Origin: a virus
Virus record (IMG/VR): IMGVR_UViG_3300044641_007763
Span: 1 to 38,202 of that record
Direction: 5' to 3' (one strand)
Length of the DNA stretch: 38,202 bases
In this document: piece after piece, positions 1 to 38,202 of the stretch
Layout of the letters: each line of letters begins with the position of its first letter
How positions within the stretch are numbered: the stretch's first letter is position 1
The notes under the pieces: model-generated
The model's database searches: none
What the model saw: only the letters and a program-made list of their open reading frames with translations
What the model was told of the DNA's origin: nothing
Made by a program: the position numbers and the translations under genes

Positions 1-127
1 TAGGCTTGAGATTTGCACAGTTTTTACCAATTTTTTGCTCGGTTGCGTCAAAATCTAGCACAGTTTTGCCACCTACTACAGTCATATAGCCAACTAAATC
101 AGATTTTTGGATGACTAAGTCATACGA
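1..127. repeat. Terminal direct repeat, left copy
   Basis: Bases 1-127 are identical to bases 38076-38202. The repeat lies inside the coding sequence of the Sak4-like ATPase, and joining the two copies gives one uninterrupted reading frame, so the molecule is circular or circularly permuted. The length of exactly 127 is a common assembler k-mer overlap, so I read it as an assembly overlap rather than a biological terminal repeat. The unique circle is 38,075 bp. Confidence 0.95.
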
Positions 128-601
128 TGAGCCTTGAGCATTCGGACGCAATCTACGCTGCTCATTTTCCTCCTTTTCGCGAGCGTGTGCTATAAACACA
201 ACATTCTTGTTCATAGCTGTCAGGCGCCTGTGAAAGTCTTGGAAAGTCTTTTTTAGCTCGCCATACATCTGCATCGTGGCTTTTGCAAGCCTCGGCTCTC
301 TTTCAATAAGATGAATTGTGATATAGTCAAGCATAGAGCCTACGGTGTCAATAACAATTGTGTCGTATTCAGCAATGGCGTCAAAAAAGGTGTGCATATT
401 GTCACTAATATCAGCCCAGCTGCCAATAGGAATGTACTCTTGCCTGTAACTACTGCGGTGGTAGCCATTATCGAAATCAATAATGATTGGTTTTGATGCG
501 GTATTTGCCAAGGTAGTTTTCCCTGTTCCAGCGTCTCCATAAATTGTCACAGTTATTCCACCAATTACAACAGGCTCTGTCTTTTTTACGATACTAAACA
601 T
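1..601 (-). CDS. Sak4-like RecA-fold ATPase (AAA_24), N-terminal part; gene continues at 38075
   Basis: This is the first 200 residues of a 305-residue protein whose gene crosses the linearisation point. Walker A (GDAGTGKTT, residues 22-30) follows a short beta strand. Walker B is TIVID (81-85), and a later strand VVFIAHAR (134-141) looks like the sensor region. Proteins of this AAA_24/Sak4 type are phage single-strand annealing or recombinase-like ATPases that work with an SSB during phage DNA recombination and replication. A RecB-like nuclease follows the gene and an SSB-like gene is in the same unit, which supports that role. The start is the ATG at 601, overlapping the end of the HTH gene by 8 bases. 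The family assignment rests on motifs and context; a generic phage RecA-like ATPase is the alternative. Confidence 0.85.
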   Translation of the reverse strand, partial: MFSIVKKTEPVVIGGITVTIYGDAGTGKTTLANTASKPIIIDFDNGYHRSSYRQEYIPIGSWADISDNMHTFFDAIAEYDTIVIDTVGSMLDYITIHLIEREPRLAKATMQMYGELKKTFQDFHRRLTAMNKNVVFIAHAREKEENEQRRLRPNAQGSSYDLVIQKSDLVGYMTVVGGKTVLDFDATEQKIGKNCANLKP

Positions 602-836
602 TTGGGTTTTCCATTATTTTGTTAAAAAATTTCTCTATTTCTTGCTTATTTACAAAAAATTTTTGCTTTCCTTTGCTCGAAACTGTGATTTTTACATCAC
701 TTAGCTTTGGTTTTACTGTCCAAACTGCTGTTTTTTTGCGCCTAGTCCTGCCCGTTATGAGCATATTGATGTACCGCTGCGAACAATTGTACATTTCCGC
801 AGCCTCGCTTGTGCTTATCCACGTTTTTTGTTCCAT
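594..836 (-). CDS. Small helix-turn-helix DNA-binding protein, excisionase/MerR-like
   Basis: The product has 80 residues. The N-terminal part (residues 7-30: ISTSEAAEMYNCSQRYIN and on) has the pattern of an excisionase-type winged helix-turn-helix, and a basic TRRKK patch follows. The C-terminal half ends in a beta hairpin and helix typical of these small domains. It probably binds DNA as a transcriptional regulator or replication accessory. No integrase is present, so an excisionase function is unlikely. The start is set by GGAG 4 bases before the ATG, and the gene overlaps the ATPase start. The fold call is reasonable; the role is unknown. Confidence 0.75.
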   Translation of the reverse strand: MEQKTWISTSEAAEMYNCSQRYINMLITGRTRRKKTAVWTVKPKLSDVKITVSSKGKQKFFVNKQEIEKFFNKIMENPNV

Positions 837-852
837 AATACTCCAAATAAGA

Positions 853-1086
853 TTAAATAAACATTGCTATAATTGCAGTTCCTAACAAGAATAATGCTAG
901 TACCTGTGCTTTTAACATAAAATTTAGATCGCTGTACAATTTATCCAAGTCTCTGTCTGTCTTTTCGGCATACTCTTGCCATTCCTTTGCTAGTTTGGCA
1001 TATTTCCGCGCGTCTGACTTGGCAGCTTCATAGCGCAATGTCAAATTTGGCTCGGATATGTGTTTAAATTGATTAAGAGAATTCAT
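853..1086 (-). CDS. Small C-tail-anchored membrane protein, unknown function
   Basis: The product has 77 residues. Residues 15-55 are highly charged and probably a coiled coil (KYAKLAKEWQEYAEKTDRDL). They end in a single hydrophobic segment at residues 60-77, so the protein should sit in the inner membrane with its N-terminus in the cytoplasm. A GAGG sequence before the ATG supports the start. It lies in the early cluster of small genes, where phages often keep host-takeover or superinfection genes, but nothing here shows which. I do not recognise a family. Confidence 0.7.
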   Translation of the reverse strand: MNSLNQFKHISEPNLTLRYEAAKSDARKYAKLAKEWQEYAEKTDRDLDKLYSDLNFMLKAQVLALFLLGTAIIAMFI

Positions 1087-1119
1087 TTTGTCCTCACGAT
1101 AGTTAGTTTCTTAATGGTT

Positions 1120-1194
1120 TTAAATTGCCCAGAAACGCACCGTAAATTGTCTCAGTGCGTTCCTAGGCACTTCCTCAAATAATTTAACAGGCAT
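1120..1194 (-). CDS. Possible 24-residue peptide
   Basis: A 25-codon frame starts one base after the upstream stop (TAAG-ATG) and fills most of the 109-base gap between neighbouring genes. It encodes MPVKLFEEVPRNALRQ followed by FTVRFWAI. There is no good ribosome-binding site, so it could only be read by translational coupling. It may be chance. I list it because it is co-directional and the gap holds nothing else. Confidence 0.3.
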   Translation of the reverse strand: MPVKLFEEVPRNALRQFTVRFWAI

Positions 1195-1195
1195 C

Positions 1196-1861
1196 TTAAT
1201 TTTCGTTGCTAAAAAATGTGTTTTTGATAATAGCGTTGAGTTGGTCAACGTCGGTTGAGCCCTCGGGCACTATATTTTTGTACTGTTCGTACATGCTTGA
1301 CAGTTTTACCAATAGATTTGCTGTATATGTGTTCATTAAGATTGTTAGTTCTGGCAATTTTGCCTCGTGCTCTTCAATAGAGTCCTCAACTCTCTTGAGT
1401 TCGTCAAGCAACTGTGCGTACGGCTCAAATCTTCTCGGCTCTTCTTCAAAGATTCTTTCAACGTACTCATACAACTTTTGGCGATATTCGCTAGAGTCCA
1501 TTGTTTTTAACACATCAGACGCTGTAAAATTATTGTCAAATATGTCAATATCACTGTACATATCATCAATAAACTCATCGAATTCATCCTCCATGTCATC
1601 AATATGGTCGGTAGGGTCAAAGGAATCAATGTCGGCTTGAATTAATGGCAACTCAGCTCTGAGGTCTTCAATCAATTGCTCCTGCATTACTAGCTCGGAG
1701 TGTGTATTGTTGTACACTTCGAACATTCCTAGCAATAGGTTTGTTGGCTCTAACAGCTTTGAAAGCTCGTCTGGTGAAAAGATTGTAAAGTTAGATGTGT
1801 AGTATTTGAAAAAGTTGTGTGTAAATTGCACAGCAGATGTGATATTTGGTATCTTTTCCAT
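1196..1861 (-). CDS. Acidic helical protein, unknown function
   Basis: The product has 221 residues from the ATG at 1861, chosen because GGAG stands seven bases upstream; the frame extends further but without an initiation signal. The protein is very acidic between residues 70 and 110 (DSFDPTDHIDDMEDEFDEF), and helices rich in Glu, Leu and Lys follow, some probably coiled coil. There is no enzyme motif or membrane segment. It is the longest of the early small genes. An acidic, DNA-mimic-like surface is possible but is only a guess. Confidence 0.75.
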   Translation of the reverse strand: MEKIPNITSAVQFTHNFFKYYTSNFTIFSPDELSKLLEPTNLLLGMFEVYNNTHSELVMQEQLIEDLRAELPLIQADIDSFDPTDHIDDMEDEFDEFIDDMYSDIDIFDNNFTASDVLKTMDSSEYRQKLYEYVERIFEEEPRRFEPYAQLLDELKRVEDSIEEHEAKLPELTILMNTYTANLLVKLSSMYEQYKNIVPEGSTDVDQLNAIIKNTFFSNEN

Positions 1862-1901
1862 TTTTTTTCTCCGATTAAATGTGTTTTTATTGTAATTTAA
1901 A

Positions 1902-2255
1902 TTAGAATCTTGTAGCAAGACCTGTTACTTGTGTAAAGAGTGGCTGTAATTGATCGAAATATACGTCAAAAAACCCCTCAACTGACTTGATTTTAACACC
2001 ATGTACTTTCATAAAAGTCAAGTCGTAGGTATCCATTGAGTTCAGTTTAATGTGTAAGGCATTGGCTACTTTGCTACCTTTGAACCGCACTACCAAGCCG
2101 TAACAGTCGGCTGGCAGGTAAAACTCAGCCGACACCATGTGTCTAAACAGGTTGCCTCCTAGCTGCTCAACGATAGTAGTGCCAACTTGCTTGTTAATTT
2201 CCATGTCCACGCTTGGTTTTATTGGACTGGGTTGCAAATTTTGTGAGTTTTCCAT
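1902..2255 (-). CDS. Conserved small phage protein of a widespread, uncharacterised family
   Basis: The product has 117 residues from the second of two tandem ATGs, which lies six bases after GGAG; a TTG further up is unlikely. The pattern TTIVEQLGGNLFRHMVSA, then a conserved beta-rich middle, then DVYFDQLQPLFTQVTGLATR at the C-terminus, resembles a family of about 110 residues found in many unrelated phages. The ending, a helix followed by FT-x-x-TGL, is its clearest mark. Its function is unknown to me. The family assignment is from memory of the pattern, not a search. Confidence 0.7.
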   Translation of the reverse strand: MENSQNLQPSPIKPSVDMEINKQVGTTIVEQLGGNLFRHMVSAEFYLPADCYGLVVRFKGSKVANALHIKLNSMDTYDLTFMKVHGVKIKSVEGFFDVYFDQLQPLFTQVTGLATRF

Positions 2256-2287
2256 CATTCTCTCCAAATAATAAGATAAAAAATTGA

Positions 2288-2590
2288 TTATAGCATGTAC
2301 AATTCTAGTGCTACAATATCTTCAAATAATAGCTCTAAGTAAGTTACGTCAGCAGCGGGCATGTTAGATACAGCGTAGTTGATAAATTTTGTCTTAGACT
2401 CTTCATACTCTTCATCACTTAGCGGGCAAAAGTCTTCACCTTTCATGTGATACTCCACAATCAAGTCGTCAGGGAATTCCTCGCAACGTGTGCGGCTGAT
2501 GTACTTACGTAAATTTTCACTAGACTCTTTGTATCGGAGCTCAAATGCTTTTTTACTTAGTCTAGATGCGGCGTGTTGTGCGTATGTCAT
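2288..2590 (-). CDS. Small acidic protein, unknown function
   Basis: The product has 100 residues counted from the ATG at 2590; the frame also opens at a TTG four codons earlier. Basic helical residues 1-40 are followed by an acidic half (LSDEEYEESKTKF and ELLFEDIVALELYML). There is no motif that I can name. It is co-directional with the early genes and begins 19 bases after the upstream 50-residue gene ends. Confidence 0.65.
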   Translation of the reverse strand: MTYAQHAASRLSKKAFELRYKESSENLRKYISRTRCEEFPDDLIVEYHMKGEDFCPLSDEEYEESKTKFINYAVSNMPAADVTYLELLFEDIVALELYML

Positions 2591-2608
2591 GTTACTACTC
2601 AAATAAAT

Positions 2609-2761
2609 TTAAAAATACAATGAATTTCCATTTTCATCTAGGACATCTACTAGCCTGTCAAGATATTTCGAGGCGTACTGAAGAGCGTCGGCAAGGTTGT
2701 CAAATTTTAGTAAAATGTAGTGAGTTTTACTATTCATTCTTCTCATTACTAGCGTTGTCAT
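2609..2761 (-). CDS. 50-residue protein, first gene of the early unit
   Basis: This short frame has an ATG preceded by GGAT and lies 40 bases downstream of the proposed early promoter. The product begins MTTLVMRRMNSKTHYIL and contains an amphipathic helix around FDNLADALQYASKYLDRL, ending in a small beta hairpin (DENGNSLYF). The arrangement beta-helix-beta looks like a real small fold. The function is unknown. Being promoter-proximal, it would be among the first phage products made. Confidence 0.65.
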   Translation of the reverse strand: MTTLVMRRMNSKTHYILLKFDNLADALQYASKYLDRLVDVLDENGNSLYF

Positions 2762-2800
2762 TTTTAATCCGATAATTTAGTTGCGAATCAATTACAAAGG

Positions 2801-2832
2801 CGAACATAAGGAATAAGAGAACCGCCTCCAAA
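2801..2832 (-). promoter_or_regulatory. Candidate early promoter of the Bacteroidota type
   Basis: On the minus strand TTTG (2829-2832) is followed after 20 bases by TATGTTCG (2801-2808), which matches the Bacteroidota -33 TTTG and -7 TAnnTTTG consensus with one mismatch. It lies just after the late terminator and upstream of the first early gene, which is where a promoter is needed. Confidence 0.55.
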
Positions 2833-2856
2833 TTTATTTTTTAGTTCATGCTGAAA

Positions 2857-2893
2857 ATAAAAAAGGCGAATTCACTACGTTTGTGAACCCGCC
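2857..2893 (-). terminator. Rho-independent terminator ending the late unit
   Basis: On the minus strand an 11-bp stem (arms 2883-2893 and 2865-2875, two G-U pairs) with a 7-base loop is followed at once by TTTTTTATTTT. It stands about 50 bases after the last late gene. It isolates late from early transcription on the circle. Confidence 0.85.
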
Positions 2894-2942
2894 AACAATT
2901 CTTGATGGAAAAATTTTTTTTTATTTTACGGTAAATTTTTCA

Positions 2943-3140
2943 CTAGACATTCCCGCCCCCGCCGCCTTGATTCCCTAGCTCACCCGATAAATGAGCAAAA
3001 GTCTCAGCTACGTCATAAATTTCGCCAGAAATCATTACGATTTGCCTGTAAATATCCAATTCGTAAATTGAATTTACTAGCGTTTTTTGGACAAAAAATA
3101 TCGTACCATCGTTTATGTCCGTAACATTCATCTGTGCCAT
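2943..3140 (-). CDS. Small protein with poly-Gly tail, last gene of the tail module
   Basis: The product has 65 residues from the ATG at 3140, which has AAGG six bases upstream; the longer frame would overlap the previous gene by 169 bases. An acidic helical body (residues 15-50) is followed by NQGGGGGNV at the end. It closes the late operon just before the terminator, so a virion or tail-tip accessory role is plausible. I do not recognise a family. Confidence 0.6.
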   Translation of the reverse strand: MAQMNVTDINDGTIFFVQKTLVNSIYELDIYRQIVMISGEIYDVAETFAHLSGELGNQGGGGGNV

Positions 3141-3148
3141 ATTTTGCC

Positions 3149-3646
3149 TTAGTCTACTGTTAAAATTGCGGTGCCTGTTATCTTGGCTGTAGAATGAAAG
3201 GTGTAGGAACCCCGCACCTCTGGCACTAAATACAGGGTGGTTGATGTAGGTTGAAGCCCGTAAGGTACCGAAACTGCTGTATCTATCACAGCCGCGCCGG
3301 TTCCACCGTTCAACCAATTTGTATTTAACACGTCAATATAGCCGCAAAGGACGTTAAATTGTGTAGTATTGAAGGCTTGAGGGGAATTGCGCGCGGCGGG
3401 TGTTACCGATGAGCCAAAAAACCACAGTCGTAATGATGGTCTTTGCAACGTACCCGTGGTAGATTCATTTAAAATGATGCGCACTATCGTACCCGTGTCA
3501 CCAGCGAACCTTGAAGCGTTTGGGATTGCTACCGCAGCCGATGTGAGAATATCACCACTAGCGTAGGCAACGGTGTCAAGGGTACCAAAGTCGAATGTAG
3601 ATTTGACCTTGTACTCTCCAACCTGTCCTGAATAAAAAATTGACAT
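3149..3646 (-). CDS. Tail-tip or baseplate-associated protein, unknown
   Basis: The product has 165 residues and is beta-rich, with many Thr, Ser and Gly, as is usual for tail-surface proteins. AAGGA precedes the ATG. The centre (TIVRIILNESTTGTLQRP) and C-terminus (VPEVRGSYTFHSTAKI) look like strands of a jelly-roll or Ig-like fold. Its place after the large tail protein and before the end of the operon suggests a tail-tip component. This is context inference only. Confidence 0.6.
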   Translation of the reverse strand: MSIFYSGQVGEYKVKSTFDFGTLDTVAYASGDILTSAAVAIPNASRFAGDTGTIVRIILNESTTGTLQRPSLRLWFFGSSVTPAARNSPQAFNTTQFNVLCGYIDVLNTNWLNGGTGAAVIDTAVSVPYGLQPTSTTLYLVPEVRGSYTFHSTAKITGTAILTVD

Positions 3647-3657
3647 ATATGTGTTCC

Positions 3658-4389
3658 TTACAAGTTTTTGTTAAATATTGCCCTTTGAGCCTCGAATAAA
3701 TCAGCAAGCCTGAAAATTTGTAATGAAGCGTTTGTGTTTCCGCTTGTAAAACTGGCAAAAGTTGCTGTAGTGTACAACTCTACTGTCAGCCCGTACCTGC
3801 CGTTTGTGTTTACTAGCTCATTTTGGTTGGGAATATTGACAATAGTGCTGCCAGATACAGTACACCATTTCGAAGATGTGCGGTAGTCAATGTAATTATC
3901 ATAGGTTTCGCCAAATAATGTGTTATTTACATTGGTTTTTACACGCAGCCCCCAGTCAATGTTTCCGCTTATTGCCGTAGAATAATAGAATACACGCACA
4001 AAATACCAGCCCGTCTGATTGAACATTATGTATCTAGTGCGTTGGTCGTACCAAAAATTGTCGTTTCGCACAATAGGATTGGCAAAAGGAATAGATGCGG
4101 AAATACCGCCGCTTGGTCCAGACATGGCAAATTCCGTGATACCTGCCATTTCAAACGGGAAATTTTGAGCAGAGTGGTGTGCTTCTGATGCGCTTGCTAT
4201 ACCCGCCATTCTGGCTACGCCAATAGAGTCCGTGGTTTTTTCAAGCGAAACCCTGTCAGGGCTGTCAGCTGACTGTCTCAAAATAAATTCCGACTCATCG
4301 CTGGACATTTCTGTGTATGTTGTTCCTACTGGAAAAGCTAGCTGTTTTTTGCCTACTCCTTTTGGTCTTAATGGCTCGTTGTATTTCAT
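3658..4389 (-). CDS. Putative tail-tip or receptor-binding protein
   Basis: The product has 243 residues. The N-terminal 60 residues are polar, and the rest is beta-rich with aromatic strands (YIMFNQTGWYFVRVFYYST) as in C1q/TNF-like or other jelly-roll heads of phage adhesins. It overlaps the preceding large tail gene by 4 bases (ATGA), so the two are translationally coupled. A receptor-binding or baseplate decoration function fits, but no specific family is recognised. Confidence 0.6.
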   Translation of the reverse strand: MKYNEPLRPKGVGKKQLAFPVGTTYTEMSSDESEFILRQSADSPDRVSLEKTTDSIGVARMAGIASASEAHHSAQNFPFEMAGITEFAMSGPSGGISASIPFANPIVRNDNFWYDQRTRYIMFNQTGWYFVRVFYYSTAISGNIDWGLRVKTNVNNTLFGETYDNYIDYRTSSKWCTVSGSTIVNIPNQNELVNTNGRYGLTVELYTTATFASFTSGNTNASLQIFRLADLFEAQRAIFNKNL

Positions 4390-6236
4390 CCGTACATCCT
4401 TACACTAATGTTTACTTTTCCTGTGTAAACATCAAGTTTATGGTTGGTAATTACACCCGTACCTGTGTTAGAATTGTAAATTTTGGTAAGCAACGGGCTT
4501 AAACTGTTAATATCTACAGTACATTGCATTCCTACTTGGAAAAACGCAACGGCATCGTGAGTAGTTGTAAAATTTACCTCAACCTGCTTGGCAGAACCAA
4601 ACGCTTTGACCAAAGATACGGCAAGAGTGTATGGTAAACCAGCTGTTTGTTGTTCTATAATGAGTTGAGCGTTTGGGCTAGAATTGCCCCCGATGACAAC
4701 AATGTTGTAATCTAGGTTGATAGATTCAGTGCTACTGTATTTAAATAAACACTTAGTGTCAGGCTTTTCAACAGCGCCGTTGTTATTCCACACAATAGTG
4801 CCTGAATTAATGCCGTATTTTGGGTAAAAACGGTAAATGCCATCCAAACCGCCGTTGTCAGTTCTGGCTTGTCGGGATGTGGCGGAGCCTAGATTGTGAA
4901 AGACAATTTCCAAGTCCTTTCCATTGTCGGCAGACGTTCCCTGCTCTGAGTAGCTAATTTCCTTGGTATCTTTGTCGCCTTGAAGCATTGAGGATGATAC
5001 CGTTGCTGATTTTACTGTTTCCTGAAACATTTTAAATTCAGCTTTGTCAAGTATATTGGCACTATTAAATGTAATTCCTGAGCCTGTTTGTGGCTTTATG
5101 TAATCCGAGCTGTAGCTTGCATTAAAGGCTCCTGTAATTACACTCATAGAGTATTGAAGCCTGTAAATTTCAAGCGAGTTTTCAACTATTGATGTAATTA
5201 TCTCATAAACATTGGAATATTTAGACAACGCGTTTGGATCGGACAACACCCCGCCCTTTCTTTCAGCTACTCTGTTGCCGTCGTCATCATTTCTATACTT
5301 TACAATGTCAGGAATATAGCAAGGCTCATCAATTATTGTGGATGGTTGCTGATTTATATCGTTCCTAACTTGATAAAATGTCCAAGCCCGTTCAAACGGT
5401 ATTGGCAACGTCAACACACTAGACACATTCCACATTAAACTACGCATAAAATCAGAAAGCATTGTATCTAACAATGTTTTCCAATTCGTGAAGGTATTTA
5501 CAAAAAAGTTGTAGTCTTCAACAGCAAAGTCCACCGCTCTCAAGGGGTTCGCTCCATCATAAACAGCAAAATAATCACCTATTTTCAGCCTAGTTTTGCC
5601 TACGTTGAGCGATTCGGAAAAACCTGAGCCGAAATTCACCTGAGTAGTTTTTTTAAACGTAGACATGTATTCTACAAATAGATTTGAGGGAATGGCTTCA
5701 GTAATAGCACGGAATATGTCGAAACACTCTATTTTGTACTCAACCACCTCAGAGCTGCTTGTTATAGACAGCTGATTTTCGCTAGCGAATTTCTGAGCCC
5801 CAATAAATACAGGCCTTTGGCCGCTGCCGTCATTAACTACCAGAATAAACGTGTTAAAACGGGCAAAAGCTGTGGCTATTCCCTCAACGGTATCAATTTT
5901 TGCGCCTGTTGAACTATACGGGTTTGCGTTTTGCACGGTTCCCTGCAATAATGACTCTCGGAGCGCATCTAAAGCAGCGGTTCCTTGGCAAGCGTCAAGG
6001 TTTATTGACAATTCTAGGGTTTGGCTTACAAGCCCTGTGGGTATTTCACCAAGTTCTGTGTCAATACTCATGTTATCTAGCAGAAAGTCTTGTGGTAATT
6101 CAACTAAATTGAATGTATTTACACTAGATAAATTAGTATGTACTGTGCCTTCATTGGCGTCCGACGGCAAAATATACAAAGTATATTGCCAGTCCTGTTC
6201 GTCTGCAAACTGAGTATAGAATCTATTGTAAGGCAT
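4386..6236 (-). CDS. Large tail protein, probably tail tip/baseplate hub
   Basis: The product has 616 residues from the ATG at 6236, which overlaps the previous stop (TAATG) and follows an AGGGA sequence; an earlier Met would run 19 codons into the upstream gene. It has no membrane segment, is mainly beta in the N-terminal third and mixed later, and contains acidic and Ser-rich stretches around residues 400-450. Its position immediately after the tape measure and a 155-residue protein is where distal tail (Dit) and tail-associated (Tal-like) proteins lie in siphophages. I see no peptidase motif. The function is inferred from position. Confidence 0.65.
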   Translation of the reverse strand: MPYNRFYTQFADEQDWQYTLYILPSDANEGTVHTNLSSVNTFNLVELPQDFLLDNMSIDTELGEIPTGLVSQTLELSINLDACQGTAALDALRESLLQGTVQNANPYSSTGAKIDTVEGIATAFARFNTFILVVNDGSGQRPVFIGAQKFASENQLSITSSSEVVEYKIECFDIFRAITEAIPSNLFVEYMSTFKKTTQVNFGSGFSESLNVGKTRLKIGDYFAVYDGANPLRAVDFAVEDYNFFVNTFTNWKTLLDTMLSDFMRSLMWNVSSVLTLPIPFERAWTFYQVRNDINQQPSTIIDEPCYIPDIVKYRNDDDGNRVAERKGGVLSDPNALSKYSNVYEIITSIVENSLEIYRLQYSMSVITGAFNASYSSDYIKPQTGSGITFNSANILDKAEFKMFQETVKSATVSSSMLQGDKDTKEISYSEQGTSADNGKDLEIVFHNLGSATSRQARTDNGGLDGIYRFYPKYGINSGTIVWNNNGAVEKPDTKCLFKYSSTESINLDYNIVVIGGNSSPNAQLIIEQQTAGLPYTLAVSLVKAFGSAKQVEVNFTTTHDAVAFFQVGMQCTVDINSLSPLLTKIYNSNTGTGVITNHKLDVYTGKVNISVRMYG

Positions 6237-6703
6237 TACACTAAATCCCTCGCGTAACATGTTAAAACCAATCTTTCGTTGCCAGATGTCCATTGCTTTT
6301 CATTAGATACATCATACCTAGCAAATACGAATGGAATAAGGTCTGAAGTAATTGGAAAATTTACTGTATCTCTGTAGCGGTCTGGCAATACCTTTGGAGC
6401 CGTCGGAGCAACTAGCCGCTTAAATTTGCGTTGTAGCACCACGTCCGTCAAATATAACACATTATCTGTAGTGATTGTGCCATAATCCCATGTAGAATTG
6501 GGCGAGCATGTGATTTCTAACACCCTACGGATGCGGCCTCTGTTGATTTCGCGCCCATTTATAGCACTTTTTGTATCAGATTCCATGTCGCTTGTGGGCA
6601 ATATACCCAAAATCGGCAACTCTACTGCCGTGTATGTTGGATTTCCCAACGAAAATGTGTCTGAGTCACAACCTTCAATTTTTATCCAAAACCTCCAACT
6701 CAT
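6236..6703 (-). CDS. Tail protein following the tape measure, possibly distal-tail like
   Basis: The product has 155 residues. The ATG at 6703 has an excellent AGGAGG five bases upstream and overlaps the tape-measure stop (TGATG). The protein is beta-rich, with a MSWRFWIKIEG start and a C-terminus ending in ERLVLTCYARDLV. The gene directly after the tape measure is usually the distal tail protein, the ring that links the tube to the tip. This one is shorter than typical Dit proteins and shares no motif that I can name. Confidence 0.6.
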   Translation of the reverse strand: MSWRFWIKIEGCDSDTFSLGNPTYTAVELPILGILPTSDMESDTKSAINGREINRGRIRRVLEITCSPNSTWDYGTITTDNVLYLTDVVLQRKFKRLVAPTAPKVLPDRYRDTVNFPITSDLIPFVFARYDVSNEKQWTSGNERLVLTCYARDLV

Positions 6704-9700
6704 CAAAACCTCCTAGAGTTCTTTTTACGGTGCGATTCAATTACAGCAGAAATTGCCCTAGAATCAGCGTAGAGCATTCCTTTGACCTCAACCTGTGTCT
6801 TACGTTGGATTGATACTCCAAGCTGCTCCGTAGTTGATTTAAGCTCTCTTAATTCCCTCACCAAGTCTCCATTTTCATTTATCGAATATCCCGAAAACTG
6901 GGTGCGGTAAAATTCACGCAATGGCAGGCCTGTTTTATTCAACCATTCTAGCTCGTTTTTGTTTTCGCGTGTTGCTCTTGCTGTAATAACTGATTCGCCT
7001 TTTGACAATCTAGCAAGAATAGAGTCACTAGTTTCAGTTCCGGCGCCATCTAAATCAACAACGCCATCTTTAAAGCCAGCAGCAGATTGCGCGGCGGCGA
7101 AAAGGCCGTAAAGTGTAACAGTCAAGCCCGCCGATGTGGCTATACCAGCAATCCCTAGCTTACCAACCTCTTGGCCGAAAATGTTAGCAACGAACACAGG
7201 TATCATTTTTTGCAGGGCTTCAAACGCTAATTGCACAACTACCTTGCCAAAATCAGCAAGTGTTGCTTTTCCCGATGCCGCGAGTGTGGCGAATTGTGTA
7301 AGAGCTGAGGCCGCGAAATCTTCTAAGACAGACTGGCGAAAACCGTACACAGTTTTGTCGTTATCGGCAGCATCCTGCTGTGCTTTATTCAACGCCTCTT
7401 GTGCTTTTGCAAACTCATCTAGAGTGCCCTTGCCTTTTAAAGCCTCAAGTTTCTTGGCCTCTTCAACAACCTTGGCATCTAGTGCTATCTGTCTTTCACG
7501 TCTGGCGTTGGCTATATTGGTAATCCTTTCACCCTGCTCGGTAGCAACTTGTGCGAATGCTTGGTCTGATGCGGCTTTGACGTCTCTTAGTAGCCTGTCA
7601 CCTAGCTTTTCATCCTCCAATCCTGAATCAATACGACGCTTGTTTATATCAGCTATCTTTGCTTGGTATTCTTCAAACGTGACTGACCTTTCTGCGAGTG
7701 ACTTTTCCAAATCTGATTCCTCAGTGTTGAGAGCGGCACGCTTTTCGGCAAGTAATTCAGCATTTGCCCTGCGCTCTTCAATGAGTCGTGCGATGTTAAA
7801 TTGACGTTGCAAGCTAGACTGCACTGCGGACTGGACACCGAGGGCAATATTGTTGCGCCGATCATACGCATCGCGCAACTTTTGTGATTCCAACAAGTAG
7901 GCATTTTCAAGTTCCTGTAATTTAGTGTAATTCCCCGCATTTTCTTCAGCCTCTTTGTCAAATTTTACACGTAAATCAAACAAAGCTAAGTCAAGCGCCC
8001 GCTTGTCTGCATCAGTTTGACGCTCAATTCGCACTCTTTCAGCAATGTCTCCATATTCTTTTTCAATTTTTAGCCTATTGTCTTGATTTTCCTTGATTAG
8101 TTTGGCTATTTCCGCACGCTGCTTGTCATCTACCACAACGCTAAAAGTTGCCTCCAACCCTTTCAAGTCATCGTTGGTTTTTTCCAACCTAGCCTTGAGG
8201 CTATCAACCTCGTTAGCGTATGCGACATCATCTATTGTAAACGCATACTTAGTAGACAATTTTTCAGGTAGCTCTTTGGATAATTCATCAGTTTGTTTTT
8301 TGAAATCGTCAAGTGACGATTTTAATGTTTCGACCGCGTCGGCTGCTCCAGCAGCTCTGATTGCGGCTGACACTTCTGTTAATCGCTTCCTGATGTCTTC
8401 ATAGGCCTTGATGGCCTTTTCCTTTTCCGCTGTGTCGCCTTTGATACCTGACGTTATTTTCCCTTGCGCATCTACATTAATAATGGCAAGGTCTGTCAAA
8501 CTTTTGTATTCCTTTTTGGTAAAATCAGTGTACTTGGCATTTTTGTCAAGTAATGTCGTGAGTCTTGATTCTTCTTGCTTTAAAAGCTCAATTTTGGCAT
8601 CGTTACTGATTTTACCATCTTCGGCGGCCTCTAGTGCCAGTCGGTTTGATTCTGCCACATAAAACTTTTCTGCTTTTAACAGCTCTTCTAGTGCCAAAAT
8701 TTGAGGGTTTTTTGATTTTGCGCCTTTTTTATCATCATCCTTGGGCGGTTTTGTGGTAGTGTCAATCACTACTTTTTGTTCTATTGGCTTTTCAGCCTCT
8801 TTTTTATAGAAATTTATGGCAGCTACAGCACTACCGTATGCCTTTTCGGCAGCGTTGGTAGCATCTATCCACTCTTGGTCATCTAGTTCACCAGCCGCTT
8901 TTTTTGCGTTCAACACATCAAAGAATGCAGCTTTTGCTTTACGTGCTGATTCTTCTGTCTTTGCGTTGTACAAAGCGTTGACAAAATTGTCTGCTAAACT
9001 ACCTACTGCCGATTGAATCTCTGTAATACCAATGTTTCTCTTGGCATATAGGATGTTTCGTGCTGTAGTTTGGAACGATTTTTCCAATTTATCATTTTCT
9101 GTCTTGAGGTTTTGCAGCGAAGTTGTGGTAGCTTTGCCAATTTCCGCAACCCCTCCCAAATTTTCCTTGTAAGATTTGGTCTGATCTATGAGTTTTGGGT
9201 ACTTTTCGTCCAATTTAGCCTGAATGTCTTGTAGTTTTTTCTGCTCTTCTGCTGATAGCTTTGACTTACCTGCTAAATTTTGGAACTCATTTACCAAAGA
9301 TTGTGTCTGAATTTCCTGTTGTTGAGCCTCTTTGTTCTGTTTTATTTGGGTTTCAATTAGCTTCTGTTGCGCCTCTTCATTCTCTAGAGTCTCTTCTGCA
9401 GATACATTCATGGCGTCGGCAAGAGCTATGATACCAACTGTTGCCGCTGCCACACCCGCTGCAATTAAAAATACGGGGTTTACAAGTAGAGCAGCGGTCC
9501 ACGCAATAGTTGATGCGGTAGCTGCACCTACTCCAGCGGAAAATGCCGCAAAACCTGGCGAGGCCACAAAAGCGGCCACACCTACGGCAGCCAAACCAAT
9601 AGCTATTGGCGCAAGCACCGTAGCTATTGTGCTAAAATTGTCAAATACGAATTTTACTATTGGAGTTAATGCTTGAAATGCCTTAATTAAGCCTACTTCA

Positions 9701-10806
9701 ATGGCCGCTTTGACCTTGTCGAACCTTTGTGCCAAAGTATCTTGATTGATTGCGGCTTGAGTGACGGCCTCGGTTGTATTAGTCACACCGTCTGTAAATA
9801 ATTTGATATTATCTACTTGGTCTAGCAAGATTCCCGCCGCCGATGCATTCTCCGCACCAAATAATTTGCCCGCCGCTGCTGCTTTTGCTGCGGGGTCTTT
9901 GATTTTATCTAAACCGCCTTTCAATAATTCCAAAGCAGATGCCAAGCCGCCGCCATCTTCTTTTGCGGTAGTCAGCTTTTTACCCAAATCTTCGTACGAA
10001 AGCCCAACAGAAGCAAGAACCTTTTTTTGTTCTCCACCTCCGTCAATAAGTTTGCTAATAACATTCCTCAAAGCCACACCCGCTTCAGAGCCAACCTTAC
10101 CGCCCACAGCAAGTCCTTGGATAGCAGCATTGGTTTCTTCAAAAGTTAGCCCCGCTCCCTTGGCAGCTACACCAGCCTGTAAGATTGCTTCACTGACTTG
10201 AGGAATTTCAGCGGCTCCGACCTTTGCGGATGCTGCCAATACGTTGATGAACCTGCCAGACTCTTGTGCAAGTTTTGCAGGGTCTGATGCATCTACGCCA
10301 AACTGAAGCATCGCGTTGGAGAGCGCGTCAACGGATTGCTTCGCATCTAGGCCAGCCGCCTTTCCAAGAATGTTCACGGATTCCGCAACGGTTCCAAGGG
10401 CTTCAGGCGTTTTGGCCAAATCTGGTCCAAACTTTGATAGGACTGTTTGGAACGCTTCAAGCTGAGTAGTTGCTGAGCCGCCGAATTTAGTGGCCAAGTC
10501 TTGTGCTCTAGTGCCAAGGTCGTTGAGACCGTCACCAGTTACCCCCGTCACTGCTGATACCGATTGTAGCGCGGCTTCAAAATTGTTGCCAGCGTCCAAT
10601 GCGAATTGAAAACCCTGTACTGCTAGATTTTTTAATTCACCGACGGCATCGGCTGCACTTACGCCAGCAAAAGTACTCTTAAATTGCTCCGAAAACTTGC
10701 TACTAGCAGACTGAGCCGCCTCCGCACTTTTCTTTACAACCTCTTCAAGCCCCTGCTCCAAATCTTGGGCATCTAGCCCAGCTTTTACAACAAAATCATT
10801 TGCCAC
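6703..10806 (-). CDS. Tail tape measure protein
   Basis: The product has 1367 residues and is the longest protein of the genome. Tape measures set tail length inside the tube and help DNA ejection. Residues 60-330 match the TP901-type phage minor tail domain (VSAVTGVTGDGLNDLGTRAQ, then repeated Ala/Gly helices with FGVDASD). A hydrophobic stretch at about 385-470 has several membrane-like helices. Residues 470-1230 are mostly long charged coiled coil. The start is GTG at 10806 with GGGAG upstream. By the usual rule of about 0.15 nm per residue, the tail would be near 200 nm. The upstream pair of chaperone genes supports the call. Confidence 0.93.
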   Translation of the reverse strand: MANDFVVKAGLDAQDLEQGLEEVVKKSAEAAQSASSKFSEQFKSTFAGVSAADAVGELKNLAVQGFQFALDAGNNFEAALQSVSAVTGVTGDGLNDLGTRAQDLATKFGGSATTQLEAFQTVLSKFGPDLAKTPEALGTVAESVNILGKAAGLDAKQSVDALSNAMLQFGVDASDPAKLAQESGRFINVLAASAKVGAAEIPQVSEAILQAGVAAKGAGLTFEETNAAIQGLAVGGKVGSEAGVALRNVISKLIDGGGEQKKVLASVGLSYEDLGKKLTTAKEDGGGLASALELLKGGLDKIKDPAAKAAAAGKLFGAENASAAGILLDQVDNIKLFTDGVTNTTEAVTQAAINQDTLAQRFDKVKAAIEVGLIKAFQALTPIVKFVFDNFSTIATVLAPIAIGLAAVGVAAFVASPGFAAFSAGVGAATASTIAWTAALLVNPVFLIAAGVAAATVGIIALADAMNVSAEETLENEEAQQKLIETQIKQNKEAQQQEIQTQSLVNEFQNLAGKSKLSAEEQKKLQDIQAKLDEKYPKLIDQTKSYKENLGGVAEIGKATTTSLQNLKTENDKLEKSFQTTARNILYAKRNIGITEIQSAVGSLADNFVNALYNAKTEESARKAKAAFFDVLNAKKAAGELDDQEWIDATNAAEKAYGSAVAAINFYKKEAEKPIEQKVVIDTTTKPPKDDDKKGAKSKNPQILALEELLKAEKFYVAESNRLALEAAEDGKISNDAKIELLKQEESRLTTLLDKNAKYTDFTKKEYKSLTDLAIINVDAQGKITSGIKGDTAEKEKAIKAYEDIRKRLTEVSAAIRAAGAADAVETLKSSLDDFKKQTDELSKELPEKLSTKYAFTIDDVAYANEVDSLKARLEKTNDDLKGLEATFSVVVDDKQRAEIAKLIKENQDNRLKIEKEYGDIAERVRIERQTDADKRALDLALFDLRVKFDKEAEENAGNYTKLQELENAYLLESQKLRDAYDRRNNIALGVQSAVQSSLQRQFNIARLIEERRANAELLAEKRAALNTEESDLEKSLAERSVTFEEYQAKIADINKRRIDSGLEDEKLGDRLLRDVKAASDQAFAQVATEQGERITNIANARRERQIALDAKVVEEAKKLEALKGKGTLDEFAKAQEALNKAQQDAADNDKTVYGFRQSVLEDFAASALTQFATLAASGKATLADFGKVVVQLAFEALQKMIPVFVANIFGQEVGKLGIAGIATSAGLTVTLYGLFAAAQSAAGFKDGVVDLDGAGTETSDSILARLSKGESVITARATRENKNELEWLNKTGLPLREFYRTQFSGYSINENGDLVRELRELKSTTEQLGVSIQRKTQVEVKGMLYADSRAISAVIESHRKKNSRRF

Positions 10807-11125
10807 TTTGACGCTCCCGTGCTTTAGATTTTTCTTTGATAAATGTCAGGTTCATTGCGTATATGCGGAATAAATCAAGCCTAGACATTGAATAGTACAA
10901 ATTTGCGTAGGTATCAGGGTTGCCATTCGCAACGTTCCTAAACACAAAATACTCATCCATTATTGATTCATCCATATATCGAAAGGCAAGCGGCTCTTCA
11001 TCCTCATCGTACTCATCGTCATCGGGGTCATTAAAAACAACCCATTCGCCAAACATTACCTCAACTTGTCTTGATTCTAGCCAATACGTTGTGACGAAAA
11101 AAGCGCAATTCCTCCAATATTCCAT
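10796..11125 (-). CDS. Tail assembly chaperone, downstream (T-like) frame
   Basis: The 109-codon frame overlaps the end of the upstream chaperone gene by 65 bases and the tape-measure start by 11. It is the usual position of the T part of a G/GT chaperone pair, which coats the tape measure during tube assembly. It holds an acidic patch (NDPDDDEYDEDEEPLAF) and ends in basic residues. It can be made in two ways: by frameshift from the upstream gene, or from its own ATG at 11125, which has AGGA five bases upstream. The sequence does not decide between them. Confidence 0.75.
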   Translation of the reverse strand: MEYWRNCAFFVTTYWLESRQVEVMFGEWVVFNDPDDDEYDEDEEPLAFRYMDESIMDEYFVFRNVANGNPDTYANLYYSMSRLDLFRIYAMNLTFIKEKSKARERQSGK

Positions 11126-11558
11126 TTATATCCTGTTCTTGCCAAAATTCCGAATTGAACGGCGTGTTGATGGCTTCAAGCAGCTCTGGGCTATTGATGA
11201 GCTTTTTATCTATACATTCCTTGAATAGCTCAAATAAGACTGGCAATGTTTGCTCATCTATTGTGATTAAGTCAAGGATATTTTCGCGGGCTGTCATGAA
11301 AATTTCGCCGACAACCTCTTGGAATTTAGAGTCATTTTTGACATTTTCCCACGCGTTTTCACCATCTAGCAAATTTACCTTACCCATCAAGTACGGGTCA
11401 TCTAGGATACGTTTTTGAAGCATTGACTCATAGGCCTTTTTAGCCCCATTCGTAGTCTCCAATCTAGTCAACAACGGCGTGACTTTTTTGTACAAGTTTT
11501 GTGTAAGTATTGTTTGTAAATTTACGGTGTACTCTTGTGTATTTATGTAAAGCTTCAT
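11061..11558 (-). CDS. Tail assembly chaperone, upstream (G-like) protein
   Basis: The product has 165 residues from the ATG at 11558 (AGGAA nine bases upstream); a GTG three codons earlier directly abuts that site. It begins with MKLYINTQEYTVNLQT, a short beta unit, and continues as mostly helical sequence. Position and size between the tail-tube gene and the tape measure are those of the gpG-type chaperone. It lies behind a terminator that should reduce its level relative to the tube protein. Confidence 0.75.
   Translation of the reverse strand: MKLYINTQEYTVNLQTILTQNLYKKVTPLLTRLETTNGAKKAYESMLQKRILDDPYLMGKVNLLDGENAWENVKNDSKFQEVVGEIFMTARENILDLITIDEQTLPVLFELFKECIDKKLINSPELLEAINTPFNSEFWQEQDINGILEELRFFRHNVLARIKTS
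11094..11102 (-). promoter_or_regulatory. Candidate +1 (or -2) programmed frameshift site
   Basis: In the chaperone overlap the minus strand reads CGC TTT TTT CGT C in the upstream frame. The downstream gene is in the +1 frame. tRNA-Phe sitting on the second TTT could slip forward onto TTC, giving a fusion of 154 + 99 = 253 residues. The T6 run also permits a -2 slip. TTT-CGT-C is the same heptanucleotide core as the influenza PA-X +1 site. No test of use is possible from sequence. Confidence 0.45.
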
Positions 11559-11595
11559 TTTTGCCACTTCCTGTGCACTAGGTTTGATAAAAGTA

Positions 11596-11621
11596 TAAAA
11601 AGGGGCACGTTATATGCCCCC
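11596..11621 (-). terminator. Terminator or attenuator after the tail-tube gene
   Basis: On the minus strand GGGGCA (615-620 side) pairs with TGCCCC (602-607 side) around a 7-base loop, followed by TTTTTATACTTTT. It stands right after the major tail protein stop. Partial termination here would keep tube protein abundant and chaperones and tape measure low. Confidence 0.8.
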
Positions 11622-11637
11622 TTGATGTTTCGTTGCG

Positions 11638-12201
11638 TTACGCGCCCGTAAGCCACAATTCTACGTATCCTTTGTCCTCTGGAATTGTTACGTAAGTTGC
11701 GCCGCCTAATGAAACGAATTTAGTCTGAAATGCCGATGCTGGTACAGTAACTACACCATCGTTGTTGACAATTTCACCGCCAACCTTGGGTTTAGTGTAC
11801 TTTCCTGATTCCATATCGAAAGCTCCGACATCCTGAGCCAATTTACACAACATAATGACAACTTTTCTTTTGCCTTGATGTGCTGCTACTGTGCCTGCGT
11901 ACTTAGCGCCGTATGTAATTTTGCCTAGAGTCTGTGAGGACGCTGTGGCAGAATTGAACTTTACGCCATCTTCGTATTCACCCGCATCTGAAGCGGCCTG
12001 AGTTTGCGGTGCGTACGTGTTGAGAAAATCTGTTAAGTCTGGATCATCTTCGTTTTGATCGATTGTAAAATTTGTGCGAGTTACTGAGGTTTTGACCTTT
12101 TTAGTCAATGAAATCTCAGCGCTGCCCGTTGACCACAACGGAATGCCATTGCTTTCAAAGGCGGTAAAAAAGTCGGTATGGTTTGCTCCACCTACTAACA
12201 T
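11638..12201 (-). CDS. Major tail (tube) protein
   Basis: The product has 187 residues. It would polymerise into the hexameric rings of the tail tube. The N-terminal region (HTDFFTAFESNGIPLWSTG, then AEISLTKKVKT) and the overall beta-rich composition with a GKITYGAKYAGT strand are typical. AAGGA precedes the ATG by five bases, a terminator follows, and the chaperone and tape-measure genes are next, all as expected for a highly made tube protein. It begins 2 bases after the glycosyltransferase gene ends. No C-terminal Ig domain is seen. Confidence 0.8.
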   Translation of the reverse strand: MLVGGANHTDFFTAFESNGIPLWSTGSAEISLTKKVKTSVTRTNFTIDQNEDDPDLTDFLNTYAPQTQAASDAGEYEDGVKFNSATASSQTLGKITYGAKYAGTVAAHQGKRKVVIMLCKLAQDVGAFDMESGKYTKPKVGGEIVNNDGVVTVPASAFQTKFVSLGGATYVTIPEDKGYVELWLTGA

Positions 12202-12202
12202 G

Positions 12203-12895
12203 TTAGTCCTTTAGTTTAATTGTAGAAAATGTCTTTTTAAGATAGTTCCACACACGCGGTGTTGGATTTCTCATATACTCTCGAATCAGCAATTTGGCGT
12301 TCCTTTCCGCTTTGTCCTCAAAGCCCTCTGAATTTATCATGTAACCGTCGTGAATAAGTAGTAAATCAGTATCAACGAATGCTCTGGCCTCTCCATGAGT
12401 AGATGGCACTTCGTGACAAATTCCCTCCCAAGTTATGCCGCTTCCACGTCGCAATAGCCTACAAGCGTGTAGGGCATATCTTTCACGGGGGTGTGTATCA
12501 TTACTTGTATCGTACATCACTCCCGCAATACTTATCCAGCCAGCAACTGCTTCGCTACAGTCCATAGCCTCAATTTCGGCAATAACCTGTTCAGGCGGGT
12601 TGCCTAGATATTCGTCACTATCAATGTGTAATAGCCAACGCCCCGTGGCGTTTTGGTCTATGAAATTCCGAATGGCCGAAAAATCAAAGTCCTTGAAATA
12701 ATCAGTATAGTGGTACTCTAATGATACTAAGCTATCTGTAATTCCAAGCACTTGAAATTGGTTTTCGTAGCTTTCAACCTGTTTAACGCAACAAGATACT
12801 ATTTGAACCCCTTTTGGCAAACTGGCAACCCACTTGGATAGGTCAGCATTCGGGGGGTGTAGCACGCAGCAAGATAGTAGTTTATTTTCGCTCAT
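12203..12895 (-). CDS. Glycosyltransferase, GT-A/family 2-like, inside the tail module
   Basis: The product has 230 residues. A DSDEYL motif (residues 92-97) after strand GRWLLHI is the metal- and nucleotide-sugar-binding DxD of GT-A enzymes. WEGICHE (156-162), IHDGY (181-185) and a RNAKLL helix (198-203) follow the pattern of short family-2 glycosyltransferases. The N-terminal half of a usual nucleotide-binding domain is somewhat reduced. It lies between the tail terminator-like and tube genes, 2 bases from the latter. It could glycosylate virion proteins, host surface glycan, or hydroxymethylated DNA bases made by the modification cassette 9 kb upstream. The target is not determined by sequence. 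Confidence 0.8.
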   Translation of the reverse strand: MSENKLLSCCVLHPPNADLSKWVASLPKGVQIVSCCVKQVESYENQFQVLGITDSLVSLEYHYTDYFKDFDFSAIRNFIDQNATGRWLLHIDSDEYLGNPPEQVIAEIEAMDCSEAVAGWISIAGVMYDTSNDTHPRERYALHACRLLRRGSGITWEGICHEVPSTHGEARAFVDTDLLLIHDGYMINSEGFEDKAERNAKLLIREYMRNPTPRVWNYLKKTFSTIKLKD

Positions 12896-12932
12896 ATTCT
12901 GCTATTATCAAATAAATTAACACTATTATTGT

Positions 12933-13391
12933 TTAGACTCTTGTATACAGCACTCTAAATGTCATTAAGCTCAAGCCTTTGGTTTCGTCATCGTTGAAAC
13001 TAATGGGCTCTGCTGAAATGAAGTGTAAAGTACTGAAATAGGTATTTTCATAGTTAGACACATAGTTGTCAAATTCCGCATCACCTAGGCAATTCTCGAC
13101 ACGTTCTGTCAAATCCTGCATTGAATATCTCAACTTGCCGTTCCCTACCGATGTTGATTTTTTCACGGAGCTGCCGCAAAGTAAGTACAGGTCAATCTGG
13201 CCTAAATGGGAAATTGCCGACATATCCTCAAAGCTCTCTATGGTTCTTTCATCGGTTGAGCCATATATTCCAATAAAGTCGTATTGATAGGTTTCAATTT
13301 TATTCATAACAACCTGCTCATAAACCCTGACCCCGCCAATAGAGTTGAGCTTTTCCAATACACCTTCAGTTATATGCTTTTCACGTGACAT
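12933..13391 (-). CDS. Putative tail terminator/completion protein
   Basis: The product has 152 residues. The pattern of an N-terminal helix, then strand-rich core (YEQVVMNKI, HLGQIDLYLL), a Leu/Glu helix (LRYSMQDLTERVENCL) and a last strand (TFRVLYTRV) fits phage tail-terminator proteins, which cap the tube and join it to the head. It sits after the HK97 gp10-like gene, the usual place. AGGAA before the ATG supports the start. The fold is inferred from pattern and order. Confidence 0.65.
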   Translation of the reverse strand: MSREKHITEGVLEKLNSIGGVRVYEQVVMNKIETYQYDFIGIYGSTDERTIESFEDMSAISHLGQIDLYLLCGSSVKKSTSVGNGKLRYSMQDLTERVENCLGDAEFDNYVSNYENTYFSTLHFISAEPISFNDDETKGLSLMTFRVLYTRV

Positions 13392-13406
13392 GTTGTTCCT
13401 ATTGGG

Positions 13407-14018
13407 TTACTTTCTGTTTTTGAGTAAGGCAGATGACAGGCCGTTCAATATACTAGCTTTGATTTCACCAACCCAACGCTGTTTTCCTGTGCTATTAAAT
13501 TGACGTATTGCTGGATTGAAAAAAGGCCTCGCTGGAATATTGACGCCTTGGTTTTTCTGGGCTGCTAGTGCTAATTTCATGAAGAATGGTGCTTTAGTCT
13601 GACTATATTTAAACCAAAAGTATTGCGACATTTTCGTTGTGGTTTTACCACGTTTATATTTACGGCCGCTGTATGTTTTCAAAATAGTGACGGGCGTACC
13701 CTTGATAAAGGCACCAAACTCGTGTACTTTTGCGTATTTATTATTTGACCCGTACACAAGACTTGCCACACTGCCTCGCACGGATGCCTTGTAAATATTG
13801 TCCTTGTTGCCTTTAATGAAAGATTGGAACAGCTTACCTGAGGACTTGTACAGCTTTTTACCTGTGTTAAATACAGGAGCTTTAGACGTTTCTCCACCCG
13901 TGCCGCCTTGGTCTATCATGTTATCAGCTATTTCGATTTGCATAAATACAGGGAAGCGTTGCAATCCATCAGAAATTGCCTTGGATATTACAGACTCTAT
14001 GTCAGCGTTTGATATCAT
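13407..14018 (-). CDS. HK97 gp10-like head-tail joining protein
   Basis: The product has 203 residues. KLYKSSGKLFQSF, then strand segments, VYGSNNKYAKVHEFGA (about residues 112-127) and a late ARPFFNPAIRQ motif (about 166-176) are the marks of the HK97-gp10 neck protein family. It would sit at the head-tail junction. The basic insert around TYSGRKYKRGKTTTK is unusual. A 540-base untranslated, repeat-rich region separates it from the upstream connector gene, an uncommon break inside a head-tail operon. The Shine-Dalgarno-like AAGGA is 13 bases from the ATG, so initiation may be weak. Confidence 0.8.
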   Translation of the reverse strand: MISNADIESVISKAISDGLQRFPVFMQIEIADNMIDQGGTGGETSKAPVFNTGKKLYKSSGKLFQSFIKGNKDNIYKASVRGSVASLVYGSNNKYAKVHEFGAFIKGTPVTILKTYSGRKYKRGKTTTKMSQYFWFKYSQTKAPFFMKLALAAQKNQGVNIPARPFFNPAIRQFNSTGKQRWVGEIKASILNGLSSALLKNRK

Positions 14019-14199
14019 GAGTTTTTTATATTCCTTGCTTTTAACAAATCATTTTATGGGTTTTGTCACAAACTAGGCTGTTACGTACATACAACAGAAC
14101 TAATGCTATGAGTTTATCAATCTAGTTGCTGGTAAAACTCATAAACTATCTTGTTTATTCCACAGATAGTAAAAATTAATGATACCGTTAATTTATCGT
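14019..14199. other. Untranslated region, left part, with one hairpin
   Basis: This is the part of the long gap nearest the gp10-like gene. It is AT-rich and holds no convincing gene. The only clear structure is an 8-bp inverted repeat ATGAGTTT/AAACTCAT at 14108-14142 with a 19-base spacer, not followed by a T run, so it is more likely a cis element than a terminator. Confidence 0.5.
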
Positions 14200-14545
14200 A
14201 TATCCTGTATTTATCAAAACAAAGCTTGGTTTTTCCCATAAACTTTTTTGTTAAATACACAAAGTATTTTTTAAAATCTTGGTTTTGCCAATCACCGGTA
14301 TGCAAAAACACAGGCAATATATTGATAAATACACAATTACAATCTTATGTTTTGCAAACCGCGTTTTTTGAACTCAGGCAATATGTTGATAAAACCAAGG
14401 TTTGTTTATTACAATCCTGTTAAAGCCAAGATTGTTTTTAACATTGCTTTAAACAAAGCTGATAAATACAAGATTGTTTTTAGCATTGCTTAAAACAAGC
14501 CTGATAAAACCAAGGTTGTTTTAAACAAAGCCTGTTTTTCAATCC
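14200..14545. repeat. AT-rich iteron-like repeat and dyad region
   Basis: Imperfect direct repeats with core TGATAAAACCAAG or TGATAAATACAAG begin at 14386, 14417, 14459 and 14501, with unit lengths 31, 42, 42 and about 31 bases; two related copies begin at 14323 (TTGATAAATACAC) and, in inverse orientation, near 14210-14290 (TTTATCA, CTTGGTTTT). CAGGCAATATRTTGATAAA occurs twice, 64 bases apart. The two orientations meet at ACCGGT (14294-14299), flanked by TTTTGC and GCAAAA. No gene is convincing here. The region may be a replication origin, a packaging or regulatory site, or an array of phage promoters. The same motif recurs at 34868. Confidence 0.7.
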
Positions 14546-14558
14546 AGCTAGTTTCAAA

Positions 14559-15185
14559 TCATACTACAGCGAGCCTGTATTTAGCAAAGTACTTTTGCCA
14601 TTTTATTTCAGATAGTATTGACGAGCTCACGTTTTGACCCGCGCCGCCCGTACTTACCGATGAAAGTCCAAACCAGTTACCGCCGTCCACGGAATGCTTG
14701 TAAATCCAAGCGGCCATTTCAGTAATGCCTTGTAAAATTGTGTTCGGCGTGTTGGCGTCTGAATATCCCGTACTTAGCTGTGCCCTGAACTGACCCTTAT
14801 TTACGTTGCGATAAATAACAAAATTTTGGCCAGAATCAGTGCTAAATGCGTAGTTAGTAGATAAAACAGTAGAATACACAGCAAAATCATTTTCGCGCCA
14901 CTGAAGTGACGTAAGCTGTGTATTTGCGCTGTAGGGAATATATTTCCAATAATGTTCGTTGAGTTGTGTTTTCTTTGCCTGTTCGTGCAAAAAAGTATAG
15001 TTTACGACTGAAGCCCGCAGGGGCTGAGAGCAATAACCCTCAGCCTCTACAAAGCAAACGTCAAAAATATCATCAAGCCATGAGTAAAATTGCGCATCCT
15101 CAACGGATTGGTCGGCAATATACTCAAGTCCACAGTATTTCAGGAAACTAGCCTGCAATCTTGGATACGCTGTTGTATAACTCAT
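14559..15185 (-). CDS. Head-tail connector protein (gp6-like adaptor)
   Basis: The product has 208 residues. The helical N-terminus (LQASFLKYCGLEYIADQSVE, then WLDDIFDVCFVEAEGYC) is typical of adaptor proteins that bind under the portal. The C-terminal half has a beta insertion and a final helix (LQGITEMAAWIYKH). It starts with ATG overlapping the previous stop and has AAGGA upstream. Position between capsid and gp10-like genes supports the call. Confidence 0.7.
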   Translation of the reverse strand: MSYTTAYPRLQASFLKYCGLEYIADQSVEDAQFYSWLDDIFDVCFVEAEGYCSQPLRASVVNYTFLHEQAKKTQLNEHYWKYIPYSANTQLTSLQWRENDFAVYSTVLSTNYAFSTDSGQNFVIYRNVNKGQFRAQLSTGYSDANTPNTILQGITEMAAWIYKHSVDGGNWFGLSSVSTGGAGQNVSSSILSEIKWQKYFAKYRLAVV

Positions 15186-15358
15186 TTTTTGATTCCTTTT
15201 TTGATTTCGGTTTTCGGCTCGGGTACTGTCTTGGTTTCTTCAACCTTTTTACAGTATCCTTGCGCAAATAGGTCATTAAAAGCAGACTCTTTCAACTGAG
15301 TAATTTTGCCTGTTTCTAAGCCGCCGAATGGTTTTGTAACTATCACGTCAATTAACAT
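15182..15358 (-). CDS. 58-residue protein between capsid and connector genes
   Basis: A short frame from ATG at 15358 whose stop overlaps the next start by 4 bases (ATGA). The first 38 residues form a small domain (MLIDVIVTKPFGGLETGKIT, then LKESAFNDLFAQGYCKKV) resembling the short beta-helix units found after capsid genes, where a ligand-binding or head-completion role is common. The last 20 residues are Lys/Glu/Pro rich. The tight coupling and conserved-looking start make it a real gene. The function is unknown. Confidence 0.75.
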   Translation of the reverse strand: MLIDVIVTKPFGGLETGKITQLKESAFNDLFAQGYCKKVEETKTVPEPKTEIKKGIKK

Positions 15359-15367
15359 AAATCACCA

Positions 15368-16579
15368 TCAAGTTGTTGATGTTTTCAAGATACCGATTGC
15401 GCTTGGAGCAGGGAATGCAATGCCGATTGACTCTGCCACCATGATACCGCGTTGGCTTGTACCGCCCAAGCCAGTGCTGGCAAAATACTCTTTATACTCA
15501 TCAACTACCACATCTTCACGAATTCCCAAAATAGAGTATTGTGAGAAATCAGCATAGATTGCGGATGGTGTTGTCACGGCGCTTGAAGGGAACAAGCTGT
15601 CTGGCACAACGTGCATTGGGCGGCCTGTTGGAGTAATATATGTGTTATTCTCAAGCGCTGTGAGGCCAATTGATGGTACCTCCAATGGTCGTATCATATC
15701 CCAGATTGGGCGGCCATTGACGCCGTCAGTTTCTTTGAGCAAATGTCCAAACACCGATTGTGGAACGACAAATACACCGTTCGCACCGACGCTGGCATTT
15801 ACAGCAAGTCTAAGGTTGATAAGGTCTTTCCAGCTGATTTCAGCAAAAGTATCCTTGCCAGAATTGGACGCGCCGCCTTGGAAAACCACGGACGTACCTG
15901 ATAAATTCAAGCAACCTGTAAACTCAGGTGCGTTCCCTGTGCCTCTAAAGAATTGCTTATCTTCTGCTTCTGCCACAGCTTGAGCCAAACCGCTAATGGT
16001 ATAGTCAAGGAACGCTGGTGTAGCATCGCGTAATTGCTCCTCAGAAACGATGCATCCGCCAACAATTCGCTTGGCTGTAAGCGTAGTGCCTGTGTAAAAA
16101 TTGGCTGAGTCTGTCAAAGTAAGGGAGGAACCCTCTGAAACTACAGCAGCGCTGAATGAGCCGCTTGATGTGATATTCTCGGTTTTCCCGCGCATTGGAT
16201 AGATCTTGGCTAGGGCACGTGCGTAGCCAAAAATATCTGAATAGCGCATGATTTCTTCAACCCAGAATTGAGGCACGGCAAAACCGCCCTGACTGTTGGT
16301 TCCTGTGTTAAAGTTTGCGCGGGTGATATATCTTTCGTTGGCTCTGTTGGCAATATCCTCAGCTTTGCCAATATTTCCCTTGGTAATTTCAGTAATGTAG
16401 TCAGCTACAATACGGGCTTGGTCACGCTTGGCATCGTGCTCGGCTTTTACTTTTACGAAACCAGTTGCAGGAACGTTGAGCGGATTGGACGCTCTAAGCT
16501 TTTCCGTAGCAAGTTCCTGTGCCTTTGTCTCAACGTACTTGTTGAGTTCATCTTTTGTTGTTGTTATGATGTTATTCAT
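15368..16579 (-). CDS. Major capsid protein, HK97 fold
   Basis: The product has 403 residues. An N-terminal helical delta-like region (about residues 1-90, TTTKDELNKYVETKAQELA) precedes the mature domain, which starts around TGTNSQGGFAVPQFW, as in HK97-type capsids cleaved by a prohead protease. The body holds the expected order: the E-loop and spine region (ARALAKIYPMRGK), IVGGCIVSEEQLRDATP, a P-domain with VFVVPQSVFGHL and GRPIWDM, and a last AESIGIAF strand. AAGGAAA precedes the ATG. The protease gene lies directly upstream. This is one of the surest calls in the window. Confidence 0.93.
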   Translation of the reverse strand: MNNIITTTKDELNKYVETKAQELATEKLRASNPLNVPATGFVKVKAEHDAKRDQARIVADYITEITKGNIGKAEDIANRANERYITRANFNTGTNSQGGFAVPQFWVEEIMRYSDIFGYARALAKIYPMRGKTENITSSGSFSAAVVSEGSSLTLTDSANFYTGTTLTAKRIVGGCIVSEEQLRDATPAFLDYTISGLAQAVAEAEDKQFFRGTGNAPEFTGCLNLSGTSVVFQGGASNSGKDTFAEISWKDLINLRLAVNASVGANGVFVVPQSVFGHLLKETDGVNGRPIWDMIRPLEVPSIGLTALENNTYITPTGRPMHVVPDSLFPSSAVTTPSAIYADFSQYSILGIREDVVVDEYKEYFASTGLGGTSQRGIMVAESIGIAFPAPSAIGILKTSTT

Positions 16580-16591
16580 TTTTTTCCTTTT

Positions 16592-17599
16592 TTAAATGTT
16601 GTTTAACAAATCATTGGCTGTCATAATCTTGGGTACGTTGATGGTAATACCACGCTCAATAGATACAGCCTTTTTGACCTTTTTATTGCCCTCTTCAATC
16701 ATCGCTAGACCATCCATTATCATAGTAAGTGTGGAAGCAGCAATCTTTTTGCCTGCTCTTACCTCAAATGATGCTGATACTTCTGTTGCTGGCGGTGTCG
16801 CTGGTGTTTCGGTTGCTGGGGCTGTTGGAGCCTCTGCTGGAGGTGCTGGAGCCTCTTCTGGGCTTAACACAGCTAGGACGGCTTCTGCCATCGCTACTGT
16901 GCCCGATTCAGCAGCTTGGGCTGCCAAATCTTCAGGGATTCCTAGCTCATCCTTGAAAAACATTAGCGCAGCCTCCTTGATAACGGGCAACAATTGGTCT
17001 GTAATTGCTGCCATTTGCTCTGGAGTTAACATTCTTGCCTCTTGTTTTAATTGGTTTAGTATTTGTAAAAATGCTTTAGTTTGCTGATTCTGAAAGCTCT
17101 TTTTTAATAACGCATCACGGTTTGCTGGTATAGTCACAACGCTGAATTCTACTAGCTCGGACTCTTTGTAAATTACAACCTTTTCGCCCTCAATAGTCTT
17201 TTCATCAACTGCCTTACCGTTCGGAATAATCCCAACGGAAACAGCATTTAAAAAGCCATTCTTCAATTTACGGTTGATTTTACATGCCTCATCGTCCTCC
17301 ATATCTAGCTGAATAGTTGCCTCAAGATTGTCGCCGTTCATGAAGAAACCAAGGCATTTGCCAATAGGAAATTCAGTACTCTTGTGATTAGCAAGCACGA
17401 CGGGGTTTTTCATGTACGCGTCGTAGTTTATTCCACTAGGCACAATGATGGTGCCATAGCGGTCAATTTCTGGCGTGCTGATAACAAAGGTGAATATACC
17501 ATCACCCTTGTCGTACTCTTCACCACCGTTCTCATTCTCTTCATAGCTGTCATATCCTTTTTTTGATAATACCAGCTCTCTGTACAATAAATCGTTCAT
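16592..17599 (-). CDS. Prohead protease (peptidase S78) with C-terminal scaffold-like region
   Basis: The product has 335 residues, about twice the length of the bare protease. Residues 30-170 form the HK97-type serine protease: catalytic His72 in LANHKS, Ser121 in NAVSVGI, and the EFSVVTIPANRDALL helix end near 150-170. Residues 190-335 are helical, then Pro/Ala/Thr rich (EEAPAPPAEAPTAPATE), then basic, which is how protease-scaffold fusions look. It would build and then mature the prohead. The start overlaps the portal gene's stop by 4 bases. Confidence 0.88.
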   Translation of the reverse strand: MNDLLYRELVLSKKGYDSYEENENGGEEYDKGDGIFTFVISTPEIDRYGTIIVPSGINYDAYMKNPVVLANHKSTEFPIGKCLGFFMNGDNLEATIQLDMEDDEACKINRKLKNGFLNAVSVGIIPNGKAVDEKTIEGEKVVIYKESELVEFSVVTIPANRDALLKKSFQNQQTKAFLQILNQLKQEARMLTPEQMAAITDQLLPVIKEAALMFFKDELGIPEDLAAQAAESGTVAMAEAVLAVLSPEEAPAPPAEAPTAPATETPATPPATEVSASFEVRAGKKIAASTLTMIMDGLAMIEEGNKKVKKAVSIERGITINVPKIMTANDLLNNI

Positions 17600-19641
17600 C
17601 GCTTGTTGTCCTTAATGGGAAATAAATAGCAACGGCACCTCACTACGTTGGCCGCTTTCACAGTAGTACCACCTTGCGCCTCACCTACAGGCCTATCAAT
17701 ATACGAGCCGTCAGGAAACTTGAACCAGCCAAGCTCGTTTTGAATTTGTCCATCCATAGCCCTGTGACTACCACGAACCTTAGCGTCACGTTGCGTATTC
17801 CACATGGACTTCACTCCCATTGTGGCAAATACAGACTTTTGCGCAGCCGTTGTGACGCTAGTGGCTGTTGTTTGGGCAATCATTGCTACTCTTGTGGTAG
17901 ATAATGTATTGAACTCGCGGCTTAGTATTTCCCTCAAAACCTCCACAGGTTGCGTGGCGTTTTCAGATAGCGTCTCAATAACGTCCTGCTTTATCAAGTC
18001 CATTGAATCAGCAACTGTGCTTACAATGTTATTGTTTACACTTTTTACCGTCTCTTGTAGCGTCCTGCCAAAGTCTCCAGTAAGGTCTTCTTTGCCCATT
18101 CCAAAGTCGGTAAGCACTTTTAACACTACTTTGTTGCTAGAATCAGCCAACTGTTTTTCTAATTTAGCACGCTGTGTATCTGTCAAGCCAAGCTCAGATA
18201 TTTGCCCGCCGTTATCAACAGCCGCATATACCTCTCTTTCAATCTCTTGTACAAACATACCAACGGTGCCAGATATTTCACGGGATATTGATTGAGCCAT
18301 GTTATCGTATTGACGCCAATGTTCTGCTCTAGCTTCAGCCGTTTGCGTGGGGAATGAACGCGGCGTAATGGCCGTTTTTGGCAGCGTAAATTGTCTAGGT
18401 GCAACGATAGGTGCTTCACCCATATCGAATATTGACTTGAGGGGAATCAAGCCACTACCGACCAAAACTGCGTCGCCATCTACAATCGTATCATACCCGC
18501 GCTCGCGTCTGGAATCATTTATTGTGCGTATGCCATATTTGATTTCAAACTCTTCTTGTTTTATTTGTTGATCTACGTCAATAAATTGATACGGCGCTGA
18601 TTCTATCAATAAGTCATCTTCAAATCTTCTAAAGTGCCTTGTGAATTCTTCAGCCACGTACTTAGCAACGGGGTCAATAGTTTGTTGGCGAAACACAGCG
18701 TATTGTACCTCTGCTGTTGCGCGGTTTGTAAATTCGCCCGTTAAAAGTCCAGAGGAAACACCAAAGACCTGAGCAATTTGCGCCCGTACGTCACGGCTGA
18801 CAGCGTCGTAGCTTACCGATAATTGCGAGACAGGTGGCAGCTCCAATTCCAACCCCCCCTCAAGTACTGCTTTTAATTGAAAGTTTGGCAGGTTTTCGTT
18901 CCATTGCTGCTTCAAGCTATTCCAATACTCGCTGTCGATAGTGTCAGTAGTTTTGGCAATTACGGGCGGTACGGCATTGTTTTCAAAGAGTCTCATTAGA
19001 TATTGTGACACTTCCATATCTATATTGGCATAAGGCAGCGCGGCGTGCACAATTCCCTTACCGAAAAGATTCATGCCGATGAGTTCATCAGGTTTTGTCG
19101 CACTTGGGTAAATATTGGCCAAGTGGACCACTTCCTCCTCAGGAATGCTGAAAGAGCCATCATTGACCGATTGATATACGTAGCCTTTGATAAAGTTATC
19201 ACCGCCCCTGATAACTCTCACACGGGTTGGGTTTAATACCCACATCTGCAATGGAACGTCATGCCCCATTTTTGGAGTCCACACAAAGGCATTGCCATTT
19301 ATGTCGTACCAGTTTTGTATAGCTCTGAATATCTGGGAATAAGTGAAAAACGGGTTCGGATTGCTTAAAAGCCTATTCACCCAATGGCTATTGGCAAGCT
19401 CCTCCTTTTCCCAATTTAATTCACGGTACGCTGTCAATTCCGCAGTCACTAGGCCATTAGCTCTGAGCTGCAAGCACGAAAATACCGTGCCATACGCTGA
19501 TGCTTCGATTTCAGACTGGCTTGATATAGTTGAGAGTCCGCGTGATTCGTTAAATTTTGCGATGGGCGGTTTGTTGCGTAGTTCAGCCTTTCCGCCAGCA
19601 ATGAATTTTACGCGCTCAAGAATGTTATTGTATAGTGCCAT
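17596..19641 (-). CDS. Portal protein fused to a MuF-type head morphogenesis domain
   Basis: The product has 681 residues. Residues 30-400 are an HK97-family portal (SNPNPFFTYSQIFRAIQNWY, then VVHLANIYPSA and VFGVSSGLLTGEF). The portal forms the dodecameric vertex for DNA entry. From about 570 a MuF domain follows, with RVAMIAQTTATSVTTAAQKS, a THR-like RGSHRAMDGQ motif, the FPDGSYIDRP loop and the Cys pair of VVRCRCYLFP. Fusion of the two is known in other phages, where MuF is ejected or links portal and capsid. AGGA precedes the ATG. Confidence 0.88.
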   Translation of the reverse strand: MALYNNILERVKFIAGGKAELRNKPPIAKFNESRGLSTISSQSEIEASAYGTVFSCLQLRANGLVTAELTAYRELNWEKEELANSHWVNRLLSNPNPFFTYSQIFRAIQNWYDINGNAFVWTPKMGHDVPLQMWVLNPTRVRVIRGGDNFIKGYVYQSVNDGSFSIPEEEVVHLANIYPSATKPDELIGMNLFGKGIVHAALPYANIDMEVSQYLMRLFENNAVPPVIAKTTDTIDSEYWNSLKQQWNENLPNFQLKAVLEGGLELELPPVSQLSVSYDAVSRDVRAQIAQVFGVSSGLLTGEFTNRATAEVQYAVFRQQTIDPVAKYVAEEFTRHFRRFEDDLLIESAPYQFIDVDQQIKQEEFEIKYGIRTINDSRRERGYDTIVDGDAVLVGSGLIPLKSIFDMGEAPIVAPRQFTLPKTAITPRSFPTQTAEARAEHWRQYDNMAQSISREISGTVGMFVQEIEREVYAAVDNGGQISELGLTDTQRAKLEKQLADSSNKVVLKVLTDFGMGKEDLTGDFGRTLQETVKSVNNNIVSTVADSMDLIKQDVIETLSENATQPVEVLREILSREFNTLSTTRVAMIAQTTATSVTTAAQKSVFATMGVKSMWNTQRDAKVRGSHRAMDGQIQNELGWFKFPDGSYIDRPVGEAQGGTTVKAANVVRCRCYLFPIKDNKR

Positions 19642-19653
19642 ATTCTATCCTAG

Positions 19654-20805
19654 TTATACATGTATTGATGGCGTTTTTCTGATAGCTGAAAATGCCATTG
19701 ACAGAGCGTCCACCATATCGTCATGTTTGTCTTGTTTAGTGCCTGTAAATGATAGCAACTCGTCTGTAAACTCTGGCAATAGATGGGGCACGTGAAAAAC
19801 AAGCCCCTGTTCGTATCTTGCCTCTATTGGCTGAAATCGTATCATTTTATCTTTCGTTGATGGTACTCCCACAACGTTCATTCGGGTGTTTCGCCTTAAC
19901 TCTTGTACTAGCCAAGCTTGAGCCTGATTAGATTCAATAGCTACCACCTTTGGCTTCCATTTCGCCTCGGCTCGCACAACGCGCTCACCTATTTCAACGA
20001 AACTCCAACGGCCACGAATTACTTCAACCACGACAATTTCCTTCAAATCTGTCACACCTATTACACAAATAGCGGTGTAATCAGCTGAGTCCTTTTCTGA
20101 TATTGCCAAGTCAACCCCGATGAAATAGGAATTACACACCTTGGAATTATCAATTCTCAACCAATCACGCTTCACTTTCGCTGCATCTCTGTCAACATAT
20201 TCTGCCAAGTACTCTTGAGCGAATACAATCGATGGTAGTTGCTCGCGTTGTCGGTCAATTTCCGTAGGGTCAATGTAAGGGTTGCTATATGTGGAGTAGT
20301 GAAAGCTTTTCCAATCCGAATATATGTTTTCATTGGAATCAATATCTGAAAAGTGGTTTTTACCATTGGGGGTGCTTAAAAAGTACGCATCCCCTTTGAA
20401 GTCCGCAAGCATAGGGCTTAAAACAAAGTTCCAATCATCCTCAGCATTATCACAAAAAGCCCATTCGTCGCACAGCATTCGGTGGTAGGCATTTCCACGC
20501 AACCCATCGGCTCTCCAGATACCTGTCATAGTTAACACACTATCGTTGAGAGTTATTTCACCCCACTTCACCTTAGCTCCAAGCGGGGCAAACAATCTTA
20601 CAGCATCCTTGAACCTGCCTTTCAATTCTGTGTAGCTCGGTGTGGTGTAAATGACGCGCGTGTTTGGAGTTTGCATCATTTCTAGAGCAAGCGAAAAGGC
20701 TAGCAATGATTTTCCCCATCGCCTGCCGCACCTGACTACATTGTGCCGCCGTCTGTTTTTAAACACATCGGCTTGGCTCTTATGTAAGGTTATGTCTACT
20801 CGCAC
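19654..20805 (-). CDS. terL: Terminase large subunit
   Basis: The product has 383 residues. The ATPase has Walker A CGRRWGKS (26-33), Walker B MLCDE (110-114) and a coupling motif STPNG (144-148). The nuclease domain has Asp232 in FIGVDLAISEKDSADY and a final acidic group in KHDDMVDAL (360-368). It pumps DNA into the prohead and cuts it. The start is a GTG at 20805 with AGGAAG six bases upstream. It is 12 bases from the portal gene and follows the small subunit. Confidence 0.95.
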   Translation of the reverse strand: MRVDITLHKSQADVFKNRRRHNVVRCGRRWGKSLLAFSLALEMMQTPNTRVIYTTPSYTELKGRFKDAVRLFAPLGAKVKWGEITLNDSVLTMTGIWRADGLRGNAYHRMLCDEWAFCDNAEDDWNFVLSPMLADFKGDAYFLSTPNGKNHFSDIDSNENIYSDWKSFHYSTYSNPYIDPTEIDRQREQLPSIVFAQEYLAEYVDRDAAKVKRDWLRIDNSKVCNSYFIGVDLAISEKDSADYTAICVIGVTDLKEIVVVEVIRGRWSFVEIGERVVRAEAKWKPKVVAIESNQAQAWLVQELRRNTRMNVVGVPSTKDKMIRFQPIEARYEQGLVFHVPHLLPEFTDELLSFTGTKQDKHDDMVDALSMAFSAIRKTPSIHV

Positions 20806-20836
20806 TACAACTTCCTGTATCTATTGGCAATGTTGC

Positions 20837-21196
20837 CTATTTACCTTCATAGGTGTTCCATTTAATCACAAATGGCTCACCTGTTGTCTTGGTTTCTCTT
20901 TGTACGTTTGCTAGTCTTGAGAATTCCTCTTCTGTTCCTATCAGCTTCATAAGGGAAATTTGCAACGTAGCGTTGTCAGATTCAAACCATTTTTTCCTCA
21001 TGTTTTGCTTCATCTTGACTCTATTGGTCTCCAAGCCGCTTTTTAGGTCGTCCAATTCGTTGCTTCCAACAGGGAATTCCCTATAAAATGTAGTCTTGGA
21101 TATACCAAGGAACGCGACAATATCCTCAACGAAAAGTAGGTTTTTTGTGCGTACCAACTCATCGGCTTTTTCAAATAGGTCAGCCCGTTTTTTCAT
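20837..21196 (-). CDS. terS: Terminase small subunit-like protein
   Basis: The product has 119 residues. A helix-turn-helix at residues 20-45 (FVEDIVAFLGISKTTFYREF) is followed by long helices (ETNRVKMKQNMRKKWFE) and a C-terminal tail containing QRETKTTGEPF, the arrangement of small terminase subunits that recognise the packaging site. It lies directly before terL. Its start overlaps the end of the oxygenase gene by 17 bases, so packaging and DNA modification genes share one message. There is no clear ribosome-binding site, which fits coupling. Confidence 0.8.
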   Translation of the reverse strand: MKKRADLFEKADELVRTKNLLFVEDIVAFLGISKTTFYREFPVGSNELDDLKSGLETNRVKMKQNMRKKWFESDNATLQISLMKLIGTEEEFSRLANVQRETKTTGEPFVIKWNTYEGK

Positions 21197-21971
21197 GTTT
21201 GTTTACAAACGCCCTTAATGGATAAAACACCAAACTATTGCGATAACCGCCCGCTTTTGTTGGTATTATTGGTGTAACGCCGTGAACGTTTCTCCACGCT
21301 GGATAAACCAAGATACTGCCGTCAGCTGAGTCAACCGTAGCATTGTAGTCTGGTATAGTTGTGTTACCTCCCGTGCTATTATCACGGCGGGTAATGATAA
21401 CATTGGCACAGCCCTCAATGTTTCCACTATCCCGATGATAGCCAGAAGCAATGTTGAAGTTACTGATGCTCGATGTGAATATGTTGCCAAATCGCCACTT
21501 TTTATCAACGTGTCTATCAAAAATTTCCTTTTGCTTAGCGTATACATCAGGCGCCACATCTTTCATAACGTTTTCAGCCTCTAGTGCCAATAGCCACATA
21601 GCTTTAATAAACGTTTTGGCAGATGGCTTGTTATGTACAGCACTGATAGAGTTGTACGGCCTCCGCATGTGTGGCCTAGCTTGAATGCTGCCGATTATTG
21701 TGCTAAATTGTTTGACGTTGTTTCCCTCATGATAGCCTGTTGATCTATTCATTACTGTCTTGGGTACTCTGTTGCTAAGAAACTCTCTGTTTGCTATTTC
21801 TGACAGCTCTAAAGCCTTTTTTGAGTACTTGCCCACATTCTTCAAGTAAAAGCCTACCGTGGCTCCGTTGCTTACAAAGAGTGTGTCTTCTACAATGTTT
21901 GGTACAATACTTGGGCAATCATCGCCAATCTTAACAGAATGTTCTGTTTTTTCTAGTTCAATTATTTTCAT
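21180..21971 (-). CDS. 2-oxoglutarate/Fe(II) oxygenase of the TET/JBP type, predicted DNA thymine (or 5-methylcytosine) hydroxylase
   Basis: The product has 263 residues. A double-stranded beta-helix core occupies the C-terminal third: the metal ligands appear as His179 and Asp181 (GYHRDSGN) and His230 (NVHGVTPI), and Arg244 (GGYRNSLVFY) would bind 2-oxoglutarate. A GG-x(3)-IPDYN strand lies between, as in TET/JBP enzymes. Such enzymes oxidise the methyl group of thymine or 5-methylcytosine in DNA. The gene stands last in a run of base-modification genes and first before terS. No cytosine methyltransferase is encoded, so thymine is the likelier substrate. A phytanoyl-type hydroxylase acting on another substrate is the alternative. 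Confidence 0.78.
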   Translation of the reverse strand: MKIIELEKTEHSVKIGDDCPSIVPNIVEDTLFVSNGATVGFYLKNVGKYSKKALELSEIANREFLSNRVPKTVMNRSTGYHEGNNVKQFSTIIGSIQARPHMRRPYNSISAVHNKPSAKTFIKAMWLLALEAENVMKDVAPDVYAKQKEIFDRHVDKKWRFGNIFTSSISNFNIASGYHRDSGNIEGCANVIITRRDNSTGGNTTIPDYNATVDSADGSILVYPAWRNVHGVTPIIPTKAGGYRNSLVFYPLRAFVNKHEKTG

Positions 21972-21980
21972 TCCGCATTC

Positions 21981-22478
21981 CTAAGTGCTATATTTTCCAA
22001 CCAGTTGCCAAAATTCTGACTTTACCACTTCCAGCTCTCTATTGTTGTCTAGAACATATCTAGTGGCTATTCCTTTGAGTTTCTTCAACAAGCTAGCATG
22101 AGTTTTGAGTTTTGCTGTGTACGTATTGGGGTTGATGAGCTTACCGCGTTTTGCTATTCGTTTCGCATTGTTTTCATAGCTAGTATTCAAATATACAGCT
22201 ACTGGCTTGTGCGATTGTCGTATTTTTATGAAATCATTGTATTGGCTGTAGTAAATGCCCGCAATAATAATGTTTTTATCAGGGTGTTGCTTAATAAAAT
22301 CAAACACCTTAGACTTATCAAAACCTGACAGACTATCAGCACCTATTGTAGATTTTCCCAATACCCAGTTGTTATTTCCAACATGTAACAAGATATTTGT
22401 TTTATCCAATACCGGTAAATCTAGAATTGAGCTCTTGCCTACGCCAAAGTTTCCGAGCAAAAATACAGCGTAACTCAT
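21981..22478 (-). CDS. P-loop kinase, predicted 5-hydroxymethyl-pyrimidine DNA kinase
   Basis: The product has 165 residues. Walker A GNFGVGKSS is at 9-17, a conserved IGADSLSG loop at 45-52, a Walker B-like strand NIIIAGIYYSQYND at 69-82 and a lid arginine cluster RIAKRGK at 107-113. Small kinases with this layout next to TET/JBP or hmdU genes phosphorylate the hydroxymethyl group of the base in DNA, making it a leaving group. It overlaps the preceding transferase gene by 4 bases (ATGA) and has GGAG upstream. A deoxynucleotide kinase is the alternative, but the company favours the DNA-level role. Confidence 0.75.
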   Translation of the reverse strand: MSYAVFLLGNFGVGKSSILDLPVLDKTNILLHVGNNNWVLGKSTIGADSLSGFDKSKVFDFIKQHPDKNIIIAGIYYSQYNDFIKIRQSHKPVAVYLNTSYENNAKRIAKRGKLINPNTYTAKLKTHASLLKKLKGIATRYVLDNNRELEVVKSEFWQLVGKYST

Positions 22479-23305
22479 GTAAGCTCCAACAAGTATTTAG
22501 CGTCAAAGGTCTCTTTTCTAAATTCCCACAGCACATCCCAACACACGCCGTCGGTTATGCGTTTTTCCATAGTCTGAATCTCTTTTCTCATTCGATCAAT
22601 GTAATAGCCAACATAGCGTTGTCCTTTTCGATATTTCTTGTACGCGCACAACGTAGTCTCAATTTGGAATATGTTGCCTACATTTTCTCTGCGTATCTCA
22701 GCCATTTTACCTTGGAGAGCCTTGTATTGCTGTGATGTTAGCTTTTTATCTACCAATTTTTCCTTACCTATGGCGTAAAGCAATCCGTTTGTGCAAGATT
22801 CAGCATTTTCGAGGTCTAAATGCGGCGGCTGCACATTTACGTCAGTAATTTGGTTCAGGGTGTCTAGGTAGTTGAATAGTGTAAACCTACCGAAATACTT
22901 GATACGCTCAATACTTTTGTACACTTCTTGCCAAGTCTTGTTGTGAAAATAGGCTCGTTGATTGTTTTTTACAAGAGATTTATAGCTAATAAATGATTCT
23001 ACAAACTGGTCGTTGCTACGAATGCGCGCCCTGTCTGTTTGGAATATCAAGTCCTTTTTGTATTTTTTCCACCAGCGTTCCAATCTATCCACGTCAACGG
23101 TTTCAAAATCTGGGAATTCATTGTAAATAAAAAACACGGTGACGGCACAGTAACAGGTTCCGTACAAAAAACACAGCCAATACCTCTGTTCTATATTGAG
23201 TTCATATCTATTCGCTATGTACCGTAGGCATGTAATTGACGGGTCAATGTCTTTTGCCCTATACATAGCGTTGTGAAAATCAGTATAGCTTAGGACTTTA
23301 TTCAC
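22475..23305 (-). CDS. Amino acid:DNA transferase-like protein (aGPT-PPlase family)
   Basis: The product has 276 residues, all helical. LNIEQRYWLCFLYGTCYCA (36-54), IKYFGRFTLFNYLDTL (135-150) and ETTLCAYKKYRKGQRYVGYY with IDR (216-238) match my memory of the alpha-glutamyl/putrescinyl-thymine pyrophosphorylase group, DNA-glycosylase-related proteins that replace the (pyro)phosphate on activated 5-hydroxymethyluracil with an amino acid or amine. The start is GTG at 23305, immediately after the amidotransferase stop (TAA-GTG). The gene between amidotransferase and kinase is where such a transferase would be expected. A profile search is needed to settle the clade. Confidence 0.75.
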   Translation of the reverse strand: MNKVLSYTDFHNAMYRAKDIDPSITCLRYIANRYELNIEQRYWLCFLYGTCYCAVTVFFIYNEFPDFETVDVDRLERWWKKYKKDLIFQTDRARIRSNDQFVESFISYKSLVKNNQRAYFHNKTWQEVYKSIERIKYFGRFTLFNYLDTLNQITDVNVQPPHLDLENAESCTNGLLYAIGKEKLVDKKLTSQQYKALQGKMAEIRRENVGNIFQIETTLCAYKKYRKGQRYVGYYIDRMRKEIQTMEKRITDGVCWDVLWEFRKETFDAKYLLELT

Positions 23306-23899
23306 TTACCACCTGTATGTTACATCACTTTTAAGCGGCTCTGCGTTTTTCACTCCAGCCCTGCTAAAAATAGACTCAGTAGAACAGATAACTACTTTTT
23401 CAGAATCTGAATGAACCCAAAGTGGCCTTTTTGTGTTCTTACGTGCGCATAGCTTGTCGAAATGGAGCCAAGCTGAGGCGTAAGTCAAATTTGAACCTTT
23501 CAACCAGCTATCGTCATTTATTTTGCTAAATAGAATCCAGCCGTCATTTTCACTAGGCATCTTTATGTCGTACTCACTTTCCATTGCCTGCTTTGACTTC
23601 ATACTGATGGTGCCGTTGAACACTAGCGATGTATTTCCATCATGTAATGGCTGATTATTGTCCGCTTTGCTGTGATCGCCACTAGTTGAGTATCTAAAAT
23701 GCGCAATAAAAAGTTTAGGTGCTATTTCCTTGAGTTTGCCAATAAAGTCTTTGTAATTTAAGGTTTTATATGTGTTAATTACATTGTCCTGCCAATACGA
23801 AAAACCGTAGGCATGCAAACCTCTTATTCTAGACTCAAAGCACAATTTATCAACTAAGTTGCTGTCAAAATTGCCTTTATACCCAATAATAGCACACAT
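23306..23899 (-). CDS. Class II glutamine amidotransferase domain protein (Ntn hydrolase)
   Basis: The product has 197 residues from the ATG at 23899, which puts Cys at position 2 (MCAIIGYKG) as the N-terminal nucleophile required by the family; longer starts would hide it. IAHFRYST (65-72), NNQPLH (81-86), the oxyanion-hole NGTI (95-98) and ENDGWILF (117-124) match GlmS/PurF/AsnB glutaminase domains. It would release ammonia from glutamine. It has no synthetase domain of its own, so the ammonia acceptor must be another protein, most simply the transferase encoded next. It begins one base after the ParB-like stop and has an A-rich leader rather than a Shine-Dalgarno. Confidence 0.85.
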   Translation of the reverse strand: MCAIIGYKGNFDSNLVDKLCFESRIRGLHAYGFSYWQDNVINTYKTLNYKDFIGKLKEIAPKLFIAHFRYSTSGDHSKADNNQPLHDGNTSLVFNGTISMKSKQAMESEYDIKMPSENDGWILFSKINDDSWLKGSNLTYASAWLHFDKLCARKNTKRPLWVHSDSEKVVICSTESIFSRAGVKNAEPLKSDVTYRW

Positions 23900-23900
23900 A

Positions 23901-24479
23901 TTACATTTTTTCTTTGGTTTTACGCATTTCGTTGAGCATCCAGCCACCTAAATACATGCCTTGCTCACGGAAAAACTTGACTAATTCAAACGCTTCGTCA
24001 TAATCGCTCAAGTCAAACTCAATCATAATGGCTTTTTTGACGCCGTCTGACATAGCTTCCAGCTCTTTATCAACATTTTCGTCATCTAGCACAGAATAAT
24101 CAACATCTTCAACGACAAAGTTTGGAATATCCAAGCCCCAATCGTTTAAATCGCTCACTTCCCATTGGTTCGCCAATATATCCCAATCCCATTCACCGAA
24201 TGCTAGATTGTCCTTGATAATAAATTCGTTTTGCTTTTCTTCAGGCCAGTCAACAATATTTACAGTCAAATCTGTGATGCCCGCATCTTTTGCGGCTAGC
24301 AATCTCATATTCCCACCCAATACAACCAAGTCAGAATTGCAAACTATCTTGCGCACTTCCAACATTTCTGGAAAGGTACGCAAAGAATTGACTAGCTTTT
24401 GGTATTTATCATCCTTTATGTATCTAGGATTGCGCTCGTTTTGTTTTAGTTGGGTGATTTGAACCTTTTTTTCCTTCAT
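23901..24479 (-). CDS. ParB/sulfiredoxin-like nuclease-domain protein
   Basis: The product has 192 residues from the ATG at 24479, which has AGGAG seven bases upstream and overlaps the previous stop (ATGA). The ParB N-terminal-like domain occupies residues 5-100: QLKQNERNPRY, then VLGGNMRLLAAKDAG (53-67) with the GGNMR nucleotide-binding loop, and IIKDNLAFGEWDWD (87-100). It has no ParB helix-turn-helix; the remainder is acidic. Such proteins are common next to DNA-modification genes in phages, where they may use the ParB CTPase/nuclease fold to find or nick DNA. The biochemical role is not shown. Confidence 0.85.
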   Translation of the reverse strand: MKEKKVQITQLKQNERNPRYIKDDKYQKLVNSLRTFPEMLEVRKIVCNSDLVVLGGNMRLLAAKDAGITDLTVNIVDWPEEKQNEFIIKDNLAFGEWDWDILANQWEVSDLNDWGLDIPNFVVEDVDYSVLDDENVDKELEAMSDGVKKAIMIEFDLSDYDEAFELVKFFREQGMYLGGWMLNEMRKTKEKM

Positions 24480-24955
24480 TTTGATGCTCCTAACAGGCCT
24501 ATGCCTAGACCAATAGCAAACGCCGATATTACCCAACCCAAATCAGTTGTGGTTTTAACAGTCTCTACTGGCACTTTTACCGTAGTTGTTATGATACTAT
24601 CAGGCCTTGGTCTGAATAAAATTGAAAAATAAGAGTTTGTGGCGGGGTTATTTGTAAAAGCCACATGTATTGTGTCGTTTGTTGTCGTAATTATTGAATC
24701 TGAGTGAGCTATAAACGGCGTATCGCAAGGAATCTGCGTTTTGACAAGCATAGTGTCACGGTAAGGCACTAAAATTGTACGTATCTTTACTTCAGGCTTA
24801 ACAAATACAGGTCTTGCAACGGTTTTTACAATATTTACCGTGTCTTTATCATAAATACGTAGCTTTTCCTGTTTAGTACAGCCTTTGCCGAACAAAAACC
24901 CAGCTATTAATGCAAGAAAAATGCAACCTAGTACATAATTTGTCATTTTAATCAT
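24476..24955 (-). CDS. Bitopic membrane protein, spanin-like
   Basis: The product has 159 residues. An N-terminal hydrophobic segment (7-23) ends in GKGC (Cys26), which resembles but does not fit well a lipobox. The middle is beta and Thr/Val rich (SIITTTNDTIHVAF), probably periplasmic. A second hydrophobic segment closes the protein (140-156, WVISAFAIGLGIGLLG). An N-terminal lipid or membrane anchor plus a C-terminal membrane segment is the plan of unimolecular spanins, which fuse inner and outer membranes at lysis. The call rests on topology alone. It is coupled to both neighbours by overlaps. Confidence 0.55.
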   Translation of the reverse strand: MIKMTNYVLGCIFLALIAGFLFGKGCTKQEKLRIYDKDTVNIVKTVARPVFVKPEVKIRTILVPYRDTMLVKTQIPCDTPFIAHSDSIITTTNDTIHVAFTNNPATNSYFSILFRPRPDSIITTTVKVPVETVKTTTDLGWVISAFAIGLGIGLLGASK

Positions 24956-25821
24956 ATTGTTACAACCTTTCCATCATTTATACGCATATTTCTCATGGTA
25001 CCATCATCTTCTATTATGGCAAAACCGTGATTAGACTGGCTGTACGGGGCGTATCTGCGTTGGAGCTTAGATAAAGTGCCGATAACATCAGCCCTGATAT
25101 AATCATTAGTTCCTACAACTTTTTCAACGGCGGTGTGAGTTCTATGCAGATGCCCCATGCAGATATTCGTATTTGCCTTGGTAAGCAATGAATTTGCGGG
25201 GTTTTTACCGCCGTTGACTTTTACCTCATGACCGTGGGCAATTAATGTACCGTGACAATCTATGAGTGTATTTGATGGCACTAATTCTACATTTTTAGCT
25301 TTTAAGCCAAGTAAGTCATTCCAATTTAGGATATTTTCAAAGGCCGCCGCATTATTCAGTATGTAGTCTTCAAGCCTGTTTTCATGGTTGCCGATTTTAA
25401 AAAAGATACTAGCTTTTGGGAACGTCACTTTGAGATTATCAAGAAAATTGCGTGCTAATTTCAATTCCATTGTGAATTCTATGTCGTCTGCTCTTTTTTG
25501 CCACCTAGACAATTTATGAGCGTCAATAGTATCACCGTTCAGTACTATATTTCGCACATTTTCTTTGATTAAATAGCGAATTGCTACTTGTAAAGCTGAT
25601 ATATCGTGATAACCTAAGTGAATGTCGCATAATATTGCTGTTTTTCCAACAATTTCGCGCAATGGCTCATCTTCGTCATTACCATCTGGCATTTCCACAA
25701 GCCATTGTGGAATTTCATCGAAATCTGTGGCTCCTACACGATGGTTTAAAACTATCTCAATTTCATCTTGAGAGAGTCGGTATCTGTTATCAGCAAGCCT
25801 ATGCGTGTTTTTCTTGCGCAT
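24952..25821 (-). CDS. Calcineurin-like metallophosphoesterase
   Basis: The product has 289 residues. The metal-binding motifs appear in order: DIHLGYHD (66-73), NGDTID (95-100), GNHENR (144-149), AHGHE (195-199) and GHLHRTH (223-229). The family cleaves phosphomonoesters or phosphodiesters, including nucleic acids. The first 55 residues are a polar extension. It lies upstream of the modification genes in the same coupled string. It may process a phosphorylated base intermediate or DNA ends, but this is inference. Its ATG lacks a clear Shine-Dalgarno. Confidence 0.88.
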   Translation of the reverse strand: MRKKNTHRLADNRYRLSQDEIEIVLNHRVGATDFDEIPQWLVEMPDGNDEDEPLREIVGKTAILCDIHLGYHDISALQVAIRYLIKENVRNIVLNGDTIDAHKLSRWQKRADDIEFTMELKLARNFLDNLKVTFPKASIFFKIGNHENRLEDYILNNAAAFENILNWNDLLGLKAKNVELVPSNTLIDCHGTLIAHGHEVKVNGGKNPANSLLTKANTNICMGHLHRTHTAVEKVVGTNDYIRADVIGTLSKLQRRYAPYSQSNHGFAIIEDDGTMRNMRINDGKVVTI

Positions 25822-25827
25822 ATTGTG

Positions 25828-26004
25828 TTATTCTTGTTGTTCTGATTGTAATTTTTCAAGTTGCTTGTTATTCCAAGCAATCTTATGCTCATTATTGGCT
25901 ACAACCACAATAAAACCAGTAGGCAGGCCAAGTTCGGTTTGGCCATCCCAAATTATTATGTTGATTACTTCAAGATTATCTGAATTTATTATTGCATATT
26001 CCAT
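25828..26004 (-). CDS. 58-residue tail-fibre-associated protein, XkdW-like start
   Basis: A short frame from ATG at 26004 fills the gap between the glycine-rich tail protein and the phosphoesterase. It starts MEYAIINSDNLEVINIIIWD followed by GQTELGLPTG, the beta-hairpin pattern (YAIV..G.V.NVI.WDG) seen in small proteins beside phage tail fibres, including the XkdW group. The C-terminus is a charged helix ending KLQSEQQE. It probably assists fibre assembly or is a small structural part. Confidence 0.75.
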   Translation of the reverse strand: MEYAIINSDNLEVINIIIWDGQTELGLPTGFIVVVANNEHKIAWNNKQLEKLQSEQQE

Positions 26005-26007
26005 AGT

Positions 26008-27066
26008 TTATCCAATTTCTATGACAACCACACAGCCGCCTGCTCCAGCTCCGCCTGCTCCGCTGTTAAATCCAGCATCAGAAGCCGAGCCGCCTCCACC
26101 ACCGCCGCCATAATTTGCACCAACTCCACCACTAGCTCCAGCGCGGGCTGTTACGTAACCGCCGCCCGTTGCACCAGCTCCAACAAGAGCGTATCTAAAT
26201 ATGTGCGAAAGTCCAGTCGTACCATTGCCAGTTGTGCCCGCCACTGACGGCTCTGTAGAATTATAGATATTTGGTGCACGAGCCGCACCCCCGTTGGCAG
26301 ACGTTGTGCTACTTGCACCAGCGCCCGCGCCCCCGCCACCGCCTACGGTATATTGATTGGAAAAACCAACGCTGCCCGCCGTATTATTGCCACTGCCTCC
26401 ACTTCCACCAGGACTGCAGTACTGAGCGCCGTATTGGATGCTACCGTAGGAGCCAAAGCCAGTAGCTCCACCACCGTTGCCACCAGATATTGACGAAACG
26501 GCATTGCCGCCAGTACCGCCCGTACCACCGCCTGCTTGAATCAATATAGTTGACCGATTTGGGTTGGTAGAGGCTTGGAAAAATGAATCCCCTCCCGATA
26601 GTCCATTTATTCCATTGAAACCGTCGGCAGTTTGCGCACCGCCTCCATTGCCCCCAGCACCTATAATAACTGAGTATGAATTTGCCATGTTAGCGCGCAA
26701 TATATTGTCCATTTGCACCATAGCTCCACTACCACCCCCGCCGCCACCTGTACGGTTCACGGCGGTTGTACCGCGCCGCCCAGAACCCCCGCCGCCGCCA
26801 GCACCGATGACGGCAATGTGTACTAATTTAGTCCATGACTCAGGTGTCCAAGTACCGCTTGAAGTAAACACAGTAGTTTTGATTTGAGCGCCGCCTGCCG
26901 TTGTCCAAGACAAGTTCCCTGAGCCGTCGGTTGTAAGGGCTTGTCCATTTGTACCGCCGCTTACTGATAGCTTTGCGGTTGTAGTGGATATAGTGTTGCT
27001 CGAATCAATAGTTTTGCCCGTTATTGTGTCGGGAATCTGCGTATTGTTAAGTTTTGTACTTGACAT
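26008..27066 (-). CDS. Glycine-rich tail fibre / adhesin
   Basis: The product has 352 residues. The first 60 form a fibre-attachment region (NTQIPDTITGKTI, then NGQALTTDGSGNLSWTTAGG, a repeat common in phage fibres). Residues 70-350 are a glycine-rich domain with many GGGGG or GGNGG blocks (AVIGAGGGGGSGRR, GGGTGGTGGNAVS), as in polyglycine-sandwich host-recognition tips. It likely binds the host surface and may vary quickly. The next upstream gene is another fibre gene, 5 bases away. Confidence 0.85.
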   Translation of the reverse strand: MSSTKLNNTQIPDTITGKTIDSSNTISTTTAKLSVSGGTNGQALTTDGSGNLSWTTAGGAQIKTTVFTSSGTWTPESWTKLVHIAVIGAGGGGGSGRRGTTAVNRTGGGGGGSGAMVQMDNILRANMANSYSVIIGAGGNGGGAQTADGFNGINGLSGGDSFFQASTNPNRSTILIQAGGGTGGTGGNAVSSISGGNGGGATGFGSYGSIQYGAQYCSPGGSGGSGNNTAGSVGFSNQYTVGGGGGAGAGASSTTSANGGAARAPNIYNSTEPSVAGTTGNGTTGLSHIFRYALVGAGATGGGYVTARAGASGGVGANYGGGGGGGSASDAGFNSGAGGAGAGGCVVVIEIG

Positions 27067-27071
27067 ATTGA

Positions 27072-27896
27072 TTATTTCATGTAGTCGACAAACAAAACGT
27101 CGCCAGATATTGGCGCGGTTGTCATATTTATTCCAGTTCCACTTATCGTGTAGTCATTGCTCGCACCGCTCTTCAACCGCATGCCGTTTAAATAAACTTT
27201 TACAGTGCCTGTTGTTGGAGTATTTGCTAGAGTAAACAGTGTATTTGAGCCGTTTATTGAACCGCTTGGTGTTTCTTCTGTTACAAAATTAGTAGGGGTC
27301 AAGGAGCCGCCAATATCTTGCGAATATATTACAGCGGTTGAGCCAAGAGTACCACCACTGTTAGAGGTGCAAAAAAACCGTTTGTCCCCGTACGTTGTAC
27401 CCTCGTCCACATAGACCAAGCTTCCTGTCAATTCATCCCACGCGTTTGAGTCGGTAGCACGGGTCATTGCCGAAAAGGTACCGTTGAAAACGTATATCCC
27501 GTTTTGCGATTGGTTTGATTGCTGCCAAACTAGTATGCGGTCTCCTGATGTAACCGACACACCGTCGAAGCTACTTGAGCCCGGAGTTGTTGTATCTATC
27601 AAGCCCGTTGTGGCAACTTTAACATTTCGGTATTTGTAAGCACTAGGTAACGATGATATTTGTGTATCTACGTAGCCTTTTGTTGCAGCGTCGCCTGAGT
27701 CTGTTGGGGTTGCGAGTGTTGTAACTTTGTTATTTCCCGCGCTCAAGTTACCTGTTAGAGCAACCGTGCCGTCTTTTTTGACAAAATTGGAGCCGTCTGC
27801 TAATTTACTAGAATCTATTGCAGCGCCCGCAGCAATTTTGCTATTTGTTATAGCACCGTCACGTATCTGCCTGCCCGCTATGGTTGTCTCTGCCAT
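27072..27896 (-). CDS. Tail fibre protein
   Basis: The product has 274 residues. The N-terminus has the pattern of fibre shafts (QIRDGAITNSKIAAGAAIDS, then LSAGNNKVTTLATPTDSGDA, then ATKGYVDTQI). The middle (100-200) is a beta domain with GDRILVWQQSNQSQNGIYVF, a common fibre module. The last 65 residues (from about ETPSGSINGSN) are a separate domain also found at the C-terminus of the next upstream gene. AAGGA lies before the ATG. Confidence 0.85.
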   Translation of the reverse strand: MAETTIAGRQIRDGAITNSKIAAGAAIDSSKLADGSNFVKKDGTVALTGNLSAGNNKVTTLATPTDSGDAATKGYVDTQISSLPSAYKYRNVKVATTGLIDTTTPGSSSFDGVSVTSGDRILVWQQSNQSQNGIYVFNGTFSAMTRATDSNAWDELTGSLVYVDEGTTYGDKRFFCTSNSGGTLGSTAVIYSQDIGGSLTPTNFVTEETPSGSINGSNTLFTLANTPTTGTVKVYLNGMRLKSGASNDYTISGTGINMTTAPISGDVLFVDYMK

Positions 27897-27901
27897 TTTT
27901 T

Positions 27902-28267
27902 TTATCCTTGCTTGTAATTTACACGAATTATGTCGCCAATTACTGGCGATATGTTGATATTAATGGTATTTGAGCCTGTTGTGTAATAGTCCACCCCGTA
28001 AGTTTGGATAGTACCGTTGACAATTAGTTCAACACTTTCAGGCTGAAAATTGTTTAAAGTTGTGAATATTGCGTTAGAATTGTTGATAATTCCAACGGGC
28101 GTTTCTCCGACATGAAATATATCTTGAGTTGTTACAGACAAGCTAGAATTGACCGAAACCGTGATATTTTCAGCAGATACTACAATGTTTTGGTCATTGT
28201 CGGTAAGCTCGATAAAAATTTTATCAGGGTTGACTACTATGTCAATATTGTCAATAATTTGGCTCAT
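27902..28267 (-). CDS. Small tail protein sharing a C-terminal domain with the adjacent fibre
   Basis: The product has 121 residues. The N-terminal 50 are beta-rich and acidic (IDIVVNPDKIFIELTDNDQN). The C-terminal 65 (ETPVGIINNSNAIFTT to GDIIRVNYKQG) align by eye with the end of the fibre gene downstream (ETPSGSINGSNTLFTL to GDVLFVDYMK): start, LNG/VNG turn and GD ending agree. It overlaps the upstream gene by 4 bases. It could be a baseplate adaptor to which the fibre docks. Confidence 0.7.
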   Translation of the reverse strand: MSQIIDNIDIVVNPDKIFIELTDNDQNIVVSAENITVSVNSSLSVTTQDIFHVGETPVGIINNSNAIFTTLNNFQPESVELIVNGTIQTYGVDYYTTGSNTININISPVIGDIIRVNYKQG

Positions 28268-28605
28268 GCTGTGATCGTATCAAAAATTTGTACGTTGCCT
28301 GATAGGTATTTTTTAACTTCATTGCTAGGCCACACAATTTTAACATCGTATGATGCGTTTTTTTGCGGCGTAAGTTGGCCGCTAACAGAGGCGGCTAAGC
28401 TCAATACAAACTTTCCATCGGCAGGCGTAATTGAGGGCGTACATACAAAACTAAACAGCAAAGCGTTGGAAGAATTGTCTCTACATTGTGAGGTTATCAC
28501 GGCTCCTGTTAAGTTTATTGGCAGCCCGCTTGAGTCTTTCAAACTTACTGACATCGCAAATGACTCGCCTTTGTACAGTGAAATGTTGTATTTATCACGT
28601 TTCAT
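28264..28605 (-). CDS. Ig-like baseplate protein, BppU N-terminal-like
   Basis: The product has 113 residues. ISLYKGESFAMSVSLKDSSG, LPINLTGAVITSQCRD, then DGKFVLSLAA and YDVKIVWPSNEVKKYL form the beta-sandwich pattern of the BppU/DUF2479-type N-terminal domain that attaches receptor-binding proteins to the baseplate. It precedes the fibre genes and is coupled at both ends by overlaps. The family call is by pattern. Confidence 0.7.
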   Translation of the reverse strand: MKRDKYNISLYKGESFAMSVSLKDSSGLPINLTGAVITSQCRDNSSNALLFSFVCTPSITPADGKFVLSLAASVSGQLTPQKNASYDVKIVWPSNEVKKYLSGNVQIFDTITA

Positions 28606-29141
28606 TAGTTTTCTATCAAGATGTATGGAATATCTGTTCTTTTATTGAATATACGCTTTACTAAATCAATAAATTCATCCCATTGGTCAGGGGGTATTGT
28701 TTGGCAACCCTCACTGGATGTGGTATTTACACCGCCTCGATGGATATTAATGCCAAAAAAGCCCTTTTCTTCCACATTAGTCACGTCGCGTTTGACCAAA
28801 ACCTGCTCCTGCTGTACTAGTGCTTCATACTGCTTAGATTTTTCCTTGTTTACGCCATGAATGCCGATTTTATATTTGTATTCCCCTGCCTTTAAATTGG
28901 CAAGGCCTTTGTTTATTTTGTTATTCATGCCGTATCTTGAGGGGTCAGTGTTTGCGTTGAAGCTAAACATTAAATTGTTTTCGACAATAAATATGGCGTC
29001 ATCATACACGCCTCTGTCATTAGCGCCCTTTTTACCCACCTCATCTTTGTAGTATCCACGTACACCGATTATACACGGGAATGTGGGTTTTTTATCTAGT
29101 TTGCGTAAAAGCATGGCTCTTTCAATTCTAGGTCGTTTCAT
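28605..29141 (-). CDS. Putative peptidoglycan-active enzyme with H...SxGC (L,D-transpeptidase-like) motif
   Basis: The product has 178 residues from the ATG at 29141 (GGAG nine bases upstream); the frame also opens at a TTG. GFFGINIHRGGVNTTSSEGC (127-146) followed by QTIPPDQW places His134, Ser and Cys146 as in YkuD-like L,D-transpeptidases or carboxypeptidases. Earlier motifs VRGYYKD, NDRGVYDDAIF and FNANTDPSRYG belong to a phage family often found with lysis genes. It follows two membrane proteins that could be holins, so I read this as a lysis module at the head of the late operon. A structural lysin is the alternative. Confidence 0.7.
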   Translation of the reverse strand: MKRPRIERAMLLRKLDKKPTFPCIIGVRGYYKDEVGKKGANDRGVYDDAIFIVENNLMFSFNANTDPSRYGMNNKINKGLANLKAGEYKYKIGIHGVNKEKSKQYEALVQQEQVLVKRDVTNVEEKGFFGINIHRGGVNTTSSEGCQTIPPDQWDEFIDLVKRIFNKRTDIPYILIEN

Positions 29142-29367
29142 TGTTGTATTCTCCAAACATCTGAGACATAAAAGTGCCCAAGACTGTCATTATTAAACAC
29201 ATTAACGCAATCCTTTCATACTCCATGATGTAGCAGATGCCAGCCCCTGCGGTACCCGATGCGGCTAATGCCATACCGAGCCTTTTCATTGCCTTAGGTG
29301 TTGTTAGTTTCAACGATTTGAAGCCAAAAACTACTTTTTTCTTGGGTTTATTGACAGTTTGCGACAT
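29128..29367 (-). CDS. Two-segment membrane protein, holin candidate
   Basis: The product has 79 residues. A basic N-terminus (MSQTVNKPKKKVVFGFKSLK) precedes two hydrophobic segments (about 30-48 and 52-70) joined by a tight EYER turn, then a polar NNETT tail. Size, topology and position directly before the predicted cell-wall enzyme fit a class II holin. Sequence identity to a named holin family is not recognised. It overlaps the next gene by 14 bases and follows the previous by 2. Confidence 0.6.
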   Translation of the reverse strand: MSQTVNKPKKKVVFGFKSLKLTTPKAMKRLGMALAASGTAGAGICYIMEYERIALMCLIMTVLGTFMSQMFGEYNNETT

Positions 29368-29369
29368 TT

Positions 29370-29669
29370 TTATTGCTGAGATTTGATATTTGCAATAGCA
29401 ATGAATAGTTGGTCAAGCCGTTTGTTGAGCGTAGCACCAAGCTCTTGAATAGCTTTGGTGTTCTCTGCCTGTATTTCCTCAATTTCCCGCACTCGAGACT
29501 CAATATGACTGACTTGAAAGGCCTTTGCCGTGGCGTCTCTTATGATTTCGCCAACCTCGCGTGCATTTTGTAAGTCTCTTTTTTGGAAATAACGAAACAT
29601 TGCCCAAAACAATGTTGTAGCTGACACAGCTATTGCGAAGATATTTTTTAAAAGTTCAAAATTTTCCAT
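29370..29669 (-). CDS. Membrane-anchored coiled-coil protein, lysis-module candidate
   Basis: The product has 99 residues from the ATG at 29669. An earlier ATG at 29801 would add 44 residues encoded across a perfect inverted repeat and overlapping the proposed promoter, so I prefer the shorter form. One membrane segment (8-28) is followed by a coiled coil to the end (VREIEEIQAENTKAIQEL). This may be a holin partner. There is no Shine-Dalgarno at either ATG. Confidence 0.6.
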   Translation of the reverse strand: MENFELLKNIFAIAVSATTLFWAMFRYFQKRDLQNAREVGEIIRDATAKAFQVSHIESRVREIEEIQAENTKAIQELGATLNKRLDQLFIAIANIKSQQ

Positions 29670-29684
29670 AGTATCTATAAATAA

Positions 29685-29765
29685 AATCAGGGCTGTAAAC
29701 AAAAAACAATCAAAAACCCTGTATATCCTGTACTTTTTTATCGTTTTTCGTCCGCAGCCCTGATT
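29685..29765 (-). promoter_or_regulatory. Leader with perfect 11-bp inverted repeat
   Basis: AATCAGGGCTG (29685-29695) and CAGCCCTGATT (29755-29765) are exact inverse complements separated by 59 bases. On the late transcript the stem would lie just upstream of the first late gene, ending 15 bases before its ATG. The downstream arm runs into TTTTATTT, so it could end or hold back transcription, or be a regulated leader. Confidence 0.5.
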
Positions 29766-29794
29766 AGAGCATGAGGAATGAGGGAATGGAAAAC

Positions 29795-29825
29795 CACTCA
29801 TACATAATTTACAGCATTTTACAAG
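29795..29825 (-). promoter_or_regulatory. Weak candidate late promoter
   Basis: CTTG (29822-29825) is followed after 19 bases by TATGAGTG (29795-29802). This is the Bacteroidota-type spacing with three mismatches to TTTG and TAnnTTTG. It stands between the last early terminator and the first late gene, the place where late transcription must begin. Confidence 0.3.
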
Positions 29826-29838
29826 ATATTTTTTTTAT

Positions 29839-29847
29839 TGTGGATAA
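29839..29847 (-). promoter_or_regulatory. Consensus DnaA box (TTATCCACA)
   Basis: The minus strand reads TTATCCACA, the exact E. coli DnaA consensus, in the gap between early and late units. It is the only exact copy I found. The phage encodes a DnaA domain-IV protein. A single box can occur by chance, so its use is unproven. Confidence 0.4.
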
Positions 29848-29874
29848 CTTTTTGATTTAGACAGGTAAGTATAC

Positions 29875-29901
29875 AAAAAAAGCAGCCGTTAAGCTGCTTT
29901 T
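29875..29901 (-). terminator. Terminator between early and late units
   Basis: An 8-bp stem AAAGCAGC/GCTGCTTT (arms 29879-29886 and 29893-29900) with a 6-base loop is followed on the minus strand by a run of seven T. It lies 129 bases after the last early gene and can shield the late leader. The other side has only TTTT, so activity on the plus strand would be weaker. Confidence 0.75.
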
Positions 29902-29943
29902 ATCACCACTTTTGAAGTCGGGGGAAACTTCTACGCCATAAAG

Positions 29944-29960
29944 TATTTGAATTTCAAATA
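29944..29960. promoter_or_regulatory. 17-bp palindrome, operator-like
   Basis: TATTTGAA and TTCAAATA flank one central T, a perfect palindrome in the gap after the last early gene. It has no T run, so it looks more like a dimeric protein-binding site than a terminator. The rest of 29904-30029 shows no gene. Confidence 0.35.
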
Positions 29961-30029
29961 AATTATGTGTCAAATTTAGCACTTCCCGTGCAATCTACCA
30001 AACGAAATATATTCTAGTTGTAAACTTTA

Positions 30030-30224
30030 TCAATATTTCTCAAACCGACACCAGATTTGCTCGCTAGGCAGCAAATTTACAATTACACAGATATACACAG
30101 CCTCTTTGTATTCGCATAGCTCGGATTGCCTTGGTATTTCACTAGGTAAGTTCCCGTGTGTAATACCCTCGCATGCTTCGATGGTATATTTGTCAATTCT
30201 AATATATCTATCAACATTCTGCAT
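30030..30224 (-). CDS. Small protein of unknown function
   Basis: The product has 64 residues: an N-terminal charged strand (MQNVDRYIRIDKYTIEACEG), a polar loop, then EAVYICVIVNLLPSEQIWCR, which is hydrophobic but too short and polar-flanked for a sure membrane segment. It is the last gene before the early terminator. The ribosome-binding site is weak. No family is recognised. Confidence 0.5.
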   Translation of the reverse strand: MQNVDRYIRIDKYTIEACEGITHGNLPSEIPRQSELCEYKEAVYICVIVNLLPSEQIWCRFEKY

Positions 30225-30251
30225 CCAATTATTTTACCGTTGATTGTTAAT

Positions 30252-30313
30252 TACACAAAATAAATAGTATGATTTGGAAACTGCTGTTTTTCAAATCATA
30301 AGATTTTTGTGTA
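30252..30313. promoter_or_regulatory. Nested inverted repeat (two 9-bp stems)
   Basis: TACACAAAA (30252-30260) pairs with TTTTGTGTA (30305-30313), and inside it TATGATTTG (30268-30276) pairs with CAAATCATA (30292-30300) around a 15-base loop. Both stems are perfect. The element fills the gap between two small early genes and could fold as a long hairpin in the transcript or bind a dimeric regulator. No known riboswitch is recognised. Confidence 0.5.
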
Positions 30314-30316
30314 TTT

Positions 30317-30628
30317 TCAGGGTGACTCTATGATTATTTCTTTCAACGGCTTGTAATCTGCCACGCCAGTTGTAAAGTAACTCAGGCATAAATACAGTAA
30401 AGCCACAATTACGGCCATTCCAAATACAATATAAACAGCATTTTGAGCTATAAACCCAAGCAATAAGCTGATAAAATCAGTTTTCCTTTTCATTATTGTC
30501 ACCTCGTTCCAATCTTGTATATCCTGTAAATATTGGCATAGTTCGTGGATGCTATCAGTCTCGAATGTGTAAGTAATGGAAAATAAACCAAAATACTTGC
30601 TAGATTTGTGCTTTAGTATGTATTTCAT
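30317..30628 (-). CDS. Single-pass membrane protein, unknown function
   Basis: The product has 103 residues from the ATG at 30628, chosen because AAGG stands 8 bases upstream; the frame extends up across a terminator. The N-terminal 50 residues are polar (MKYILKHKSSKYFGLFSITY, then HELCQYLQDIQDW), and a strong membrane segment spans 62-85 (AVYIVFGMAVIVALLYLCLS). It follows a terminator, so it is expressed at a lower level or separately. Confidence 0.65.
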   Translation of the reverse strand: MKYILKHKSSKYFGLFSITYTFETDSIHELCQYLQDIQDWNEVTIMKRKTDFISLLLGFIAQNAVYIVFGMAVIVALLYLCLSYFTTGVADYKPLKEIIIESP

Positions 30629-30649
30629 TGCTACTACCTTGATATAAAC

Positions 30650-30677
30650 AAAAAAAGCCGCATCCCTTGATTGCGGC
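30650..30677 (-). terminator. Rho-independent terminator
   Basis: GCCGCA/TGCGGC stem (30672-30677 and 30657-30662 arms) with a 9-base loop and then seven T on the minus strand. It sits between two small genes and ends or attenuates the replication unit. Confidence 0.8.
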
Positions 30678-30696
30678 ATCTTCGGAGAAAATGGAA

Positions 30697-30870
30697 TTAT
30701 TCGCCTTGTGTTTCTAGCACATTTTCTTCGCAATTTAATGCAAAGTACAGTGCTAGCTTTGTAACCTCAAGCGGTGTAAGTTCTTCACCATCGATAAAGT
30801 ACATGCAACCGCCCTCCAATTCTTTCACGGTTATTTTGCCGTTTTGTTCACGGCCGTGCAATACTAACAT
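30697..30870 (-). CDS. 57-residue acidic protein, unknown function
   Basis: A short frame from ATG at 30870, with AAGG upstream, begins 9 bases after the SSB-like gene. The product, MLVLHGREQNGKITVKELEG and on, has a beta hairpin followed by an acidic helix (DGEELTPLEVTKLALYFALN). It ends at a terminator. Coupling to the SSB-like gene suggests a replication or host-factor role, but nothing identifies it. Confidence 0.7.
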   Translation of the reverse strand: MLVLHGREQNGKITVKELEGGCMYFIDGEELTPLEVTKLALYFALNCEENVLETQGE

Positions 30871-30879
30871 TGTTTTGCC

Positions 30880-31218
30880 TTAGAAAAATGGTGCTTCATC
30901 GTCCTTCATTCCGCTTATGGAATTAGCAGGGTTGTTTTGCAAAACATTCACGTCGTATGCAATAATACTGTTCATATGGCCTTGAGTACCATCTTTTCTA
31001 TTGAAATAACGGCCTCGCAATGCACACTTAGCTACAACTTGGTTGCCAATTTTAGCACTATCTAACTTGGCCGTAACATCGCCTGTTGCTTCGCATTTAA
31101 TATGTTCCGTGTAATTACCATTCACTACCTGAACAACAAACTCTCTTTTCTTGAATTTATCAGTTATTTGCTGAGTCGGGCCAACGCCGTGTAAAGTTCC
31201 ATCTAGATCGAATTTCAT
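30880..31218 (-). CDS. SSB-like protein, DUF3127 type
   Basis: The product has 112 residues from the ATG at 31218 (AGGA upstream, TGACATG join with the previous gene). DKFKKREFVVQVVNG (20-34), then strands including KCALRGRYFNRKDGTQGHMN, give the OB-fold pattern of the DUF3127 family, which is typical of Bacteroidota and their phages. The end, MKDDEAPFF, resembles the acidic tip by which SSB recruits partners. It would coat single-stranded phage DNA and work with the Sak4-like ATPase and primase-helicase. The domain is known by name only, so the SSB function is inferred. Confidence 0.75.
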   Translation of the reverse strand: MKFDLDGTLHGVGPTQQITDKFKKREFVVQVVNGNYTEHIKCEATGDVTAKLDSAKIGNQVVAKCALRGRYFNRKDGTQGHMNSIIAYDVNVLQNNPANSISGMKDDEAPFF

Positions 31219-31219
31219 G

Positions 31220-31345
31220 TCACATAATCCTGAAATAATCATACAAAAATAAAGTTTCTTTCACGGCGTGTATGATAATAGCAACACACAATGCTAAGAT
31301 TGTTGCGCCTAACAGCACGTCAATCCATTTTGGGCGGTTTTCCAT
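31220..31345 (-). CDS. 41-residue single-pass membrane protein, holin-like candidate
   Basis: A short frame from ATG at 31345 has an excellent GGAGG site five bases upstream. It starts 26 bases inside the end of the endolysin gene and stops at the TGA just before the SSB-like ATG. The product is one membrane helix (residues 8-28, DVLLGATILALCVAIIIHAV) with a short charged tail. The pairing with an endolysin suggests a small holin or regulator of lysis. Confidence 0.7.
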   Translation of the reverse strand: MENRPKWIDVLLGATILALCVAIIIHAVKETLFLYDYFRIM

Positions 31346-31967
31346 TGGTTCCTCCAACATTAAGTAGTTTTGAATAGTATTGAAGCAGTTGAAAGCGGCT
31401 TAGCACTCCTATCCTGCCTCCGTTGACTTTTTTTGTGACTTTTTCACATACTTCGATGGTTATTCCACCATCAGCCGTTTCGTTTATATTTCTTTCGTTC
31501 CAATACCACAAAGCTGATTCCAGAGCATATTCTGTTGCTAATTTATCAGGAAACTGCAATAAATCCACATTAAATTTTTTGCTTAACAAAATATACTTGT
31601 TTTTACCAGTGCATTGGATGTATCCTCTGCCACGAAACTTGTACCCGTCACAACTTTGCTCATCACCGTTGCCAAGTCTATTTGCGTAAACTTTACAGCC
31701 AATTTTATTGGGCTTATTTGCATATTCTTGCGCCTCTTGCATGGTTCTAAAGTATTTTGGGAATATTTCTAACAGCCTTTTGGCAGAGTAGTTCATATTT
31801 TCCACTACGTGCTTGAACCCTCCAGATTCGTGATCGCATTGCGATAAAAAATGCGCGGCGCGAAAATCGTTGTTTATTCCATACTCTGCGAACAATTTAG
31901 GGCATTTTGCCTTGATATCGGCTGGCAGCTTGGAAAGTAGCTTAGTATTTATTGTGTATTCGTGCAT
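31320..31967 (-). CDS. Endolysin, GH19 chitinase/lysozyme family
   Basis: The product has 215 residues. The GH19 core shows AHFLSQCDHESGGF (38-51) with catalytic Glu47, VVENMNYSAKRL with the second acid Glu56, and YKFRGRGYIQCTGKNKY (109-125) in the substrate cleft. It cleaves glycan strands of peptidoglycan. There is no signal peptide, so a holin is needed. It lies in the replication cluster rather than the late lysis genes. The tail is basic and Pro/Lys rich. Confidence 0.9.
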   Translation of the reverse strand: MHEYTINTKLLSKLPADIKAKCPKLFAEYGINNDFRAAHFLSQCDHESGGFKHVVENMNYSAKRLLEIFPKYFRTMQEAQEYANKPNKIGCKVYANRLGNGDEQSCDGYKFRGRGYIQCTGKNKYILLSKKFNVDLLQFPDKLATEYALESALWYWNERNINETADGGITIEVCEKVTKKVNGGRIGVLSRFQLLQYYSKLLNVGGTNGKPPKMD

Positions 31968-32066
31968 ATTTTGATTTTACGCAACGTAATTTTGATTCAA
32001 TGTTAGATTTTATGGTGGATTCATTCCGTTGTTCTGGGGCAATTTACGGTCAATTTCCGAGCATTT
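31968..32066. other. Short untranslated gap before the endolysin gene
   Basis: This 99-base stretch separates the Gp88-family gene from the endolysin start. It is moderately AT-rich, has no reading frame worth listing and no strong hairpin. It may hold a promoter for the endolysin gene, but no good -33/-7 pair is visible. Confidence 0.4.
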
Positions 32067-32663
32067 TTACCTTGCGAAATTATCCAATAAAGCGAAAAAT
32101 TGAACGCTTTTATTTCTTGCCATGTCATCGTTTGTATCTATTGGCACTCCCGATGGTACTTCTGACTCAGACTTGTAAACTACTGTTCTTTTTAGTTTAT
32201 ATTCGTCAATCAAGTGGTCGGTACGGCCTCCAAAACTTGCCGTAAGTTCCAAATTAGATGGTATTTCGTTGATTCTAGTTATCCAGTATTTGATTGATTT
32301 CGTATATGCCCAAAACTCAATACTAGGGTGATTCCTACACACTTCTAGCCAAGTATCAAAATACGCTTGAGAGAAAAAGTCACCAGCCGCGTGTATTCTC
32401 ACAGCTTTTGCTGTTATTGGTGGCACGGGAACGCCCCCCGCCTTGGCAAAATCAAAGTTATTCCAACGATGATTCCGTACGGCAGGGAACCGTTCAGGGC
32501 TAGCAGCATAACACCTGTAAACCGTGCTGTTATTTTCAAACTTTCCTGTGTGTCTATCAACACTTACTTTACAATCTTGTGCAAATGGGCATGTAGTTCC
32601 TGTAGGTAAGTTCCATTCGTATACAGCACCTGTGTAGTATTTGGTATTTTTAACAAATTTCAT
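32067..32663 (-). CDS. Phage Gp88-family protein with Cys cluster
   Basis: The product has 198 residues. GTTCPFAQDCKVSVD (22-36), YRCYAASPERFPAVRNHRW (49-67), IHAAGDFFSQAYFDTWL (89-105) and EFWAYTKS (115-122) agree with the mycobacteriophage Gp88 family (Pfam GP88), which has conserved Cys that may bind metal or an iron-sulphur cluster. Its function is unknown. The start overlaps the endonuclease stop by 4 bases. Confidence 0.8.
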   Translation of the reverse strand: MKFVKNTKYYTGAVYEWNLPTGTTCPFAQDCKVSVDRHTGKFENNSTVYRCYAASPERFPAVRNHRWNNFDFAKAGGVPVPPITAKAVRIHAAGDFFSQAYFDTWLEVCRNHPSIEFWAYTKSIKYWITRINEIPSNLELTASFGGRTDHLIDEYKLKRTVVYKSESEVPSGVPIDTNDDMARNKSVQFFALLDNFAR

Positions 32664-32983
32664 TGCGTGTTTTCAATTACTTGCTTGATTAAATCATACG
32701 TTTCGGCTTTTTTTAAGTCTTGTGGCACAAAACGCAACACTTTCCAGCCGTTTTTAACAGCTAGGTTGTACTTTTCCATGTCTTTTACGAATCCACTACC
32801 ACGGGTATGACGACCAGCAATCCATACCCCACCTTCAATTTCAACGGCTAATTTACAATCAATCCAAGCGAAATCAAACCTAAATTTCCGCTTGCTGTCA
32901 AATTTATGTTCTTTTACAGGCTCTGGTATGTTAAAGCCAAGGCAGAGCTTGATAAAGTAGTCATATTGATTTGATTTTACCAT
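32660..32983 (-). CDS. PD-(D/E)XK endonuclease, DUF559/Vsr-like
   Basis: The product has 107 residues. The nuclease core is FRFDFAWIDCKLAVEIEGG (31-49), giving Asp and Glu-x-Glu as metal ligands, followed by GRHTRGSGFVKDMEKYNLAV (57-76) and GWKVLRF (79-85). Small enzymes of this kind process branched or nicked DNA. It overlaps the primase-helicase stop by 7 bases, so the two are co-translated; a junction-resolving role in replication is likely but unproven. Confidence 0.85.
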   Translation of the reverse strand: MVKSNQYDYFIKLCLGFNIPEPVKEHKFDSKRKFRFDFAWIDCKLAVEIEGGVWIAGRHTRGSGFVKDMEKYNLAVKNGWKVLRFVPQDLKKAETYDLIKQVIENTQ

Positions 32984-34692
32984 GTTGTTGTGTAGTCTGT
33001 TAGCTCTTTGAATGATTGCGATGGCACGTCGTAGCTAAAATACACACCGCGTTTGTTAACTTCACCAATATACTTATTTTTTACCTTAGCTACTATGACT
33101 CTAGCAAGGCTTTTGCCGTCACTGTCAAACTCTCTGTGTACTATCAGGATATTATGGGGAATATTGTAAAAGTTCGATGAGCCTGAAATTGAGTAAGGTG
33201 TTGGTATTTCATAATTTCCGAATTCATCTAGTACATTCATTTTTCTAGGATGTGCAATAAGTACAACATGAATGCCAGTTTTTGCAGCAAACATCCTGAT
33301 TTTAGCAAGAGTTCTGCCGACATATAGGTTTTCGGTTTCACCCTTGCCCATGTTCATTTCTAAATTATTCCAAGGGTCAATAACTAACAGCTTTATGCCA
33401 AATCTTCGCAATAGAGCCGTGGCCGTAGCAAGTACGTCCTCAAGGGCAAAAGTGTCCGAATCAGGCAAAATGTAAAATAGGTATTTTGATACCCAATCTA
33501 TTGCTTTCTTCAGCTCATCTTGTGACATTCTGTTGTAGTTCCCTGATGCGAATGGCTTTTTATTTATCATTTCGGCAAGCCGTATCAACCAAACTTCAGG
33601 GGTTGGGTTTTCTGGGCTAAATACTGCACTTTTCCAGCCCTCTTGTTGTGCTAGCAACAAAATAATCTGGTCAATGAAATTAGACTTTCCAAAACTAGGC
33701 ACGCCAGTAACAACAGTAAGTTGGCCACTATGCCATGTAAAACACCTATCTAGTGTTGGAAATTCATAGGTTTTTGCGCCCTCAATAAACCCGTGCTCAT
33801 ATAAATCTAGTAAAGAGCTTGTGTATTGGTTTGCTATTTTTACACCGTCTATTGGGTAAGGTTGCGCGAAACTTACAGATTTGACTAAAGACTCAGCCCC
33901 GTGCTTAATCAACGCCTCGTTTGCGTCCTTACATGTTTCTGGCAATTTCACTAAATAGCATTTTTCGCGTCCAAGCCGCCTCGCTATTTCCTCAGTCAAG
34001 CGTCTGCCAACAGGGTCATTGTCTAGTGCAAGGTAGATTTCATCAATATGGTCAAACTTGTCAATCGTATTGTCAATAAAACTCATCTTCGCCTGTATAT
34101 TCTTAGCATCGGGGTTGATTCCACCTTCAGGCACTGATATTACTGAGGTTATGCCCGCCTGTATGAAACTTAGAGCATCTATTTCACCTTCTGTTATTAT
34201 CACATATTTTGTGTCTTTTATTGCATCTAGCCTGTAAAAAGACTTGTACCCATCTTTTATCTGTCTGAATTCCTTGGACTCTATTGCCCTATATTTCACG
34301 TTGACTACATTCCCGTCATAAAGGTACGGAAAAGCTATCCAATTCTTGTTGTAGGCAGGCACTAGAGTGATATTCTCACTATCTACTGTGGCTTTATCAA
34401 TACCCCTTGACGCAAAATACTCATACAAATCGTTGTTTTTATTACCCTCTTTGAAATTTACAGGCTTTGGCTGGGGAATTTCTGGCCAACGCTGTGATTG
34501 TTTTGCAATTTTTACGCCACCGCTCCAATTACAATGATGGCAATACCAAGTTTTGTCCGATAAATTGACAGATAAGCAGCGCTCGTTTGGGTTTTTCTGT
34601 CTAGAGTGTGAACATTGTGGGCAAGTTGTCTTGACTTGGCCAGTTTTTGATTCATCTATTCCATTTATTCCATAGTCTCTGAGGGTATTCAT
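32977..34692 (-). CDS. Primase-helicase (T7 gp4/Twinkle type)
   Basis: The product has 571 residues. A zinc ribbon has Cys24, Cys27, Cys51 and Cys54 (TCPQCSHS and WYCHHCNWSGG). The TOPRIM primase domain follows, with Glu169 in IITEGEIDAL and Asp224/Asp226 in LALDNDPVG. The DnaB/RecA-type helicase has Walker A GVPSFGKSN (330-338), Walker B LLVIDPWN (435-442) and HPRK (481-484). It would unwind the fork and make primers for host polymerase. It is the only fork enzyme encoded. Confidence 0.95.
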   Translation of the reverse strand: MNTLRDYGINGIDESKTGQVKTTCPQCSHSRQKNPNERCLSVNLSDKTWYCHHCNWSGGVKIAKQSQRWPEIPQPKPVNFKEGNKNNDLYEYFASRGIDKATVDSENITLVPAYNKNWIAFPYLYDGNVVNVKYRAIESKEFRQIKDGYKSFYRLDAIKDTKYVIITEGEIDALSFIQAGITSVISVPEGGINPDAKNIQAKMSFIDNTIDKFDHIDEIYLALDNDPVGRRLTEEIARRLGREKCYLVKLPETCKDANEALIKHGAESLVKSVSFAQPYPIDGVKIANQYTSSLLDLYEHGFIEGAKTYEFPTLDRCFTWHSGQLTVVTGVPSFGKSNFIDQIILLLAQQEGWKSAVFSPENPTPEVWLIRLAEMINKKPFASGNYNRMSQDELKKAIDWVSKYLFYILPDSDTFALEDVLATATALLRRFGIKLLVIDPWNNLEMNMGKGETENLYVGRTLAKIRMFAAKTGIHVVLIAHPRKMNVLDEFGNYEIPTPYSISGSSNFYNIPHNILIVHREFDSDGKSLARVIVAKVKNKYIGEVNKRGVYFSYDVPSQSFKELTDYTTTW

Positions 34693-34850
34693 CTAAATAT
34701 GCTCCATTTTCCATCAAGTAAGCCACGTAGAATGTAAATTGTGGCTAAGATTAACAATAAACTGGCTACAACTCCAACTATTACATAGCCAACCAATTCG
34801 GTTATTGTATCTATATTCGATACAATGCTAGCATCAACATTTATTTGCAT
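34689..34850 (-). CDS. Small membrane protein upstream of the primase-helicase
   Basis: The product has 53 residues from the ATG at 34850; another ATG at 34880 would add ten residues but overlaps the repeat motif. One membrane helix spans about 20-40 (VGYVIVGVVASLLLILATIYI), with a basic, aromatic C-terminus (RGLLDGKWSIFR). It overlaps the primase start by 4 bases (ATGA). There is no Shine-Dalgarno. The function is unknown. Confidence 0.6.
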   Translation of the reverse strand: MQINVDASIVSNIDTITELVGYVIVGVVASLLLILATIYILRGLLDGKWSIFR

Positions 34851-34860
34851 AAAACACATA

Positions 34861-35060
34861 CAATAAGTTGATAAAACCATAAAATTTTCAACAATGTTTT
34901 AATTCCGAACAACGGATTGTGGCGTTATCAAACATGCGCGTGTTAAAACACATAAACTGACCTGTTAAAAGCAAAGATTTGATAAATTCAACGCACGAAT
35001 TATTCGCAGCTTTGTGATTAGTCCAAATAGGCTTATGTGTTTTCTTTCAGGTAAGCTGTT
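34861..35060. repeat. AT-rich repeat region, candidate replication origin
   Basis: No gene fits in 34881-35076. It holds TGTTAAAA twice in 22-base phase (34941 and 34963), TTGATAAATTCAA near 34979 and TTGATAAAACCATAAAATTTTC at 34868, the last sharing the first 12 bases TTGATAAAACCA with the repeat array at 14386. It lies between a DnaA-like gene pair and the primase-helicase, the usual setting of an origin. Binding of the phage DnaA-like protein is a guess; no perfect DnaA box is inside. Confidence 0.5.
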
Positions 35061-35076
35061 ATTTACAACAATAAGC

Positions 35077-35520
35077 TCAGGAATTTGTGAGTTTCTCAAT
35101 GTATTCTATGACTTTTCTTGCTTGATCTTGCTTATTTGTGGACTGCGTTGAAATTACGTGTACAATTCTTATCGGAATGTTGTAAATAGCAGATGCGTAG
35201 CGCGTAATGTCAAAATTGCCCTGTTCGTCACAAGCCCAGTCTTGATACTTTACGTCATCGTATGTGTATTCTCTGTCATATTCGTTGATACTAAATGCGC
35301 GGAATCCAATATACTCACACACGTCATCGTACCTTACCCAAGCCAAGGCCTCAAAAAACGATAATTTTATATCAGTTCCTTTGTTCCAGCCATCACTTAG
35401 GTATGATTCTAGCCTCTGGGGCTGTTGATTCCAACTACCGATTGAAAGCATATCGTAGTTTTCATCGGGAAAATGCTCAGCAAAGTACTTGGTATCTTCA
35501 AGTAAGTAGTCCAGTCTCAT
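35077..35520 (-). CDS. Protein of unknown function in the replication cluster
   Basis: The product has 147 residues from the ATG at 35520 (TGACATG join with the DnaA-like stop, AGGA upstream). It is acidic and aromatic (YDMLSIGSWNQQPQRLESYL, VRYDDVCEYIGFRAF) and ends in a basic helix (QDQARKVIEYIEKL). No motif is recognised. Its place between the initiator-like gene and the candidate origin suggests a replication accessory. Confidence 0.65.
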   Translation of the reverse strand: MRLDYLLEDTKYFAEHFPDENYDMLSIGSWNQQPQRLESYLSDGWNKGTDIKLSFFEALAWVRYDDVCEYIGFRAFSINEYDREYTYDDVKYQDWACDEQGNFDITRYASAIYNIPIRIVHVISTQSTNKQDQARKVIEYIEKLTNS

Positions 35521-35521
35521 G

Positions 35522-36016
35522 TCAATTCCTACGTTTGATAAGATTGTTAAAATAATTGTCAAAGATTTGTGCCTCGGACACACTACCTAAGTAAAAATCT
35601 AAATAGGCCGCCATTTCTTGCACATTAGTGACAATAGTGCTGCGTTCCCGCCCAATTAAATCAGCAATATGACGGTGCGATAAGTCTAAATAATTGTCCG
35701 CAAAATAGCTGAAAACCTTACGAATATACGGCAAGGGTTGTTTCCTTGACTTTCCGCGCAATTCGTCAACAGAAACGTCGTAAAATTGTGATAAATACAT
35801 CAAAAATACTTCAGCGTCATGTTTTCTTTTACCGCCTTTGTATTGGGCACGAAAGTCTATGGCTTTTTGTTGAAATTTTGTTGAATTACTGTTTTTCCCG
35901 TTCTTCATCTTGCGTTCCATGCGTCTGTCTACATTTTTTCTGTTGGAAAAGACTGTAAAACTGTTATATTGAGGGCTTTTTTCAGTTAAATCAACACCCG
36001 CGTTCAAAATATCCAT
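35522..36016 (-). CDS. DnaA domain-IV-like DNA-binding protein
   Basis: The product has 164 residues. Residues 80-140 follow the DNA-binding domain IV of DnaA: VSVDELRGKSRKQPLPYIRK, VFSYFADNYLDLSHRHIADL, IGRERSTIVTNVQEM, where the last segment is the signature helix that reads DnaA boxes. There is no AAA+ domain. A basic stretch (residues 25-65) precedes it. It may mark the phage origin and recruit the host DnaA or compete with it. AAAGGA precedes the ATG. Confidence 0.82.
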   Translation of the reverse strand: MDILNAGVDLTEKSPQYNSFTVFSNRKNVDRRMERKMKNGKNSNSTKFQQKAIDFRAQYKGGKRKHDAEVFLMYLSQFYDVSVDELRGKSRKQPLPYIRKVFSYFADNYLDLSHRHIADLIGRERSTIVTNVQEMAAYLDFYLGSVSEAQIFDNYFNNLIKRRN

Positions 36017-36019
36017 ACA

Positions 36020-36634
36020 TCATCCTTTGTAAACTGGTTTTTGATAATTTAGTTTGTGTTTAGATTGGTTTATTTTGAGCAAATTTTCAATAACTAACAC
36101 ACCGTTCTTGGATGTGTTCGCAAGAGCCTTGAAATGCCTGAGTTTTTCTGCCCAAAATTGGTCATTAAATGCATTAAAAATGGCCTGACCCATCATAGCG
36201 TCATTGTAGCCCAGCTTTTTCAGCTTTTCGTAGGCTTTACATGCCAATACGAATTGCTCGCGTGAAGATAGATATGCCATTTCCTGTTGGGTTAAATGCT
36301 TTTCTATCAACTTATTGAGCTTCACCACTGATTCCTTCACGTCGTCGGTAAAGTCCTTAAGGGCTGATTTCGGCTTGGGTTTTTCGGGTTGTAAAAAGGG
36401 GTTTTCCCCCCCTTTTTTCCCCCCCTCTTTTCTCCCCTTATAATCCCCTCTTATTTCCCCCCCTATAATCCCCCCCGTATCCCCAAAATTATTAGAATTT
36501 TTTGATTGGGGTGCGGGGAAAACTTTTTTAAAGTCCGATTGCATTTCAGATAGTTGGTTTTTCAGGGCTGCTAGATCGCAACGAATTTTACCTAGATGCT
36601 CCATCAGGTAGTCAAAATCTTCTATTCTATCCAT
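36020..36634 (-). CDS. Coiled-coil protein with Gly/Lys linker, replication cluster
   Basis: The product has 204 residues. The N-terminus is coiled coil (LMEHLGKIRCDLAALKNQLS), then a low-complexity linker (about 50-80, GRKEGGKKGGENPF) encoded by runs of G and A, then a helical domain (90-200) with YLSSREQFVLACKAYEKLKK and WAEKLRHFKALANTS. Upstream of the DnaA-like gene, it could be a helicase loader or initiation factor, but no motif proves this. GGAA precedes the ATG. Confidence 0.65.
   Translation of the reverse strand: MDRIEDFDYLMEHLGKIRCDLAALKNQLSEMQSDFKKVFPAPQSKNSNNFGDTGGIIGGEIRGDYKGRKEGGKKGGENPFLQPEKPKPKSALKDFTDDVKESVVKLNKLIEKHLTQQEMAYLSSREQFVLACKAYEKLKKLGYNDAMMGQAIFNAFNDQFWAEKLRHFKALANTSKNGVLVIENLLKINQSKHKLNYQKPVYKG
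36406..36484 (-). other. G-tract cluster, potential G-quadruplex
   Basis: Within the gene for the linker, the minus strand carries seven runs of G: G7 at 36406-36412, 36419-36425, 36457-36463 and 36470-36476, and G4 at 36434-36437, 36445-36448 and 36481-36484. The spacers are 4-8 bases, and runs of A6 adjoin. This fits a G-quadruplex motif on the coding strand and also slippage-prone homopolymers. Confidence 0.65.
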
Positions 36635-36693
36635 TTTCCATTCCTTTGCTTGGTATTAAAATGCTAAATTTAGTGGCTAGCGTCACCGTAATT

Positions 36694-36745
36694 CAACGAA
36701 ACAGGGCAAAGGCATATCATTACACCCCCGCCCCTAATTTCGTTG
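36694..36745. promoter_or_regulatory. 8-bp inverted repeat in an intergenic gap
   Basis: CAACGAAA (36694-36701) and TTTCGTTG (36738-36745) are perfect inverse complements with 36 bases between, including a C-rich stretch. They fill most of the gap between two early genes. No T run follows, so it is a possible regulatory hairpin. The rest of 36635-36771 shows no gene. Confidence 0.35.
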
Positions 36746-36771
36746 CTCTAAATCAATTATTGGAGCTGTTT

Positions 36772-37083
36772 TTAAAACTTGCTAGACAAGTCGTTGGCGC
36801 GGCTGGACAAAGCTGCATTAAAATTGCGCAGCGTTGTGATATTCTCAGCCAATTCCTTTAGATTGAATTTCAACGCCATGTCGCAATTTTCTACTCCAGC
36901 ATGCAATCTTCTGAGCTCTAAGTTAGTATTTGCATTCAGTAGCTTGAGTTCTTTGTCTAGTTTCTCAGTTTTTTGCTCTAAAACAATGACTCTATCAATA
37001 ACCTTGTTCAATATTTCCAATCTATCCAAGATTTCATGATACGGGTCATAGCTTGCGCGGAAATTATTGATAAACCATTTCAT
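36772..37083 (-). CDS. Coiled-coil protein, unknown function
   Basis: The product has 103 residues, nearly all helical with heptad-like spacing (YHEILDRLEILNKVIDRVIV, KTEKLDKELKLLNAN, NITTLRNFNAALSSRA). No membrane or enzyme motif is seen. It overlaps the nuclease stop by 4 bases (ATGA) and has GGAG upstream. It is probably an oligomeric helper protein of the recombination or replication genes. Confidence 0.7.
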   Translation of the reverse strand: MKWFINNFRASYDPYHEILDRLEILNKVIDRVIVLEQKTEKLDKELKLLNANTNLELRRLHAGVENCDMALKFNLKELAENITTLRNFNAALSSRANDLSSKF

Positions 37084-37766
37084 ACAAAATCTCCAATAAA
37101 TACAGCACTAGTGTCATTTTCCTTATCGTAGGTCATTTGACTTTCAATGCCACGTAACTTGATAAAATCATACAAACCCGCGCATACTGACCGCAAATAT
37201 TGTGTATCTAACATGCTTTTATGCATTGAGAATACATGCTTGTCTGTAAACTCCAAAGGCTTGCCTGTGTTTTCGATGTCCTGAAGTGTTTTTAATGCGG
37301 TTGGTATTGACGGAAATTGAAAAACTACATATTCTACCACGTCGGTACCAAATAAATGCAAGTACACCTGCCACTGTATTGACTCAAAGTACCTATCAAT
37401 GTCAAAGCTGCCAAAAGTAGTTTTGAATTCCACCACTTTTAAGCCATTAAGTAGGTCAGCCATTCCAGTCAATACAAGCTCGCCAGACGGGGTGTCAATA
37501 ATTCCACGCACTTTCATTTCATGAACGCCCGCGTTGTTGTTTAAAGCACTTGAATATTGCTCCCTGACTGCCTGTAATTGGCTAGGATTGAAGATTTTGC
37601 ACGGCTTGTGTATATCCTCAATGCTAGAGTGAAATTCAGTGCCTATTTGCATTTTTAAGCTAGGCTCCGAGTAACTTAGTAGCGAAACAATCAACATATC
37701 TTCATTGATAGCGCCGTGAATGTACTTGAGATAGCTGTCTAAATTGGAGGCGCTGACCTTAATCAT
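37080..37766 (-). CDS. RecB/Cas4-like PD-(D/E)XK nuclease
   Basis: The product has 228 residues from the ATG at 37766 (GAGG six bases upstream); the frame also opens at a TTG. The nuclease motifs are His46 in GTEFHSS, Asp104 in VLTGMAD, Glu113-x-Lys115 in VVEFKTT and the QxxxY pair Gln131/Tyr135 in IQWQVYLHLF. Such enzymes resect DNA ends. Next to the Sak4-like ATPase and with an SSB-like protein in the same unit, they form a phage recombination module. Confidence 0.87.
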   Translation of the reverse strand: MIKVSASNLDSYLKYIHGAINEDMLIVSLLSYSEPSLKMQIGTEFHSSIEDIHKPCKIFNPSQLQAVREQYSSALNNNAGVHEMKVRGIIDTPSGELVLTGMADLLNGLKVVEFKTTFGSFDIDRYFESIQWQVYLHLFGTDVVEYVVFQFPSIPTALKTLQDIENTGKPLEFTDKHVFSMHKSMLDTQYLRSVCAGLYDFIKLRGIESQMTYDKENDTSAVFIGDFV

Positions 37767-38202
37767 TTTCAACCTCGCTTGAATCTACAAATACCTTGTT
37801 TTTAGCAATGTATTGTATGCCTTTTTGCTTAGCTAGGTTGATAACTTTGTTCCATATTTGCAACTTTTCTGACTTATTCAATCCTGACGTGGAAATTACA
37901 TCAATAAACGCATTAAATTCATCAGCGTCGCTTAGTTGCTGGGCTTCACTGATAAGTGAGTTCATGGATTCAATGGACTCGGTTTGCTTTTCGTTGTTTA
38001 GTTGTAGTGTTCTCTTCACATCCGTAAACAAATCTGCCATAAAATCTTTGATATCTACAAGGTCGCCTATAACCATAGGCTTGAGATTTGCACAGTTTTT
38101 ACCAATTTTTTGCTCGGTTGCGTCAAAATCTAGCACAGTTTTGCCACCTACTACAGTCATATAGCCAACTAAATCAGATTTTTGGATGACTAAGTCATAC
38201 GA
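37759..38202 (-). CDS. Sak4-like ATPase, C-terminal part (continues the gene at 1-601)
   Basis: This is the remainder of the ATPase gene. Bases 38076-38202 repeat 1-127, so the new part is 37759-38075, which encodes the last 105 residues. Across the junction the frame reads NLKPMVIGD without interruption, and 601 + 317 bases equals 306 codons. An internal Met could make it look like a separate 133-residue gene, but it is not. The C-terminal extension is helical and charged, without a motif I recognise. The stop overlaps the next gene's start by 8 bases. Confidence 0.85.
   Translation of the reverse strand, partial: SYDLVIQKSDLVGYMTVVGGKTVLDFDATEQKIGKNCANLKPMVIGDLVDIKDFMADLFTDVKRTLQLNNEKQTESIESMNSLISEAQQLSDADEFNAFIDVISTSGLNKSEKLQIWNKVINLAKQKGIQYIAKNKVFVDSSEVEND
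38076..38202. repeat. Terminal direct repeat, right copy
   Basis: This is the exact second copy of bases 1-127, within the ATPase gene. It should be removed when the circle is closed at 38075/1. Confidence 0.95.

Follow-up and report, generated by a model that had tools for sequence, protein, structure and literature searches.

A putative TET-type thymidine hypermodification cassette with a linked glutamine amidotransferase in viral contigs

Results

A five-gene cassette upstream of the terminase genes

The window, by which we mean the whole 38,202-base IMG/VR virus record that was analyzed, carries genes for capsid, portal, terminase, prohead protease and primase-helicase proteins. Five minus-strand genes occupy positions 24479-21180 and are transcribed in the order ParB-like protein, glutamine amidotransferase (GAT), AADT transferase, P-loop kinase and TET/JBP oxygenase (Table 1). 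Neighboring genes of the cassette overlap by at most 4 bp or are separated by gaps of 0-9 bp, and the terminase genes follow directly downstream in the same run. The coordinates and motifs that an earlier note had given for this minus-strand cassette proved correct, and Pfam and PHROG profiles, folds and catalytic residues bore out the five gene identities that it had named. No relatives close at the DNA level were found among GenBank phages. The cassette is not a chance arrangement, since many viral contigs carry this set of five genes and the catalytic residues do not vary.

Table 1. Genes of the cassette, in order of transcription, and the two flanking genes downstream of it
Feature	Coordinates	Strand	Evidence and remarks
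ParB-like protein (ParB/sulfiredoxin fold), 192 aa	23901..24479	-	PHROG matches; first cassette gene; stands ahead of the cassette in almost every relative
Class II glutamine amidotransferase (GAT), stand-alone Ntn hydrolase, 197 aa	23306..23899	-	GATase_6, PurF and GlmS matches
AADT/ADDT, aGPT-PPlase-like, 276 aa, HhH DNA-glycosylase-like fold	22475..23305	-	PF18724; PUGT fold match
P-loop kinase, 165 aa, putative 5-hmU DNA kinase	21981..22478	-	GNFGVGKSS; AAA_18, dNK; KINB profile match
TET/JBP Fe(II)/2-oxoglutarate oxygenase, 263 aa	21180..21971	-	PF12851 above cut-off; HxD/H/R
Small HTH protein, probable small terminase subunit (flank, outside cassette)	20837..21196	-	Gene lies between those for the oxygenase and the large terminase; weak matches to TetR_N and DUF1441
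Large terminase subunit (flank, outside cassette)	19654..20805	-	Terminase_6C, E 2e-15

Identity of the cassette proteins

The oxygenase scored 39.4 bits against the TET/JBP profile PF12851 (cut-off 34.9), and the transferase scored 67.8 bits against the ADDT profile PF18724 (cut-off 26.2); both therefore fall in the families proposed for them and not in unrelated ones. In the oxygenase, the HxD...H...R ligands of the metal and 2-oxoglutarate lie in the motif HRD...NVHG...R, and His179, Asp181, His230 and Arg244 were invariant in all 78 relatives compared, which together with the profile match places the protein in the TET/JBP family. The Pfam match and the catalytic residues also identify the label “queuine tRNA-ribosyltransferase”, which PHROG 6059 attaches to this protein, as an annotation error.

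The transferase carries the motifs IETTLCAYK and GYYIDR, and its structure was modeled with a pLDDT of 95.2. Searches by sequence alone found no significant match to a solved AADT relative; the match came from a fold search, in which the model aligned with PUGT (8z2m/8z2n) at Z scores of 19-20 (19.9 for 8z2n), with an rmsd of 3.2 Å over 251 residues and an identity of only 15%. The first unrelated row had a Z score of 9.2, and the HhH DNA glycosylases scored below 9. PUGT is the solved 5-phosphomethyl-dU (5-PmdU) glycinyltransferase of Pseudomonas phage PaMx11. The profile and the PUGT-type HhH fold thus assign the window AADT to the ADDT family, a family with a characterized reaction on phosphorylated 5-hmU in DNA.

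The GAT begins MCAIIGYKG, which places the catalytic Cys2 right after the start methionine. Its Pfam score of 24.5 bits is just below the cut-off of 27 (GATase_6, E 3e-5), whereas an orthologue from a relative scored 28.0 bits, above the cut-off; a match to PurF had an E value of 1e-4. Residues Cys2, Arg69, Asn95, Gly96 and Asp119 were invariant in 74 of 74 relatives. The structure model (pLDDT 95.9) matched the glutaminase domain of GlmS (E 1e-10), PurF and the hydrolase EgtC, the last about as well as GlmS. The N-terminal Cys nucleophile, the Arg/Asn-Gly/Asp glutamine site and the Ntn fold identify the protein as a class II glutamine amidotransferase. Two points count against the mechanism proposed below: as a rule, such a domain forms one polypeptide or a tight complex with its synthetase, and the gamma-glutamyl hydrolase EgtC has the same fold.

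The P-loop of the kinase, GNFGVGKSS, is intact and was invariant in 11 of 11 relatives. Its best Pfam match, AAA_18, reached 26.5 bits (cut-off 29.4; E 1e-5), followed by dNK at E 4e-4; the protein reached the cut-off of no curated kinase family and did not match PF18751 (Ploopntkinase3). In profile comparison it matched the KINB kinases of sister cassettes (96% probability) and, only weakly, the actinophage kinases (59%). The ParB-like protein, with the motif GGNMR, matched PHROGs 498, 620 and 940 (E 4e-23 to 4e-19) and scored 19.4 bits against Pfam ParB_N, under the cut-off of 26.3. It probably acts in DNA loading or targeting.

At least 583 relatives of the oxygenase occur in viral contigs. 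The best 80 of these share a common chassis, ParB-[cargo]-TET-TerS-TerL, in which the cargo varies: it is absent, or consists of an FkbM-type methyltransferase, of GAT, AADT and kinase, of AADT2 and kinase, or of a TET-associated glycosyltransferase. The closest oxygenases from isolates, at 46% identity, are those of Prochlorococcus phages MED4-184 and MED4-117, which have the same ParB-[cargo]-TET-terminase layout and a similar genome size but carry as cargo a single FkbM-type methyltransferase instead of GAT, AADT and kinase.

The target base

Phages of the M6/ViI type use a dUMP hydroxymethylase to supply 5-hmdUTP. Neither the window, as the earlier note had supposed, nor any of 52 related records (53 in all, some of which may be incomplete) contained a member of this family (dUMP hydroxymethylase/thymidylate synthase, PF00303). 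The window also has no C5-cytosine methyltransferase, and of 43 records with the GAT-AADT pair, 39 had none and 4 had one, with the same reservation that the records may be incomplete. The lack of PF00303, the rarity of C5-methyltransferases and the action of AADT relatives on 5-hmU together favor the oxidation of thymine inside DNA.

A cytosine target would require the oxygenase to act on 5-methylcytosine made by the host or by a missing viral C5-methyltransferase, after which kinase and AADT would decorate 5-hmC. Burke et al. reportedly described in 2021 other phage TETs that act on 5mC, and the four records with a C5-methyltransferase are consistent with such a target. However, no such enzyme accompanies the great remainder of the records or the window, the relatives of both AADT and kinase act on 5-hmU, and JBP members of the TET/JBP family act on thymine. 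We therefore regard a cytosine target as improbable.

GAT accompanies the AADT clade

Alignment searches with AADT and GAT yielded 125 distinct loci of the window AADT clade. A GAT lay within 1.5 kb of the AADT in 124 of these 125 loci, a figure that is partly selected and does not represent AADTs at large without bias, because GAT-linked AADTs had served as the search seeds. The sole exception is the isolate Mycobacterium phage Fortunato. The earlier note had treated GAT as an optional source of ammonia; in this transferase clade it is in fact a nearly constant partner. Adjacent GAT and AADT genes overlapped by a median of 13 bp. A TET was found in the fetched stretch of 112 of the 125 loci, a GNAT acetyltransferase in 60, and an FAD protein in none. 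The TET gene either stands last or directly follows ParB. The kinase was of the window type in 13 loci, KINB in 80, KINC in 24 and PF18751-like in 5, and none was found in 3. The GAT-AADT pairing persists across all four of these kinase types and both gene orders, and it was also seen where no TET was found. The module appears to be portable. In a few viruses in which no TET was found, the pair stands beside a radical-SAM protein, which in some cases is fused to a TET-associated-glycosyltransferase domain.

One might suppose that the five genes form no single pathway, with the TET alone modifying DNA and the others serving nucleotide or amino acid metabolism, since the ParB-TET chassis often has other cargo or none. 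The persistence of GAT, AADT and kinase as overlapping genes through several rearrangements argues against this, and we consider it very improbable.

The AADT clade of the window comprises at least 579 relatives. Among 50,697 phage records, the GAT-AADT pair was not found: GAT relatives occurred there in other contexts, and no AADT relative was seen with a GAT. Neither genome contigs nor plasmids yielded GAT relatives. Arthrobacter phage Shrooms was rejected as a possible isolate carrier: its GAT lies beside an amidoligase, and neither AADT nor TET was found in the two stretches examined. The GAT of Poriferisphaera phage ZRK32 has no AADT, TET or kinase match nearby. Pseudomonas phage PaP3 and Pseudoalteromonas phage RIO-1 also encode a class II GAT (24-28% identity to that of the window); there, however, it forms the N-terminus of a longer protein whose neighbors include amidoligases and ATP-grasp enzymes but neither AADT nor TET.

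The AADT loci outside the window clade (those of Wooper, Tonitrus and LilMcDreamy and the loci L022 and L057) all lack GAT, and 3 of the 5 have an FAD/Rossmann-like protein. A scan of viral contigs for the FAD protein found nothing, and one for AADT2 returned only its two seeds; the contrast between a GAT route and an FAD route thus rests on few FAD cases.

Discussion

Comparison with known systems

The cassette is a coherent, GAT-linked, TET-type version of known thymidine hypermodification systems. The earlier note had suggested that TET, kinase and AADT acting without a dUMP hydroxymethylase might constitute an undescribed pathway. This claim does not hold, because Rhodococcus phage Tonitrus, published in 2025, has a system of five genes for thymidine hypermodification, among them those for ParB, Tet/JBP, aGPT-PPlase2 and a 5-hmU kinase (PMC11955845), and the same kind of cassette is annotated in GenBank for Gordonia phage Wooper. 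In both phages the cassette comprises ParB, a Tet-like J-binding protein, aGPT-Pplase2, a 5-hmU DNA kinase and an FAD-like protein. Like the window, they place ParB, TET, AADT and kinase beside the terminase with no dUMP hydroxymethylase in the cassette; unlike it, they have no GAT, an AADT of another clade, a PF18751 kinase and, in the place of GAT, the FAD/Rossmann-like protein. What appears to be new is that GAT so strictly accompanies this AADT clade, a pairing not found in the records and papers searched, although an earlier mention elsewhere in the literature is possible. Iyer et al. are said to have predicted in 2013 that TET-generated hydroxymethyl pyrimidines serve as starting points.

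Pseudomonas phages M6, YuA and PaMx11 (5-NedU, N-alpha-GlyT, 5-NmdU) resemble the window in having a kinase and an AADT with the PUGT transferase fold; theirs act on 5-hmU in DNA. They differ in that a thymidylate synthase homologue (YuA gp17) produces 5-hmU at the nucleotide level, that no TET or GAT is annotated, and that the nucleophile is glycine. The closest AADTs from isolates, at 28% identity, are those of Salmonella phage ViI and Escherichia phage CBA120 (5-NeOmdU), which join the window clade in the tree on a long branch. These phages are large Ackermannviridae without a GAT partner, and neither TET nor GAT is annotated beside their AADT.

A proposed mechanism

The enzyme families, the PUGT fold and the gene linkage best support the reading outlined in the earlier note, in which the oxygenase makes the hydroxymethyl group in DNA and the kinase and transferase follow, possibly with ammonia from the amidotransferase. 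The class of pathway, thymidine hypermodification initiated by TET and continued by kinase and AADT, is very probably correct. In this scheme the ParB-like protein would load on or select the DNA, and the oxygenase, as its family and the missing dUMP hydroxymethylase suggest, would convert thymine in DNA to 5-hydroxymethyl-U by oxidizing its methyl group. Judging from its position and from M6/ViI-type systems, the kinase would phosphorylate the hydroxymethyl group, and the AADT-fold transferase would displace the (pyro)phosphate. A scheme of kinase followed by transferase has been summarized for M6, ViI and phi W-14 (PMC6449724).

In the last step, GAT would hydrolyze glutamine, and ammonia, not a free amino acid, would attack, so that 5-aminomethyl-dU would arise in a single step; where a sister cassette includes GNAT, acetylation of the amine would follow. 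Such a route would bypass the known one, in which a flavin-dependent lyase acts after glycine transfer. Otherwise, 5-aminomethyluracil is reportedly made via N-alpha-GlyT and a flavoenzyme, as Wen et al. are said to have found in a 2024 paper cited in PMC11946847. The base itself is listed among the natural bases of phages (PMC11550810). A supply of ammonia by GAT would explain the near-constancy of GAT amid tailoring genes that come and go, the lack of any locus seen with both GAT and the FAD protein, and why an acetyltransferase, which is expected for an amine product, is a common addition. The constant pairing with GAT thus suggests a new chemical route. Ammonia would, however, depart from the family rule of free amino acid transfer.

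The main rival to ammonia is the transfer by AADT of a free amino acid, such as serine, glycine, glutamate or glutamine, to activated 5-hmU, with GAT as a later hydrolase that trims the adduct in the manner of the amidohydrolase EgtC, or as a supplier of glutamate. It has in its favor that the characterized AADT relative PUGT is a glycinyltransferase, that the GAT resembles EgtC and GlmS about equally, and that the closest isolate AADTs, those of the ViI-like Ackermannviridae, occur without GAT. On the other hand, a trimming enzyme should vary as GNAT and the other downstream tailoring genes do, and the window cassette encodes neither a PLP enzyme nor an FAD lyase. We judge amino acid transfer to be unlikely, though it deserves to be kept in view. 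That glutamine-derived ammonia is the nucleophile of AADT is itself a claim we put at slightly under an even chance, and we advance a little more tentatively still the specific proposal of a glutamine-dependent DNA-base aminase made up of GAT and AADT, channeling ammonia onto activated 5-hydroxymethyl-U to give 5-aminomethyl-dU, which GNAT would cap as acetylaminomethyl-dU in many sister viruses. The explanation as a whole, that the virus hypermodifies thymine in its own replicated DNA with ammonia from GAT as the nucleophile, seems to us evenly poised. The modification would protect the DNA of the virus from host nucleases and bacterial defenses.

Significance

The ParB-[cargo]-TET-terminase arrangement appears to be a modular slot in which phages swap base-decorating enzymes. 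If the proposed mechanism is true, it would be the first case known to us in which ammonia from glutamine is attached directly to a base within DNA, and it would join PurF/GlmS-type glutaminases with HhH-fold DNA transferases. It would also explain an entire AADT clade, found in several hundred or more contigs of uncultivated viruses, offer a simple route to amine-bearing DNA that is useful for labeling, and help to understand how viruses evade restriction and CRISPR nucleases.

Genes in and around GAT-AADT cassettes

In the IMG/VR contigs L207, L236, L287 and L292, a radical-SAM protein (CxxxCxxC) adjoins the module of glutamine amidotransferase (GAT), amino acid:DNA transferase (AADT) and kinase. 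Two of the four contigs, L287 and L292, encode this protein as a fusion with a TET-associated glycosyltransferase (TAGT) domain. Neither TET nor PF00303, the thymidylate synthase/dUMP hydroxymethylase family, was found in these four records. Two homing-endonuclease-like ORFs interrupt the cassette of L207, and some cassettes with the KINC kinase type contain a second GNAT-like protein that looks unrelated. The amidoligase-like neighbours of GAT-AADT provide a tie to PaP3 and RIO-1, whose GATs lie in GAT-amidoligase clusters.

Additional genes in the window and its relatives
Locus	Positions	Feature	Setting or basis
Window	12203-12895	Glycosyltransferase-2-like ORF (weak match)	Structural region
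L002	16431-17132	FkbM-type methyltransferase	Between ParB and TET
L081	5290-6120	TET-associated glycosyltransferase (PF20691, weak match)	Same ParB-TET slot
L137 and similar	4757-5395	Second GNAT-like protein, 212 aa	Between kinase and GAT
L207	4776-5510, 6591-7211	Two homing-endonuclease-like ORFs	By eye
L226 (Mycobacterium phage Fortunato)	2863-3462	gp03, annotated terminase small subunit	5-hmU-kinase-type profile match
L236	5837-6757	Amidoligase-like protein	Adjoins GAT-AADT; by eye
L266	3456-4346	Amidoligase-like protein	Adjoins GAT-AADT; PF12224

Annotation of kinase-type proteins and oxygenases

The kinase-type profile match of Fortunato gp03 has an E value of 4e-68, and YuA gp13 is annotated doubly, as terminase small subunit and as putative kinase. 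LilMcDreamy gp05 appears to present the same picture as Fortunato gp03, a kinase-type protein under a small-terminase label. TET/JBP oxygenases are labelled 'queuine tRNA-ribosyltransferase' (also 'DpdA-like') in PHROG 6059 and in RefSeq (e.g. NC_020847 and NC_022061), which looks like a propagated error.

Methyltransferases between ParB and TET

The FkbM-type methyltransferase fills the variable slot between ParB and TET at L002 and about 30 further loci, as it also does in Prochlorococcus phages MED4-184/117. In this position, it might O-methylate the hydroxymethyl bases produced by TET.
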